From assembly GCF_002750855.1 (NCBI RefSeq), contig NZ_NWUC01000006.1, positions 1 through 64,000 on the forward strand: a stretch of DNA of 64,000 nucleotides, given 5' to 3'. A program made the position numbers and the translations under genes. The notes beneath the pieces are model-generated. The model searched no databases. It was not told where the DNA came from and worked only from the letters and a program-made list of their open reading frames with translations. This document shows, one piece after another, positions 1 to 64,000 of this stretch (position 1 is the stretch's first letter; the number at the start of each line of letters is the position of its first letter). The DNA comes from Neopararhizobium haloflavum (GTDB lineage Bacteria > Pseudomonadota > Alphaproteobacteria > Rhizobiales > Rhizobiaceae).

Positions 1-85
1 CATCGACAACCCGTTCGGCACGAGGTCGTCACCCATGTCTTAGGTACATTCTGTTACCCATGTCTCCGGGTCGTACCTGCATCTG

Positions 86-177
<92 letters not shown>

Positions 178-504
178 AGGCGCCATATGCACGGTGGTCA
201 CGTGCGGGCGCTGTCATAGCGAGCAGCGGCGCCGGGCACAAGGCCATCACGCTCGAATTTTCGTGATCGTGCTTGACTTCGGACCGGCCTTCCCGTATCC
301 GCCACTGGTCTTCGGAATGGCCAAGTCCGTCCGGAGCACATGCGCATTGCCGACTGCCGGTTCAATTGCGCATTCTCGCCGGTCCGGCCTGTCGATGCAG
401 CGCGATTTATGCCTCGCGGCGGTTCGGACCATGACCGACTGACAAAAAGACGGCTCCACGGCCAGCCTGGTCTGGAAGCCGGAACGAACATCGAAAGGCA
501 AAAA
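178..504. other. Intergenic region between tRNA-Ser and rplU
   Basis: 327 bases without a convincing gene. Open frames here either run in frame into rplU (N-terminal extension of the L21 frame) or are antisense to it, and they lack family resemblance. It carries a candidate rplU promoter at 273-301. The long leader could hold a ribosomal-protein control element, but I see no clear conserved structure. Confidence 0.5.
273..301 (+). promoter_or_regulatory. Candidate sigma-70 promoter for rplU-rpmA
   Basis: TTGACT (273-278) and TATCCG (296-301) are separated by 17 bases, upstream of rplU. It is the best -35/-10 pair I found in the 178-504 gap. The leader to the rplU ATG would be about 195 nt. 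Assigned by eye from consensus only. Confidence 0.4.
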
Positions 505-1146
505 ATGTTCGCAGTCATCAAGACGGGCGGTAAGCAGTACCGCGTCGCAGCCGACGAGACGCTGACGGTCGAGAAGACCGCCGGTGAAGTCGGCGACATC
601 ATCGAATTCGCTGAAGTGCTGATGGTCGGCGAAGGCGCCGATGCCAAGATCGGCGCACCCTTCGTCGAGGGCGCGATGGTCACCGCAGAGGTCGTCGAGC
701 ACGGCCGCGCCCGCAAGGTCATCGCCTTCAAGAAGCGTCGTCGCCAGAACTCCAAGCGCATGCGCGGCCATCGCCAGCACCAGACGCTGGTCCGCATCTC
801 GGAGATCCTGACGGACGGCAAGAAGCCTTCCAAGAAGGCTGCCGCCAAGACGGATGCCCCCGCAAAGCCGGCTAAGGCCGAAGCGCCGAAGGCGGAGGCC
901 AAGACCGAACAGAGCGAGGCTCCTGCCACCCTGTTCAAGGCGCCGAAAGGCAAGGCCGACGACCTGACCGCGATCAAGGGCATCGGCCCGAAAGCCGCAG
1001 AGCAGCTGGGCGAACAGGGCATCACCACCTTCGCTCAGATCGCCAAGCTTACCGACAAGGACATCGCCAAGATCGACGAAGTCATGCCGTTCAGCGCTGC
1101 CCAGATCGAGGACTGGCGCGAACAGGCTAAGGCTCTCGCGAAGTAA
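505..1146 (+). CDS. rplU: 50S ribosomal protein L21 with C-terminal helix-hairpin-helix extension
   Basis: Large-subunit ribosomal protein that binds 23S rRNA. The ATG at 505 starts [14 protein letters not shown], the invariant L21 N-terminus, so the longer open frame upstream is not the real protein. The usual L21 is about 103 residues; this one is 213. After the core (1 to about 105, including [15 protein letters not shown]) comes a Lys/Ala/Glu-rich linker, then residues 152-213 with [19 protein letters not shown], a helix-hairpin-helix-type motif. Extended L21 is known in Rhizobiales. It is the first gene of the rplU-rpmA pair, 32 bases before rpmA. Confidence 0.97.
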
Positions 1147-1178
1147 TCTCGGCGAAACAAGGATTTAAGGAGAACACC

Positions 1179-1448
1179 ATGGCACACAAGAAAGCTGGCG
1201 GTTCCTCGCGCAACGGTCGTGATTCCGAATCCAAGCGCCTTGGCGTGAAGAAGTTCGGCGGACAGAGCGTCGTCTCGGGCAACATCCTCGTGCGCCAACG
1301 CGGCACGAAGTGGCATCCGGGCTCGGGCGTCGGGCTGGGCAAGGACCACACCATTTTTGCGATTACCGACGGCCATGTTTCGTTCCGCACGAAAGCCAAT
1401 GGTCGTACCTACGTGTCCGTGATGCCAATCGCGGACGCAGCGGAGTAG
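1179..1448 (+). CDS. rpmA: 50S ribosomal protein L27
   Basis: Large-subunit protein whose N-terminus lies near the peptidyl-transferase centre. The 89-residue product starts [20 protein letters not shown], typical of L27, with the conserved GTKWHPG and [10 protein letters not shown] segments. There is no N-terminal prepeptide of the Firmicutes type. A clear AAGGAG ribosome-binding site precedes the ATG. Cotranscribed with rplU and followed by an intrinsic terminator at 1522-1556. Confidence 0.98.
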
Positions 1449-1521
1449 CCGGCACCGCTCAAAAAATCAGCCGGCGTCTCATCGACCCGGCTGACTTTCA
1501 AGGTCCAGGCCACGTTCAAAG

Positions 1522-1556
1522 GGGAAGATGGGGCAATCCCATCTTCCCTTTTTCCT
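1522..1556 (+). terminator. Intrinsic terminator of rplU-rpmA
   Basis: A perfect 11-bp stem (1522-1532 with 1538-1548) with a 5-base loop is followed directly by TTTTTCCTTT. It is the clearest Rho-independent terminator in the window, and ends just before the GNAT gene at 1577. Confidence 0.9.
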
Positions 1557-1576
1557 TTCGAACGGAGGACTGACCC

Positions 1577-2206
1577 ATGTTGCTGGACTTGGAAGACGAA
1601 TGTCGGAGCGATTCCTCGCCCGACGAAAGACGGCCGGACTGTCCGGTCTTGCTGACCGAGAGGCTGGTCTTGCGCCGGCCCCATCTCGACGACGCGGACG
1701 CCCTTGCCAATCTCGCCAACAATCTGCGCGTGGCCTCGATGGTTTCGCGTATGCCGCACCCTTATACGCACGCGGACGCCGAAGATTTCATTCGACGTGC
1801 CAAGACGGGCGGGATCGGCAAATGCGTCTACGCGGTGACCATCGCAGAAACCGGGGAATTCGTCGGTTGCGCCGGCATTGAACCACATGCGGACGAGGAA
1901 ACGGTCGAGCTTGGCTACTGGATCGGGGAAGCGTTCTGGAACCGCGGCTATGCCACCGAAGCGGCCCACGCGGTGATCGACATGATCTTTCGTACGCGGG
2001 ATGTCACCGCGATCGAGGCCCGATGCCGGGTCACCAACCCCGCCTCTCGGCGAGTGATCCAGAAGTCGGGTTTTCAGCATCAGGGCAACGGCATGGTTCC
2101 GTCCATGGCGCTGGGCGGTGCGCTGCCGGTGGAATGGTACCGCCTCGATCGCAAGACATGGCTGTCGCTGAGGAGCTGGGCTGCCATCAAGGAGCGGGGA
2201 CGATGA
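1577..2206 (+). CDS. GNAT family N-acetyltransferase (RimJ/RimL-like), first of a tandem pair
   Basis: Probable acetyl-CoA-dependent N-acyltransferase of the RimJ/RimL type; the substrate is unknown. The 209-residue protein has LLTERLVLRRPHLDDADALA near the N-terminus, ELGYWIGEAFWNRGYATEAA in the acetyl-CoA site region, and the late ARCRVTNPASRRVIQKSGFQ segment, all typical of this GNAT branch. GGAGG lies upstream of the ATG. Its stop overlaps the start of the next GNAT gene (ATGA), so the two are translationally coupled. The two proteins look like diverged paralogues. Confidence 0.9.
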   Translation: MLLDLEDECRSDSSPDERRPDCPVLLTERLVLRRPHLDDADALANLANNLRVASMVSRMPHPYTHADAEDFIRRAKTGGIGKCVYAVTIAETGEFVGCAGIEPHADEETVELGYWIGEAFWNRGYATEAAHAVIDMIFRTRDVTAIEARCRVTNPASRRVIQKSGFQHQGNGMVPSMALGGALPVEWYRLDRKTWLSLRSWAAIKERGR

Positions 2207-2763
2207 AGGAGCACATGCAGAACGCCATGATCGTCACGCCCCGCCTCGTGCTGCGTGCGCCGGCCATGGACGACGCCGGCGCCATCGCCGCCGCATTGGG
2301 CGAGTTCGAGGTCGCACGCATGCTGGCGCGCGTGCCACAGCCTTACGATCTCACCGATGCACGCCAATGGCTGACATCGATCGCCGAGCAGCAGTCGGCT
2401 CCCTTCGAGCGCCATTTCGCGGTGACGCTCGAAGGAAGACTGGTCGGAATGATCGGACTGGAGAAGCGATCAGATCGACCTGAAATCGGTTACTGGCTGG
2501 AGAAGTCGTGCTGGGGCCGCGGCGTCATGAGCGAGGCGGTGGGCGCCGCTGTCACCTGGTTTTTCGACACAACGCCATTCGACACGCTGTTCGCTGGCGT
2601 CTTTGCCGACAATCCCGCATCTTTCAAGCTGCAGGAAAAACTCGGCTTTCAGGTGACCGGACGCTCCGACGTCTTCTCCGTCGGGCGCAACGCAATGGTT
2701 GCCCACATCGAGACCGCCCTGACGCGCGAAGCCTTCCGCCAGGCCGTGCCGCAGGCCGCGTGA
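2203..2763 (+). CDS. GNAT family N-acetyltransferase (RimJ/RimL-like), second of a tandem pair
   Basis: The 186-residue product starts at the ATG overlapping the upstream GNAT stop. The longer open frame beginning inside that gene is out of frame with it and lacks family sequence. It carries TPRLVLRAPAMDDAGAIA, EIGYWLEKSCWGRGVMSEAV and FADNPASFKLQEKLGFQ, the same three landmarks as its neighbour. Cytosolic acetyltransferase; the target could be a ribosomal protein N-terminus or a small molecule. A strong stem-loop follows at 2789-2818. Confidence 0.88.
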   Translation: MKEHMQNAMIVTPRLVLRAPAMDDAGAIAAALGEFEVARMLARVPQPYDLTDARQWLTSIAEQQSAPFERHFAVTLEGRLVGMIGLEKRSDRPEIGYWLEKSCWGRGVMSEAVGAAVTWFFDTTPFDTLFAGVFADNPASFKLQEKLGFQVTGRSDVFSVGRNAMVAHIETALTREAFRQAVPQAA

Positions 2764-2788
2764 TCCGCAATCGTCGCCATCCAAGCCG

Positions 2789-2818
2789 CCCGGCACGGTA
2801 CCAAAGGACCGTGCCGGG
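2789..2818 (+). terminator. Terminator-like hairpin after the GNAT pair
   Basis: An 11-bp perfect stem (2789-2799 with 2808-2818) with an 8-base loop lies 25 bases past the GNAT stop. Only TT follows, so the U-tract is weak. It may terminate with Rho or act as a 3' end stabiliser. Confidence 0.55.
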
Positions 2819-2889
2819 TTAGTGACGCCATGGGAACATCGCTCACGCGCCGCTGTTTCGTTGCTGTCAATCATCAAGGAGACGCAGCG

Positions 2890-3213
2890 ATGAAAACGAT
2901 TATGACGATCGCGGCCGCCGCCGCCTTCACCGTGCTATCCACCGGTTCGTCCTTGGCGCAATGTGCCGACGACCAATCCGCCGGCATCTCCAAGGACGGC
3001 ACCACCGCGCCGCTGGAGGACGGTGTCGACAACTCCGCGACGACCGGCTCGACCAGCGGCGACGGCGTCACAAAGGACGGAAGCAGCGCGCCGCTCGAGA
3101 CGGATGAGGACATTGCCATGTCCGACGACGACGTCCAGGCCCAGCAACAGGGTGAAGACACCGACATGGCTGAAGCTGATGCCATGGAAGAGGATTGCGT
3201 CGAGCCAAGCTGA
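2890..3213 (+). CDS. Small acidic secreted protein with two internal repeats
   Basis: I do not recognise a named family. The ATG at 2890 has AAGGAG upstream and gives 107 residues; the longer frame from 2830 would bury the signal peptide. Residues 1-23 form a signal peptide (hydrophobic core, then SSLAQ). The mature part is strongly acidic and low in hydrophobics. It contains two copies of a motif, SKDGTTAPLEDG (about 34-45) and TKDGSSAPLETD (about 61-72), and cysteines at about 25 and 103 that could pair. Inferred to be periplasmic or secreted. It stands alone between a terminator and the obgE promoter. Confidence 0.75.
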   Translation: MKTIMTIAAAAAFTVLSTGSSLAQCADDQSAGISKDGTTAPLEDGVDNSATTGSTSGDGVTKDGSSAPLETDEDIAMSDDDVQAQQQGEDTDMAEADAMEEDCVEPS

Positions 3214-4389
<1,176 letters not shown>

Positions 4390-4400
4390 GGCCCCACCTC

Positions 4401-5546
4401 ATGGAGTTGGAACGCAAACCTGTCGGCGCCTATCGACGGATTGTCGTCAAGATCGGCTCGGCGCTGCTCGTCGACCGGGCCAGCGGCCTCAGGCACGATT
4501 GGTTGACGGCGCTGTCCGAAGATATCGCCGCGCTCAGGGCAGCAGGCGCCGATGTTCTTGTCGTCTCCTCCGGCGCGATCGCGCTGGGGCGCTCGGTGCT
4601 CGATATGCCGAGCGGCCTTTTGAAGCTCGAAGGAAGCCAGGCGGCAGCGGCAGTGGGTCAGATCGCCCTTGCCCGTGCCTGGTCTTCTGCGCTGGCTGCC
4701 CACGACATCATTGCCGGCCAGGTCCTGCTGACGCTGGGCGACACCGAGGATCGGCGCCGCTATCTCAACGCCCGCGCCACCGTCTCCGAACTGCTCAAGC
4801 TCGGTGCCATTCCGATCGTCAACGAGAACGATACGGTGGCAACGACCGAGATCCGATACGGCGACAACGATCGACTTGCCGCGCGCGTCGCGACGATGAT
4901 CGGCGCCGATCTTCTGATCCTGTTATCCGACATCGACGGTCTCTACTCCGCTTCGCCGAGTGTCGATCCCGAAGCGCGCCATATTCCCGTGGTCACAGCG
5001 ATCACGCCGGAGATCGAAGCGATGGCCGGCGGCGCCGCCTCGGAACTTTCGCGCGGGGGCATGCGCACCAAGATCGATGCCGGCAGGATCGCAACCAACG
5101 CCGGATGCGCCATGATCATCGCTTCCGGCAAGGACGCCCACGCCCTTGCGCAAATCGACCGTGGCGCGCGGACAAGCTGGTTCGCACCCAACCCGACGCC
5201 GGTGACGGCACGCAAGACGTGGATTGCCGGACAACTGACACCGATGGGCACGCTGACCATCGACCGCGGAGCCGAACGCGCGCTGCGCATGGGCAAGAGC
5301 CTTCTGCCGGCCGGGGTTCGCGCCCTTACGGGAGATTTTGCCCGCGGCGATACGGTGGCCATTTGCACCGAGGAAGGCAACGAGATCGCCCGCGGGCTCG
5401 TTGCATATGACGCCGAGGAAGCAAACCGCATCGCCGGTTGCAAGACGGCCGAAATCGAAACGATCCTCGGCTATTCCGGTCGCGCCGCGATGGTTCATCG
5501 CGACGACCTGGTGTTGACAGCAGGGGCGCGACAGCCGATTGCATGA
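4401..5546 (+). CDS. proB: Glutamate 5-kinase
   Basis: Phosphorylates glutamate with ATP to gamma-glutamyl phosphate, the first committed step of proline synthesis. The 381-residue protein has an amino-acid kinase domain ([13 protein letters not shown] near the N-terminus, [49 protein letters not shown]) and a C-terminal PUA domain (from about 280, [20 protein letters not shown]). It sits between obgE and proA, and its stop overlaps an in-frame ATG of proA. Confidence 0.97.
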
Positions 5547-5569
5547 AGCGCAATTCGCGGAGCAAGACG

Positions 5570-6856
5570 ATGCTGCACCAGGTTCAGACGAACGACAATG
5601 GCCTTGAGGGTCTGATGACTGCGCTCGGCACGCAGGCCCGGACGGCAAGCCGCCCGCTTGCGATCGCCTCCACTGACCAGAAGAACCGCGCGCTTGGCGC
5701 GATGGCCGATGCTCTCATCGCCGACATGGATGAAATCCTGGCCGCGAACACGGCCGATCTGGCCAAAGCCCGCGACAACGATCTTTCCCATTCCTTCATC
5801 GATCGGCTGGAGTTGGACGCCGACCGCGTTCACGCCATGGCCGAGGGCATCCGCGCCATCGCAGCGCTGGACGATCCTGTCGGCGCGGTCATCGCTGCAT
5901 GGGAGCGGCCGAACGGTCTTGAGATCGAGCGGGTGCGCACTCCGCTCGGCGTTGTCGGCGTCATCTACGAAAGCCGGCCCAACGTGACTGCCGATGCTGG
6001 CGCTCTCTGCCTCAAGGCGGGCAACGCGGTGATCCTGCGCGGCGGCTCCGACAGCTTGAATTCTTCGCGCGCCATTCACGCCTGTCTCGTTCGCGGATTG
6101 AAGGCCGCGGGCCTTCCCGAACACGCGATTCAACTGGTGCCGACCGCAGATCGCGCCGCGGTGGGGTCCATGCTGGCGGGCCTTGCCGGCGCTATCGACG
6201 TGATCATCCCGCGCGGCGGCAAGAGCCTCGTTGCCCGCGTCCAGAACGAGGCACGGGTGCCGGTCTTCGCTCATCTCGAAGGGCTATGCCACCTTTACGT
6301 CGATGCGTCGGCCGATATCGAGATGGCAAAGACAATCGCGGTCAATGCCAAGATGCGTCGAACCGGAATCTGTGGCGCCGCCGAAACCCTTCTGGTCGAT
6401 GGTGCGGCGGCAGCGACACATCTCATGCCGATCCTGACGGCACTGACGGAGGCCGGGTGCGAGATTCGGGCCTCGGCGGCGGTGCTGAAGGTTTTTCCAG
6501 GTTTCAAGCCCGCCAGCGACGAGGATTGGTCGACGGAATATCTCGACGCGGTCATTTCGGTTGCCCTGGTGGATGGCGTGGCCGGGGCGCTGGCTCATAT
6601 CCAGCGTTACTCCTCGCATCACACGGAAGCTGTCATCGCCGAAGACCCCGCGGTGGTCGAACGGTTTTTCAACGAAGTTGATTCAGCAATCCTGTTGCAC
6701 AACGCTTCGACCCAGTTCGCCGACGGCGGCGAGTTCGGCATGGGCGCCGAAATCGGCATCGCCACCGGCAAGATGCACGCCCGCGGTCCGATCGGCGTGG
6801 AACAGCTGACATCATTCAAGTATCGCGTGCGCGGTACCGGGCAGACCAGACCCTGA
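5570..6856 (+). CDS. proA: Glutamate-5-semialdehyde dehydrogenase (gamma-glutamyl phosphate reductase)
   Basis: NADPH-dependent reduction of gamma-glutamyl phosphate to glutamate semialdehyde, directly after ProB. The aldehyde-dehydrogenase-type protein has [29 protein letters not shown] and [14 protein letters not shown], with the catalytic Cys. The chosen ATG (5570) has a GGAG-like site and gives 428 residues. The upstream ATG at 5543 overlaps the proB stop and would add 9 residues, so it cannot be excluded. The C-terminus [19 protein letters not shown] is typical of ProA. Confidence 0.95.
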
Positions 6857-6858
6857 CC

Positions 6859-7500
6859 GTGACGGTCGACAAGGCGATGCTTGCGCCTCGGCATGCGCAC
6901 ATGCCGCATGTCGAGGCCGGCATGCGTGTCGGGTTGTTCGGCGGGTCGTTCAATCCGCCGCATGCCGGTCATTCGCTCGTCGCTGAAATCGCCCTGCGCC
7001 GCCTGCATCTGCAGCAGATTTGGTGGATTGTCACACCGGGCAATCCGCTGAAATCACGGGGGGAACTGGCCAGTCTTCCTGAGCGCATCTCCGCAAGCGA
7101 AGCGCTCGTCACTGACCCGCGCATCAAGGTGACAGCCTTCGAGGCGACCCATGGCCTTCGCTACACGGCCGAGACGCTCGCGCTCGTCAAGGCGCGCAAT
7201 CGCGACGTTCATTTCGTATGGGTCATGGGCGCCGACAATCTGGCGAACTTCCATCACTGGCAAAACTGGCAAATGATCGCACGCACGTTCCCCATTGCCG
7301 TCATAGATCGGCCCGGCGCAACGCTGTCCTACCTTTCTGCCAAGATGACCAAGACCTTCGCCCACGCGCGGATCGATGAAGAGGATGCATCCCGGCTGGC
7401 CCTGATGAAGCCTCCAGCATGGACCTTTATCCACGGTCCGCGCTCGTCCTTGTCGTCGACAGCCTTGCGCGCCGCGCCCGTCCCTATCCCGAAGAGGTAG
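6859..7500 (+). CDS. nadD: Nicotinate-nucleotide adenylyltransferase
   Basis: Transfers AMP to nicotinate mononucleotide in NAD synthesis. GLFGGSFNPPHAGHS carries the nucleotidyltransferase GxFxPxHxGH site; VMGADNL and the C-terminal SSLSSTALR (ISSTxIR-type) complete the active site. The frame opens with GTG at 6859, 3 bases after the proA stop, giving 213 residues. ATGs at 6880, 6901 and 6922 are possible shorter starts; MPHVEAGMRVGLFGG at 6901 resembles rhizobial NadD N-termini. Last gene of the obgE unit. Confidence 0.95.
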   Translation: MTVDKAMLAPRHAHMPHVEAGMRVGLFGGSFNPPHAGHSLVAEIALRRLHLQQIWWIVTPGNPLKSRGELASLPERISASEALVTDPRIKVTAFEATHGLRYTAETLALVKARNRDVHFVWVMGADNLANFHHWQNWQMIARTFPIAVIDRPGATLSYLSAKMTKTFAHARIDEEDASRLALMKPPAWTFIHGPRSSLSSTALRAAPVPIPKR

Positions 7501-7543
7501 CAACGGCCCAAAAAATACGCTGGTGACGGCAACTTCTTGTGTC

Positions 7544-7573
7544 TTGAAACCTTTAACGCGGCGAGACTATCAT
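7544..7573 (+). promoter_or_regulatory. Candidate sigma-70 promoter for rsfS
   Basis: TTGAAA (7544-7549) and TATCAT (7568-7573) with an 18-base spacer lie in the 124-base gap between nadD and rsfS. The gap suggests rsfS-rlmH can be transcribed independently of obgE-nadD. Confidence 0.4.
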
Positions 7574-7624
7574 TACATCTGCTTCGACACCGATGTCGTC
7601 GAAAGCAACGACGCTGGTTCTTGA

Positions 7625-8059
7625 TTGTTGGAAAGGGAAACGGTTCTGAGAACAGCACACGCGAAGGGAAATGCCGTCGGCACTTTTTCCTCAGCCACGG
7701 GAAGCGGCACTGATGCTGCCGACCGTGCGCTTCACCTGATCCTCGAATGCCTCGAGGACTCCAAGGCCGAAGATATCGTCACCATAGACATTGCCGGAAA
7801 GTCGGCGCTTGGCGACCACATGGTGGTGGTTTCCGGGCGATCGAACCGACATGTCTCGGCGATATGCGATCAGCTCATCCGTCAGATCAAAGATGCCGGT
7901 CTCGGCACGGCTCGTGTCGAAGGGCTGGCGACGGGCGATTGGGTGCTGATCGACACCGGCGATGTCATCGTGCACGTCTTCCGTCCCGAAATCCGCGAAT
8001 TCTACAATCTGGAAAAGATGTGGATGACGCCGGAGCTCGGTGAAGAAACGCTGCACTGA
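7625..8059 (+). CDS. rsfS: Ribosome silencing factor RsfS (Iojap family)
   Basis: Binds L14 on the 50S subunit and blocks joining with 30S during starvation. The 144-residue frame contains LEDSKAEDIVTIDIAGKSAL, DHMVVVSGRSNRHVSAICDQL, EGLATGDWVLIDTGDVIVHVF and REFYNLEKMW, the full Iojap signature. No in-frame ATG exists upstream of the conserved core; TTG codons at 7625 and 7628 are the only likely starts, so the exact N-terminus is uncertain. rlmH follows, as in many bacteria. Confidence 0.93.
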   Translation: MLERETVLRTAHAKGNAVGTFSSATGSGTDAADRALHLILECLEDSKAEDIVTIDIAGKSALGDHMVVVSGRSNRHVSAICDQLIRQIKDAGLGTARVEGLATGDWVLIDTGDVIVHVFRPEIREFYNLEKMWMTPELGEETLH

Positions 8060-8132
8060 GAAACGAGACGGCGGACGATCGGCCTGAAGGCCGGCTTGGC
8101 GCTTGCCCGCTGGTCGGCCGGATAGAGATGGT

Positions 8133-8615
8133 ATGAGGATTACGCTGATCGCCGTCGGCAAGCTGAAGGCCGGCCCCGAGCGCGACCTTGCGGCGCGCTA
8201 CATTGACCGGCTAGCGAAGTCGGGTCCCCCGCTCGGCTTTGAATTCCGGCGCGTCGTCGAATTGCCGGAGAGCCGCGCATCGTCATCACAGGCGCGAAAG
8301 GCGGACGAGGCAGACGCCATCCTGAAGGCGGTCCCGTCCGACGGAGCGCTCCTCGCCCTCGACGAGCGCGGTGAGACGCCTGACTCTGAACGCTTCGCCG
8401 ACGATCTGGCAGCGATGCGTGATGGCGCGAAGCGCGATCTCGCCATCGTCATTGGCGGTGCCGACGGGCTGGATGACACGGTGCGGCAACGCGCCGACCG
8501 GGTCATTTCTTTCGGCCGCCTGACATGGCCGCACCAGATCGTGCGCATCCTTTTGGCCGAACAGCTTTATCGTGCGATCACGATCCTGTCCGGCCACCCC
8601 TATCACCGCAGTTGA
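8133..8615 (+). CDS. rlmH: 23S rRNA (pseudouridine1915-N3)-methyltransferase RlmH
   Basis: SPOUT-class methyltransferase that methylates pseudouridine 1915 in 23S rRNA. The 160-residue protein starts MRITLIAVGKLKAGPERDL at 8133; upstream in-frame codons lack homology. The C-terminal SAM-binding knot is seen in LALDERGET, FVIGGADGL-like AIVIGGADGLDD, and SFGRLTWPHQIVRILLAEQLYRA ending in HPYHRS. It converges on the TadG-like gene with only 10 bases between. Confidence 0.95.
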   Translation: MRITLIAVGKLKAGPERDLAARYIDRLAKSGPPLGFEFRRVVELPESRASSSQARKADEADAILKAVPSDGALLALDERGETPDSERFADDLAAMRDGAKRDLAIVIGGADGLDDTVRQRADRVISFGRLTWPHQIVRILLAEQLYRAITILSGHPYHRS

Positions 8616-8625
8616 ACGACGACCC

Positions 8626-10263
8626 TCAGTGCGTGAAGTGAAGGGCCGCGACGTTGTCGGCGATCTTCGAGAACACCTTGGTCAGGTAGGACACATCGTT
8701 GACGACATAGTACTTGTCGGCATCGGTTGCGCAGCCGCTGTAAAGGTTGCGATTGTCGGCACTGTCGTCAGCCTTGAGCAGGATGGTGTAGATGTCCACC
8801 CGCCGATCCTTGAGGTAGGTGCAATTGGCCTTCATCCAAGCATTCACGTTGTTCCTCGCGCCGCCCGCATCCGTCTTCTGCATGCGGCCCGATGCGAGAT
8901 ATCCGTAGCTGCCATAGTCGGAACCGTTGGGCGTCTTCTTCGCACCGAAAATCTCGTTGACGCCGTCGGTGAGAAGGATGACCACCTTCTTGGTCGTCTG
9001 GCTGTCGAAGGCATCCCCGCCCTGATACGGTGATTCCGGCGAGAGCACGCGCGTGCCCCAGGCCAGGCCTTCGGCGGAATTAGTGCCGGAACCGTTCCAA
9101 TGCCTCATGTCGGCCACGGCCTTGTGCAGCAGCGTGAAATCGTCGGTCAGCGGCACCACGGGGGTGGGGCAGGCCCGGTTCGGGCCGTTGGTCAACTGGC
9201 CGCTCTGGCCGATCCTGCTCGTATCGGCATTCTTGTATTTCGCCACGGACCGCTGCACGGGTCCATGCGCGTCCGGAAAATCGGCCTTTGTCTTTCCCGA
9301 TTTGTCGTCGAGATAGTTGTTGTTCAACGAATTGCCGTCGTCGCCGCGCGTCAATGACTTGCGAGCGGGGTCGGAGGTTCGACTCTGGTCGAAATCCGGT
9401 TCGTCGGGGGCGAAATAGGGTACGAACAGCGTGTTTGGCTTCAGGTAGTCTGGTGCAGCGTCGACCGCAATGTCGCTTGGGCGCGCCTCGACACATCCCT
9501 TCCATTCCACCTTCAGCTGCTGATACAGCGCCAGATGATTGATCTTGCCGGACGCCGTCAGCAAGGCGCGGCTATCGCGCTTGCTATTGCTGTTGTCCGT
9601 GACAGGCACTCCCTCAGTTCCGAAATTCGCGCCATGAAAACGCGCCCGCGCCTCCTCGTCGATCCAAGACCAATCGAATTCGGCACCGCGAATGTTCACG
9701 GCCGTCACGTAGGGCACAAGGCCCATGCGGATGTTGCGCTGCGGGTTGTCCTCGGCGACCGTTTCGAGGATCCCGACCATCTCCTCGGCCGCCTCACGCA
9801 GAGCCTTGATCTTTTCTCCCGCCATCGAGCCCGTGTTGTCGAGCACCATGACCACTTCCAGCGCGTCGGTGGACTCGTATGCGCTTGCGCTGACCGATAC
9901 GCGCCCCGACTGGCCGAAGGCATGCATGATCGTCAACGGAACGTCTGCCGACGCCTCGGCCTCGGTCGCAATGTAGTTCGCGCCAATATCGGCCTTGAAA
10001 TCCGACTGGATATTCAGCAGGAAAGGGTCGCCGGAAGCCGACGCTGTCAGATAATCCGTGAAGAACAGCTCGCGCGACTCCGGAGCCTCCTGCAGCTTGG
10101 ACGCCGCCATCAGCGAGGCATCGACGCTATTCTGCAGCGAGTTCTTCGCCGCCGACAGCCGCGATACGTCGAGCGCAACGCCCGCGCTCAACAGCACAAC
10201 TGGAAGCGAAAGCGCGAAGAGAGCGGAAAAATTACCGTCTCTGGAATGGAAAAGCCCCCGCAT
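8626..10263 (-). CDS. TadG-like protein with von Willebrand factor A domain
   Basis: Resembles TadE/TadG-associated proteins with an N-terminal Flp-pilus-assembly transmembrane segment. The start at 10263 (MRGLFHSRDGNFSALF) places a single TM helix at about 11-32, then VALDVSRLSAAKNSLQNSVDAS. A vWA domain begins near residue 138 with a MIDAS motif LDNTGSMAGEK (Asp about 142) and a later LLTDGVNE. The rest (545 residues in all) is probably periplasmic. No other tad or pil genes are in the window, so its partner machinery, if any, is elsewhere. The function is not certain: secreted vWA proteins of this type are common in rhizobia. Confidence 0.85.
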   Translation of the reverse strand: MRGLFHSRDGNFSALFALSLPVVLLSAGVALDVSRLSAAKNSLQNSVDASLMAASKLQEAPESRELFFTDYLTASASGDPFLLNIQSDFKADIGANYIATEAEASADVPLTIMHAFGQSGRVSVSASAYESTDALEVVMVLDNTGSMAGEKIKALREAAEEMVGILETVAEDNPQRNIRMGLVPYVTAVNIRGAEFDWSWIDEEARARFHGANFGTEGVPVTDNSNSKRDSRALLTASGKINHLALYQQLKVEWKGCVEARPSDIAVDAAPDYLKPNTLFVPYFAPDEPDFDQSRTSDPARKSLTRGDDGNSLNNNYLDDKSGKTKADFPDAHGPVQRSVAKYKNADTSRIGQSGQLTNGPNRACPTPVVPLTDDFTLLHKAVADMRHWNGSGTNSAEGLAWGTRVLSPESPYQGGDAFDSQTTKKVVILLTDGVNEIFGAKKTPNGSDYGSYGYLASGRMQKTDAGGARNNVNAWMKANCTYLKDRRVDIYTILLKADDSADNRNLYSGCATDADKYYVVNDVSYLTKVFSKIADNVAALHFTH

Positions 10264-10455
10264 ATCTGCAACTCCCACAGGATAACATGCAGCAATGCTA
10301 GGCAAATCACCTTAAGACATGCTTTTCATAATGCGTAAAGTGGCGGACAGCCGGCATTCGGGCGCTGATTCATTGCATCTGGTTAACGGAGAGTGCGCGC
10401 ATCGCCTCAAACTCGACATCGTTCACGGCTTAAGGTGCTTCGAGTGATCAAGGAC

Positions 10456-11862
10456 ATGGAAGACGTTTTGCGGCGGGCAGAGGCAACACGATCATATGCA
10501 GCGGCAGGGTGGCCCCCCGTGCGCTTGGCTTTGATGGCCCTCCTGCTGTTGTCAAGCGCCTCTGCCGTGCTGCATGCCCAGGAACCGTCCGCCGAAAAGG
10601 CCGCCAGGACCGATGCGTTGGCGGACCAGCGCGAACGCACAGCGTCGGAACTGGACGCGCTGACGGGCAAGATTGACGTGTCCAATGAGCGGTTGGCTGA
10701 ACTTCAGGCGGAAGTGGATGGCCTGCGCAAGGATGAAGAGACGATCCGCGAAAATCTGATCGCCGCTGCCGAAGCGCAACAGACATTCACCCAGAGGATC
10801 GGCGAGATCGAGGATCGATACGCTGCCTTGCGCGCCGACGAAGCCGCCATCACTGCATCGCTGAGCGAGCGCCGCGGCGTTCTCTCCGAAGTTCTGGCGG
10901 CCCTGCAGCGCATGGGCCGCAATCCGCCGCCCGCCCTGCTTGTCAGTGCCAATGACGCGCTTGCCTCGGTGCGCAGTGCCATCCTGCTCGGCGCTGTCGT
11001 GCCGGAGATGCGGGCGGAAACCGAGATGCTCGTATCCGATCTTCAAAAGCTTGTCTCGATCCGCGACTCGATCGACGAGGAACGTGTCGCACTGCTCGAT
11101 TTGCGCGAAGAGCAAGTGGAGGAAGAGCAACGCCTTGCCCTGCTCCTCGACGAAAAGCGCGCCCTGCAATCCAAGCGTGAAGAACAGCTGGAAGTGGAGC
11201 GCGAATCGGTCGCCAGGCTTGCCGAAAGGGCGATCGGTCTTCAGGATCTCATTGCTTCGCTGGAGACCGAGATCGAATCCGTGCGCGAGGCCGCCGAAGC
11301 GGCGGCGGAAGCAACACGTTTGCGTGAACGCCAGACTGAGGAGCAGATGGAGCGCGCGCGCGCCAGGGCGCGTGACGGCACGCTGGACATGGATCGGTTC
11401 GCTCCGGCCGTGCCGTTCGACGCGCTGCACGGGAGCCTAGAACTTCCAGTCACCGGCCAGATCGCGCGGCATTTCGGCGATGACGACGGCACGGGCCACC
11501 GCCTGCAGGGCGTCACGGTCGCCAGCCGGTCGGGTGCGGTGGTGCAGGCGCCGGCCGATGCCTGGGTGGTTTATTCCGGCCCGTTTCGAACCTATGGACA
11601 ACTCTTGATCCTGAATGCCGGTGATGAATATCATATCGTGATGGCAGGTATGGACCGGATCGACGTGTCGCCGGGGCAATTCGTCGTCGCCGGTGAACCA
11701 GTCGCGGCGATGGGTGAAACGAGGTTGGCCGGCGCCGCCGCCTTGGCTCTGGCTTCGACGCAGCCGACGCTTTACATTGAGTTCAGAAAAGATAGCCAGC
11801 CGGTCGATCCGGCGCCCTGGTGGGCTCTTGAGACTTCGGGAAGGGTAAGCAATGATTCGTAA
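10456..11862 (+). CDS. EnvC-like murein hydrolase activator (degenerate LytM/M23 domain)
   Basis: Periplasmic coiled-coil protein with a C-terminal M23-like domain, like EnvC, which activates amidases at the division septum. From the ATG at 10456 it has 468 residues: signal peptide to about residue 40 (RLALMALLLLSSASAVLHAQ), coiled coil about 45-310 rich in Glu/Arg/Ala, LytM domain about 335-468. The zinc ligands are missing: HxGxD reads RLQGVTV, the YAHL site reads VMAGM, and PHLHFE reads PTLYIEF. This fits a non-catalytic activator. GTG codons at 10393, 10435 and 10444 are alternative starts. Its end overlaps ctpA by 11 bases. Confidence 0.88.
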   Translation: MEDVLRRAEATRSYAAAGWPPVRLALMALLLLSSASAVLHAQEPSAEKAARTDALADQRERTASELDALTGKIDVSNERLAELQAEVDGLRKDEETIRENLIAAAEAQQTFTQRIGEIEDRYAALRADEAAITASLSERRGVLSEVLAALQRMGRNPPPALLVSANDALASVRSAILLGAVVPEMRAETEMLVSDLQKLVSIRDSIDEERVALLDLREEQVEEEQRLALLLDEKRALQSKREEQLEVERESVARLAERAIGLQDLIASLETEIESVREAAEAAAEATRLRERQTEEQMERARARARDGTLDMDRFAPAVPFDALHGSLELPVTGQIARHFGDDDGTGHRLQGVTVASRSGAVVQAPADAWVVYSGPFRTYGQLLILNAGDEYHIVMAGMDRIDVSPGQFVVAGEPVAAMGETRLAGAAALALASTQPTLYIEFRKDSQPVDPAPWWALETSGRVSNDS

Positions 11863-13174
11863 GATTTCACTCCTGTTCGCCGGAGCCCTCATGGGCGCCA
11901 CAGCGCTCAGCACCGCCCAGCAATTCGGCACGTCCGCCGAAGCGGCAAACTCCGAGACCTATGAGCAACTGTCGATTTTCGGGGACGTATTCGAGCGCGT
12001 GCGCGCCCAGTATGTGACGCCGCCGGAAGAAAAGGAACTCATCGAGAGCGCCATCAATGGCATGCTCACCTCGCTCGATCCGCATTCCAGCTACCTGAAC
12101 GCTGAAGACGCCAACGACATGCGCACCCAAACGCGGGGCGAATTCGGCGGCCTCGGCATCGAAGTCACGATGGAGGATGAACTCGTCAAGGTCATTACTC
12201 CGATCGAAGATACACCCGCCGCCCGCGCCGGCGTTCTTGCGGGCGACTTGATCTCCGAAATCGACGGGGAGTCGCTGCGTGGACTGACGCTTTCCGATGC
12301 CGTGGACCTGATGCGCGGTCCGGTGGACACGGAAGTGGAACTGACCGTGATCCGCGAAGGCGCCGACGCGCCGATGAAGATCAAGGTCACCCGAGACATC
12401 ATCACCGTTCGGGCCGTGCGGCACAGCATAGAGGACGACGTTGGTTACCTGCGCGTGATTTCCTTCACCGAGAAGACCTACGACGACCTTGCCGCGGCAA
12501 TCGAGGAGATCAAGGCTGAGGTGCCGGAGGATGAGCTCAAGGGCTATGTCCTCGACATGCGCCTCAATCCGGGCGGCCTGCTCGACCAGGCCATCAGCGT
12601 CACCGACGCTTTCCTGGATCGCGGCGAGATCGTGTCGACCCGCGGCCGCAACGAGGAGGAAAGCCGTCGCTTCAATTCGCGAGCAGGTGACCTGACAGGC
12701 AACAAGCCGCTGGTCGTCCTCGTCAATGGCGGCTCGGCTTCCGCATCTGAGATCGTCGCCGGCGCACTGCAGGACCACAAGCGCGCCACCGTGGTTGGCA
12801 CGCGCTCCTTCGGCAAGGGCTCGGTCCAGACAATCATCCCGCTCGGCGAAAATGGCGCACTGCGGCTGACGACCGCGCTTTACTACACCCCTTCCGGCAA
12901 ATCGATCCAGGGCACCGGCATTTCGCCGGACATCACCGTGGAGCAGCCGTTGCCGGAGGAGATGCGTGGGCGCGTCGAGGCGGCAGGCGAGTCTGAGTTG
13001 CGCGGCCACATCCAGGGTGAGAGCGAGACCGACGAAGGTTCGGGTTCGATCGCCTATGTGCCGCCGGAAAAGGAAGACGACATCCAGCTCAACTATGCGC
13101 TGGATCTGCTGCGCGGCGACAAGTCGGACCCGTCCTTCCCGCCCAATCCGGATCAGGCTGCCGTTAGCGACTGA
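11852..13174 (+). CDS. ctpA: Carboxyl-terminal processing protease, S41 family
   Basis: Periplasmic tail-specific serine protease. The 440 residues comprise a signal peptide (about 1-32), a PDZ domain around 90-170 (GGLGIEVTMEDELVKV, followed by AGVLAGDLISEIDG) and the S41 domain. The Ser/Lys dyad lies in GGSASASEIVAGALQ and RSFGKGSVQT. The C-terminus is Glu/Asp-rich with pairs of prolines. It overlaps the EnvC-like gene, so the two are translationally coupled; this pairing suggests joint control of peptidoglycan remodelling, since CtpA proteases cleave or regulate hydrolases in other bacteria (inference here). Confidence 0.95.
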   Translation: MIRKISLLFAGALMGATALSTAQQFGTSAEAANSETYEQLSIFGDVFERVRAQYVTPPEEKELIESAINGMLTSLDPHSSYLNAEDANDMRTQTRGEFGGLGIEVTMEDELVKVITPIEDTPAARAGVLAGDLISEIDGESLRGLTLSDAVDLMRGPVDTEVELTVIREGADAPMKIKVTRDIITVRAVRHSIEDDVGYLRVISFTEKTYDDLAAAIEEIKAEVPEDELKGYVLDMRLNPGGLLDQAISVTDAFLDRGEIVSTRGRNEEESRRFNSRAGDLTGNKPLVVLVNGGSASASEIVAGALQDHKRATVVGTRSFGKGSVQTIIPLGENGALRLTTALYYTPSGKSIQGTGISPDITVEQPLPEEMRGRVEAAGESELRGHIQGESETDEGSGSIAYVPPEKEDDIQLNYALDLLRGDKSDPSFPPNPDQAAVSD

Positions 13175-13198
13175 TCGGCAGACACCGGAAAGAGCATC

Positions 13199-13233
13199 AA
13201 CCGCGCCGAGACATTGTCCGGCGCGGTTTTTCT
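13199..13233 (+). terminator. Intrinsic terminator after ctpA
   Basis: A 10-bp stem (13199-13208 with 13219-13228) and a 10-base loop are followed by a T-run (13227-13231). It separates the envC-ctpA unit from the deacetylase gene starting at 13269. Confidence 0.8.
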
Positions 13234-13268
13234 TGCCGAATCACCCCGTGTCATGAGAGCGGTTCTAT

Positions 13269-14468
13269 GTGGGCAGCGATCTCGACAGGCCATTGGGGCA
13301 AGACAGGAAAGCACCGCGCAGCCGGCCTCCCCGGCTCGGCGGGCGATCTGCTATAGGTTTGCTTGCCATCGTCGGTATCGTCGCCTTGGCCAGCCTTGCC
13401 GCGTTCCAGAGCGACGATCTCCGCCAGACAGCCGCCGTAACCGAACCTGACGTTCCAGCTGACCCGTTGCCCGCAGCCTATGAGCCTGCCGATGCCCATC
13501 AGGACGTGACGACTGGTGTCACGCCCCGCCCGTCAGGACGTTCGGGCGCCGATGTCACCACTGAAATGACGGGAGATGGCGAGTCCGTAACCATATTCCG
13601 GCCGGGCGCACGACAGGACGACGGCCCACAGATCCTCGACGGCGGAACCGTTGGCCAGGATCTGAGGTTCGCCCACCTGCCCGAACCCGTATTGTTGGAG
13701 GAAACCGCGCAAGGCGCACTGCCGCGGCGCAGCGACACAGATCGGCCGATCGACGCCTATGCCCGCAGCTGGTCGGGCGCGCGTGGCACGCGGATCGCGA
13801 TCGTGGTCGGTGGCCTCGGCCTCAGTCAGACTGGCACACAATACGCGATCGAGACACTCCCGGAGGAGGTCACGCTCGGATTCGCCGCTGGGGGCAACAG
13901 TCTCCAGCGTTGGATGCAGGCCGCACGGCGCGGGGGGCACGAGATTGTGCTGCAGGTGCCCTTCGAACCGTTCAACGACCTGGCGGGAGCCGCGGCGGGA
14001 GAGACCCTGACGATCGCCGCCGGAGAAGAAGCCAACCTGGCCAGCCTGCACGCCGCCATGGCGCAACTGACCAACTACACCGGCATCATGAATCACCTCG
14101 GCGGCAAATTCCTTGCAGACGCCGGCGCGATCGAACCCATCATGCGCGATCTCGCTGACCGTGGGCTGCTGTTTCTCGACGATGGCACATCGGCCCAATC
14201 GAAGGCCGAACTGGTCGCGGGCGCTGTCGGCACGCCGTTCGCGGCGGCAGAACTGGTTATCGACATCAATCGCGATCGCGGCAGCATGCTGGAGCGCCTT
14301 GATGCCTTGGAGCGCGTTGCCGTGCGCAATGGGCAGGCGATCGGCGTTGCGTCCGCTTTCGATGAGAGCGTCGACACCATTGCTGCCTGGATCGAAGACG
14401 CCCGCAGCCGCAACATAGAAATCGTCGGCGTCGCCGCACTCGCCGACGATCCCGAACGTCAGCGATGA
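13269..14468 (+). CDS. Divergent polysaccharide deacetylase family protein
   Basis: Member of the divergent polysaccharide deacetylase family (DUF610, YibQ-like), widely found downstream of envC and ctpA. GTG start at 13269; [14 protein letters not shown] is the conserved rhizobial N-terminus. A TM helix lies at about 28-46, followed by a low-complexity periplasmic linker to about residue 165. The domain starts [21 protein letters not shown]; the usual first-strand Asp position reads GG here. It includes [12 protein letters not shown] and MNHLGGKF. Probably periplasmic and acts on cell-wall glycan, but activity is not proven for this family. Confidence 0.88.
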
Positions 14469-14484
14469 AGAGCGAGATCGAGCC

Positions 14485-15003
14485 TTGGCAGAATTGAAAC
14501 CGGACGATCTTCCCTACCGGCGCTGCGTCGGTGTCATGGTGATCAATGCTGCCGGCCTGGTGTGGATGGGTCGACGGTTGCCCCTTGCCGATTCCGAGTA
14601 TGATGGCTCGCCCAAACTATGGCAGATGCCGCAAGGCGGGATCGACGAAGGCGAAGAGCCATTGCCCGCAGCGCTGCGCGAACTATACGAAGAAACCGGC
14701 ATGCGGTCGGTCTCGCTGATCGCCGAAGCACCGCGCTGGATCAAATACGATCTGCCGCGCGAACTCCTGGGCATTGGCCTCAAGGGTCGGTTTCGCGGGC
14801 AGACACAAAAGTGGTTTGCATTCCGCTTTGAGGGCCCGGATCAGGAAATCGCCATTGCCCCGCCGCCCGGCGGGCACGAGCAGGAATTCGATGCGTGGGC
14901 GTGGACACCGGTCGACCGATTGACGGATATGATCGTGCCGTTCAAACGCCAGGTCTATGAAGAGGTGGTCAGCGTCTTCCGCCCCTACGTCCATCCGGCG
15001 TAA
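14485..15003 (+). CDS. rppH: RNA pyrophosphohydrolase (Nudix)
   Basis: Removes pyrophosphate from 5'-triphosphate mRNA to trigger decay. The 172-residue protein has [21 protein letters not shown] and a full Nudix box [20 protein letters not shown] followed by TGM, then WIKYDLP and [15 protein letters not shown], all typical of RppH. The frame opens with TTG at 14485 and I see no in-frame ATG near it, so the start is provisional. It follows the deacetylase gene by 16 bases and converges with atpC. Confidence 0.94.
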
Positions 15004-15044
15004 AGGCGCATCAACGATGCTGTGATCGCGCGAACTCTGGTCGA

Positions 15045-15452
15045 TCAGGCCGGAAGGATGGCACCCTGCAGCGTCGTCAGCTGGTTGAGATACTCGTCCA
15101 GCTTCATGACCTCTTCGTCGCCTGAAGCCTTCTCCCGATCGGCACGTGCCGCTTCGACGCGTCGCGCAAACTCGTCGCGGTCGAGGTCATTGACCGCGAA
15201 GGCAGCCTCGGCAAGCAGCGTGCAGCCCGTGGGCAGAATGTCGGCAAAACCGCCGAATACGACGAAGTCCTGCTTTTCGCCGGTCGACAGTTCGACTGAT
15301 ACGATGCCGGGACGAAGGGTCGTCATCACAGGCGCATGCTGCGGCAGGACCGTCATTTCGCCTTCAGAACCGGGAATGACGACGGAAACTGCCTCGGCGG
15401 AAACCAGCAGGCGCTCCGGCGATACGAGTTCAAAGTTGAAGGTGTCAGCCAT
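15045..15452 (-). CDS. atpC: ATP synthase F1 epsilon subunit
   Basis: Central-stalk subunit that regulates F1 catalysis. The 135-residue product starts MADTFNFELVSPERLLVSAE and has VVIPGSEGEMTVLPQHAPVMTTL, the N-terminal beta-sandwich signature, with a short C-terminal helical part. Last gene of atpHAGDC, separated from atpD by 77 bases that contain a strong stem-loop. Confidence 0.96.
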   Translation of the reverse strand: MADTFNFELVSPERLLVSAEAVSVVIPGSEGEMTVLPQHAPVMTTLRPGIVSVELSTGEKQDFVVFGGFADILPTGCTLLAEAAFAVNDLDRDEFARRVEAARADREKASGDEEVMKLDEYLNQLTTLQGAILPA

Positions 15453-15487
15453 GTCGGGTCACTCTGTCGGCGATACGGGGGAATGCC

Positions 15488-15514
15488 GGCGATCGGCCGG
15501 AACAGCCGATCGCC
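15488..15514 (-). other. Strong stem-loop between atpD and atpC
   Basis: A 10-bp perfect stem (15488-15497 with 15505-15514) with a 7-base loop. There is no U-tract, so it is more likely an mRNA-processing or stability element, or a partial attenuator, than a full terminator. It lies just after the atpD stop. Confidence 0.55.
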
Positions 15515-15529
15515 TTTGATTGCGAAGGA

Positions 15530-17173
<1,644 letters not shown>

Positions 17174-17182
17174 TCAAGAGCC

Positions 17183-18076
17183 TCAGAGCGCTTCCGCGCC
17201 CGAAATGATTTCGATCAGTTCCTTGGTGATCTGCGCCTGACGCTGGCGGTTGTAGGAGAGCGTCAGCTTGTCGATCATCTCGCCGGCGTTCCGGGTCGCA
17301 TTGTCCATGGCGGACATGCGCGCACCCTGTTCCGACGCAGCGTTCTCGAGCAAGGCGCGGAAAATCTGCACCGCGATGTTTCGCGGAATGAGATCGGACA
17401 GAATGCTTCCCGCGTCGGGCTCGTACTCGTAAATCGCACCGCCGAGCTTGTCGTCGCCGACGGCATCGTCCGTCTTGGCAGGCGCGCTGGCCGGAATGAG
17501 CTGCTGTGCGGTCGGGATCTGCGAGATCACCGACTTGAACTCCGAGTAAAACAGCGTGCAGACGTCGAATTCGCCCTTGTTGAAGAGCTCGATCACCTGA
17601 CGGGCGATGGCATCTGCATCACCGAAGCCGACCGACTTCACCTCGCGCAGGTCGACACGGTCGATGATCCGGTCGCGATGGTCGCGGCGCAGGATATCGA
17701 AGCCCTTCTTGCCGACACACAGGATTTTAACCTGCTTGCCCTCGGCGAGCAGCTTGCGCGTATGTTCGCGTGCCAGCCGCACGATCTGCGAGTTGAAGCC
17801 ACCGCACAGGCCGCGTTCCGCCGTGCACACGACGAGGAGATGAACATCGGACTTGCCGGTGCCCGTCATCAGACGCGGTGAATCGTCGCCCTCGCCGACG
17901 GCATCGGCGATGTTGGCGAGAACCTGACCCATGCGTTGCGAATAGGGCCGCGCTGCTTCCGCAGCCTCCTGCGCGCGACGCAGCTTCGCCGCGGCGACCA
18001 TCTGCATCGCCTTGGTGATCTTCTGCGTCGCCTTGACGGAGGAGATCCGGTTTCTCAGATCCTTAAGTGAAGGCAT
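17183..18076 (-). CDS. atpG: ATP synthase F1 gamma subunit
   Basis: Rotor shaft of F1. The 297-residue protein starts [21 protein letters not shown] and ends with the conserved [34 protein letters not shown] pattern (27 bases upstream of atpD). It has [12 protein letters not shown] in the N-terminal half. Fourth-to-last step in the gene order atpH-atpA-atpG-atpD-atpC. Confidence 0.98.
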
Positions 18077-18108
18077 CCGTTATCCGTCCGTTCTTGTGAT
18101 GCGTGGCC

Positions 18109-19638
18109 TCAGGCGAAGCTCTTGGCGAACTTGTCGATCTCTTTCTTGAGATCGCCTTCGATCGTGTCGTTCAAAGCCTTTTCCTTGCGGATGGCATCGA
18201 GAACGCCCTTGCCGTCGTTGCGCATATGCGACAACAGCCCGCGCTCGAACTTGCCGACGTCGGAGACAGCCAGCTTGTCGAGATAGCCCTTCACGCCCGC
18301 ATAGATCACCACGACCTGCTCTTCCGTCTTCAGCGGCGAGAACTGCGGCTGCTTCAAGAGCTCGGTCAGGCGCGCCCCACGGTTGAGGAGCCGCTGCGTT
18401 GAAGCGTCGAGGTCCGAACCGAACTGCGCGAAGGCGGCCATCTCACGATACTGGGCGAGTTCGCCCTTGATCGAGCCGGCAACCTGCTTCATCGCCTTGA
18501 TCTGAGCCGACGAGCCGACGCGCGACACCGACAGACCGACGTTCACAGCCGGACGGATGCCCTGATAGAACAGATCCGTTTCCAGGAAGATCTGGCCGTC
18601 GGTGATCGAGATCACGTTGGTCGGGATGTAAGCCGACACGTCGTTGGCCTGCGTCTCGATGACGGGAAGAGCGGTCAGCGAGCCGGCGCCCTGGTCGTCA
18701 TTGAGCTTGGCCGCGCGCTCGAGAAGGCGCGAGTGCAGGTAAAAGACGTCGCCGGGATAAGCTTCACGGCCCGGAGGACGACGCAGGAGCAGCGACATCT
18801 GACGATAGGCCACGGCCTGCTTGGAAAGATCGTCATATCCGATCACGGCATGCATGCCGTTGTCGCGGAAAAACTCACCCATCGTGCAGCCGGTGAACGG
18901 CGCAAGGTACTGCATCGGCGCCGGATCCGACGCCGTCGCAGCGACGACGATCGAATACTGAAGAGCGCCGCGCTCTTCCAGAACCTTGACGAACTGCGCA
19001 ACGGTAGAGCGCTTCTGGCCGACGGCGACGTAGACGCAGTAGAGCTTCTGGCTTTCGTCGTCGCCTTCGTTGAGCGGCTTCTGGTTGAGGAAGGTATCCA
19101 GAAGGATGGCGGTCTTGCCGGTCTGACGGTCGCCGATGACGAGCTCGCGCTGTCCGCGGCCGACCGGAATGAGGGCATCGATGGCCTTGAGGCCGGTCGA
19201 CATCGGCTCATGCACCGACTTGCGCGGAATGATGCCCGGCGCCTTGACGTCGACGCGCTTGCGCTCGTCGCCCTGAATTGGCCCCTTGCCGTCGATTGGA
19301 TTGCCGAGCGCGTCGACGACGCGACCCAGCAGACCCTTGCCGACAGGCACATCGACGATCGCGCCAGTCCGCTTGACCGTGTCGCCTTCCTTGATGTCCC
19401 GGTCAGAGCCGAAGATCACGACGCCGACATTATCGGCCTCAAGGTTCAGCGCCATGCCGCGAATGCCGCCAGGAAACTCGACCATCTCACCGGCCTGAAC
19501 GTTGTCGAGGCCGTAGACGCGAGCGATGCCGTCGCCAACAGACAGAACCTGTCCGACTTCGGAAACTTCGGCTTCCTTGCCGAAATTCTTGATTTGATCT
19601 TTCAGAATTGCGGAAATTTCCGCGGCGCGGATATCCAT
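18109..19638 (-). CDS. atpA: ATP synthase F1 alpha subunit
   Basis: Non-catalytic nucleotide-binding subunit of F1, 509 residues. It starts [20 protein letters not shown], has the P-loop [14 protein letters not shown] and the [28 protein letters not shown] segment. The ATG overlaps the stop of atpH by one base (ATGA type), so the two are translationally coupled. Confidence 0.98.
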
Positions 19639-20204
19639 CAGCCGACCTCTTTCAGTGCAAGCTTAAGCGAGGAGAGTTTCGTTCTTAGAGACGTATCGAT
19701 CTGGCGGGAGCCGACCTTGACGATCAGGCCGCCGAGAATTGAGGGATCAACCGTGACGTTGAGGGCAACGTCCTTGCCGGTAACATCCTTGAGCGCCGCC
19801 CTGAGATCGGTTTCCTGGGCAGCGGTGAGCGCATGCGCCGTCGTAACCTCGGCAGCAACCTCGCCCCGATGCGCGGCAGCGATTTCACGGTAGGAGCGGA
19901 CAATTCCCGGTAGCGCAAACAGACGCCTGTTGCGCGCAACCACCTTGAGAAAATTGCCGGTGAGACCCTTGAGCCCCGCCTTGTCGACGATCGCCGTCAT
20001 GGCACGCGACTGCTCGTCAGCGGAAAAAATCGGGCTGACGACGAGGCGCCTCAGGTCCGCGCTTTCATTGATAAGGGCTTCGAACTGATCCAACTCGGCA
20101 CCGACAGCATCAATGGAGTTGGCATCCTTCGCCAGTTCGAACAGCGAGGAGGCATAACGTCGTGCAACACCGGAAATCATAGGGGATGTGTCTGCCACGG
20201 GCAC
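19638..20204 (-). CDS. atpH: ATP synthase F1 delta subunit
   Basis: Connects F1 to the peripheral stalk. The 188-residue product contains [19 protein letters not shown] at the N-terminus and [21 protein letters not shown] at the C-terminus. The start is GTG at 20204, with GAGAG about 6 bases upstream; GTG 20198 or ATG 20180 are possible. First gene of the F1 operon; F0 genes are not in the window, the usual split in alphaproteobacteria. The 240-base gap upstream presumably holds the operon promoter, which I could not place. Confidence 0.96.
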
Positions 20205-20444
20205 CCAAATCTCTCAATCGAACCCAAGCCCGCCGACGGTTGAAACCGCACCAACCTCAACGCCTTGAATTTGTTGCTGTAATTATCAGGACTGCGCGCT
20301 GAAAAACACGCCTGCTCCAGAATTCGGGTGTCGTCTAACATAGGAACACCGCCACCGCAACATGCCAGAACCCCTGCTTTGGGCGCAATTCTGTCGCATC
20401 CGTGGCACCGCGGCCGCAAGGATCACCTGCAAAGGTGAACGACT

Positions 20445-20801
20445 CTAGAAAAGGCCAAGGGCATAGCCGGTCGGCAACACGGCGAGGACAAGCGCGAGGA
20501 CAAGAGCAACGAGCGAGCCACCGCCGGCGCGGCCATGACGCGCCATTGCGACGATCTGAACCAGCACGCTAACGCCCCAGCCGGCACCGAGAGCGAGATA
20601 GATCAGCGGTTGCGCCATAAGGACGGCGATGACCCCGAAACCGATCTGCAAGCCGGCGGCCTGCGCCCTGGCGACCAGCGACGTCGGGAAATGCGTGAAC
20701 AAGAGTGCAATAGCCTGCCACAGGCCGAAGAGGATCGTCGCCACCGCCGCCGCGAAGGCAAGCCATTCTGGCTGGGAACTCGGAAGATAGAACTCGATCA
20801 T
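20445..20801 (-). CDS. Small integral membrane protein, function unknown
   Basis: I do not recognise a characterised function. The 118-residue protein is almost wholly hydrophobic with about four TM helices (about 13-34, 47-70, 70-86 and 96-118), few charged residues, and short loops (FPTSLVARAQ; MARHGRAGG). It lies 81 bases downstream of priA on the same strand and 240 bases before atpH. The ATG start has no strong ribosome-binding site. Could be a transporter-like or lipid-interacting protein; nothing in the sequence decides. Confidence 0.7.
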   Translation of the reverse strand: MIEFYLPSSQPEWLAFAAAVATILFGLWQAIALLFTHFPTSLVARAQAAGLQIGFGVIAVLMAQPLIYLALGAGWGVSVLVQIVAMARHGRAGGGSLVALVLALVLAVLPTGYALGLF

Positions 20802-20882
20802 GAATGTCGGAACGCTCGCTGCTCGCAGATTCGCCGCAGCCCCATGGGTAGCCGACTGGGCGGCTCAGCAAAAGCCATGCAA

Positions 20883-23099
20883 TCAAAGGAAGCTTTGTGG
20901 ATTGATGTCCACCTGAACGCGCACAGAACCGCGCTCTTTTGGACCGTTGGCGATCAGGGCGCGCAGATATGCCTGGATATCCGCGCGGCGACCACCCTGG
21001 ATCAATAGGCGAAAGCGGTGGCGCCCGCGAATGAGGGCAAGGGGCGCTTCAGCCGGGCCAAGGATCACGATCCCGCCGCCGGATGGTGCCGCCTGTCGCA
21101 AACCACGGGCATGGCCCTCGGCCTCTGCACGCGTATTGGCCGATACGATGATCGCGGCAAGTTGTCCGAAGGGCGGAAGGAGTGCCCGCTCTCGCTCTGC
21201 GATCTCACGCTCATAAAATGCTTCGGCATCGCCGGAGACGATCGCCTGCATCACCGGATGGGCCGGCTGATAGGTTTGAATGAGGCCATGGCTCTTGCGT
21301 CCGGTCCGCCCTGCACGTCCCGTCACCTGTGACAGAAGCTGAAACGTGCGCTCGGCCGCCCTCGGATCGCTGTTCGAAAGACCGATATCGGCGTCCACGA
21401 TTCCCACAAGCGTCATCAAGGGGAAATTGTGCCCCTTAGCTACAAGCTGCGTACCGATGACGATATCGACGTCGCCCTTGGCGATCGCTTCCAGTTCCAG
21501 CCGCAGCCGTTTGACGCCGCCCAGCATGTCCGACGACAGAACGATCGTCCGTGCGTCTGGAAAATGGCCGACGACCTCCTCGGCAATTCGCTCGACCCCG
21601 GGGCCGCACGCCGCGAGATGGTCGAGCGTCCCACATTCCGGGCAGGCCTCGGGCGTGCGCTCGGCATGACCGCAATGGTGACATTGAATCTGGCCGCGAA
21701 ACCGGTGTTCGACGAGCCAGCTCGAGCAGTCCGGACACTGGAAACGGTGGCCGCAGACGCGGCACAGGGTCAAAGGCGCATAGCCGCGACGATTGAGAAA
21801 GAGGAGCGACTGTTCTCCACGCTCCAGCGTCTTGCCCATCGCCTCGATCAGCGGTGGCGAAAGAAACCCACCCCGCGACGGCGGTGTTCGCCGCATGTCG
21901 ATCAGCGAGAGGTCCGGCAGCGCAGCTTGCGCATATCGGCTGGTCAGCGCCAGTCGGCCGTATCGGCCCTGGTCGGCATTGACCCGACTTTCGACAGAAG
22001 GCGTCGCCGAGGCGAGCACGACAGGGAAATCGCCCAGCCGCGCGCGCACGATGGCCATGTCTCGCGCCTGGTAGAAGACACGATCCTCCTGCTTGTAGGC
22101 GGGATCGTGTTCCTCGTCGACGACAATGAGACCAAGAGATCGGAACGGCAGGAACAGCGCTGACCGCGCGCCGACGACGATGCGAACCTGACCGTCGACG
22201 ACCCCGCGCCATACCTTCTCGCGCATGCGCGGCGCCAGATCGGAGTGCCATTGCGCGGGCTTGGCCCCGAACCGCTCTTCAAAACGATCGAGAAATGCCG
22301 GGGTCAGGGCGATCTCGGGAAGGAGCACCAGCACTTGGCGCCCCTTTGCAACGGCGGCTGCGATCGCCTCGAAATACACTTCGGTCTTGCCTGAGCCCGT
22401 GACGCCGTCGAGAAGACTGACCGTGAACGTGCTGGCGCGAACCCTGTCTGAAAGCGCGTCACCGGCATCTTGCTGATCCGCGCTGAGTTCGGTCTGTCCG
22501 AAGCTGGCGTCCGGCTCGGCCACGAGAGGCGCAGGCGGCAGGAGCACAGGCTCGAACGCGCCAGCCTTGACCAGTCCATCCACCACCGACACCGAAGCGC
22601 CGCTGGCATGCGCGAGCCCCGAGCGCGACCAGGCCTCGGCCTCGCCTGCGACAGCCAGAACCCGGCGACGCGCCTCCGTCATGCGTTCCGGCACAACACC
22701 CGTCGGCTTCAGCCCCGCGATCGGGGGTTCGGGTTCGAGCGCTGCGGGTGCGCGCAGCGCCATCCGCGCCACCTGCCCAGGCGGCGACAACGTGTAGCTG
22801 GCGACCCAATCGATGAAACGACGCATCTCAGGCTGAAGCGGCGGACAATCGAAGACTTGGTTGATCGGACGGAGCTTCTTGGCGTCAATGCCGTCCACCG
22901 GACCATCCCAGACGACCCCCAGCACCTGACGTGGCCCAAGCGGCACCTGCACGATCGAGCCGGGCTCGACATCGAGGCCTTCCGGCACCACATAGGAGTA
23001 GGGTCCGGGCGTCGGCAACGGCACGAGCACCGGCGCGACCCGGCGGGTTGCGGCCGGGAAAAGCGCGCCTTGCGAATCTGTCGGAAAGCGGTCCGTCAT
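20883..23099 (-). CDS. priA: Primosomal protein N' (replication restart helicase PriA)
   Basis: 3'-5' helicase that reloads the replisome at stalled forks. The 738 residues comprise an N-terminal 3'BD domain (VLVPLPTPGPYSYVVPEG), Walker A GVTGSGKTEVYFE, the DEEH box LIVVDEEHDPAYKQE, and the zinc-binding Cys cluster from CRVCGHRFQCPDCSSWL to CHHCGH and CPECG (eight Cys). Motif VI appears as QVTGRAGRTGRKSHG. Starts with ATG at 23099 and is divergent from the transaldolase gene. Confidence 0.97.
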   Translation of the reverse strand: MTDRFPTDSQGALFPAATRRVAPVLVPLPTPGPYSYVVPEGLDVEPGSIVQVPLGPRQVLGVVWDGPVDGIDAKKLRPINQVFDCPPLQPEMRRFIDWVASYTLSPPGQVARMALRAPAALEPEPPIAGLKPTGVVPERMTEARRRVLAVAGEAEAWSRSGLAHASGASVSVVDGLVKAGAFEPVLLPPAPLVAEPDASFGQTELSADQQDAGDALSDRVRASTFTVSLLDGVTGSGKTEVYFEAIAAAVAKGRQVLVLLPEIALTPAFLDRFEERFGAKPAQWHSDLAPRMREKVWRGVVDGQVRIVVGARSALFLPFRSLGLIVVDEEHDPAYKQEDRVFYQARDMAIVRARLGDFPVVLASATPSVESRVNADQGRYGRLALTSRYAQAALPDLSLIDMRRTPPSRGGFLSPPLIEAMGKTLERGEQSLLFLNRRGYAPLTLCRVCGHRFQCPDCSSWLVEHRFRGQIQCHHCGHAERTPEACPECGTLDHLAACGPGVERIAEEVVGHFPDARTIVLSSDMLGGVKRLRLELEAIAKGDVDIVIGTQLVAKGHNFPLMTLVGIVDADIGLSNSDPRAAERTFQLLSQVTGRAGRTGRKSHGLIQTYQPAHPVMQAIVSGDAEAFYEREIAERERALLPPFGQLAAIIVSANTRAEAEGHARGLRQAAPSGGGIVILGPAEAPLALIRGRHRFRLLIQGGRRADIQAYLRALIANGPKERGSVRVQVDINPQSFL

Positions 23100-23192
23100 C
23101 GGGCGTGACCTTGCCCCCTGATTGGGCTAAAGGGAACCCGCAACCGCCGCCTGGAACGAGAAACGCCGCATACCAACGGAAGAGACCCTCTG

Positions 23193-23846
23193 ATGAAATT
23201 CTTTGTCGATACGGCCGACGTCGCCGAAATCCGTGAACTCAACGACAATGGCCTCCTGGACGGCGTTACGACCAACCCGTCGCTGATCATGAAGTCGGGA
23301 CGTGATTACCGCGAGGTCACCAAGGAAATCTGCGATATCGTCGATGGCCCTGTGTCCGCCGAAGTCACGGCCACGGACTTTGATGGCATGATGAAGGAAG
23401 CTGCGTCGCTGTCGGAAATTGCCGACAATATCTGCATCAAGGTACCGCTGACTTTGGATGGCCTCAAGGCCTGCAAGGCGCTGACCGACGACGGCCGCCT
23501 CGTCAACGTTACGCTCTGCTTCTCGGCAAATCAGGCATTGCTTGCTGCAAAGGCCGGCGCCACCTTCATTTCGCCTTTCATCGGCCGGCTCGACGACATC
23601 CATCTCGACGGCATGGACCTGATCCGCGAGATCCGCCAGATTTACGACAATTACGGATTCGAGACCGAGATTCTGGCCGCTTCGGTGCGCACGGCCAACC
23701 ACGTCAAGGAAGCCGCCCTGATCGGCGCTGACGTCGTCACCGTGCCACCTGCGACCCTCAAGTCGCTCGTCAAGCATCCGCTGACCGACAAGGGGCTTGA
23801 GGCCTTTCTCGCCGATTGGGCGAAGACTGGTCAGCAGATCGGCTGA
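23193..23846 (+). CDS. Transaldolase / fructose-6-phosphate aldolase family protein
   Basis: Class I aldolase of the small transaldolase (TalC/FSA) subfamily. The 217 residues include [26 protein letters not shown], the Schiff-base Lys in [32 protein letters not shown] and [10 protein letters not shown]. Acts in the non-oxidative pentose phosphate pathway or as F6P aldolase. Residues separating TalB-like from FSA-like activity cannot be settled by eye; rhizobial members are usually annotated as probable transaldolase (tal). Single gene, divergent from priA. Confidence 0.93.
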
Positions 23847-23863
23847 GTAGCGTCAAATCGGGA

Positions 23864-23892
23864 GCGATGGCGGCATCACTGGTCGCCATCGC
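23864..23892. terminator. Stem-loop between convergent tal and CDF genes
   Basis: A 9-bp perfect stem (23864-23872 with 23884-23892) with an 11-base loop overlaps the end of the CDF gene. It lacks a T-run on either side, so bidirectional termination is only suggested. Confidence 0.35.
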
Positions 23893-24877
23893 CCTTCACG
23901 GCATCGCATCCTGATTTTCGCTGAGTGTCGACCATGGATTTCGCCTCGCGCATGGCGCCTTGCGGGGCATCGACACTGACGCTCACCTCGATCAGGCGCC
24001 AGGCGTTCTCGCCCAGTATGGCCTCTGCCTCCTCTTGCCCCATCGTGTCGCGATCCGCCGCCGTGACCGCCGCGCGCATATAGCGACCCGTCTCACGCAC
24101 ACGAACATCGATGCCTGGGTGGCCGCCGCCAAGCCCAGCAGCGATTCGCTCGGCATCCCTGGAGATATCGGTGCTGTCGACCGCTCGCGGGGCCCCATCG
24201 AGCAATTCCGCGATTGCGACCCTGCTGTTGCGCCAACCGTCCTTGACGATGGAGAGCGAGATCACGCCAGCTGCCAGCGAATCCGCCCACCAATAGCCGA
24301 ACGCGATGCCTGCGATGCCGAGGATACCCGCAAGGCCCGTATGCCAGTCTGCGGCGTTCATGTCCGCGTCGGTGTGCAGGATCTTGTCGTTGATCCGGCG
24401 CGCCAGGGGGCGCTTCATCCGTCCAAGGATTACGGGTGCGATGACGGAATAGGCGAGCGTCGGGATCATCAACCAGCCGAGCCAGATGCGCTCGCCGAAT
24501 ATCGCAACTGTGCCGATCGTGGGATGCTCCTGCGTCACGAGCGCCGAGCACGCCTCGAAAAGCAGAAAGGCGCCCATGGCCAGCAGCGCGCAGGCCGCGC
24601 CGAAAAAGGCCAGCGATCCGACCCGATGGAATCCGTATGGAAAGTGCCGAGTTGGCGGACGCCGCTCGATCTTCGCGGCAAGGATGAACAGAAGCGGCGG
24701 AACGAGGCTGAGGCAATCCTCGATCCAGGCCGTCTTCATCGCCTGGCTGGAGCCTGTCACGAGATACATGGCCCCGATTATCGTAGCCAGCCAGAAAAGC
24801 GTCCAATACTCCAGTCGCGTCGCCCGCCTTATGTCCGCCTCGATGACCTCCGGCAATGAAGGGTGCTGGTTACTCAT
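23876..24877 (-). CDS. Cation diffusion facilitator (CDF) family metal transporter
   Basis: Proton-driven divalent metal exporter of the CDF type. The 333 residues contain several TM helices: YWTLFWLATIIGAMYLVTGS (about 22-42), a second near 52-66, GSLAFFGAACALLAMGAFLLF, LGWLMIPTLAYSVIAPVIL and GILGIAGIAFGYWWADSLAAG. HTDADMNAADWHTG holds the His/Asp pair of the transport site. The C-terminal cytoplasmic part (about 220-333) is a ferredoxin-like regulatory domain. Which metal is carried is unknown. Its ATG overlaps the upstream lipoprotein gene by 8 bases. Confidence 0.88.
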   Translation of the reverse strand: MSNQHPSLPEVIEADIRRATRLEYWTLFWLATIIGAMYLVTGSSQAMKTAWIEDCLSLVPPLLFILAAKIERRPPTRHFPYGFHRVGSLAFFGAACALLAMGAFLLFEACSALVTQEHPTIGTVAIFGERIWLGWLMIPTLAYSVIAPVILGRMKRPLARRINDKILHTDADMNAADWHTGLAGILGIAGIAFGYWWADSLAAGVISLSIVKDGWRNSRVAIAELLDGAPRAVDSTDISRDAERIAAGLGGGHPGIDVRVRETGRYMRAAVTAADRDTMGQEEAEAILGENAWRLIEVSVSVDAPQGAMREAKSMVDTQRKSGCDAVKGDGDQ

Positions 24878-25295
24878 GCTCCGGAAGCACCTTTTCGATC
24901 CGGGTCAGAAATCCGTTCTCGCCCTTGCGCACAGCAAGCACGCGCATGCGCTCCTCATCACCGATGGCTACGGTACCGTAGGACCGGCTCAGGCCAACCT
25001 GCTCGCCAAACGGGGTGTCCGCCGGGATGCCGCCGATCGCGATGTCGATCTCTCCTTTTTCCAGCATGCTGATCAACTGGTGCACTGAGCCGTCGACAAT
25101 GTCCGGCGAAGCGGAAAATGCCTCTGCTACGGCGTCGAGAGCAGCTTGATCGGTTGCGTCCATCCGCTGCGACAGCAAGCCGATGCGCAAGGTTCCACCC
25201 TGGACACGTTCGCTGGTGCTCTCCGGATCTTTCGGCAAGGAACAGCCCGAAAGGCTCAGGATCAGGGAAAGCAAAAGGCATAGAGGTGTACGCAT
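24870..25295 (-). CDS. Half-length solute-binding-like lipoprotein
   Basis: The 141-residue protein starts MRTPLCLLLSLILSLSGC, a lipoprotein signal with lipobox LSGC and acylated Cys at about 18. The rest looks like one lobe of an amino-acid-type periplasmic binding protein: GTLRIGLLS near the start, then LEKGEIDIAIGGIPADTPFG and a final strand region. Typical family members have about 230 mature residues and two lobes, so this is about half size, yet it has an intact signal and no sign of decay. It overlaps the CDF gene by 8 bases, implying joint function. Confidence 0.75.
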   Translation of the reverse strand: MRTPLCLLLSLILSLSGCSLPKDPESTSERVQGGTLRIGLLSQRMDATDQAALDAVAEAFSASPDIVDGSVHQLISMLEKGEIDIAIGGIPADTPFGEQVGLSRSYGTVAIGDEERMRVLAVRKGENGFLTRIEKVLPEHE

Positions 25296-25356
25296 GCTGA
25301 AACCGAAATGCCGGGCGGTGCTTAAGGAAATGCTTTTGGGCGGCGCAGGGTTCCGC

Positions 25357-26508
25357 CTAGACCCCGCCATCGGCATCGGCATCGTCGATCATCAGCCCGG
25401 TCCGAGAAAGGCCATCGATCCAGGTCGCGCCCTCATCGTTGCGCAGAACGCGTTTGGCGCGCACGCCGCAGCGCTCGGTGATGTGGCCGGCCAGATCAGG
25501 CGAATGAGTCACGACCCAGATCTGCGTCTGCCCGCTCGCCCGCGCGATCATGCTGGCAAGCGCCGGCAACATCGCAGGATGCAGGCTTGCCTCCGGTTCA
25601 TTGAGCGCGATGAAGCGGGGAAGACGGTACGCCAGAAGCGCGCCGGCCAGAGCGAGAAAGCGCAATTGTCCATCCGACAACTCCGAGGCCTGGAAAGTGC
25701 GCTGGGGAAATTGCGGGAAGACCATGCCGAACGAGGCGTGTATATCGGGCAGCGGCACGGAAAGGCGTGCGCCTGCAAACGCCTCCTCGACGGCCCGGTC
25801 GAGATCGACCGTATCGCCGCGGATGTGGTGGAGCGTGGCGAAGACGGCCGCCAGATCGCCGCCGTCCATCGCCAGCATCGGCGCTGTCACCGCGAGGCAG
25901 GGCGCGCGCAGCGGTGAGTCCCGGTCGGTCCGAAATCCGTGATAAAAGCGCCATTGCGCGAGCGCATCGCGCACGGCGGCGACCTCGGGATTAAGCCCTC
26001 CGGCGCCAACCCGGGCCAGCCCCGTCTCCGAGGGAAGGAGACGCATCGTGTCCTCGTCCATCCTGCCGTGTTCGTCTCGCCAGGAAAGCGTCGGCCCGTC
26101 TCGCTTCAGAACGACAACCTTGCGCCGGCCCTGATCGAGAACGAGGGTCTCCGTCTTTATCTGCGGTTCGAACGGGAAACCAGCGGCAGCCGGCGGCTTC
26201 AAGCCTGCCTCGATCGTGTAGCGCCAGTCGAGGGCGCTCACGGGATCGCTCATCTCGACGGACAGTTTTACGCGCACCGGCTGACCACGCCGCCGTCGCC
26301 CTGTCCACAACACGGACGCCATGCCGCCTTCCGCGGCGATTTCATGGGCGAATGTGCCGAGCGCGGCCGCATGAACGAGGAAGAGAGCGCGGTAGAGATT
26401 GGATTTTCCCGCACCGTTGTCGCCAACGAAGAGGTTGATGTCGCCGACTTCCATACGGATGGATTGGAGCGACCGGTAGCTCTCCGCTTCAAGCGAGCGA
26501 AGCTTCAT
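25357..26508 (-). CDS. AAA family ATPase (RecF/SMC-like, OLD-type head)
   Basis: ATP-binding head protein of 383 residues starting MKLRSLEAESYRSLQSIRME. Walker A GDNGAGKSNLY lies at about 27-37, a signature-like SELSDGQLRFLALAGALLAYR near 277-297, Walker B RFIALNEPEASLHP, and a final WVVTHSPDLA His switch. There is no long coiled coil and no TOPRIM nuclease domain, so it is a short AAA_21-type protein, not a full OLD nuclease. The longer frame upstream overlaps the acyltransferase and lacks family sequence. The biological role is unknown; it may be a DNA-associated or toxin-antitoxin-like ATPase. Confidence 0.85.
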   Translation of the reverse strand: MKLRSLEAESYRSLQSIRMEVGDINLFVGDNGAGKSNLYRALFLVHAAALGTFAHEIAAEGGMASVLWTGRRRRGQPVRVKLSVEMSDPVSALDWRYTIEAGLKPPAAAGFPFEPQIKTETLVLDQGRRKVVVLKRDGPTLSWRDEHGRMDEDTMRLLPSETGLARVGAGGLNPEVAAVRDALAQWRFYHGFRTDRDSPLRAPCLAVTAPMLAMDGGDLAAVFATLHHIRGDTVDLDRAVEEAFAGARLSVPLPDIHASFGMVFPQFPQRTFQASELSDGQLRFLALAGALLAYRLPRFIALNEPEASLHPAMLPALASMIARASGQTQIWVVTHSPDLAGHITERCGVRAKRVLRNDEGATWIDGLSRTGLMIDDADADGGV

Positions 26509-26554
26509 CGCGTTGTGCCAGAACCTGCGGCAAGAGAGGCGCGGCGCAGTGCCA

Positions 26555-27457
26555 TCAGATGCGAAACGTTCTATCGGGATCGGCGGCAAGCCCATAGACG
26601 GAGTGGTGTTCGAGGGCCTTGGTCACCTGCATCGGGTCGCCGTCGAGCTCGTCCGGGGCGATCATCTCGCCGACGGTGAACTCGAAGGTCTGCTGCTTCT
26701 TGTTCAGCAACTCGTGGAAGACGGTCATGTCGCGCAATTCCGTCGACCACTTCGACAGCCAGTAGAACAAGCCCGAATTGCGCGCCGTCATGTGGACCGG
26801 AAGAATCGGCAGACCGTATTTGCGTGAAAGCGACACGGCGGATTGCTTCCAGGGCCGCTCGTTGAGACAGCCGTTTGCCCAATAGGCAATACGCCCCGAA
26901 GGGAAGAGAACGGTCACCTTCTCTTCCTTCACTGCACGCGTCGTCAGTTGCAGCGTCTCTCGCGCCTTTATCTTGCTTTTGTGCTCTTCGCGCCATTCAA
27001 CGGGAATCACCATCTCAACAAATCGCGGATTGACGCGAATCGCATCGCGATTGGCGAAGAACATCATGTCCGGACGTCGATCCTTCAAGAGATCGAAAAC
27101 CGCAATGCCGTCGGCGATCCCGGTGGGATGGTTCGACACCATGATAAAGCCGCCACGCTCCGGAATCCGCTCGCCGCGTTTCACGCGCACGTCGAGGTTC
27201 AGTTGAGCGCTCGCGAACTCGAATGCCTGGAAACCGGGCATGTTGGCGACGGTGTCGGCGAATTCAAGCGCCTTGCCGTAGTGCAGACCGAGATAAAGAA
27301 ACGGCCGCATGACGGGCCAGAGTGGATGATTGACGAGGCGCCTGCCCCGCTCGGCGATCAATTCATCGACGACATGCCCCGGCTGGCCCTGCGAGACGAG
27401 CGAGATGGCATCCACGACACCGCCAAAATCGGGAAGCTGAAAGCGTTTCTGAGCCAT
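26555..27457 (-). CDS. Lysophospholipid acyltransferase family protein (PlsC-like)
   Basis: Probable membrane-associated acyltransferase of the PlsC/LPLAT superfamily, 300 residues. The catalytic NHxxxxD motif is SNHPTGIADGIAVFD, followed by FFANRDAIR and VTVLFPSGRIAYWA and later LPILPVHMTARNSG. The start MAQKRFQ at 27457 fits; upstream in-frame residues look non-coding. The acceptor (lysophosphatidate or lyso-ornithine lipid) cannot be told from sequence. It is divergent from the xerC-like gene and upstream of the AAA gene (46 bases). Confidence 0.87.
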   Translation of the reverse strand: MAQKRFQLPDFGGVVDAISLVSQGQPGHVVDELIAERGRRLVNHPLWPVMRPFLYLGLHYGKALEFADTVANMPGFQAFEFASAQLNLDVRVKRGERIPERGGFIMVSNHPTGIADGIAVFDLLKDRRPDMMFFANRDAIRVNPRFVEMVIPVEWREEHKSKIKARETLQLTTRAVKEEKVTVLFPSGRIAYWANGCLNERPWKQSAVSLSRKYGLPILPVHMTARNSGLFYWLSKWSTELRDMTVFHELLNKKQQTFEFTVGEMIAPDELDGDPMQVTKALEHHSVYGLAADPDRTFRI

Positions 27458-27630
27458 AGCGAGTCCCCGCCACACGAAATCCCGACACACATCGCATCAC
27501 AACATTAAACGGCAATGACAGCGTGTATTTAAGGCGGATTTCTAACATTGTAACCCTTGCATAACCATTATGCCCCAGCTTCAGGTGCGTAGCGTCGGCG
27601 ATCAATTCAGATTGTGGAGTGTAATGCGTC

Positions 27631-28566
27631 GTGACCACAACCTTGCTGCCCGGCACGCCGGAGCTGATGGAAAAACGTCGCGAATGGCTGGCAGCTCTGG
27701 AAAGTGAGCGGCGCCTCTCACCAAAAACGGTGGAAGCCTACGAGCGCGACATGCGCCAGTTCCTGTGGTTCCTTCAGTCGCACATCGGCGCTGCGCCAAG
27801 CCTGGACGATATCCGCGCATTGCGACCAGCCGATTTGCGCGCATTTCTCGCCAGCAGACGCCGCGACGGCGCCGGACCGCGCACCCTCGGTCGCGGGCTT
27901 GCCGGCATCCGCTCGCTGCTGCGCCATCTTGAGCGCCAAGGGCTTGCCAATACGGCGGGCGCGAACGCCATCAGGGCGCCGCGCCAGCCGAAATCGCTCC
28001 CCAAGCCACTGACGGACCGGCAGGCGTTGAGTGTTGTCGATGCCCGCGAACAACTGGCCTCCGAACCGTGGATCGCGGCACGCAACATGGCGGTGCTGAC
28101 ATTGCTCTACGGGTGCGGCCTGCGGATTTCGGAGGCGCTGACGCTCACGGCCGCGCAGATTGGCCCCCAGACACCGTCGATTCGCATCACCGGCAAGGGA
28201 GGCAAGACGCGCGTCGTCCCACTCCTTGCCGCCGCGCGAGAAGCAGTCGAGGCCTATCGAAGGCTCTGCCCCTACCATCTTCCGGGCGATGCGCCGCTCT
28301 TTCTCGGTGCGAAAGGCGGCCCCTTGAAAGCCGGCATCGTTCAGCGTGAGATGCAGAAGATGCGCGGCGCGCTCGGCCTTCCCGAAAGCGCGACGCCCCA
28401 TGCGCTGCGCCATTCGTTCGCGACGCATCTTCTGGCGGGCGGCGGCGACCTCAGGACAATCCAGGAATTGCTGGGGCATGCCAGCCTCTCGACCACCCAG
28501 ATCTACACCGGTGTCGACACCGCGCGCCTCCTGGACTCCTACCGCAAGGCGCATCCGCGCGCTTAA
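27631..28566 (+). CDS. xerC: Tyrosine recombinase XerC-like
   Basis: Site-specific recombinase that resolves chromosome dimers at dif. The 311 residues comprise an N-terminal SAM-like core-binding domain (LSPKTVEAYERDMRQFLWFL) and a catalytic domain with the Arg in YGCGLRISEALTL, Lys in TGKGGKTRVVPL, HALRHSFATHLL, LGHASLSTTQIYT and nucleophilic Tyr in the last motif. Start GTG at 27631 follows GGAGTG. XerC versus XerD is by context (close to priA) and is less sure than the family. Confidence 0.9.
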   Translation: MTTTLLPGTPELMEKRREWLAALESERRLSPKTVEAYERDMRQFLWFLQSHIGAAPSLDDIRALRPADLRAFLASRRRDGAGPRTLGRGLAGIRSLLRHLERQGLANTAGANAIRAPRQPKSLPKPLTDRQALSVVDAREQLASEPWIAARNMAVLTLLYGCGLRISEALTLTAAQIGPQTPSIRITGKGGKTRVVPLLAAAREAVEAYRRLCPYHLPGDAPLFLGAKGGPLKAGIVQREMQKMRGALGLPESATPHALRHSFATHLLAGGGDLRTIQELLGHASLSTTQIYTGVDTARLLDSYRKAHPRA

Positions 28567-28601
28567 CCGATTCTTGGCACCTTCCGGAACAAGATTTCCC
28601 G

Positions 28602-29720
28602 ATGAAGAAAGATCAAATGGCACCTCTGCACCGCACGCCCATCGGGCTATTGAAGGCGGAAGATCGATTCGCACGCATGACACTGGCGACGCTCGGTGCC
28701 GTTCATGCGATCGTGATGCTGAGCCTGATCCTTGTGCTGCTCGCCATCGGCAACCAGGCCTTTGCCCAGGAGATGGCCGATACCGAGGAGTGCGGCGGCG
28801 CGAACCTGGTGGAAGCCATGCGCCGGGACGACCCGCAGGGTCTGGAAACACTGCTTGCCGAAGCGGAAGCAACACCAAACGGCTCCGGCCTGCTCTGGCG
28901 GATCGAGGACGACGGCGCTGCTCCTTCCTGGCTTTTCGGAACGATGCATGTCTCCGACCCTCAAGTCACCGAGCTTGCGCCGGAAACGGAGAAGGCCTTC
29001 AACGCTGCGGCGACCATAGTCATCGAAACGGATGAGATCATCGACCCGGAACGGGCGCAGTCCGCGATCCTCGCGCGCCCTGAACTGACCATGTTCACAG
29101 ATGGCGAAACGCTGGAATCCCTGATGAAGCCGGGCGACTACGCGCTGGTTTCTGAAAGGCTCGAGGAACTCGGGCTGCCGGTCGCCGCGGTGACCCGCAT
29201 GAAACCCTGGATGGTCGCGGGCCTCATCGCCCTGCCTGCCTGCGAAATGGCACGAAAGGCCAAAGGCGAGGCATTTCTCGACAAGATGCTGGCGGAAGAG
29301 GCGATTGCCAAGGGCAAGGTCTTGAAAGGTCTTGAAACCGTCGAGGAACAGCTCACGGCAATGGCAGAACTCCCCATGGAATTCCACCTCGACGGGCTCG
29401 TCGAGACGGTATCACTCGGCCCCTTGCTGGACGACGTGATGACCACGATGACCGATCTCTATCTTGAAGGCAAAACCGGCATGATCCTGCCGATGATCCG
29501 TCAGGCAGCGCCTGCAGGCTCGCAGATCGATGGTGAGGGTTATGCCGCGTTCGAGGAAAGGATCATCCTGGCGCGCAACCGGCTCATGGCCGAAAGAGCG
29601 GTGCCGATCATCAGCGAAGGCAACGCCTTCATCGCCGTCGGAGCGTTGCACCTGCCCGGCGAGGAAGGCCTGATCGCGCTGCTGCGCGATGCAGGCTACC
29701 GTGTCACGCGGGTCGAATAG
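28602..29720 (+). CDS. TraB/GumN family protein
   Basis: Member of the TraB/PrgY/GumN family (ChaN-like metalloprotease fold); the actual substrate is unknown. The 372 residues begin with an N-terminal anchor or signal (about 29-56, ending QAFAQ), then SWLFGTMHVSDPQVTELAPE (family motif I), IVIETDEI, KPWMVAGLIALP, and a C-terminal ISEGNAFIAVGALHLPGEEG with the second GxxH motif. Probably periplasmic or membrane-anchored. It follows xerC by 35 bases. Confidence 0.9.
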   Translation: MKKDQMAPLHRTPIGLLKAEDRFARMTLATLGAVHAIVMLSLILVLLAIGNQAFAQEMADTEECGGANLVEAMRRDDPQGLETLLAEAEATPNGSGLLWRIEDDGAAPSWLFGTMHVSDPQVTELAPETEKAFNAAATIVIETDEIIDPERAQSAILARPELTMFTDGETLESLMKPGDYALVSERLEELGLPVAAVTRMKPWMVAGLIALPACEMARKAKGEAFLDKMLAEEAIAKGKVLKGLETVEEQLTAMAELPMEFHLDGLVETVSLGPLLDDVMTTMTDLYLEGKTGMILPMIRQAAPAGSQIDGEGYAAFEERIILARNRLMAERAVPIISEGNAFIAVGALHLPGEEGLIALLRDAGYRVTRVE

Positions 29721-29765
29721 CACGGGCCGCCGGCTACGGACGGCCGATACACTCACGTCCTTCGT

Positions 29766-31172
29766 CTACATGTGAATGGGTTTGGCGAACGTCGCCAGGG
29801 CGGCCTCCTTGACAACTTCGGAAAGCGTCGGGTGCGCATGGCATGTACGCGCCAAGTCCTCCGATGAGCCGCCAAACTCCATGAGAACCGCAGCTTCGTG
29901 GATCAGGTCGCCGGCACCGGCGCCGACGATATGCACGCCCAGCACACGGTCGGTCTGCTTGTCGGCCAGGATCTTGACGAAGCCGTCGGTCGCCAGCATC
30001 GCGCGCGCCCGCCCATTGGCCGTGAAAGGAAACTTGCCCGCCTTGTAGGCGACGCCGGCTTCCTTCAGTTGCTCTTCGGTACGGCCGATCGAGGCCACTT
30101 CCGGCTCGGTGTAAACAACGCTCGGAATGACATCATAGTTCACATGGCCGGCTTGGCCAGCAAGGATCTCGGCAACCGCGACGCCTTCGTCCTCGGCCTT
30201 GTGCGCCAGCATCGGGCCGGCGACGACATCGCCGATGGCGTAGACGCCTTGCACGGAGGTCTGGAAATGGTCGTTGATTTCGACCCGCCCCTGCTTGTCC
30301 AGAACGACGCCGGCATTCTCGAGGCCGAGGCCGTCTGTATAGGGTTTGCGCCCGGTCGAAACGAGTACGATGTCGGCCTCGATCGTCTCCGCCTCGCCGC
30401 CCTTGGCAGGCTCGAAGGTCACGTTCGCGCCGGCACCGCCTTTTTGGACCGCCGTCACTTTCTGGCCCAGCTTGAATTCGATCCCTTGCTTGGCGAGCAT
30501 CCGCTGGAATTGCTTGGACACCTCGCCATCCATGCCGCCGAGAATCGTGTCGAGATATTCCACGACCGTCACCTTGGCACCCAGCCGTGCCCAGACCGAG
30601 CCGAGTTCGAGGCCGATGACGCCCCCGCCGACAACGACGAGGCGTTCCGGCACCTTCTCAAGTTCCAGCGCTCCGGTCGACGAAACGATGACTTTCTCGT
30701 CGAATTCAAGCTCCACTCCGGGGATGCCTGCGACATCGGAACCGGTCGCGATAACGATGTTCTTCGTTTCGACCTCGGTTTCCTTGCCGCCCTCGTCGAT
30801 GACGGACACCTTGCCCTCGCCCAGCACCTTGCCGGTGCCGGTGAGAACGTCGATCTTGTTCTTCTTCATCAGGAAGGCGACGCCATCGACATTTGCCTTA
30901 ACTGTCGCATCCTTGTGCGCCATCATCGCTTTTAGATTGAGTTTCGGCCTGCCGACCTCCACGCCGAGCTCTGCATGGGTATGCCCCGCCTGGTGGAAGA
31001 CTTCGGAGGCGTGGAGCATCGCCTTGGAGGGAATGCAGCCGATGTTGAGGCATGTTCCGCCGAGCGTCGCGCGCTTTTCGACAATCGCTGTCTTCAGCCC
31101 CAACTGGGCCGCCTTGACGGCGCAGACATAGCCGCCTGGACCGGAGCCGATCACGACGAGATCGTAAGCCAT
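29766..31172 (-). CDS. lpdA: Dihydrolipoyl dehydrogenase (E3)
   Basis: FAD enzyme that reoxidises dihydrolipoamide of 2-oxoacid dehydrogenase complexes. The 468 residues start MAYDLVVIGSGPGGYVCAVK; the redox disulfide is GGTCLNIGCIPSK; the NAD site is VVVGGGVIGLELGSVW; the C-terminal catalytic His-Glu is CHAHPTLSE. Last gene of the mdh-suc cluster, so it most likely serves 2-oxoglutarate dehydrogenase. Confidence 0.98.
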   Translation of the reverse strand: MAYDLVVIGSGPGGYVCAVKAAQLGLKTAIVEKRATLGGTCLNIGCIPSKAMLHASEVFHQAGHTHAELGVEVGRPKLNLKAMMAHKDATVKANVDGVAFLMKKNKIDVLTGTGKVLGEGKVSVIDEGGKETEVETKNIVIATGSDVAGIPGVELEFDEKVIVSSTGALELEKVPERLVVVGGGVIGLELGSVWARLGAKVTVVEYLDTILGGMDGEVSKQFQRMLAKQGIEFKLGQKVTAVQKGGAGANVTFEPAKGGEAETIEADIVLVSTGRKPYTDGLGLENAGVVLDKQGRVEINDHFQTSVQGVYAIGDVVAGPMLAHKAEDEGVAVAEILAGQAGHVNYDVIPSVVYTEPEVASIGRTEEQLKEAGVAYKAGKFPFTANGRARAMLATDGFVKILADKQTDRVLGVHIVGAGAGDLIHEAAVLMEFGGSSEDLARTCHAHPTLSEVVKEAALATFAKPIHM

Positions 31173-31208
31173 TGATATGTTCCTTTCGTTCCGTGAACCG
31201 GCCGTCGC

Positions 31209-31964
31209 TCAGCGTCCGCCGGTGATATCGAGCGTGGTGCCGGTCGTGTAGGAGGCCTCGTCGGACAATAGCCACAAGATGCCGCGGGCGACCTCTTCCG
31301 CAGTGCCCTCACGCTTCATTGGGAGGCTGTCGCGCACCGCTGCAACGCGGCCGGGCTCGCCGCCCGAGGCATGAATGTCCGTATCGATGATGCCAGGCCG
31401 CACACCGTTGACCCGAATGCCCTCGGCAGCCACCTCGAGCGCGAGGCCTTTCGTCATCGTGTCTATCGCACCCTTGGAAGCCGCATAATCGACATACCAG
31501 TTCGCCGATCCAAGCCGTGCTGCCGCCGAGGAAAGATTGACGATCGCACCGCCCCGTCCGCCATGTTTCGTCGACATGCGCTTGACGGCCTCACGCGCGC
31601 AGAGAAAGGCGCCCGTGATGTTGATGCGGAACATCCGCTCCAGACGATCGGCCGAAATTTCATCGAGTCGCGCCATCCGATCGACGACACCGGCATTGTT
31701 GACAAGCGCATCCAGCCGACCGAAGCGATCATCGACGGCCTGGAACATCGCCAGTACGTCACGCTCGACGCCGACGTCGCCAGCAATGGCGAACGCATCG
31801 CCGCCCGCCGTCTGGATATCCGCCACGACGGCCTCGGCGGCTGGCCGATTGGTAACGTAGTTGACCGCAACACGATATCCGCGTTGTCCCGCCAGCCGGG
31901 AAACCGCAGCCCCGATCCCGCGGCTGCCTCCGGTCACCAGCAATGTGCGCGCCGTCGCAATCAT
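31209..31964 (-). CDS. SDR family oxidoreductase inside the suc-lpd cluster
   Basis: Classical short-chain dehydrogenase/reductase of 251 residues. The Rossmann motif TGGSRGIGAAVSRLA near the N-terminus, NNAG, catalytic Ser (NLSSAAAR) and YAASKG (Tyr, Lys) are intact, and C-terminal GTTLDITGGR matches FabG-like enzymes. The ATG at 31964 is used; the longer frame runs back into sucB. It lies between sucB (26 bases) and lpdA (37 bases), in the same direction. The substrate is unknown; the location suggests co-expression with the TCA genes, not necessarily a TCA role. Confidence 0.9.
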   Translation of the reverse strand: MIATARTLLVTGGSRGIGAAVSRLAGQRGYRVAVNYVTNRPAAEAVVADIQTAGGDAFAIAGDVGVERDVLAMFQAVDDRFGRLDALVNNAGVVDRMARLDEISADRLERMFRINITGAFLCAREAVKRMSTKHGGRGGAIVNLSSAAARLGSANWYVDYAASKGAIDTMTKGLALEVAAEGIRVNGVRPGIIDTDIHASGGEPGRVAAVRDSLPMKREGTAEEVARGILWLLSDEASYTTGTTLDITGGR

Positions 31965-31989
31965 GCCTTCATTCCTGGCTTGCTGACGA

Positions 31990-33228
31990 TCAGAGATCGA
32001 GGACGAGGCGCTCGGGGTCTTCAAGGCTCTCCTTGACACGCACGAGGAAGGTGACGGCCTCCTTGCCGTCGACGATCCGGTGATCGTAGGATAAGGCGAG
32101 ATACATCATCGGCCGGATCACGACCTGCCCATTGAGCGCGATGGGCCGCTCCTGGATCTTGTGCATGCCGAGAATGCCGGACTGCGGCGCGTTCAGGATC
32201 GGCGATGACATCAGCGATCCGTAGACGCCGCCATTCGATATGGTGAAGGTGCCGCCCTGCATGTCGGCCATGCCGAGCTTGCCGTCGCGCGCTGCCACAC
32301 CGAGCCTGCCGATCTCCTTTTCGACTTCGGCGATCGACATCTGATCGGCATCGCGCACGACGGGCACCACCAGTCCCTTGTCGGTACCGACGGCAACGCC
32401 GATATGGCAGAAGTTCTTGAAGATGATGTCGGTGCCGTCGATTTCGGCATTGACCGACGGAATCTCCTTCAGCGCATGCGTGACGGCCTTGGTGAAGAAG
32501 CCCATGAAGCCAAGCTTCACACCGTGCTTCTTCTCGAAGATGTCCTTGTATTTCTTGCGCATTTCCATAACGGCCGTCATGTCCACCTCGTTATAGGTGG
32601 TCAGCATGGCCGCGGTGTTCTGGGCGTCCTTCAGGCGCTTTGCGATGGTCTGGCGCAGACGGGTCATCTTCACCCGCTCCTCTCGCGCCTCATCGTCGGC
32701 AGGCGCTGCGGCCCGCGGTGCCCTGGGCGCGTCATCGGCCGATGCCGACGGACCCTTGGCAATGGCATCGAGCACGTCGCCCTTGAGGATCTGGCCACGC
32801 TTGCCCGAGCCCTCGACCCGGTCGGCCGAGACCTTGTTCTCGGCCATCAGCTTGCTGGCTGACGGAGCGGGCGGCATATCGCCTTCGGATTTTTCCTTCG
32901 CCGGCTTGTCGGCCGGTTGAGAAGCAGTCGGCTCGCTGGCTTTCGTCTCCGCGTCGTCGCCCTTCTTTGCGGGAGCGGGAGCCGCACCCTGGCCGGCTTC
33001 GATCTGACCGAGCAGAGCGTTCACCTCCACGGTCTCGCCTTCCTTGGCGAGAATCTCCGACAAGGTGCCGGCCGCCGGGGCGGGGACCTCGATGGTGACC
33101 TTGTCGGTCTCGAGCTCGACCAGCGGCTCGTCGGCGGAGATCGCATCGCCAACCTTCTTGAACCAGGTGCCGATGGTTGCTTCGGAAACGGATTCGCCCA
33201 GTGTCGGGACGCGGATTTCGGTGGCCAT
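31990..33228 (-). CDS. sucB: Dihydrolipoyllysine succinyltransferase, E2 of 2-oxoglutarate dehydrogenase
   Basis: E2 core of the 2-oxoglutarate dehydrogenase complex. The 412 residues comprise a lipoyl domain ([21 protein letters not shown]-like, lipoylated Lys in ETDKVT), an Ala/Lys/Glu-rich linker, a peripheral subunit-binding domain ([20 protein letters not shown]), and the catalytic domain ending in [17 protein letters not shown] (HxxxDG). Forty-eight bases after sucA. Confidence 0.97.
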
Positions 33229-33276
33229 TGGTCTCAGCTTTTCGTTCGGGTGGCGTTAGGAGTGACGGGCGCCCGG

Positions 33277-36273
33277 CTAGCTGCCGAGCGCATCTTCGAG
33301 GAAGGAGTCGAGCTGCGCTTTGTGCTTGGACATCAGGCCGGTTGCCGGTGATGCCGATGCCGGGCGGCCCGTGTAGCGCACGCGCTGATACTTGGCGTCG
33401 ATATGCGCCAGGACCCATTCGAGATAAGGGTCGATGAAGGACCAGGCGCCCATGTTCTTGGGCTCTTCCTGGCACCACACCATCTCCGCATTGCGGAAGC
33501 GCGACAGTTCATTGATCAGTGCCTTTGCGGGGAACGGATAGAGCTGCTCCAGACGCAGAAGGTACACATCGTCGATGCCGCGTGACTCGCGCTCCTCGTA
33601 AAGGTCGTAATAGACCTTGCCCGAGCACATCACGACGCGACGAATCTTGTTGTCCTTCTGGAGCTTGATCGGCTCGTTCTTGAGGACTTCCGCATCGTCC
33701 CACAACAGCCGATGGAAAGACGTCTCGCCCGCCAGTTCCGACAGCGTGGAAACGGCGCGCTTGTGACGCAGCAGCGATTTCGGCGTCATGATGATCAGCG
33801 GCTTGCGGAAATCGCGCTTCATCTGCCGCCGCAGGATGTGAAAGTAGTTGGCCGGTGTCGTGCAGTGAGCCACCTGCATGTTGTCTTCCGCGCACAGCTG
33901 CAGCCAGCGCTCGAGGCGCGCCGAGGAGTGCTCCGGCCCTTGGCCTTCATAGCCGTGCGGCAGCAGGCAGACGAGACCAGACATGCGCAGCCACTTGCGC
34001 TCGCCCGATGAGATGAACTGGTCGAAGACGACCTGGGCGCCATTGGCGAAGTCGCCGAACTGCGCTTCCCACAGCGTCAGCGCGTTCGGCTCCGACAGCG
34101 AATAGCCATACTCAAAGCCGAGGACGGCTTCCTCCGACAGCATGGAGTTGATCACCTCGTAGAGCTGCTGGCCCTTGGCGAGGTTGTTGAGAGGGATATA
34201 GCGGTCTTCGCTTTCCTGGTCGTAGAGCACCGAATGGCGCTGCGAGAACGTTCCGCGTTCCACGTCCTGGCCGGAAAGACGGACCGGGTGCCCTTCGAGC
34301 AGCAGGGAGCCGAATGCCATCGCTTCGGCGGTCGCCCAGTCGATGCCCTCGCCGCTCTCGATCATCTTGGCGCGGTTCTGCATGAAGCGCTGGATCGTCC
34401 GGTGCGCCTTGAACCCTTCCGGCACTTCCGAAAGCTTGCGCCCCATTTCCTTCAGAGACTTGGTCGTCAGCGCCGTCTTGCCGCGCCGCTGCTCGTCCTG
34501 ATTGTCCGCCACCCGCATGCCCGACCATACACCGTCGAGCCAGTCGGCCTTGTTCGGCTTGTAGGATTGGCCGCTCTCGAATTCCTGTTCCAGATGCGCG
34601 CGCCAATCGGCCTTCATCTTCTCGAAGGTGCCGAGTTCGATGAGGCCCTCGTCGATCAGCTTCTTGGAGTAGACCTGCACCACCGTCTCGTGGCTGCGGA
34701 TCTTCTTGTACATCTTCGGCTGGGTGAACGCCGGCTCGTCGCCCTCATTGTGGCCGAATCGGCGATAGCAGAACATGTCGATGACGACGGGCTTGTGGAA
34801 CTTCATGCGAAATTCCATGGCGATCTTGGTCGCGTAGGTGACCGCTTCCGGGTCGTCCCCATTGACGTGGAAGATCGGCGCCTCGATCATTTTCGCCACA
34901 TCGGACGGATAAGGCGACGAGCGCTGGAAACGCGGGTTCGTCGTGAAGCCGATCTGGTTGTTGATGATGAAATGCACCGTCCCCGCGACCCTGTGTCCGC
35001 GAAGACCCGACAGGCCGAAACATTCCGCAACAACGCCCTGACCTGCGAAGGCCGCGTCACCATGCAGAAGCAGAGGCAGGACCTGCGAGCGCGTCGAGAG
35101 CGGCACGATCTCCTCGCGCGGCTGGCCGGCGAGCTGGTCCTGCTTGGCGCGGGCCTTGCCCATCACGACCGGATTGACGATCTCCAGATGCGACGGGTTG
35201 GCAGTCAGCGACAGGTGGACCTTGTTGCCGTCGAATTCACGGTCCGAAGAGGCGCCGAGGTGATACTTCACATCGCCAGAACCTTCCACATCGTCGGGCG
35301 CGAACGAGCCGCCCTTGAACTCGTGGAAGATCGCCCGATGCGGCTTGTTCATCACCTGCGAGAGAACATTGAGCCGGCCACGGTGGGCCATGCCGAGCAC
35401 GATCTCCTTGAGGCCCATCTGGCCACCGCGCTTGATGATCTGCTCCAGCGCCGGGATCAGCGACTCGCCGCCATCGAGGCCGAAGCGCTTGGTGCCCTTG
35501 TACTTGACGTCGATGAACTGCTCGAAGCCTTCCGACTCGATCAGCTTCTGCAGGATCGCCATCTTGCCTTTCGGCGTGAACTCGACACCCTTGTCCGGCC
35601 CTTCGATCCGCTCCTGAATCCACGACTTTTCTTCGGGATTTGAGATGTGCATGAACTCGACGCCGATGGTCGAGCAATAGGTCCGCTTGAGAATGTCGAG
35701 CATCTCGCGGATCGTCGCGTATTCCAGACCAAGGACGTTGTCGAGGAAGATGCGGCGGTCGAAATCGGTCTCCTCGAAGCCATAGGCTTCCGGCGACAGC
35801 TCGTTATAGTCCTCGCGCTCCTCCGCGATGCCGAGCGGGTCAAGCTTGGCATGCAGGTGTCCACGCATGCGATAGGCGCGGATCATCATGATGGCGCGCA
35901 CGGAATCGCGCGTGGCGCGCAGCACTTCCTCGCTCGACATCTGTGCTTCGCCTGCCGCCGCGCCGTTGGCGGACTTGGCCGAGATCTTCTTTTCCAGGTG
36001 CTTCTCGACTGCGCCCCAATCACCGTCAAGCGCCGATACGAGTTCGCCATTGGCCGGGATCGGCCAGTTCTTGCGCTTCCAGGATGCTCCGCTTGCGGCC
36101 TTCCTGACATTGTCGGCGTCCTCGTCGAGGCCGCCGAAAAATGCCTGCCATTCCTCCGGCACCGAAGCCGGCGCGTCCTGATAGCGGGCGTAGAGCTCCT
36201 CGATATACTGGGCGTTTCCACCGTAGAGGAAGGAGGTCATTTGGAAGGTGTCGTTGGCGTCTTGCCTGGCCAT
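33277..36273 (-). CDS. sucA: 2-oxoglutarate dehydrogenase E1 component
   Basis: Thiamine-diphosphate enzyme that decarboxylates 2-oxoglutarate and succinylates the E2 lipoyl group. The 998 residues start MARQDANDTFQMTSFLYGGN. Landmarks are GMAHRGRLNVLSQVMNKP, GDAAFAGQGVVAE (thiamine site), INNQIGFTTNPR and LPHGYEGQGPEHSSAR. Long antisense open frames cover it but have no family features. It is separated from sucD by 127 bases with a UUCG stem-loop. Confidence 0.98.
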   Translation of the reverse strand: MARQDANDTFQMTSFLYGGNAQYIEELYARYQDAPASVPEEWQAFFGGLDEDADNVRKAASGASWKRKNWPIPANGELVSALDGDWGAVEKHLEKKISAKSANGAAAGEAQMSSEEVLRATRDSVRAIMMIRAYRMRGHLHAKLDPLGIAEEREDYNELSPEAYGFEETDFDRRIFLDNVLGLEYATIREMLDILKRTYCSTIGVEFMHISNPEEKSWIQERIEGPDKGVEFTPKGKMAILQKLIESEGFEQFIDVKYKGTKRFGLDGGESLIPALEQIIKRGGQMGLKEIVLGMAHRGRLNVLSQVMNKPHRAIFHEFKGGSFAPDDVEGSGDVKYHLGASSDREFDGNKVHLSLTANPSHLEIVNPVVMGKARAKQDQLAGQPREEIVPLSTRSQVLPLLLHGDAAFAGQGVVAECFGLSGLRGHRVAGTVHFIINNQIGFTTNPRFQRSSPYPSDVAKMIEAPIFHVNGDDPEAVTYATKIAMEFRMKFHKPVVIDMFCYRRFGHNEGDEPAFTQPKMYKKIRSHETVVQVYSKKLIDEGLIELGTFEKMKADWRAHLEQEFESGQSYKPNKADWLDGVWSGMRVADNQDEQRRGKTALTTKSLKEMGRKLSEVPEGFKAHRTIQRFMQNRAKMIESGEGIDWATAEAMAFGSLLLEGHPVRLSGQDVERGTFSQRHSVLYDQESEDRYIPLNNLAKGQQLYEVINSMLSEEAVLGFEYGYSLSEPNALTLWEAQFGDFANGAQVVFDQFISSGERKWLRMSGLVCLLPHGYEGQGPEHSSARLERWLQLCAEDNMQVAHCTTPANYFHILRRQMKRDFRKPLIIMTPKSLLRHKRAVSTLSELAGETSFHRLLWDDAEVLKNEPIKLQKDNKIRRVVMCSGKVYYDLYEERESRGIDDVYLLRLEQLYPFPAKALINELSRFRNAEMVWCQEEPKNMGAWSFIDPYLEWVLAHIDAKYQRVRYTGRPASASPATGLMSKHKAQLDSFLEDALGS

Positions 36274-36368
36274 TGTCCGCTGCGGAGGATTGCTCCGCCT
36301 CCTGAATTCATTTCGGTATCGCTACCGTTCCACTTTTGGCCGGTGAATGTGCCTACCGGAAGGCATGA

Positions 36369-36390
36369 CGGCCGGCCCGAAGGCCGGCCG
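36369..36390 (-). other. UUCG-capped stem-loop between sucD and sucA
   Basis: A 9-bp G/C-only stem (36369-36377 with 36382-36390). On the minus strand the loop is TTCG, the very stable UUCG tetraloop type. There is no U-tract. It sits 10 bases past the sucD stop (36401), consistent with an RNA-processing or 3'-stabilising element in a polycistronic message. Confidence 0.6.
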
Positions 36391-36400
36391 CTCGATCGTC

Positions 36401-37312
36401 TCAACCCTTGAGGACTTCCACGAGGGTCTTGCCGAGTTGGGCCGGCGATGGCGACACGCGAATTCCCGCTGCCTCCATCGCGGCGATCTTGTCGTCGGCC
36501 CCACCCTTGCCGCCGGAAATCACCGCGCCGGCGTGGCCCATTGTGCGTCCGGGAGGGGCGGTGCGTCCTGCGATGAAGCCGACCATGGGCTTCTTGCGGC
36601 CCTTCGCCGCCTCGTCCTTGAGGAATTGCGCCGCATCCTCTTCAGCCGAGCCACCGATTTCGCCGATCATGATGATCGACTGCGTCTCGTCGTCGGCGAG
36701 GAACATCTCCAGCATATCGATGAACTCGGTGCCCTTGACCGGGTCGCCGCCAATGCCGACCGCGGTCGATTGACCAAGGCCTTCATTCGTCGTCTGGAAA
36801 ACCGCCTCGTAGGTCAGCGTCCCCGACCGCGACAGGATGCCCACCGAGCCCTTCTTGAAGATCGAACCCGGCATGATGCCGATCTTGCATTCGTCCGGCG
36901 TGAGCACACCGGGGCAGTTCGGGCCGATAAGGCGCGAACTGGACTTTTCCAGCCGCGACTTGACCCGGATCATGTCGGTGACCGGAATGCCTTCGGTGAT
37001 GCAGACGATCAGCGGGATTTCGGCCTCGATGGCTTCGACGATCGCATCGGCAGCGCCAGCCGGCGGCACGTAGATGACCGAGGCGTTGGCACCGGTCTTC
37101 TCCTTGCCCTCGGCGACCGACGAGAAGATCGGCAGATCGCGACCGGCGCCATCGACCTGTCCGGTCCACGTCTCGCCACCCTTCTTCGGGTGGATTCCGC
37201 CGACCATCTTCGTGTCGTGATAGGCAAGCGCCTGTTCCGTATGAAAAGTCCCGGTCTTGCCGGTCAGGCCCTGAACGAGAACCTTGGTGTCCTTGTTGAC
37301 GAGAATCGACAT
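36401..37312 (-). CDS. sucD: Succinyl-CoA synthetase alpha subunit
   Basis: ADP-forming succinate-CoA ligase subunit carrying the phosphohistidine. The 303 residues start [21 protein letters not shown]; CoA-binding NCPGVLTP and the active-site His in [11 protein letters not shown] are present. It starts 5 bases after the sucC stop, so the two are coupled. Confidence 0.98.
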
Positions 37313-37317
37313 TCGGT

Positions 37318-38514
37318 TCAGGCCCCCTTCACAGCGTTTACGATCTTCTGCGCCGCATCGTCGAGATCGTCGGCCGAGATGACATTGAGACCGCTTTCGT
37401 CGATGATCTTCTTGCCGAGTTCGACATTCGTGCCTTCCAGGCGGACCACAAGCGGAACCTTCAGGCCCACCTCCTTGACTGCGGCAATCACACCTTCGGC
37501 GATGACATCGCAGCGCATGATGCCCCCGAAAATGTTCACGAGGATGCCCTGCACCGCAGGGTCCGCGGTGATGATCTTGAACGCCGCCGTAACCTTTTCC
37601 TTGGAAGCACCGCCTCCAACGTCGAGAAAGTTTGCCGGCTCAGCACCATAGAGCTTGATGATGTCCATCGTCGCCATGGCGAGCCCGGCACCATTGACCA
37701 TGCAGCCGATGTTACCGTCGAGCGCGACATAGGCGAGATCGTGCTTGGACGCTTCGATTTCCTTGGCGTCTTCCTCGGTTTCGTCACGCAGTTCGCGGAT
37801 GTCGTCGTGGCGGAAGAGCGCATTGCTGTCGAAAGACACCTTGGCGTCCAGAACGCGGAGCCGGCCGTCTTCCATCACGATCAGCGGGTTGACCTCAAGC
37901 AGGCTCATGTCCTTGTCCATGAAGGCCTTGTAGAGGATCGGGAAGAGCGCCATGCCGTCGGCGCGCGCCTCGTCCTTAAGTTCCAGCGCATCGCAAAGCG
38001 TCTTGCCGTCTTCTTCGGTTACGCCCGCTTCCGGATCGATCGGCAGGGTGAGGATCTTCTCCGGCGTTTCCTCTGCGACCGCCTCGATGTCCATTCCGCC
38101 TTCGGTGGAGACGACGAAAGCAGGCCGGCCGACCGTCCGATCGACCAGTATCGAAAGGTAAAGTTCACGCGCGATGTCGGCGCCGTCCTCGATGTAGAGG
38201 CGGTTCACGACCTTGCCCTCAGGGCCGGTCTGCTTGGTAACGAGCGTATTGCCGAGCATTTCTTTCGCGTGGGCAACAACCTCTTCCGGCGACCGCGCGA
38301 GGCGGACACCGCCCTTGGCGTCTTCGGGAAGTTCCTTGAACTTGCCCTTGCCGCGACCGCCGGCATGAATCTGGCTCTTGACCACATAAAGCGGTCCCGG
38401 AAGCTTTGCGGCCCATTCTTCCGCCTGCTCCGGCGAATAGACGGCCACACCTTCGGCAATCGGCGCACCGAAGCCGCCGAGTAGGCGCTTGGCCTGGTAT
38501 TCGTGAATGTTCAT
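37318..38514 (-). CDS. sucC: Succinyl-CoA synthetase beta subunit
   Basis: ATP-grasp subunit of succinate-CoA ligase, 398 residues. [20 protein letters not shown], the Gly-rich [12 protein letters not shown], and [18 protein letters not shown] are diagnostic. Second gene of the mdh-suc operon, 33 bases after mdh. Confidence 0.98.
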
Positions 38515-38547
38515 CGCTTGGAAGTCCCCAGTTGAAAGGCAGGCGAA

Positions 38548-39603
<1,056 letters not shown>

Positions 39604-39636
39604 TTAAACTTTGCCTGCCAGCAAATTCAAACGGTT

Positions 39637-39665
39637 AGATTATCCGTGAGTTACGTAAACGTCAA
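39637..39665 (-). promoter_or_regulatory. Candidate promoter of the mdh-suc-lpd operon
   Basis: On the minus strand: TTGACG (39660-39665), 17-base spacer, TAATCT (39637-39642). The leader to the mdh ATG is about 120 nt. One of the best consensus matches in the window. It lies directly downstream of the zapE stop at 39670. Confidence 0.55.
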
Positions 39666-39669
39666 AGTT

Positions 39670-40848
39670 TCAAACAGAATTCGACGACGCTTCCGTCGAT
39701 TTCTTCTCGCTTTCCTTGATGTAGTCGGCGCTCTGCATCTCCATCAGCCGTGAGGCCGTGCGTTCAAATTCGAAACCCTCCGTACCCGACTTTTCAGCGT
39801 AGAGCGCTTCAGGCGCCGCGGCGGCAAGCATGAAGGCGCGACGACGCGCATCGTAAAGCGTATCGACGAGCATGATGAACCGCTTGGCCTCATTGCGCCG
39901 GCTCCTGGAGAGCACAGGTATGTCCTCGATGAACACTGTATCGAATTGCGCCGCGATGCGCCCGTAATCGGAAGCTCCGAGCGGCTGGGCGCAGAGGTCA
40001 TCGAAAGTGAAACGGGCCGATCCGTTCGCAGCTTTCGGCACCACGATCTCGCGCCCTCGATGGGCGATCGTCCGCCGCGCCACGGTTTCTCCGGCGATCT
40101 CCTCACGCCATGCCTTTTCGAACGTCGCCCGCGCCTTGGCATCGACCGGGTGGAGGTAGACAGGTTGCCGCTCCAGTTTCTCGAGGCGATAATCGGTACG
40201 CGCGTCCAGGCTGACGATCTTGGTATACGTCTTCAGAAGATCGATGAACGGCGTGAACAGCTGCCGGTTGAGTCCATCCTTGTAAAGATCATCCGGGGCC
40301 ACGTTGGAGGTGGCGATCAAGACTGCGCCGCGCTCGAAGAGCTGCGTGAAGAGGCGCGACAGAATCATCGCATCGGTGATGTCGGTCACTGAGAATTCGT
40401 CGAAACACAGCACCCAAGCCTCGTCGTAAAGTGCAGCGGCGACAGGCGGGATCGGATCATCCTGCTTCGTTTCCCCCCGCTTCAGAGCTGCCCGATGCGC
40501 ATGGATACGTTCATGCACATCGGCCATGAAGTCGTGGAAATGAACGCGCCGCTTCCGCTTTGCCGGCACGGCATGGAAGAAGAGATCCATCAGCATCGTC
40601 TTGCCACGGCCGACGGCGCCATGGACATAGAGCCCCTTGACCCGCGACTTCCCGTCCCCGCGCCGCTTCTTGGCGAAGAGCCAGCCGAGCGCACTGGATT
40701 TGGACGCCATCCGTCGATCGCGGATGTCGTGGATCACGCGGTCAAGTTCGCTCGCCAGCGCTTCCTGGGCCGGGTCGCGCTCGATGCGCTCGGAGCGGAC
40801 CATGGCCTCGTAACGCTGAGCGACGCTGGCGAATTCCTTGGTGTCCAT
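39670..40848 (-). CDS. zapE: Cell division protein ZapE (AFG1-like ATPase)
   Basis: P-loop ATPase of the AFG1/LACE1 family, which interacts with FtsZ in Gammaproteobacteria. The 392 residues contain Walker A GAVGRGKTMLMDLFF, RVHFHDFM, Walker B VLCFDEFSVTDITDAMIL and SNVAPDDLYKDGLNR. Starts at 40848, upstream of mdh, a neighbour order common in rhizobia. Confidence 0.95.
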   Translation of the reverse strand: MDTKEFASVAQRYEAMVRSERIERDPAQEALASELDRVIHDIRDRRMASKSSALGWLFAKKRRGDGKSRVKGLYVHGAVGRGKTMLMDLFFHAVPAKRKRRVHFHDFMADVHERIHAHRAALKRGETKQDDPIPPVAAALYDEAWVLCFDEFSVTDITDAMILSRLFTQLFERGAVLIATSNVAPDDLYKDGLNRQLFTPFIDLLKTYTKIVSLDARTDYRLEKLERQPVYLHPVDAKARATFEKAWREEIAGETVARRTIAHRGREIVVPKAANGSARFTFDDLCAQPLGASDYGRIAAQFDTVFIEDIPVLSRSRRNEAKRFIMLVDTLYDARRRAFMLAAAAPEALYAEKSGTEGFEFERTASRLMEMQSADYIKESEKKSTEASSNSV

Positions 40849-40958
40849 GTCTGGCCCTGGTCAGCCCGCAAACGGGGCATGGAAAAGCACCACGCCCAGC
40901 TGTTTTCTGGTGTTGACGAAAGCGGAGCCTGCCCGCGCGCAGCCCTTGGCTGTCAGGA

Positions 40959-41489
40959 TCAACGGCTGAGCGTGATCGAGCCGCCGGCAGCGAGCGAGCC
41001 CTGATAGCGCTCGGGTGCAGCCTGGTAGAGCTGTGCCACCTGATTTCCGTCACGGTCGTTGAGAACGACCTGATTTCCCGAAACGTTCCAGGACGCGATG
41101 TTGGCGGCCGGGCCCGGGCAGCGCAGCGATGCGGCGCGATAGCCTCCGGTCCATTGCGTGAGCGACAGCGCCAACTGGCAGTTACCCCCCGCAACCGCCG
41201 TCTGCCACGTGCCGAGCAGCGCTTCGCGCGTGATGTCCGGCGCGCTGGCGGCTGCCATCTCGAAAGCCTGCTGATCGCCTGCATTGTCCTGCGCGGCCGG
41301 GGCATCGGGGAAATCACTGCCGCTGGCAGGCGGCAATTGACTGCCCTGCACGCCACCGACGGGCGCCGGCGTCAAGGGCTCGGGCGTGGTCGGCACCGCA
41401 GTCGGGCTCATGGGTCCAACCGAAGTCCGCTGGCAGCCTGTCACGGCAAGCGCAACGAGCGCGATCGTGACTGCGTGAGAAATGCGCAT
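40959..41489 (-). CDS. Omp19-like lipoprotein, AprI/Inh metalloprotease-inhibitor family
   Basis: The 176-residue protein starts MRISHAVTIALVALAVTGC at 41489, a lipoprotein signal with acylated Cys about 19. A Pro/Thr/Ala-rich linker follows (about 20-75). The C-terminal domain (about 80-176) has LLGTWQTAVAGGNCQLALSL and a pair of cysteines with the TGGYRAASLRCPG pattern of the Inh fold. Brucella Omp19 of this family is an outer-membrane lipoprotein that inhibits proteases. The longer frame upstream of 41489 is unsupported. Confidence 0.88.
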   Translation of the reverse strand: MRISHAVTIALVALAVTGCQRTSVGPMSPTAVPTTPEPLTPAPVGGVQGSQLPPASGSDFPDAPAAQDNAGDQQAFEMAAASAPDITREALLGTWQTAVAGGNCQLALSLTQWTGGYRAASLRCPGPAANIASWNVSGNQVVLNDRDGNQVAQLYQAAPERYQGSLAAGGSITLSR

Positions 41490-41661
41490 CAATAAACTCC
41501 TTGAAACCCTTTGCTTTTGCCGCAGGGACAAGTTCCAAAAGGCCATAAAATGGCGAGAAGTCGGAAATAGCAAGCGTGGACGTGATTTGCACGCCCTGCG
41601 GTGCAGATTTTCAACACCACGGCAGGTATCGTCGCCGAATGCACGGACTGGGACCGCTAAG

Positions 41662-42270
41662 CTACTTGGCGGCCACACCCATCATGGCCGCATCGCCCCA
41701 AAGACGCTCGATCTGCGCATCGCGGCCGCATGCCTGCCGGTAGAAGCGGTAGCGCACCGGATTCTTCTTGTAATAGTCCTGATGATACGTCTCGGCCGGC
41801 CAGAACGTCTCGCCGCTCACGATTTCGGTGACGATATCATCGCCGAGAGCCTTCTCGGCGGCCGCGCGGGACTGCTCGGCCGTCGCCGCCTGCTGCGCAT
41901 CAACCGCATAGACAGCGGTGGTATAGCTGTGGCCGCGATCGCAGAACTGCCCGCCACCATCGGTGGGATCGACGGTACGCCAGAACGTCTCAAGCAGCGT
42001 CGCATAATCCGTCTGCGCCGGATCGAAGGTGATCTTCACCGCTTCGCGATGTCCTGCGGCGGTATGATCCTGATAGGTCGGGTTGTCGTTGTTGCCGCCG
42101 ATATAACCCGACACGGTATCGGTGACGCCCTTCACCTTGTCGAAATCGGCCTCGACACACCAGAAGCACCCGCCAGCGAAGATCGCCGTGCTCTTTGCAT
42201 CCTGGGCACCTGCTGGCTGGACGACAGTCAGGCTCGACAAAAGAAGAATGGCAAGGCCGGCGCTGCGCAT
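41662..42270 (-). CDS. msrA: Peptide methionine sulfoxide reductase MsrA with signal peptide
   Basis: Reduces methionine S-sulfoxide. The 202 residues begin with a signal peptide (about 1-22, cleavage after QPAGA), then AIFAGGCFWCVEADFDKV with catalytic Cys at about 35. Landmarks VSGYIGGN, TYQDHTAAGHREAVKITFDP and AETYHQDYY are conserved. The exported form suggests repair of periplasmic proteins. Resolving Cys is likely the one in FYRQACG near the C-terminus. Confidence 0.95.
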   Translation of the reverse strand: MRSAGLAILLLSSLTVVQPAGAQDAKSTAIFAGGCFWCVEADFDKVKGVTDTVSGYIGGNNDNPTYQDHTAAGHREAVKITFDPAQTDYATLLETFWRTVDPTDGGGQFCDRGHSYTTAVYAVDAQQAATAEQSRAAAEKALGDDIVTEIVSGETFWPAETYHQDYYKKNPVRYRFYRQACGRDAQIERLWGDAAMMGVAAK

Positions 42271-42434
42271 TATCTGAAACCTCCATGATCCGTTTGGAAC
42301 GTATCGCGACCGCTGCGAGTTTCAATTCAATGCTTTGCACGTCACCGTGATACCGCATCGAACCGTGCCCGGTGGGCCGGTTACGCTTCTGCGGCGTTCA
42401 GACGATCGAGAAACAACCAACGAAAGGATTCGAC

Positions 42435-42872
42435 ATGAAAAGACACGCTACAGCGAAATGGCAGGGAGCGCTTGGAGATGGCAAGGGCTCGATCGACAGT
42501 CAGAGCGGCGCGCTGTCCGCCACGCCGTATTCTTTCAAGGCGCGCTTTGAGGATGAGAGCGGAAAGGCCGGCACCAATCCGGAGGAGCTGATGGCAGCGG
42601 CGCACGCGGGCTGCTTCGCCATGCAGCTTTCGCACTTCCTCGCCGAGAACGGGACGCCTGCAGAAGAACTCGATGCAAAGGCTGTCGTCAACGTGCAGGA
42701 GGCCTCCGCTGGCGGTTTCGAAATCACCGAAAGCGCACTCACACTGACTGGCAAGGTGCCTGGAATCTCGGAAGAAGATTTCAAGAAACTCGCCAATCAG
42801 GCCAAGGAGAACTGTCCGGTGTCGAAAGCCTACGGCTCCATCAAGGTGACCTTGGACGCCAAGCTCTCCTAG
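42435..42872 (+). CDS. OsmC family protein
   Basis: Thiol peroxidase-type protein of the OsmC/Ohr family. The 145-residue product starts [18 protein letters not shown] at 42435, with the two redox cysteines in [15 protein letters not shown] and [11 protein letters not shown]. OsmC branch rather than Ohr by length and sequence. The ATG lies 10 bases after GAAAGG. Converges on the amino-acid dehydrogenase gene through a stem-loop. Confidence 0.94.
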
Positions 42873-42886
42873 ATCGGGGATTCTAT

Positions 42887-42915
42887 GGGGCGGCTCGGGT
42901 CAACCCGGCCGCCCC
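42887..42915. terminator. Stem-loop between convergent osmC and amino-acid dehydrogenase
   Basis: G/C-rich inverted repeat: GGGGCGG (42887-42893) with CCGCCCC (42909-42915), extended by CGGG/CCCG around a tcaa loop. The dehydrogenase stop codon lies in the loop. There is no T-run, so it is a probable bidirectional 3' end but a weak intrinsic terminator. Confidence 0.45.
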
Positions 42916-44036
42916 GTTCCATCCGCCATCGAAAGACGTTCACGGGTGATGACCCGCGCGATCGCCTCCGTGGACGTCCGTTCCTCTTCAGCCCGCCGGA
43001 AGATCGTCGCGAGCGTTTCCGGGATAGCCCTTACGGACGAGAAGACCCGGTCCCGATCGTACCCGCCGGAAGCCAACTCACCGGCGACATTGAGCAGCCC
43101 GCCGGCATTGATCACATAGTCGGGCGCATAGAGGATGCCAGCCTCGGCGAGGCGTTCGGCATCGGCGACGGTTGCAAGCTGATTGTTGGCGGCGCCGGCT
43201 ACGATCTGCGCCCGCACCATTGGAATGGACTGTGCATTGAGCCCGCCGCCGAGCGCGCAAGGTGCAAGCACATCGGCCTCCATCGCCAAGATGTCATCCG
43301 GTTCGGCAAGCCTGGCACCCCACGCCTTGACTGCGCGGTCCACTCGCTCGGGATCGATGTCAGAAACGATGAGCCGCGCCCCCTCGTCAACCAACAGGCG
43401 TGCGACCTCTACGCCGACCGCGCCCAACCCTTGAACGGCGACCGTCAGGCCGTCGACGCTCTCCTTGCCGAGCCGATGGCGCACCGAAGACTTGATACCG
43501 AGGAACACGCCAAACGCGGTAACGGGGGACGGATTCTTGCTGCCGCCCCGCGTGGTGCCCAGAACATTGGGGGTGCGGGCCTTGAGGTAGTCGGCATCGG
43601 CCAGCGTCAGTCCGACATCCTCGGCGGTGAAATACCGCTCAGCCACCAGGCCAAGCATTTCGGCATAGGCATCGAACAGTTCTGTCGTCTTTTGCCGCTT
43701 GGGGTTGGCGATGATGACGGCCTTCCCGCCACCATGCGGAAGGCCGGCCACAGCTGCCTTATGCGTCATGCCTTCCGAAAGCCGCAAGACGTCGGCAAGC
43801 GCGTCATCGAAGTGCGGATGCGCCCAGATGCGCGTCCCGCCGATCGCCGGCCCAAGACGGGTCGAGTGGATCGCGATAATCGCCGTCAGACCGCGCTCGT
43901 CGTCCCGCCCCAGAAGCACGGTCTCGTGCCCGGCATAGGCGTGGTGGCGGGCCGCTGACGCGGTGATGTCCTCGACGATCAAGGTCGAGTCCGCGGCAAC
44001 CCGGTTTCGTGCAACGCTGGAGATGGCACCTGCCAT
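42900..44036 (-). CDS. Leu/Phe/Val-type amino acid dehydrogenase
   Basis: NAD-dependent oxidative deamination of a branched-chain or aromatic amino acid. The 378-residue protein starts at 44036 (MAGAISSVARN) with GGGAGG before the ATG. GPAIGGTRIW, HKAAVAGLPHGGGKAVII (catalytic Lys) and the Rossmann motif VAVQGLGAVGVEVARLL mark the Glu/Leu/Phe/Val dehydrogenase family; length suits leucine/valine dehydrogenase rather than glutamate dehydrogenase. The longer frame to 44168 is unsupported. A palindrome lies about 100 bases upstream. Confidence 0.88.
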   Translation of the reverse strand: MAGAISSVARNRVAADSTLIVEDITASAARHHAYAGHETVLLGRDDERGLTAIIAIHSTRLGPAIGGTRIWAHPHFDDALADVLRLSEGMTHKAAVAGLPHGGGKAVIIANPKRQKTTELFDAYAEMLGLVAERYFTAEDVGLTLADADYLKARTPNVLGTTRGGSKNPSPVTAFGVFLGIKSSVRHRLGKESVDGLTVAVQGLGAVGVEVARLLVDEGARLIVSDIDPERVDRAVKAWGARLAEPDDILAMEADVLAPCALGGGLNAQSIPMVRAQIVAGAANNQLATVADAERLAEAGILYAPDYVINAGGLLNVAGELASGGYDRDRVFSSVRAIPETLATIFRRAEEERTSTEAIARVITRERLSMADGTGRPG

Positions 44037-44137
44037 GACAATCCTCCCGAAAGTTCTCCTCGGGAGCAAGAATAGCCTCAACGCGCAGGAATGAGTTGTC
44101 CAATAGGCCGCTTGAAGAGACGGAAAGCTGCCGTCGA

Positions 44138-44151
44138 CCGCCAATTGGCGG
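44138..44151. promoter_or_regulatory. Perfect 14-bp palindrome upstream of the amino-acid dehydrogenase
   Basis: CCGCCAATTGGCGG is perfectly self-complementary. It sits about 102 bases upstream of the dehydrogenase start and in the sdhB 3' gap. Possible operator for a dimeric regulator, unproven. Confidence 0.35.
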
Positions 44152-44204
44152 GCGAAAGTTTCGTGCACCCGTTCACGAGCGCGTAGATGAGAATTGAACC
44201 GCCT

Positions 44205-44984
44205 TCAGACCCGGCGCTCCACCATCATCTTCTTGATTTCGGCGATGGCCTTGGCGGGGTTAAGACCTTTCGGGCACGTCTGCGCGCAGTTCATGATGGT
44301 GTGGCAGCGATAGAGCCGGAAAGGATCTTCCAGATTGTCGAGACGTTCGCCGGTCGCCTCGTCACGCGAATCGATCAGCCAGCGATAGGCCTGAAGCAAT
44401 ACGGCCGGTCCCAGATAGCGCTCACCATTCCACCAGTAGCTGGGGCAAGAGGTCGAGCAGCAGGCACAGAGGATGCATTCGTAAAGGCCGTCGAGCTTGG
44501 CGCGATCCTCACGACTTTGCTTCCATTCCTTGGCCGGTGTCGGCGATACCGTCTGCAGCCAGGGCTCGATCGAGCGGTGCTGCGCGTAGAAATTGGTCAG
44601 ATCCGGTATCAGATCCTTGACGACGGGCAGGTGAGGCAGCGGGTAGATCTTGACGGCGCCATCGATCTCGTCGGCGCCTTTGGTGCAGGCCAGCGTATTG
44701 GTCCCGTCGATGTTCATCGCGCATGAGCCGCAAATGCCCTCGCGGCAGGACCGCCGCAGCGTCAGCGTCGGGTCGATCTTGTTCTTGATCCACAAGAGTG
44801 CGTCCAGAACCATCGGCCCGCAATCGTCGACATCGACGTAATAGGTATCGATGCGCGGATTATCGTCGTCATCCGGCGACCAGCGATAAATCCGGTACTC
44901 GCGGATATTCTCCGCGCCCTCCGGCTTCGACCACGTCTTGCCTTCGGTCACCTGCGAGTTTTTGGGGAGTGCCAGTTCAACCAT
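44205..44984 (-). CDS. sdhB: Succinate dehydrogenase iron-sulfur subunit
   Basis: Carries the 2Fe-2S, 4Fe-4S and 3Fe-4S clusters. 259 residues. 2Fe-2S ligands: [12 protein letters not shown] and a nearby Cys; C-terminal ferredoxin-type sites: [16 protein letters not shown] and [21 protein letters not shown]. Last gene of sdhCDAB; 18 bases after sdhA. Confidence 0.98.
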
Positions 44985-45002
44985 GTCGGTCTTTCTTCCA
45001 GA

Positions 45003-46850
45003 TCAATAGACCCGCGCTTTCGGCGCGATCTTCTCCAGCGCGATGCCTTCGGCCAGAAGTTCGGTGTGGACCGGGCGATAGTCGAGCTTCACCGCCCCCT
45101 TCGCATCCACCCATGCCAGCGTGTGCTTGCGCCAGTTCTCGTCGTCACGGCCGGCGAATTCGCCGTCCTTGTAGTCCTCGCGGGCATGGGCGCCACGACT
45201 TTCCTTGCGCGCCTCTGCACCCACCACGGTCGTGATGGCGCTGGCCATGAGGTTTTCCAGCTCCAGCGTCTCGACAAGATCGGAGTTCCAGATCATCGAC
45301 CGATCGGTGACCTTGAGGTTGGGCAGCTCGCCGTAAAGATCCGCCATGCGCTGGCAGCCCGATTCCAGAGATTCCTGGGTGCGGAAGACGGCAGCATCCT
45401 CCTGCATGATCTTCTGCATGCGATCGCGCACCTCGGCCGTCGGTGCGCTGCCATTGGCGTGCCGCAGGCGATCGAAGCGATCCATGATCCTGTCGCAAGC
45501 CGCTTCGTCCAGCGACGGGATCTCCGAGGCACGGTCGATGACTTCGCCTGCACGGATCGCCGCCGCGCGACCAAAGACCACGAGGTCGATCAGCGAATTC
45601 GAGCCGAGACGGTTCGCCCCATGCACCGAAGCGCATCCAGCTTCGCCGACAGCCATCAGCCCGGGTGCGATCCGCTCTGGGTTGGCGCCGTCGGCATTCA
45701 ATACCTCTCCCCAGTAATTGGTGGGAATGCCGCCCATGTTGTAGTGGACCGTCGGCAGAACCGGGATCGGCTCCTTCGTCACGTCCACGCCGGCGAAAAT
45801 CTTGGCACTCTCTGAAATGCCGGGCAAACGTTCGTGCAGCACAGCCGGATCCAGATGATCGAGGTGCAGATAGATGTGATCCTTGCTCTTGCCGACGCCG
45901 CGGCCCTCTCGGATTTCCATCGTCATGCAACGCGAGACGACGTCACGGGAGGCAAGGTCCTTGGCGGAGGGAGCATAGCGCTCCATGAAGCGCTCGCCCT
46001 CGGAATTGACCAGATACCCGCCCTCGCCGCGCGCGCCTTCGGTAATCAGGCAACCAGCACCATAGATGCCCGTCGGGTGAAACTGGACGAACTCCATGTC
46101 CTGCAGCGGCAACCCGGCCCGCGCGATCATGCCGTTTCCGTCGCCGGTACAGGTATGCGCGCTCGTCGCCGAGAAATACGCGCGGCCATAGCCGCCCGTG
46201 GCCAGCACGACCATCTTGGCGGAGAAGCGGTGAATCGTGCCGTCGTCGAGGTTCCACGCAACGACGCCGGTGCACACGCCATCGGCCGACATGATCAGGT
46301 CGATGGCGAAATACTCGATGAAGAATTCCGCATTGTTCTTCAGCGATTGACCGTAGAGGGTATGGAGTATCGCATGCCCCGTCCTGTCGGCCGCCGCGCA
46401 TGTACGCTGGACCGGCGGGCCTTCGCCGTAATTCTGCATATGCCCGCCGAACGGGCGCTGATAAATCCGGCCATCCTCGGTGCGCGAGAACGGAACGCCA
46501 TAGTGCTCCAGTTCGTAAACCGCCTTCGGCGCTTCCATGGCGAGGTACTGCATGGCGTCGACATCGCCGAGCCAGTCCGATCCCTTGACGGTATCGTACA
46601 TGTGCCACTGCCAGGAATCGGGCGTCATGTTCTTGAGACTGGCGGCGATACCACCTTGCGCCGCCACGGTGTGAGAGCGGGTCGGGAACACCTTGGTGAT
46701 GCACGCCGTCTTCAGTCCCTGCTCGGCCATGCCGAGCGTCGCACGCAAGCCCGCACCGCCCGCACCAACCACGACGACGTCGAAAGCGTGGTCGACATAC
46801 TCGTAGGCGCGGCCATTGACGGCGGACGCGCCGTTATTGCTATCAGCCAT
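45003..46850 (-). CDS. sdhA: Succinate dehydrogenase flavoprotein subunit
   Basis: Oxidises succinate with covalent FAD. The ATG at 46850 ([13 protein letters not shown]) follows GGAGG by about 11 bases and gives 615 residues; an upstream TTG would be 6 codons longer. FAD site [18 protein letters not shown], the flavinylated His in [10 protein letters not shown] and catalytic Arg in the C-terminal half (RGAHAREDY) are present. Preceded by sdhD. Confidence 0.98.
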
Positions 46851-46857
46851 TGCTGGT

Positions 46858-47244
46858 TCAGCCTCCAAAGCCGAGTTTCAAAACCGCGAAGATCGACAGG
46901 GCGCCGACCACGACGGTGAAAAAGGTATTCGCCATCAGGCACGCGATCTTGGCGGCCTCGCCATGGATGTAGTCCTCGATGATGACCTGCATGCCGAGCC
47001 GCATGTGGACGAGCCCGGAAAGAACCACCATGCCCATCAACACTGCCACGATGGGATTCGAGAGCGATGCGGTCACCTCGGCATAGGATGCACCGTTGTG
47101 CATGACGAGGAAGACGACGAAGAATGCGATCAGCGGGACATTGGAGACAGCCGTCAGGCGTTGACGCCAGAAGTGGCCGGTGCCGTCTCTCGCCGAGCCG
47201 AGCCCGCGAACGCGGGCGAGCGGGGTGCGCAAGCTCATTACCAA
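46858..47244 (-). CDS. sdhD: Succinate dehydrogenase membrane anchor subunit
   Basis: Hydrophobic anchor of complex II, 128 residues. Three TM helices lie at about 31-48, 59-79 and 98-122. [20 protein letters not shown] holds the heme/quinone-site His/Asp-Tyr region typical of the short alphaproteobacterial SdhD. Four bases after sdhC. Confidence 0.95.
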
Positions 47245-47248
47245 CCTC

Positions 47249-47653
47249 CTAGCGCGCCATGAAGCCGACGACCCACACGAGGATCGTCAGGACAACCGAT
47301 GCGATCACCGTCGCATAGGCAAACTTGTCGGCGGTCTCCTTGGCAAGACCGTTACCGGTATCCCAGATGAGATGGCGAATGCCGCCGACCATGTGATGCA
47401 TGAGCGCCCAAGTGTAGCCGAGCAGCACGAGACGCCCGAGAAACGAGCCAAAGATGGCATTGACCCAGTCGTAATAGGCCTCGCCAGACGCAGCTGCAAC
47501 AAGCCACCAGGCGACGAGAATCGTCCCGAAATAGAGAGCAGCACCGGTCATGCGGTGCACGATCGACATGACCATTGTCGGGTACGGCTTGTAGATGAAA
47601 AGATGCGGCGAAAGCGGCCGTGCTTTCCGTGTGTTTTTCGTGGCGCTTGCCAT
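47249..47653 (-). CDS. sdhC: Succinate dehydrogenase cytochrome b556 subunit
   Basis: 134-residue three-TM heme-binding subunit. [20 protein letters not shown] and [11 protein letters not shown] form the quinone-site signature, and [15 protein letters not shown] holds the heme-ligand His. First gene of sdhCDAB; a GAGGTAAAG ribosome-binding site precedes the ATG. Confidence 0.97.
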
Positions 47654-47994
47654 CTTTACCTCATGGCTGTTCGCGCCGAATGGGCCGGACGCGAAGCGGG
47701 TCTCGAAAGATTTGGAAGCGTTTTAATGTGTTATATGCACCGCGTCAAAGCGCCTGTGCCCCACTTTCGCCACGACAAAATCGTGCACCTCCTTGATCCT
47801 CCCAACTAATCGATTTGAAGCCGCATAGAGGCCGCGAGCGATCGAAAGATTTTGTGGCGACCGCCGCAGAGGCCGGACGCATCTTAACGATATTGCAATG
47901 TTTTCGGGCCTGCGACGTGACGGCAAGGCCTTCGTGCCCCATCTTTAAAGAACGGCCAAGATGGCAGGTATGAGATCGACGAGGAGGCGCAGCC
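47654..47994. other. Divergent intergenic region sdhC / secreted Arg-Asp-rich protein
   Basis: 341 bases without a convincing gene. The sdh side has the promoter candidate at 47720-47725/47743-47748. On the other side, an inverted repeat CCATCTT/AAGATGG (47939-47945 with 47958-47964) lies about 30 bases before the ATG at 47995, possibly an operator or a 5' hairpin. The middle shows only AT-richer patches. Confidence 0.5.
47720..47748 (-). promoter_or_regulatory. Candidate promoter of sdhCDAB
   Basis: On the minus strand: TTGACG (47743-47748), a 17-base spacer and TAAAAC (47720-47725), about 65 bases upstream of the sdhC ATG. Moderate -10 match. Confidence 0.35.
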
Positions 47995-48474
47995 ATGAAG
48001 TCTCTCACACACGGTTCCTGGATTGCAGGCGCATTGCTCGTGGTTCTGACGGCGAGTTTCTGGAGTCCAGCCGCGTTGGCGGACGATGCCGTTCCCAATG
48101 GCGCGAGTGGACGCGTCCACTACGATCATTATCGGGACCGCGGCGGCGATCGCGACTGGCATCGCCGCGACAAGCACCGCGGCGGCTGGAGAAACGGCTG
48201 GCATGACCGTCGCGATCGGGACCGGACCAGCCGAAATCGCGTAATCATCGAAGATCGCGCGCCTGCATCCGGCGGCACCTATTCAGGTGGTATCACCAAT
48301 TATCGCGACCGTGGTAACGGCGAGTACCTCTTCATCGAACGCGATCGCGACTACGGGGCCCCGCGAAGTGGCGCCACGGTGCCGCTCGGCGCCGGCCCGA
48401 AGGTGATCAATCCTGGCGGCGCCTCGGCCTGTGCCAGCGAAGGCGGAGTTTGCGTGATTCGGCCCGGAAGCTGA
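47995..48474 (+). CDS. Secreted Arg/Asp/Gly-rich protein of unknown function
   Basis: A strong AGGAGG site lies 7 bases before the ATG. The 159 residues begin with a signal peptide (about 1-30, cleavage after AALA). The mature part is highly charged, with DR and RD dipeptides and many His and Trp in residues 38-82 (HYDHYRDRGG, WHRRDKHRGGWRNGWHDRR). The C-terminus contains SACASEGGVCVIRPGS with two Cys that may pair. No catalytic motif is seen. The basic, Gly-rich character is like envelope-associated or RcnB-type periplasmic proteins, but I cannot assign it. Confidence 0.75.
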   Translation: MKSLTHGSWIAGALLVVLTASFWSPAALADDAVPNGASGRVHYDHYRDRGGDRDWHRRDKHRGGWRNGWHDRRDRDRTSRNRVIIEDRAPASGGTYSGGITNYRDRGNGEYLFIERDRDYGAPRSGATVPLGAGPKVINPGGASACASEGGVCVIRPGS

Positions 48475-48580
48475 TGCCGTCGACACGACGATTATCGCGC
48501 AGCGGTTGCATCAAGACAGGAACGGCCTTGAATTTGTCCGGTTTCGACTGACACAGTAGGCCCGGACGAACAGGGGCTGG

Positions 48581-49945
48581 ATGATGGCAAACAGTGCGGT
48601 CAGCAGACTGAACGCGGGCATCGGCGCGCTCGAAACGATGACGCGGTTCGCTTTGGCGACATTGGCCCTGGCGTCGGGCGTCTATACTTATCTTGGCGTG
48701 CGCGGACTTCTGGACGGCGAAGCGACGATCGTGTTCTTTGCCGCCGTGATCTACTCCGCCGCCGTATCTGTCGGCATCTATGCGTTCTGGACCTATATGA
48801 TGCGGCTGTTCCCGCATGTCGCGGCCGCTGGCGCTCGAGGCGCGCTGGTCGGCGTCATGGTCCTTGGAAGCCTGATGATCGTCGCCATGTCGTCTTGGCT
48901 CAACGCGGCGGCGCTCGCCGGATCGGCGGCGCTCGAACAGCATCTCGCAGAGACGCTCCAGGACTACACGTCGGACCTTGACCGCGCGCATGAGAACGCA
49001 CTGGCCGCACAGAGCCTCCTCCCCGATATCCGCCTGGCATCCGAACGGTTTTCTCGCCTTGCTGCGGAGGAGCGTGAAAGCGGCGCACTGACCGGCACGT
49101 CGGGATCGGGAAGCGTCGTACAGTTGCTCTCCCAGATGTCCGCCCAACTTGGCGAACTCGAAACGAGCGTCACGCAATCGCGTGAACGCGTGCAGTCGCT
49201 CTTCGAAGAGGGCCAGGCGCACCTCGCCACCATGCGCGGTCTTGTCTCCGGTACGGGATCGGTGGACCCGCGGGCCGACGAATTCGCCGAACACGTGGTT
49301 TCGCTGACCGGCGTCATTGCCGCAATGGAACAGACGTCCGTGGCTCCGGCGGTCAAACGGGCGGCAGACGACCTTTCGCTTGGTTTCATTGCGCCAATCG
49401 CCGATGGCGGGGAAGCCGGCCTTGTGCTTCGCCAGGACCGCGTCATGGGTACGATCCGGCAATCCGTTGCCGCGCAGTCGACCGCGCTCTCCCAGGCGGC
49501 CGACGACATTCTCGCCAACGAGCCGGTGGCAGAGCGCCGCTTCGTTCCGCTTTCCAGTGCCGAGGCCGTGCTGCGCTACGCGCGCGACTTCGTACCGAGT
49601 TGGGCTGGTGCCATCTCGATCGACTTGCTGCCGGCGGTACTGATCATGGTTCTCGCCGTCGTTCATTCCGTGCTGCGTGACGCAGAAACGCGGGTGCCTT
49701 TTGCCGAACGCATCAGCGCAGCCGAACTGATGATGGCGATGGACGTCCAACGCGCGATCGACGCGCGCCGGCCGACGCATGACGTCGCGGTGGAGACCGC
49801 CCACGAAGAGGAAGACGCCGGGTCGCATGTCGACGCAGCCGTAGAACAGGAACCCCCGGCCGCCGACCGGGCATCCGCCCCGGAAGATCCCACGAAGATC
49901 ACGGCGCTCGCATCGCCGCATCACCGCCAGCGCAAGGACGGGTGA
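48581..49945 (+). CDS. Four-TM membrane protein with a long helical extramembrane domain
   Basis: Not assigned to a named family. The 454 residues have predicted TM helices at about 21-40, 48-70, 86-105 and 342-365. Between TM3 and TM4 lies a ~235-residue helical, Glu/Ala/Leu/Gln-rich region (about 107-340) with coiled-coil character and a Gly/Ser hinge near 170-180. The last ~85 residues are an acidic, Pro/Ala-rich tail. If TM1 is N-in, the helical domain would be on the periplasmic side after TM3, but topology is uncertain. The stop overlaps the start of the next gene (ATGATG), a ClpP-like protease. Confidence 0.8.
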   Translation: MMANSAVSRLNAGIGALETMTRFALATLALASGVYTYLGVRGLLDGEATIVFFAAVIYSAAVSVGIYAFWTYMMRLFPHVAAAGARGALVGVMVLGSLMIVAMSSWLNAAALAGSAALEQHLAETLQDYTSDLDRAHENALAAQSLLPDIRLASERFSRLAAEERESGALTGTSGSGSVVQLLSQMSAQLGELETSVTQSRERVQSLFEEGQAHLATMRGLVSGTGSVDPRADEFAEHVVSLTGVIAAMEQTSVAPAVKRAADDLSLGFIAPIADGGEAGLVLRQDRVMGTIRQSVAAQSTALSQAADDILANEPVAERRFVPLSSAEAVLRYARDFVPSWAGAISIDLLPAVLIMVLAVVHSVLRDAETRVPFAERISAAELMMAMDVQRAIDARRPTHDVAVETAHEEEDAGSHVDAAVEQEPPAADRASAPEDPTKITALASPHHRQRKDG

Positions 49946-50823
49946 TGGCAGCCGGGCAGGAGAGTCCCGCGATGCAGCAGCAACGGGCGTCGCCGTGGCC
50001 GGTAAGACGCGGCTCCCCACCCGCAAACAGCAATGACGCCGGGCGCGAACGGCCAGCCTCCGTGCCGAGGCTCGGCTTTCTGAGGACGCTCGCACAGCTC
50101 GACGATGGAACGCTTTTCAAATGGTTGTTCCGGCTCATCCTTGTTGGTGGCGCCATCGTGCTGGCCCTCGACCTTCAGGCGATCCGCGAAGCTGCCACGG
50201 CATCCGACGGCAGCACGCCCAGCACAATTGAGGTCCTTCCACCTTCGTTGAGTGACGGCAAACCGGATCAGCCACCCTTTGAGATCACGAGCGATCCTGC
50301 AACGCTGCGCGGGGCGCTGCAGTTCGAACTCCTGCCCGAAGGCACAATGCTGCTGCAAGGCGCCATCGATCCGGGCGCAGCGGATCGCTTCGAACAGGAG
50401 ATCGCCGAACGCGGAGAGTATGTCGCAACGATCGCGCTCGATTCGCCCGGCGGCGCCGTTGACGACGCACTCGCGATCGGAAGGCTGATCCGTGAACGCG
50501 GCTTCGGTACCCGAGTGGAAAGCGGCGCACTGTGCGCTTCGTCCTGTCCGATCGTGCTGGCCGGCGGCATTGAGCGAACGGTCAACGAGGAAGCGGTAAT
50601 CGGCGTACACCAGGTCTACGGCGCCGCAAGTGACTTTCCGTCTGCCGCTCATGCCATGTCGCAAGCGCAGCATACCACTGCAAAGGTCTCGCGTTATCTC
50701 GAGGCGATGGGCATCGCGCCTGGCCTCTGGCTGCGCGCATTGGAAACGCCGCCGGATCGGCTGCACTATCTCACGGCGCAGGAATTGGAAGATTTCCAGG
50801 TGACGACGCCGCTTGCGGAATAG
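49942..50823 (+). CDS. Membrane-anchored ClpP-like (COG3904-type) serine protease homolog
   Basis: The 293 residues comprise a disordered N-terminal part, one TM helix at about 59-79, and an extracytoplasmic ClpP/crotonase-fold domain (about 110-293). LDSPGGAVDDALAIGRLIRE (residues about 166-185) is the oxyanion-hole strand and loop; GALCASSCPIVLAGG holds the likely nucleophile Ser at about 200, between Cys 198 and Cys 202; GVHQVY contains the His at about 223. The shape matches predicted periplasmic proteins of COG3904. It overlaps the coiled-coil membrane protein gene by 4 bases, so the two act together. Confidence 0.85.
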   Translation: MMAAGQESPAMQQQRASPWPVRRGSPPANSNDAGRERPASVPRLGFLRTLAQLDDGTLFKWLFRLILVGGAIVLALDLQAIREAATASDGSTPSTIEVLPPSLSDGKPDQPPFEITSDPATLRGALQFELLPEGTMLLQGAIDPGAADRFEQEIAERGEYVATIALDSPGGAVDDALAIGRLIRERGFGTRVESGALCASSCPIVLAGGIERTVNEEAVIGVHQVYGAASDFPSAAHAMSQAQHTTAKVSRYLEAMGIAPGLWLRALETPPDRLHYLTAQELEDFQVTTPLAE

Positions 50824-50827
50824 TCGG

Positions 50828-52066
50828 CTACCGTCGATCCCCGCGAATGAGCGAAAAGGGACGGACCATCTCTTCGCTTGCTGACGGCACGGCAGCGCCG
50901 TTGAGGCAGACGCGATTGCGCCCGCTTCGCTTGGCCTCGTAAAGAGCGGCATCGGCCTGGGCATAGGCGCTGTCGAAGGTATCGCCCGCCTTGATGACGT
51001 AGAGGCCGAAACTCGCTGTGAAGCCGCCTTTCACATGAGACAACCCGAAATCCAGGCTGCTGAAGCCGATGCGCAGATGCTCGGCGAAAAGCCTCGCTCC
51101 GGGTGCATCGCAGTGGCGCAGCAACACGCAGAACTCCTCGCCGCCCATTCGCCCGGAAATGTCGTCCGCCCGCTTGGAGCGATCGATGAGTCGGCCAAAT
51201 GCGGCGATCACCGCATCACCCACCTGGTGACCGTAGGTGTCGTTGATCGATTTGAAGTGATCGAGATCGCAAAGAAGCAACGTCATTGGCAGACCATTGC
51301 GCCGACTCGTCGCCAGAATCGTCTCGATCTGATGCTGGCACGCATCCCGGTTGAGCATGCCGGACAGATGATCGATCTGCGAGCGGGTCTGGATGCCGGA
51401 CAGCACGTCGGCCAGCATTCGGATGCCCAGCAGGAACGCCAGGATGATCGATGCGATCGCCATCAGCGTCTGGCTGGCCATGGCATAGTCCGTGCTCAGA
51501 TACTGTTGCGGCGTCGACCCGTTGCCGCCGAAGAGCAGGACCATGGGCGGACGGGCAAGGTATTGCATCATGTTGAACAAGACGCCGCCGAACACCGCGC
51601 GATCGAGGATATCGGGCTTCATCCCCTTCCACACATAGTAGAGGCCGATGAGCTGCAGCCCCGCATAAGGGGCCTGGTATCCGATATTGCGCGCCATGGA
51701 TTGGCGCGGCAATTCGGCGATGGAAGCGTAGCAGATGAGAGACAACGCAAACCCGATGCCGATCGGCACCCACGGAATACGGCCGACATAGCGCAGCGCC
51801 AGGCCGATGGAGAGGCACGAAACGGAGACCGCGAAGGCCGAGAAGATCAGGAAGCGCGCCGATCCGGTAAACGTAATCGGTGGCATCGCATATTCGATCG
51901 CGCCCGATATGACCGCAAAGATGCAGGCGGCGAACCACCAGAAGGCGGCGCGCTGCGTCCGGTCGAACAGACCGAACGCAAGAAAGGAGACCATGATCGC
52001 GATACCGAGCGCGATGTTGATCGCCAGAATGAAAGAAGCACCCAAAAAACCGACCCCCGGCTTCAA
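50828..52066 (-). CDS. Diguanylate cyclase (GGDEF) with N-terminal membrane domain
   Basis: Synthesises cyclic di-GMP from GTP. The 412 residues comprise about 7 TM helices (MASE-like sensory region, about 1-225) and a GGDEF domain with DHLSGMLNRDACQHQIE, LLCDLDHFKSINDTYGHQVGD and the active loop GGEEF. RADD five residues before it is a canonical RxxD inhibitory site, so product feedback is likely. Ends 4 bases from the ClpP-like gene (convergent). No other c-di-GMP genes in the window. Confidence 0.93.
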   Translation of the reverse strand: MKPGVGFLGASFILAINIALGIAIMVSFLAFGLFDRTQRAAFWWFAACIFAVISGAIEYAMPPITFTGSARFLIFSAFAVSVSCLSIGLALRYVGRIPWVPIGIGFALSLICYASIAELPRQSMARNIGYQAPYAGLQLIGLYYVWKGMKPDILDRAVFGGVLFNMMQYLARPPMVLLFGGNGSTPQQYLSTDYAMASQTLMAIASIILAFLLGIRMLADVLSGIQTRSQIDHLSGMLNRDACQHQIETILATSRRNGLPMTLLLCDLDHFKSINDTYGHQVGDAVIAAFGRLIDRSKRADDISGRMGGEEFCVLLRHCDAPGARLFAEHLRIGFSSLDFGLSHVKGGFTASFGLYVIKAGDTFDSAYAQADAALYEAKRSGRNRVCLNGAAVPSASEEMVRPFSLIRGDRR

Positions 52067-52111
52067 TGGGTCGAAACTATCTCCAAGCCGCTAACCGTCA
52101 GTAAACGCTTC

Positions 52112-52137
52112 GGGAGAAAGGCCGGCTTTTCGGCCTT
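52112..52137 (-). terminator. Probable terminator of leuC
   Basis: On the minus strand a 7-bp stem (52118-52124 with 52131-52137) with a 6-base A-rich loop is followed by TCTCCC; the 3' arm itself ends in TT. It lies 19 bases past the leuC stop and before the GGDEF gene. Weak T-run. Confidence 0.4.
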
Positions 52138-52155
52138 GTCCCGTGCGGTTTCCGA

Positions 52156-53568
52156 TCACTTCCACGTGCGAATGTCGACAAAATGCCCCTCGATCGCCGC
52201 CGCAGCGGCCATCGTCGGCGAAACGAGATGGGTGCGGCCCTTGAAGCCCTGGCGGCCTTCGAAATTGCGGTTCGAGGTCGACGCACACCGCTCGCCCGGC
52301 TTCAGCCTGTCGTCGTTCATGGCAAGACACATCGAACAACCCGGCTCGCGCCATTCGAATCCGGCTTCGATGAAGATCTTGTCGAGACCTTCTTCTTCCG
52401 CCTGTCGCTTGACCAGGCCAGAGCCTGGCACGATCATCGCATCGACATTCTCATGAACCTTGCGGCCCTCGACGACCTTTGCCGCCGCACGGAGGTCCTC
52501 GATCCGGCCGTTGGTGCACGAGCCGATGAAGACGCGGTCGAGCGTGATGTCGGTGATCTTGGTGCCCGGCTTCAAGTCCATGTACTCAAGCGCGCGCCGC
52601 TTCGATGCACGCTTGTTTGCGTCCGGTATGTCATCCGGGTTGGGCACTTCACCGGTAACCGAGATGACGTCCTCCGGAGAAGAGCCCCACGAGACGATCG
52701 GCGGCAGGTTTGCTGCATCGAGCACGACAACCTTGTCGAAATGCGCGCCCTCGTCCGATTTCAACGTCTTCCAGTACTCGAGCGCCATGTCCCAAGCCAT
52801 GCCCTTGGGAGCCCTCGGACGGTCCTTGATGTAGGCGAAGGTCTTTTCATCAGGGGCGATCAGCCCGGCGCGCGCGCCGCCCTCGATCGTCATGTTGCAG
52901 ACGGTCATCCGCCCTTCCATGGAAAGTTCACGGATGGCCTCGCCGGCGAACTCGATCACATGGCCGGTGCCGCCGGCGGTTCCGATCTCGCCGATGATGG
53001 CGAGAATGATGTCCTTGGCGGTCACGCCTTCCGGCAGCTTGCCGTCGACGCGGACCAGCATGTTCTTGGCTTTCGCCTGGATCAGGGTCTGCGTGGCGAG
53101 CACGTGCTCAACCTCGGACGTGCCGATGCCGTGCGCGAGAGCACCGAAGGCGCCATGCGTGGATGTGTGGCTGTCGCCGCAAACGATGGTCGTGCCAGGC
53201 AGGGTAAACCCCTGCTCAGGCCCGACGATGTGGACGATGCCCTGACGAACGTCGGATTCGTTGTAGTATTCGACGCCGAAATCGGCAGCATTCTTGGCCA
53301 GCGCCTCGACCTGAATGCGGCTTTCCTCGTTCTTGATGCCCTCCGCGCGGTCGGCCGTTGTCGGAACATTGTGATCGACGACGGCGAGCGTCTTTTCGGG
53401 ATGACGCACCTGGCGGTTGGTCATGCGCAGCCCCTCGAAAGCCTGCGGGCTCGTCACCTCATGCACCAGATGTCGATCGATATAGAGGAGGCAGGTGCCG
53501 TCATCTTGCTCGTCGACCAGGTGGTCGTTCCAGATTTTGTCGTAAAGGGTCGTGGGATTGGTCATCAT
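52156..53568 (-). CDS. leuC: 3-isopropylmalate dehydratase large subunit
   Basis: 4Fe-4S aconitase-family enzyme of leucine synthesis, 470 residues from ATG 53568 (an in-frame ATG follows at 53565). [44 protein letters not shown]-type region and [15 protein letters not shown] (Cys ligand), and the C-terminal [22 protein letters not shown] (two Cys ligands) are conserved. leuD is not in the window. The next gene is rplS, 364 bases away. Confidence 0.97.
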
Positions 53569-53631
53569 CGTGATCCATGCGAAGCGGATAAATGGGATGC
53601 GGGGTCCGGCGGCACTCGCCAAAGAGCGGGG

Positions 53632-53784
53632 TCAGCCGATATCGCTGCCGTCGGCGCCTGTCAGACGGGCATGAAACCGGCCCGGAAGGCGCTTGTGGTC
53701 ATGCAGCGGCGCATAGCTCAGCGTCGTGGGAAAACGCATCGTCCCACGCGGAAGCTGCAGTGCCACGCGCTCACCCGAAATCAT
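53632..53784 (-). CDS. Candidate 50-codon small protein upstream of leuC
   Basis: ATG at 53784 to TGA at 53632 encodes a 50-residue basic peptide beginning MISGERVALQLPRGT with an LPRGTMRFPTTLSYAPLHDH-type core. Codon third positions are G/C-rich as in real genes here, but a ribosome-binding site is weak and no family is recognised. Could be real or chance. It lies 63 bases before leuC, on the same strand, in the 53569-53932 gap. Confidence 0.3.
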   Translation of the reverse strand: MISGERVALQLPRGTMRFPTTLSYAPLHDHKRLPGRFHARLTGADGSDIG

Positions 53785-53851
53785 GGCTTGCTCATATCAA
53801 TCTTTGCCGGGTTGGGCAATGTTGGCCATCGGCCCAGGCCGGACATCGGCT

Positions 53852-53886
53852 GAAACGAAAAGAGCGCCGGGCGAAGCCGGCGCTCT
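53852..53886 (-). terminator. Intrinsic terminator of the rpsP-rimM-trmD-rplS cluster
   Basis: A 10-bp stem (53861-53870 with 53877-53886) with a 6-base loop. On the minus strand it is followed by a T-rich stretch (TTTTCGTTT). It lies about 45 bases past the rplS stop. Confidence 0.8.
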
Positions 53887-53932
53887 GATACCATTGTAGA
53901 ATGCGGATCGTGGCGGCCATGCTGCCTGCAAC

Positions 53933-54448
53933 CTATTCCGCAGCCTGCTCGTTCGCCTTGGCTTCTTCAGCTTCCTGGGCAGCCTTTTCCTTGGCCAGCG
54001 CCTCTGCCGCTGCGACCTTCTCGGCTTCCAGGCGCGCCTTCTCGTCGGCCGCGGCCTGACGCTCGGCTTCGTTCAGCTTGCGGGCGCGCGTTCCGGTGTT
54101 CTCCACGATACGCGCCGACTTGCCGCGACGTTCGCGCAGGTAATACAGCTTGGCACGACGGACCTTGCCGCGACGCACGATCTCGACGCCTTCGACCAGC
54201 GGAGAGTAAAGCGGGAATACGCGCTCGACGCCTTCGCCATAGGAAATCTTGCGGACCGTGAAGTTTTCGTGGATGCCGCCGCCGGAACGGGCGATCACCA
54301 CGCCTTCATAGGCCTGGACACGCGTGCGGTTGCCTTCCGTGACGCGCACGAGAACACGAACGGTGTCACCGGGGGAAAATTCTGGAATCTGGCGCTTGGC
54401 TTCAATTTTGGCGGCCTGTTCAGCCTCAAGTTCACGGATGATATCCAT
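53933..54448 (-). CDS. rplS: 50S ribosomal protein L19 with Ala/Glu-rich tail
   Basis: Ribosomal protein at the 30S-50S interface. The first ~125 residues are the conserved core ([70 protein letters not shown]). Residues 126-171 are an Ala/Glu/Lys-rich helix; usual length is about 115. Separated from trmD by 178 bases. Confidence 0.97.
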
Positions 54449-54626
54449 GGCTCGTCAACCTTTCGTTCTTTTTCAAACAGCCAGAGCGCTCATATGTCCT
54501 TGGTCGTTGACGCTGGACATGGACCCGGAGGCGGGAGCGTGTGCACCATTCATTGCTTGGTGGTCTTGCGGGCGGGTTAGGATGCCCTTGCGCGCCGCTC
54601 GATACATGAAACCGATGTCGATGTCA

Positions 54627-55328
54627 TCAGGCATCGTCGTTTTTTTTCGCACCGATGATGAGGTCCGGGCGCCGCTCGCGCGTCAGTTTCAACGCTTCGC
54701 TTCGCCGCCATGCCTCTATGCGCCCATGGTGCCCCGATGTCAGCACGTCGGGTATCGCAATGCCTTCGAATTCCTGCGGCCGCGTATAGTGCGGATACTC
54801 CAGCAGTCCGTTCTCGAAGCTTTCGGATTCCGCGGACCGAGCGTTGCCCATGACGCCGGGAAGAAGACGGACCACCGCGTCGAGAAGCACAAGAGCCGCC
54901 GGCTCGCCGCCAGACAGGATGTAGTCTCCGATGGAGATTTCCTCGAGGCCGCGGCCATCGATGACGCGCTGGTCGACGCCCTCGAACCGGCCGCAGACGA
55001 TGAGCGCGCCAGGACCTTCGGCAAGGGCATGCGCCCGGCTTTGCGTCAAAGGTCGTCCGCGCGGGCTCATGAGGAGGCGCGGCAGGTCGGATCCACTTGG
55101 GATACCGTCGATGGCACGCGCAAGAACATCGGCTTTCAGCACCATGCCGGCGCCGCCGCCCGCTGGCGTGTCATCGACCGTGTGATGCCGGTCTTCGGCG
55201 AAGTCCCGGATTTGCACCGGATCGAGCGTCCAGTCGCCACGCTCCAGTGCACGCCCGGCAAGCGACATGCCGAGATGGCCGGGAAACATCTCCGGATAGA
55301 GCGTGAGAACCGTGGCGCGGAACGGCAT
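54627..55328 (-). CDS. trmD: tRNA (guanine37-N1)-methyltransferase
   Basis: SPOUT enzyme that makes m1G37 in tRNA. The 233 residues include [58 protein letters not shown] and the SAM knot [18 protein letters not shown]. The start ATG overlaps the rimM stop by one base. Confidence 0.97.
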
Positions 55329-55933
55329 CAGGAAGGCTCCGCCCGAGGTGGCCGCCGGCGTCGGCTTCCTGGGCCTTTGGACGTCGCTCCATGCTCCGAA
55401 TGAGGCGCATCGGCGTCGACAAGACCTGCCGCGAGTGGTTCCACACGCAATCGGCCGTTCGCCATGTCAATCTCCGGCACCGCAGCCTCGGAGAAGGGGA
55501 TCATCACGGTGCGCCCCGCATCGGGCTGCAGTTCAAGGACCACACCCGCGCCAAAATCGTGGACGGCAACGACCTTGCCATGGCTCGAGCCATCGTGATC
55601 GAATGCAGTCAATCCGATCAGATCGTCCTGATAGAACTCGTCCTCATCGAGCGCGTCCTCAGGCAGCCGGCTGCGATCGATGAAGAGATCGACCCCGTTC
55701 AACGCTTCGGCGGCATCGCGGTCCGAAACCCCCTCGATCTTCAGGATGAAAACGGACTTGGCCGGTTTCGCGTGAAGAACCCGAAACGATCGTCCGTCAC
55801 CGTCTACAAGCGGGCCATAATCGCTGACCGACAGTGGGTCGGCCGTGAAGACCTGGGCGCGCACCTCGCCGCGAATGCCGTGCGCGCCGCCGATACGGGC
55901 AACGAGAATCTGGGATTTGCCGGATTGGGTCAT
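55328..55933 (-). CDS. rimM: 16S rRNA processing protein RimM
   Basis: 30S maturation factor that binds S19. The 201 residues consist of an N-terminal RimM domain ([20 protein letters not shown]) and a C-terminal PRC-barrel ([18 protein letters not shown]). A Pro/Arg-rich C-terminal tail follows. It overlaps trmD by one base and follows rpsP. Confidence 0.96.
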
Positions 55934-56027
55934 CGGAATGTCCTTGCAAGCACTGTCCGATCAGACAGAAACGGGCGGCCACCTGCGGCGCCGCCCGTCG
56001 CTCATCCTGACATGGACGTCAGAAGGA

Positions 56028-56438
56028 TTATTCGGCAGACGCTTCTTCGGCGGGTGCCTCGTTCTTGGCGGCTTCGGCCTCTGCTGCAGCTGCCTTGGCT
56101 TCTTCTTCCTTCTGCTTCTGCTCGGCGAGACGCTCCTGCGCCTTCTTGCCCGGCTGGCCCTTCGTCGGGTTGCTGCGAGCATCACGCTTGGAGATGCCGG
56201 CCTCATCCAGGAAGCGCAGCACGCGGTCGGTCGGCAGCGCGCCGTTGTCGAGCCAATGCTTGATGCGTTCCTCGTTCAGCTCGACGCGCTGACCGTCGTC
56301 CTTCGGCAGCATCGGGTTCCAGCGGCCAAGCTTCTCGATGAAGCGGCCGTCGCGCGGTGCGCGGACGTCGGCGACAACGACGTGATAGTAGGGACGCTTC
56401 TTTGCGCCGCCACGGGCGAGACGAATTTTCAGTGCCAT
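56028..56438 (-). CDS. rpsP: 30S ribosomal protein S16 with low-complexity tail
   Basis: Core of S16 lies in residues 1-85 ([53 protein letters not shown]). The remaining ~50 residues are Glu/Ala/Lys-rich. The usual length is about 80-90. A 94-base gap leads to rimM. Confidence 0.97.
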
Positions 56439-56523
56439 TTCAATTCACTCCTTGATGTTTCCGCCAGTGGGCGGGCTTTGCGTTTGCGCCGGTCTGCCGG
56501 CATTCGTCATTGGGCCGCTTCAC

Positions 56524-56856
56524 TCACGAAGCGGAATGTCGGCCTTCCCCGGCAACGTCGGAAGCGGCGATCGCCTCGTGGTGCCGGATGACCTCCTGAA
56601 TGATGAAGTTCAGGAATTTCTCTGCGAAATCAGGATCGAGGTTGGCGTCATCGGCCAGACGGCGCAGACGCTCGATCTGCACCTGCTCGCGACCCGGATC
56701 CGACGGCGGCAGTCCGTGTGTCGCCTTCAACACGCCGACGGCCTGCGTGCAGCGAAACCGCTCTGCCAGGATATGGACCAGCGCCGCATCGATATTGTCG
56801 ATCGAGCGCCGCAACTCACCGAGCTGCTCGACTGCTGATTTGCCGTTCACTGCCAT
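56524..56856 (-). CDS. Chorismate mutase, AroQ type
   Basis: Converts chorismate to prephenate for Phe/Tyr synthesis. The 110-residue all-helical protein has LGELRRSIDNIDAALVHILAERFR at the N-terminus, with Arg residues and later residues FLNFIIQEVIRHHE, as in monofunctional type II chorismate mutases. It sits directly between ffh and rpsP: its ATG follows the ffh stop codon with no gap. Confidence 0.9.
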   Translation of the reverse strand: MAVNGKSAVEQLGELRRSIDNIDAALVHILAERFRCTQAVGVLKATHGLPPSDPGREQVQIERLRRLADDANLDPDFAEKFLNFIIQEVIRHHEAIAASDVAGEGRHSAS

Positions 56857-58410
56857 CTATTTTTTCCTCCCCGGCAGGCCGGGAAGCCCACCGCCGCCAA
56901 GGCCCGGCAAACGCGGTCCACCAAGGCCCGGCAAGCCACCGCCCATTCCGCCCATACCCTTGCCGAGCCCGGATGCTTCGGCCTGTCTCTGTAGTGCCTC
57001 GAGCTGCTTGGGATCCATCTTCGACAGATCCGGCATTCCCGCTCCCCCCATTCCACCCATGCCGCCACCGAGACCGCCCATCATCTTGCCGAAAAGGCCC
57101 GCCTTCTTGCCCTTGCCACCCATCGCCTTCATCATGTCCGCCATCTGGCGGTGCATCTTGAGCAGCTTGTTGATGTCGGCCGACGTCGTGCCGGAACCGC
57201 TGGCGATGCGCTTCTTGCGGCTGTGCTTCAAGATGTCGGGATTGGCACGCTCCCTGGCGGTCATCGAGGAAATGATCGCCTGCTGACGCGCGAAAATCTT
57301 GTCGTCGAACCCGGCCGCCGCCATCTGGTCCTTCATCTTGCCCATCCCGGGCATCATGCCCATGATGCCGCCCATTCCGCCCATCTTCGACATCTGCTTG
57401 ATCTGGTCGGACAGGTCGTTCAGGTCGAACTTGCCGGCCTTCATCCGGTCGGCCATCGCCTGGGCTTTTTCCTGGTCGATGGTTTCCGCGGCCTTTTCGA
57501 CCAGCGAGACGATATCGCCCATGCCGAGGATGCGGTCTGCGACGCGCTTGGGGTGGAATTCCTCCAGCGCGTCCATCTTTTCGCCGACGCCGATCAGCTT
57601 GATCGGCTTGCCGGTGACGGCGCGCATGGAAAGCGCGGCCCCGCCGCGCCCATCGCCATCCATACGTGTCAGGACGAGACCGGTGATCCCGACGCGGTCG
57701 TCGAAATTGCGCGCAAGATTGACAGCATCCTGGCCGGTCAGCGCATCCGCGACGAGCAGGATCTCGTGCGGATTGGCGCGCTTCTTGATGTCGGCCATCT
57801 CGACCATCAAGGGCTCGTCGATATGCGTGCGGCCGGCGGTGTCGAGAATGACGACGTCGTGCCCGCCGAGCTTGGCGGCCTGAACCGCACGCGCCGCGAT
57901 ATCGGTGGGCGACTGGCCGGCAATGATCGGCAAGGTGTCGACATCGGTCTGCGTGCCGAGTTGCTTGAGCTGCTCCTGGGCAGCCGGGCGCCGCGTGTCG
58001 AGCGAGGCCATCAGCACCTTATGCTTGTCGCGTCGGGTCAGGCGCCGAGCAAGCTTGCCGGAGGTGGTCGTCTTGCCCGAGCCCTGCAAGCCCACCATCA
58101 TGATGACGACTGGCGCAGGGGCGTTGAGATCGATCGTCACGCCCTCCGAGCCGAGCATGGCGACGAGCTCGTCGTGAACGATCTTGACGACCATCTGGCC
58201 GGGCTTGATCGATTTCAGGATTTCCGCACCGACGGCCTTTTCGCGCACCCGATCCGTGAAGTCGCGGACGACTTCCAGCGCCACATCCGCTTCAAGAAGC
58301 GCCCGCCGGACCTCGCGCAGCGCCGCCGAGACATCCTTCTCGGAGAGCGAGCCGCGGCCGGTCAGGCCGTTCAGAATGGAACCTAGGCGATCCTGGAGAT
58401 TATCGAACAT
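56857..58410 (-). CDS. ffh: Signal recognition particle protein Ffh
   Basis: GTPase that binds signal peptides of nascent chains. The 517 residues comprise an N domain, a G domain (GLQGSGKTTTSGKLA, DTAGRTHIDEPL, TRMDGDGRGGAALS) and a Met-rich M domain with GMMPGMGKM and SGTTSADINKLLKMHRQMADMMK. The last ~60 residues are a Gly/Pro/Leu/Met-rich tail ending GLPGRKK. First gene of the ffh-aroQ-rpsP-rimM-trmD-rplS cluster. Confidence 0.98.
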   Translation of the reverse strand: MFDNLQDRLGSILNGLTGRGSLSEKDVSAALREVRRALLEADVALEVVRDFTDRVREKAVGAEILKSIKPGQMVVKIVHDELVAMLGSEGVTIDLNAPAPVVIMMVGLQGSGKTTTSGKLARRLTRRDKHKVLMASLDTRRPAAQEQLKQLGTQTDVDTLPIIAGQSPTDIAARAVQAAKLGGHDVVILDTAGRTHIDEPLMVEMADIKKRANPHEILLVADALTGQDAVNLARNFDDRVGITGLVLTRMDGDGRGGAALSMRAVTGKPIKLIGVGEKMDALEEFHPKRVADRILGMGDIVSLVEKAAETIDQEKAQAMADRMKAGKFDLNDLSDQIKQMSKMGGMGGIMGMMPGMGKMKDQMAAAGFDDKIFARQQAIISSMTARERANPDILKHSRKKRIASGSGTTSADINKLLKMHRQMADMMKAMGGKGKKAGLFGKMMGGLGGGMGGMGGAGMPDLSKMDPKQLEALQRQAEASGLGKGMGGMGGGLPGLGGPRLPGLGGGGLPGLPGRKK

Positions 58411-58479
58411 CGGTCAGTCCTTCAGCCTTCGACATACAGCTCCGAAGGTCGCGATTGCAGCGCCTGAATGCAAGCCAAA

Positions 58480-58517
58480 GCACAAAATCACCCGAGGGCG
58501 CATCGCGCTGTCGGGTG
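58480..58517 (-). terminator. Probable terminator of the MarR-type gene
   Basis: On the minus strand CACCCGA/TCGGGTG arms (58511-58517 with 58489-58495) plus an inner GCGC/GCGC stem are followed by ATTTTGTG. It lies in the 213-base gap between the regulator gene and ffh. The T-run is short. Confidence 0.45.
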
Positions 58518-58623
58518 TTGACCTCCGGGCTCGCTTTCAGACGTTCATGGCCCCGGTCGGCTGCTTGGAGCTTTCACTCGTCGCTGGAATTTCGCTGGCT
58601 TGAACAGGAATTGACGGCAAATG

Positions 58624-59136
58624 TCAAGCCGGAACCACTTCTTTGGCCGCAGCGGACTGAGGCATCGGAGTGGTGTTGATCGTGTCGGCGGCTGCAGCCT
58701 CGTAGGCGCCGGCAACACGCGCCAGAACACGCAGAGCAACAACGATTTCCGTGATGTTGATGTCGCCGAGACGCTGGCGCAGAAGTGCCATCTCCCGCTC
58801 GTGCACCGTCTGGAAGAGACGAGACCCCTTGTCCGTCAAGCGGCAGATATAGGCACGGCTGTGGCGGCTATCGCGGCGACGCTCCACCATGCCGAGCACG
58901 ATGAGGTCACTCATCGTGCGCTGCACGAACTGTCGCTTCATTCCGAGCATCCGTGTCGCGGTCGGCACGGTGAGAGGCCCGCTGGTATAGAGCACTTCCA
59001 TCACATCGCGCTGCGCCACGGAAATGCCAGTGCCGGCCAGTTGCACCTCAAGCGTGCGCTGGATGTTGAGGTGGATCGGCCGGATCAGTCGCACGGCCTG
59101 GTAAAGACGATCCTGCTTGTCGAAGCGGCTCTGCAT
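58624..59136 (-). CDS. MarR/winged-helix transcriptional regulator
   Basis: The 170-residue protein starts at 59136 (MQSRFDKQDRLYQAVRL). A winged-helix DNA-binding region runs through VAQRDVMEVLYTSGPLTVPTATRMLGMKRQFVQRTMSDL, followed by the wing DSRHSRAYICRLTDKG, as in MarR proteins; ligand unknown. The longer frame upstream overlaps the ABC permease antisense and is unsupported. The neighbouring exporter operon ends 71 bases away on the same strand, so a link is possible but not shown. Confidence 0.85.
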   Translation of the reverse strand: MQSRFDKQDRLYQAVRLIRPIHLNIQRTLEVQLAGTGISVAQRDVMEVLYTSGPLTVPTATRMLGMKRQFVQRTMSDLIVLGMVERRRDSRHSRAYICRLTDKGSRLFQTVHEREMALLRQRLGDINITEIVVALRVLARVAGAYEAAAADTINTTPMPQSAAAKEVVPA

Positions 59137-59207
59137 GCTTGCAACCGTAGCAATGGCGTTGTCACCGGACAATGGTACGTTAGAAGCAGCGCATAAACTC
59201 TGCGTGA

Positions 59208-60332
59208 TCAGTCGAGTGTGCGACGGAACCGGGTCAGCGCGACGGCGGAGTAGATCAAGACAAAGGCGGCCAGGATACCGGTTTCGAAGGCCACCGCCGA
59301 AAACTCGGCCCCTTTCAGCATCACCGCCCGTATGACCCGCAGGAAATGGGTCAGCGGAAAGACTTCGCCTATCCACTGCGCCCAGTCGGGCATGCCGCGA
59401 AACGGAAACATGAATCCCGACAGCAGGATCGACGGCAGAAAGAAGAAGAAGGTCAGTTGCAAGGCCTGCATCTGGGTACGGGCGATCGTGGAAATGGTGT
59501 AGCCGAGCAAAACCAGCGCGAACACGAATATCAGCACTGCCGAGAGCAGCAGCCCGACGCTGCCGATGAATGGAATGCCGAAAAGCAGTCGCGCGGCCGT
59601 CAGAACCACGGCCACCTGAACGGCGCCGACGATGAGATAGGGCAACACCTTGCCGAGCATGATCTCGATCGGGCTGGCGGGCATCGCCAGCAGGTTTTCC
59701 ATCGTCCCGCGCTCGCTTTCCCGAGTGAGCGCGATCGAGGTCATCATCACCATGGTCATCTGCAGGATGACGCCGAGCAGTCCGGGCACGATGTTGTACT
59801 GCGATATGCCTTCCGGGTTGTAGCGGCGATGAACGACGATCTCGATGTCGGACGGACGCGCGTTGACCGTCCCACTCTCCCGGGCAAGGGCCGACGCCGC
59901 AACCGTGCCGAGCGTCGATATGGCGCCGGATGCGGCTGCGGGATCGGTTGCGTCCGCCTCGATCAGAATGGTCGGATCGTCGTCGCGATCGACGCGACGC
60001 GCGAAATCGGACGGGATGGTGACGAGAAAGACGACAGCTCCCGACGCCATGAGTCGTTCACCCTCTTCCACTGTGCGCACGACATGGTCGAAACGATAAT
60101 ATCCGGTGATCTCCAGCGCGGAGATGACGGCGCGCGTATAGCGATCCTGGCTGGTTGCCACCACCGCGGCGGGCAGGGCCTTGGGATCGTTGTTGATCGC
60201 ATACCCGAAAAGGACGAGCTGCATCAGCGGGACAGCGAGCATCATCGCGAAGGTGATGCGGTCGCGGCGCATCTGGATGAATTCCTTGACGAGCAATGCT
60301 CCGAGCCGGGTGAATGAGAAGAGACCGCTCAT
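59208..60332 (-). CDS. ABC-2 type permease of a multidrug-type exporter
   Basis: The 374-residue membrane protein starts MSGLFSFTRLGALLVKEFIQ, with an N-terminal TM (about 25-45), a large periplasmic loop (about 46-170) and five further TM segments including LLGVILQMTMVMMTSIALTRESERGTMENLLA, the conserved ABC-2 motif. This is the YbhS/YhhJ class. Only one permease gene exists here, against the YbhS plus YbhR pair of E. coli, so it may act as a homodimer. It overlaps the ATPase gene by 4 bases. Confidence 0.9.
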   Translation of the reverse strand: MSGLFSFTRLGALLVKEFIQMRRDRITFAMMLAVPLMQLVLFGYAINNDPKALPAAVVATSQDRYTRAVISALEITGYYRFDHVVRTVEEGERLMASGAVVFLVTIPSDFARRVDRDDDPTILIEADATDPAAASGAISTLGTVAASALARESGTVNARPSDIEIVVHRRYNPEGISQYNIVPGLLGVILQMTMVMMTSIALTRESERGTMENLLAMPASPIEIMLGKVLPYLIVGAVQVAVVLTAARLLFGIPFIGSVGLLLSAVLIFVFALVLLGYTISTIARTQMQALQLTFFFFLPSILLSGFMFPFRGMPDWAQWIGEVFPLTHFLRVIRAVMLKGAEFSAVAFETGILAAFVLIYSAVALTRFRRTLD

Positions 60333-61246
60333 CGCATGTTGTCCTCGGCGCGGGACATGAACTGGATGAAGACATCCTCCAGGCTGGTCTCGCCTTCTTG
60401 GACCCTGACGCCGTCACGTGCCGCGACAGGCTCCAACGATCTTTCCAGCGCCGCACGATCCGAGCCGACGACATGCAATGTCGCGCCGAAAGGAGCGACC
60501 TGCTCGACGCCCGGAGCCGCCTTCAGACTTGCGGCGATCGCGGCGAGATCAGCGCCGGAAACGACGTAGGTGGCAAGCTTTGCATCCCGCACGACCTCCA
60601 CAACGGTCCCGCTGGCGATGAGCTTGCCATAGGAGATGTAGCTGATGCGGTGGCAGCGCTCGGCCTCATCCATGTAGTGAGTGGAGACGAGAACCGTGAG
60701 TCCGTCAGCTGCCAGTCGATGGATCTCGTCCCAGAATTCGCGGCGCGCCTGCGGATCGACCCCTGCCGTCGGCTCGTCGAGCAACAACAGCCTCGGCTTG
60801 TGCATGATGCAGGCCGCAAGGGCCATGCGCTGCTTCCACCCGCCCGACAGCGTGCCGGCCATCTGCCGACGCCGGCTCGTCATGCCGAGTTCCTCCAGCG
60901 CTCGCTCGACATGCGCCTTTGCCGGTGCAAGCTCGTAGAGCCGGGCCACGAAGGCGAGATTCTCCTCGATCGTCAGATCCTCGTAGAAGGAAAAGCGCTG
61001 GGTCATGTAGCCGACCTCGCGCTTGATCTTCCTCGCCTCGCGCAGCAAGTCGTAGCCGAGCACACGGCCCTGCCCCGCATCCGGCGTCAGCAGCCCGCAC
61101 ATCATTCGGATCGTCGTCGTCTTGCCCGAGCCGTTGGGACCAAGGAAACCGACGATCTCGCCGCCCGCCACCGTCATGGAAACATTGTCGACAACCGTCT
61201 TGCCCCCGAAGCGCTTGACCAGCCCGGCGACCTCGATCGCGTTCAT
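60329..61246 (-). CDS. ABC transporter ATP-binding protein
   Basis: The 305-residue ATPase has Walker A GPNGSGKTTTIRMMC, Q-loop, signature LSGGWKQRMALAA, Walker B LLLLDEPTAGVDPQARREFW and STHYMDEAERC (H-loop). The C-terminal extension of about 80 residues is common in ABC-2 exporter ATPases. It overlaps both neighbours by 4 bases (ATGA), so the unit is tightly coupled. Confidence 0.95.
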   Translation of the reverse strand: MNAIEVAGLVKRFGGKTVVDNVSMTVAGGEIVGFLGPNGSGKTTTIRMMCGLLTPDAGQGRVLGYDLLREARKIKREVGYMTQRFSFYEDLTIEENLAFVARLYELAPAKAHVERALEELGMTSRRRQMAGTLSGGWKQRMALAACIMHKPRLLLLDEPTAGVDPQARREFWDEIHRLAADGLTVLVSTHYMDEAERCHRISYISYGKLIASGTVVEVVRDAKLATYVVSGADLAAIAASLKAAPGVEQVAPFGATLHVVGSDRAALERSLEPVAARDGVRVQEGETSLEDVFIQFMSRAEDNMR

Positions 61247-62199
61247 GACGTCGGAGCTCCGGCAAACGAAACATCAACGATCTGGCCGGGCTTCAGACCG
61301 GCTGCGGTGCCGTCGGGTCGGGCTTCCACGAGGTAGACGAGCTTCTGGCGCGCATCGATCGAATAAAGCACCGGCGGGGTGAACTCCGGCTCGGAAGCGA
61401 TATAGCTGACCTTGGCGGACAATCCGGACGGGCAACCGTCGCAAGACACGGAGAGCACCGTTCCAACGGAGACAGAGGAAAGAGAAGGTTCCGGCAGGTA
61501 TAGCTTCAGCTTGACCGCGCCATCCGGCAGCATTGAAACGACGGGTGCCTGCGGTCCCGCAACGTCCCCCGCCGCCCGAACGATATCGTCGACGCGGCCG
61601 GCTGCGTCGGCGCGCAATGTGCGCTCCGAGAGCTGCCACTCGGCCTGCGCGAGCGCCGCCCTCGCCCCGTCGCGCCGCATCGTCGCGGCCTCGATCGCCT
61701 CGATCCGGGCCGGAAGACGGGCGACCTCGAGATTGGCACGGGCGGCCGCGACCTCGGCTGAGGCCGTGCGGCGGGCCGTTTCCGCCTTGTCGAGTTCGGC
61801 CCGCGTGGCGATGCCGCGAGCTTCCAGGTCTTGGGTCCGGCCAAGCACTCGCTCCGCTTCCGCCAGCGCCGCCTCTGCCGAGGACAGCGCGGCCGCAAGG
61901 ACGGCAATCTCTTCCGGCCGCTTGCCCTTCTTCAGATCGGCCAGTTCTGCCTGCGCTTCGGCATGCGCGGCGCGGGCGGCCGATACGGCGAGTTCGGCAT
62001 CACGCTTTTGCAGCTCTGCCACGGCCTCCCCTGCCTCGACCCTGTCACCACGGGCAACGAGCACCGCCTCGACGCGGGCCACGTCGGTCGGCGCCAGCAG
62101 CGTATAGTCACCTTCGACATAGCCGACAGCCAGCGCGTCGGCTCCGGTGCAACTGGCAAGCAGCGATGCGACCAGCGGCAACGCGCACAACAAGCTCAT
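61243..62199 (-). CDS. HlyD/RND-type periplasmic adaptor lipoprotein
   Basis: Membrane-fusion protein of 318 residues with a lipoprotein signal (about 1-17, LLASC lipobox; acylated Cys about 17). Lipoyl half-motif near residues 30-60 (VARVEAVLVARGDRVEAGEAVA), then a long Ala/Glu/Leu-rich coiled-coil hairpin (about 65-165), and the beta-barrel region. Works with the ABC permease, probably delivering to an outer-membrane factor encoded elsewhere. A lipoprotein form differs from the single-TM form of YbhG. Confidence 0.92.
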   Translation of the reverse strand: MSLLCALPLVASLLASCTGADALAVGYVEGDYTLLAPTDVARVEAVLVARGDRVEAGEAVAELQKRDAELAVSAARAAHAEAQAELADLKKGKRPEEIAVLAAALSSAEAALAEAERVLGRTQDLEARGIATRAELDKAETARRTASAEVAAARANLEVARLPARIEAIEAATMRRDGARAALAQAEWQLSERTLRADAAGRVDDIVRAAGDVAGPQAPVVSMLPDGAVKLKLYLPEPSLSSVSVGTVLSVSCDGCPSGLSAKVSYIASEPEFTPPVLYSIDARQKLVYLVEARPDGTAAGLKPGQIVDVSFAGAPTS

Positions 62200-62861
62200 G
62201 ACACGCCCTCCTTGCGGGCAGCGATGATGGCATTGAGGTTGGCTTCGGCAATCTCGGCGATGGCTTCCGCCTCGCGATCCCCGAATGCGGTCCAGCCCAT
62301 GCGCCGCCGGACCGCCTCACGAGCGATGCGGAAATAGACGATCTGACCGATCAGCGTGAACACAGTCAGGCGCGTGCGCTCGCTTTCGGCCGGCTCGCCG
62401 GTCACGCGCTCCCACACCGCACACACCCGCCGGTGCACCGGCTCGAACACGCCCCCATAGATCGTGTCGAGTGCCTCGCCGGGATGCTGGAGTTCGCGCA
62501 GCACGAACTGGACAATGCTGCCGGCTTGCTCGCTTGTCACCACGAAGCGAACCACACGCCGGATCGCCGCCGTCATTGCCATTCTGGCGAGCGGTGCCGG
62601 CAGACGCGAAACATCCGGTTTGAAGGCGTCACCGACGACCGCGTCGATCTGCGTCACGATGTGCTCGGCACAGGCGACATAGAGCCTGTCCTTGCCACCG
62701 AAATGATAAGCGATGGATCCGATGTTCGCGCTGGCAGCCGACGCGATCTCGCGTGTCGAGGTCGCCTGAAATCCCTTGTCGGCAAAGAGCCGAAGGGCTG
62801 CATCAATCAATGCGGCTTTCGTTTCTGCCGCGCTGGATCGCTGGGATATATCGTTGCTCAT
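62196..62861 (-). CDS. TetR family regulator, CecR-like
   Basis: The 221-residue protein has the TetR helix-turn-helix ALRLFADKGFQATSTREIASAASANIGSIAYHFGGKDRLYVA (residues about 21-63) and a C-terminal ligand-binding domain of the CecR type (FVVTSEQAGSIVQFVLRELQHPGEA). It heads the exporter operon and overlaps the HlyD gene by 4 bases. A perfect 9-bp inverted repeat sits 7 bases upstream of its ATG, inside the predicted promoter, so autorepression is likely. Confidence 0.93.
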   Translation of the reverse strand: MSNDISQRSSAAETKAALIDAALRLFADKGFQATSTREIASAASANIGSIAYHFGGKDRLYVACAEHIVTQIDAVVGDAFKPDVSRLPAPLARMAMTAAIRRVVRFVVTSEQAGSIVQFVLRELQHPGEALDTIYGGVFEPVHRRVCAVWERVTGEPAESERTRLTVFTLIGQIVYFRIAREAVRRRMGWTAFGDREAEAIAEIAEANLNAIIAARKEGVS

Positions 62862-62866
62862 GCGAT

Positions 62867-62895
62867 AGTTTAATCAATCGTTTGATTAAATGCAA
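62867..62895 (-). promoter_or_regulatory. TetR operator inside the exporter-operon promoter
   Basis: Minus strand: TTGCAT (62890-62895), 17-base spacer, TAAACT (62867-62872). The spacer and -10 overlap a perfect inverted repeat, TTTAATCAA (62869-62877), 4-base TCGT, TTGATTAAA (62882-62890). The expected transcript start would be at or very near the tetR ATG (62861), giving a leaderless or nearly leaderless message. The repeat is typical of a TetR dimer site. Confidence 0.7.
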
Positions 62896-62942
62896 TAACA
62901 GAACCTCGACGCGCCGCGCCGCCGGCCCTAGGTTCCTCATCC

Positions 62943-64000
62943 ATGAACCGTCGCCGTTTTCTCACATGGACTGGAATGTCGGCCGCCTTTCTCGGCGTCG
63001 CCGGGCTGGGCGTATCGCGCGCATCGGCAGGCAACCCCTATTACTCGGGTCCGCAGAGCGACCATTTCGATGGTCAGCGCTTCTTCAATCCTGACGGGAT
63101 GGAGCCCGGCAGCTTTCTCGACCTGGTTCGTTGGCAGCTCGGCGGCGGAAAAATGCCATGGCCGGAGCGCTTCGAAAGCCCCTTTGCCCAAACCGTGCCG
63201 GAGCACCGTATCGAGGGAACATCCCTGCGCATCACCATGGTCGGGCATGCAACGCTGTTGATCCAGACAGCCGGCCTCAACATCCTGACCGATCCAGTAT
63301 GGTCACAGCGCGCGAGTCCGGTACGCTTCGCCGGTCCGCAGCGCGTCAACGCGCCCGGCATCGCTTTCGATGACCTGCCGCCGATCGACCTCGTCCTGTT
63401 GTCGCACAATCACTATGACCATCTCGATCTCGACACGCTCGAACGGCTTCACGTCCACCACGCGCCTCTGATCGTCACGCCGCTCGGCAATGATGCCATT
63501 GTGCGCGCCCGCGTAGGGGATGCGCGCATTGCGGTGCGCGATTGGGGTGAAAGCATCGAGGTTGGCGGTGCCCGCATCCATGTCGAGCCTTGCCATCACT
63601 GGTCTGCAAGAGGGACGCGGGACCGGCGGATGGCCCTGTGGGCCGCGTTCGTCATGGAGACGGATGGCGGCTTGATCTATCATGTCGGCGATACCGGCTT
63701 TCATGACGGCATCAACTATCAGGCCGCAGCCCAAAAGCACGGCGGGTTCCGGCTCGCCATCCTCCCCTTCGGAGCCTATGAGCCGCGGTGGTTCATGAAG
63801 GGCCAGCACCAAAATCCCTCCGAGGCGGTGGAGGGGATGGTGCTCAGCCGATCGGCCCATGTTGCCGGCCACCATTGGGGCACGTTCCGACTGACCAACG
63901 AGGGCATCGAAGAGCCGGTGCAGGCGCTGCATGCAGCGCTGGACGCGAAAGACCTTGCCCGTGAGCGCTTTCGCCCGATGCGTCCTGGCGAGGTCTGGGA
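62943..64000 (+). CDS. Tat-exported metallo-beta-lactamase-fold hydrolase (partial, cut by window end)
   Basis: The frame is open from the ATG at 62943 to the last base, 352 full codons. It starts MNRRRFLTWTGMSAAFLGVA, a twin-arginine signal peptide, with cleavage near SRASA. The MBL signature is VGHATLLIQTAGLNILTDP, SHNHYDHLD (HxHxDH, with HNHYDH), and later CHHWSARG, VGDTGFHDG and AGHHWGTF, typical of the NAPE-PLD/UlaG-like (MBL_NAPE) branch. Probably periplasmic. It is divergent from tetR and shares its regulatory region. Its 3' end is missing. Confidence 0.9.
   Translation, partial: MNRRRFLTWTGMSAAFLGVAGLGVSRASAGNPYYSGPQSDHFDGQRFFNPDGMEPGSFLDLVRWQLGGGKMPWPERFESPFAQTVPEHRIEGTSLRITMVGHATLLIQTAGLNILTDPVWSQRASPVRFAGPQRVNAPGIAFDDLPPIDLVLLSHNHYDHLDLDTLERLHVHHAPLIVTPLGNDAIVRARVGDARIAVRDWGESIEVGGARIHVEPCHHWSARGTRDRRMALWAAFVMETDGGLIYHVGDTGFHDGINYQAAAQKHGGFRLAILPFGAYEPRWFMKGQHQNPSEAVEGMVLSRSAHVAGHHWGTFRLTNEGIEEPVQALHAALDAKDLARERFRPMRPGEVW

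Follow-up and report, generated by a model that had tools for sequence, protein, structure and literature searches.

Two adjoining genes in the window (the whole 64,000-nucleotide stretch of DNA analysed here) encode P1, a membrane protein of an unnamed family, and P2, a membrane-anchored protein with a ClpP fold. The locus raises the question of whether the two products act together and, if so, in what way. Both open reading frames were confirmed, and the features referred to below are as follows.

48581..49945, + strand: P1, a polytopic membrane protein of 454 amino acids (ATG start; TGA stop at 49943)
48644..48904, + strand: TM1 to TM3 of P1, about residues 22-42, 49-71 and 87-108 (AlphaFold2, with hydropathy for TM2 and TM3; limits approximate)
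48905..49594, + strand: helical bundle of P1, about residues 109-338, probably periplasmic
49082..49120, + strand: glycine loop of P1, residues 168-180, shared in part by distant relatives
49595..49669, + strand: TM4 of P1, about residues 339-363; its W341 and D348 do not vary, even in the distant relatives that were aligned
49942..49947, + strand: P1/P2 junction, GTGATG, overlapping the P1 TGA by 4 bases with a GTG start and by 1 with an ATG start
49945..50823, + strand: P2, a membrane-anchored ClpP-fold protein of 292 amino acids (ATG start; GTG at 49942 possible)
50113..50181, + strand: anchor helix of P2, about residues 57-79, with F62 (50128-50130) and D76 (50170-50172) conserved where P1 is present
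50317..50811, + strand: ClpP-fold domain of P2, about residues 125-289, predicted extracytoplasmic
50443..50454, + strand: SPGG of P2, residues 167-170, a ClpP-type oxyanion-loop motif whose role is assigned by homology
50533..50550, + strand: CASSCP of P2, residues 197-202, with Ser199 (50539-50541), the putative nucleophile, flanked by invariant Cys197 and Cys201
50608..50610, + strand: His222 of P2, the ClpP-type general base by HMM alignment to ClpP

An earlier note on this DNA had given the junction as ATGATG with a 4-base overlap; the letters are GTGATG, ATGATG being the start of P1, and the 4-base overlap stands only if P2 starts at the GTG.

The gene pair and its distribution

Immediately 5' of P1 lies an ORF for a secreted-like, Arg/Asp-rich protein of 159 amino acids (47995-48474), which had four relatives in the genus, its own copy included, and one weak match elsewhere when 21 genomes were searched. 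As read from the translations, sdhCDAB-like ORFs also lie upstream, on the opposite strand, and a GGDEF protein is encoded downstream of P2, also on the opposite strand.

P1 was found in 24 of 61 relatives, the window's own genome included, where a single copy lies beside P2. P2 followed directly 3' of P1 in 23 of the 24, with listed starts between -4 and +22 bases from the P1 stop and, at one of these 23 loci, a nearest start at +60. In genome G052 contig ends interrupt the pair, and on the second contig the tail of P1 precedes P2 by 24 bases. The flanks mostly vary, so that only P1 and P2 are common to most loci: the window's neighbours on the sdh side are found again within its genus and in a few further lines, and a few other neighbours are shared by small groups elsewhere. 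A scan of named genomes gave the same arrangement: at all 80 loci kept from at least 557 relatives, P1 is followed in the same orientation by a P2 match; a 4-base overlap was present at 51 of the 80, given the script's choice of start.

Among 298 genomes of the family, P1 orthologues (E<1e-120) were present in 107, the window's own included, P2 orthologues (E<1e-70) in 119 and both in 106; six genomes with weak or partial P1-like matches and 91 with only weaker ClpP-like matches to P2 are left out of these counts. The genes are adjacent and on the same strand in 105 of the 106, and in G496 they are apparently split at contig ends. P1 stands alone in one genome (G449, checked on 13 kb), where 8 of its 102 near-invariant columns are changed at scattered positions, and P2 stands alone in 13. 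The count of adjacent homologues that the earlier note had proposed as a check therefore comes to 105 of 107 P1-bearing family genomes with P2 adjoining. Its foreseen objection, that the homologues might co-occur in near relatives only, does not hold, since the pair is adjacent in ten families, counting the window's own and the contig-split G052 (genomes outside the family: G041, G045, G049, G053, G054, G057, G075, G307, G214 and G391). Two wider samples were scored for P1 presence only: across the order 57 of 297 genomes had P1 orthologues at E<1e-140 and 61 had any match, and across the phylum 17 of 349 had P1-like matches, every one within the same class.

The pair is also carried on replicons such as Sinorhizobium meliloti pSymB and a Phaeobacter inhibens plasmid. 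On pSymB of S. meliloti ABS7 it is flanked by response-regulator genes and a potassium-channel gene; on P. inhibens pPGA1_262 (L184:6275-10297) P2 (PGA1_RS20515), annotated as a Clp proteolytic subunit, lies behind P1 (PGA1_RS18465), and the pair sits between genes for an MgtC/SapB protein and a lytic transglycosylase. In G544 (L222:4668-6136), P1 is read as two overlapping ORFs with P2 intact behind them, reflecting either a frame change or a sequencing error. No description of the P1-P2 pair was found in the literature searched, a search beyond whose reach most subscription papers lay.

The predicted proteins

AlphaFold2 models P1 as long helices (mean pLDDT 78, from a 62-sequence alignment), those at the N-terminal part spanning residues 2-45, 48-76 and 83-144. 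TM3 extends into a helical domain some 230 residues long, followed by TM4 and a low-confidence tail, and this architecture of four TM helices with the domain between TM3 and TM4, as the earlier note had read it, is borne out by the model and, for TM2 and TM3, by hydropathy. The topology is likely N-in/C-in, with the bundle in the periplasm, because Arg residues mark the N-terminus, the TM2-TM3 loop and the segment behind TM4. The mean conservation of P1, taken over 160 pairs, peaks at 0.91 in TM1, with 0.90 in the glycine loop, 0.85 in the first bundle helix and 0.84 in TM4.

P1 matched nothing above cut-off in Pfam or NCBIfam and nothing in PADLOC or PHROGs at E<=0.01, and its model had no Foldseek match with E<=0.001. 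Sub-threshold Pfam matches to TMF_TATA_bd, ALIX, YGGT and DUF1517 were dismissed as noise. No SPFH (Band_7) match was listed for P1 at E<=1, nor for 11 members of the superfamily at E<=0.1.

Eleven distant full-length or part-length relatives of P1 were examined and no P2-like neighbour was seen near them, although several of the fetched stretches are short, so that absences there mean little. A VirD4/TraG-like gene was present in the fetched stretch at 6 of the 11 distant loci (Pfam-confirmed for three) compared with 0 of 26 core loci. Taken together, the missing P2 and the VirD4/TraG neighbours mean that the ancestral partner of P1 may differ. Behind one distant relative, in G167 (L182:1029-3381), lies an ORF that overlaps it by 8 bases and encodes an N-terminal hydrophobic stretch and a HEIGH motif. 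This ORF scored 17.7 bits against Peptidase_M48, under the cut-off of 20.3, and is the only case seen. Among 35 other genomes of its family none had a match to the HEIGH ORF and one had a remote P1-like match, and the idea that P1 relatives regularly have another type of protease beside them was accordingly rejected in favour of a single case. Zn-metallopeptidase-like ORFs near other distant relatives may be the usual genes of mobile elements. Near a distant P1 relative and a VirD4/TraG gene at L221, a CBASS-like set occupies 10838-13538 on the - strand (patatin phospholipase, CD-NTase and E2-like).

These relatives bear on the possibility that P1 is a channel, transporter or sensor, with its invariant TM4 Asp and conserved glycine loop, and P2 an accessory regulator. 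W341, D348 and loop glycines are conserved in distant relatives that have no P2 neighbour, which points to a core function of P1 independent of P2. However, P1 matched no such family above cut-off and its model no structure at the Foldseek threshold given above, and core P1 is seldom found without P2; we regard this reading as rather improbable.

P2 belongs by fold to the ClpP superfamily, as judged from modelling, and lacks the conserved Asp. The earlier note had described one anchor helix and an extracytoplasmic ClpP-like domain with a DSPGG loop, a CASSC site and a conserved His; fold and motif evidence agree with that description, the domain's location being predicted, and P2 shows the ClpP/crotonase fold whose absence would have counted against it. 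Pfam CLP_protease scored the window P2 at 15.3 bits, under its cut-off of 20.2, and matched 18 of 25 P2 homologues at E<=0.1 (best 6.3e-6). P2 was also considered as a phage head-maturation protease, but NCBIfam Clp_rel_HeadMat reached only 32.6 bits (cut-off 120), the PHROG matches were weak (best 3.5e-6) and the neighbours resemble sdh, GGDEF and metabolic genes, so this identity was set aside.

The putative catalytic residues are strictly kept: Ser199, His222 and SPGG are each present in 158 of 158 P2 sequences from genomes with P1 and in 13 of 13 from genomes without it. At the third catalytic position, where we take the ClpP Asp to lie, the HMM alignment places L273 and no acid is conserved; the nearby D271 is Asp in 12 of 25 and 47 of 62 homologues. 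P2 thus has the invariant Ser and His of a Ser-His-Asp triad and not its acid, and because of this it could be a serine peptidase that works with a Ser-His dyad. The same gap is the argument for P2 being a non-peptidase that uses its ClpP fold for binding or as a scaffold. Against this, Ser199, His222 and the oxyanion SPGG are conserved as catalysis would demand, and a non-peptidase P2 seems to us distinctly improbable. Cys197 and Cys201 are the sole Cys residues of P2 in 59 of 62 homologues, and their position on either side of the nucleophile means that a disulfide between them could shut or set the active site.

P2 in genomes without P1

Thirteen of the 119 P2-bearing family genomes lack P1, and all of them fall within a single clade, surrounded by neighbours that all carry P1. 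On the P2 tree P1 status has to change five times, with at least three of the changes forced by well supported branches, and a quick tree gave six losses and one regain; loss of P1 is a simpler reading than regain. In this clade a secreted-like protein of about 120 amino acids is encoded upstream, at 24 of 117 loci searched. The order third gene-P1-P2 was found in 13 loci, among which two pairs are the same genomes under two identifiers, and in 11 of the 13 P1-less loci the third gene stands before P2, from which it seems that P1 has gone from between two genes that stayed. P2 may have the product of this third gene as a partner or as a substrate. The protein has a DSfGNLVi...GYKRIvVG-type motif and a Cys near the C-terminus, and the copy at L066:8095-8463 had no Pfam match. 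The gene was not found in the window or at three other loci of the genus, and its product shows no clear kinship to the 159-residue protein encoded 5' of P1.

We compared the 13 P1-less P2 sequences with 158 from P1-bearing genomes, which remain of 160 distinct pairs after two were dropped. Where P1 is present, 30 positions reach 95% conservation or more, 27 in the ClpP domain and three outside it. The 27 are retained in 344 of 351 cells of the P1-less sequences, and SPGG, CxSxC and the His in 13 of 13. The three outside behave differently: F62 of the anchor falls from 154 of 158 with P1 to 2 of 13 without, D76 at the outer end of the anchor from 158 of 158 to 6 of 13 (three of the seven changes being to Glu), and P99 of the linker from 155 of 158 to 7 of 13. 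Exceptions with P1 present are few, four of 158 for F62 and three of 158 for P99, and conservation of the anchor and linker goes with the presence of P1.

Eleven related P1-bearing P2s served for comparison. Over five anchor columns that are at least 70% conserved, the P1-less proteins keep 0.45 on average and the P1-bearing relatives 0.89, compared with 0.83 and 0.90 over 78 columns of the ClpP domain. Some P1-bearing P2s keep only 0.54-0.69 of the conserved ClpP-domain columns, compared with 0.76-0.91 in the P1-less proteins, and D76 is still Asp in the most divergent P1-bearing P2s. The inferred changes of D76 are confined to P1-less branches, the end branches of which account for 3.99 of a total tree length of 47.97; those of F62 and P99 also lie on a few P1-bearing branches. 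These comparisons draw on 13 sequences, one clade and few independent events. A simple reading of the alignments is that P1 constrains P2 in its anchor and linker as an interface would, and that the catalytic domain works without P1. The anchor is changed where P1 is missing and the active site is not, which suggests that P1 and P2 touch inside the membrane.

The same genomes bear on the idea, also raised in the earlier note, that P1 is the substrate, P2 cutting it at one site to switch it on or off. Such a dedicated role would fit the conservation of the pair and the finding of P1 without P2 in only 1 of 107 genomes (G449), and there is a precedent in the stomatin operon, where the membrane peptidase 1510-N, which has a Ser-Lys dyad, cuts its operon partner p-stomatin (PMC3795559). 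However, Ser199, His222, SPGG and both Cys residues are kept in 13 of 13 P1-less genomes, so that P1 cannot be the sole substrate of P2, and the conserved anchor residues suggest docking beyond mere cleavage. We consider P1 as dedicated substrate unlikely. That P1 presents a substrate, the other role the note had offered it, fits the evidence.

Finally, the two genes might serve separate envelope functions and be joined in an operon solely for their expression, without contact between the products. P2 without P1 in 13 genomes is in line with this, as is the lack of a clean signal in mean-field DCA between P1 and P2 (160 distinct pairs, effective number 78), where the top pairs involve mostly a few hub columns. 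In the hub-dominated top 50, the impossible pairing of P1 cytosol with P2 periplasm occurred 19 times against 9.3 expected, periplasm-periplasm 21 against 24.0 and TM-TM 1 against 1.1. Yet the pair is kept while most neighbours change, and the P2 anchor residues decay where P1 is absent; separate functions without contact appear most improbable.

Proposed mechanism and comparison with known systems

The reading we prefer, and hold to have about an even chance of being right, is that P1 and P2 form one inner-membrane complex in which P1 is a platform that docks P2 and presents substrate to it or restrains it. The P2 anchor, through F62 and D76, would pack on the membrane helices of P1, and the periplasmic bundle would position or feed substrate segments near the membrane, or hold P2 in check, without ATP. 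P2 would have substrates besides P1, since genomes without P1 still keep the P2 active site. The envelope proteolysis or signalling module proposed in the earlier note stands as a conserved module, on adjacency, the ClpP fold and anchor decay; the proteolytic or signalling part stays a proposal. The natural absences of P1 make docking directly testable by two or three point mutants.

A wider version, which we put forward tentatively and judge to be on the unlikely side, is that P1 founds a second, non-SPFH class of platform, recruited in Hyphomicrobiales to dock a redox-gated P2 via anchor residues of the F62/D76 type. Its distant relatives sit in loci that resemble mobile elements, with a conjugation ATPase close by at 6 of 11. 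In this version a periplasmic ClpP-fold peptidase would be docked through one aromatic and one acidic anchor residue. The pairing gives context to an unnamed membrane family found across Rhizobiaceae and other Alphaproteobacteria, among them the model symbiont S. meliloti (pSymB), and to P2 as a probably periplasmic ClpP-like peptidase.

In HflKC-FtsH and other platforms, a non-catalytic membrane partner organises a membrane protease, as proposed here for P1; in contrast, the P1-P2 pair encodes no AAA ATPase and P1 has no SPFH match. ClpP itself (S14) is a two-ring tetradecamer fed by a Clp ATPase. P2 differs in being membrane-anchored, in having no conserved acid at the Asp position and in its two invariant Cys residues beside the nucleophile. 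It is also predicted extracytoplasmic, a location that speaks against an ATPase partner.

A further comparison is with other exported ClpP-like proteins whose site reads CxSxC, putatively COG3904-like by the label of the earlier note. A protein of the window's own genome (L002:1090-2445) has CASAC and a downstream His and is 28% identical to P2 over P2 residues 161-279, but it carries PAN domains. In this protein and another (L030:1195-2703) a ClpP-like Ser-Cys site region is followed by PAN domains (Pfam PAN_1, PAN_4), an architecture separate from that of P2.

A close parallel is with stomatin/NfeD. NfeD peptidases are kin to the ClpP superfamily and independent of ATP, and they carry C-terminal NfeD helices and a beta domain where P2 has instead a single N-terminal anchor. 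P1, unlike stomatin, has four predicted TM helices and no SPFH (Band_7) match. Stomatin/NfeD (STOPP) pairs such as PH1511/PH1510 of Pyrococcus horikoshii likewise couple a gene for a helical membrane-associated protein with one for a membrane-bound peptidase that acts at the membrane (PMC3795559, PMC2636767). Such pairing is widespread, 229 of 353 SPFH1 members having an NfeD homologue in the same operon (PMC2636767). Compared with the Ser-Lys dyad of 1510-N (PMC3795559), P2 has Ser-His, and no invariant or near-invariant Lys was found among 25 or 62 P2 homologues. The NfeD1b_N model scored P2 at 12.1 bits, far under its cut-off of 40. The P1-P2 pair would work like the stomatin/NfeD pairs yet, with no SPFH, no Ser-Lys and so low an NfeD score, is not one of them, and if the proposed docking is right it represents an independent route, comparable to stomatin/NfeD, by which a ClpP-fold peptidase is coupled to a membrane partner.
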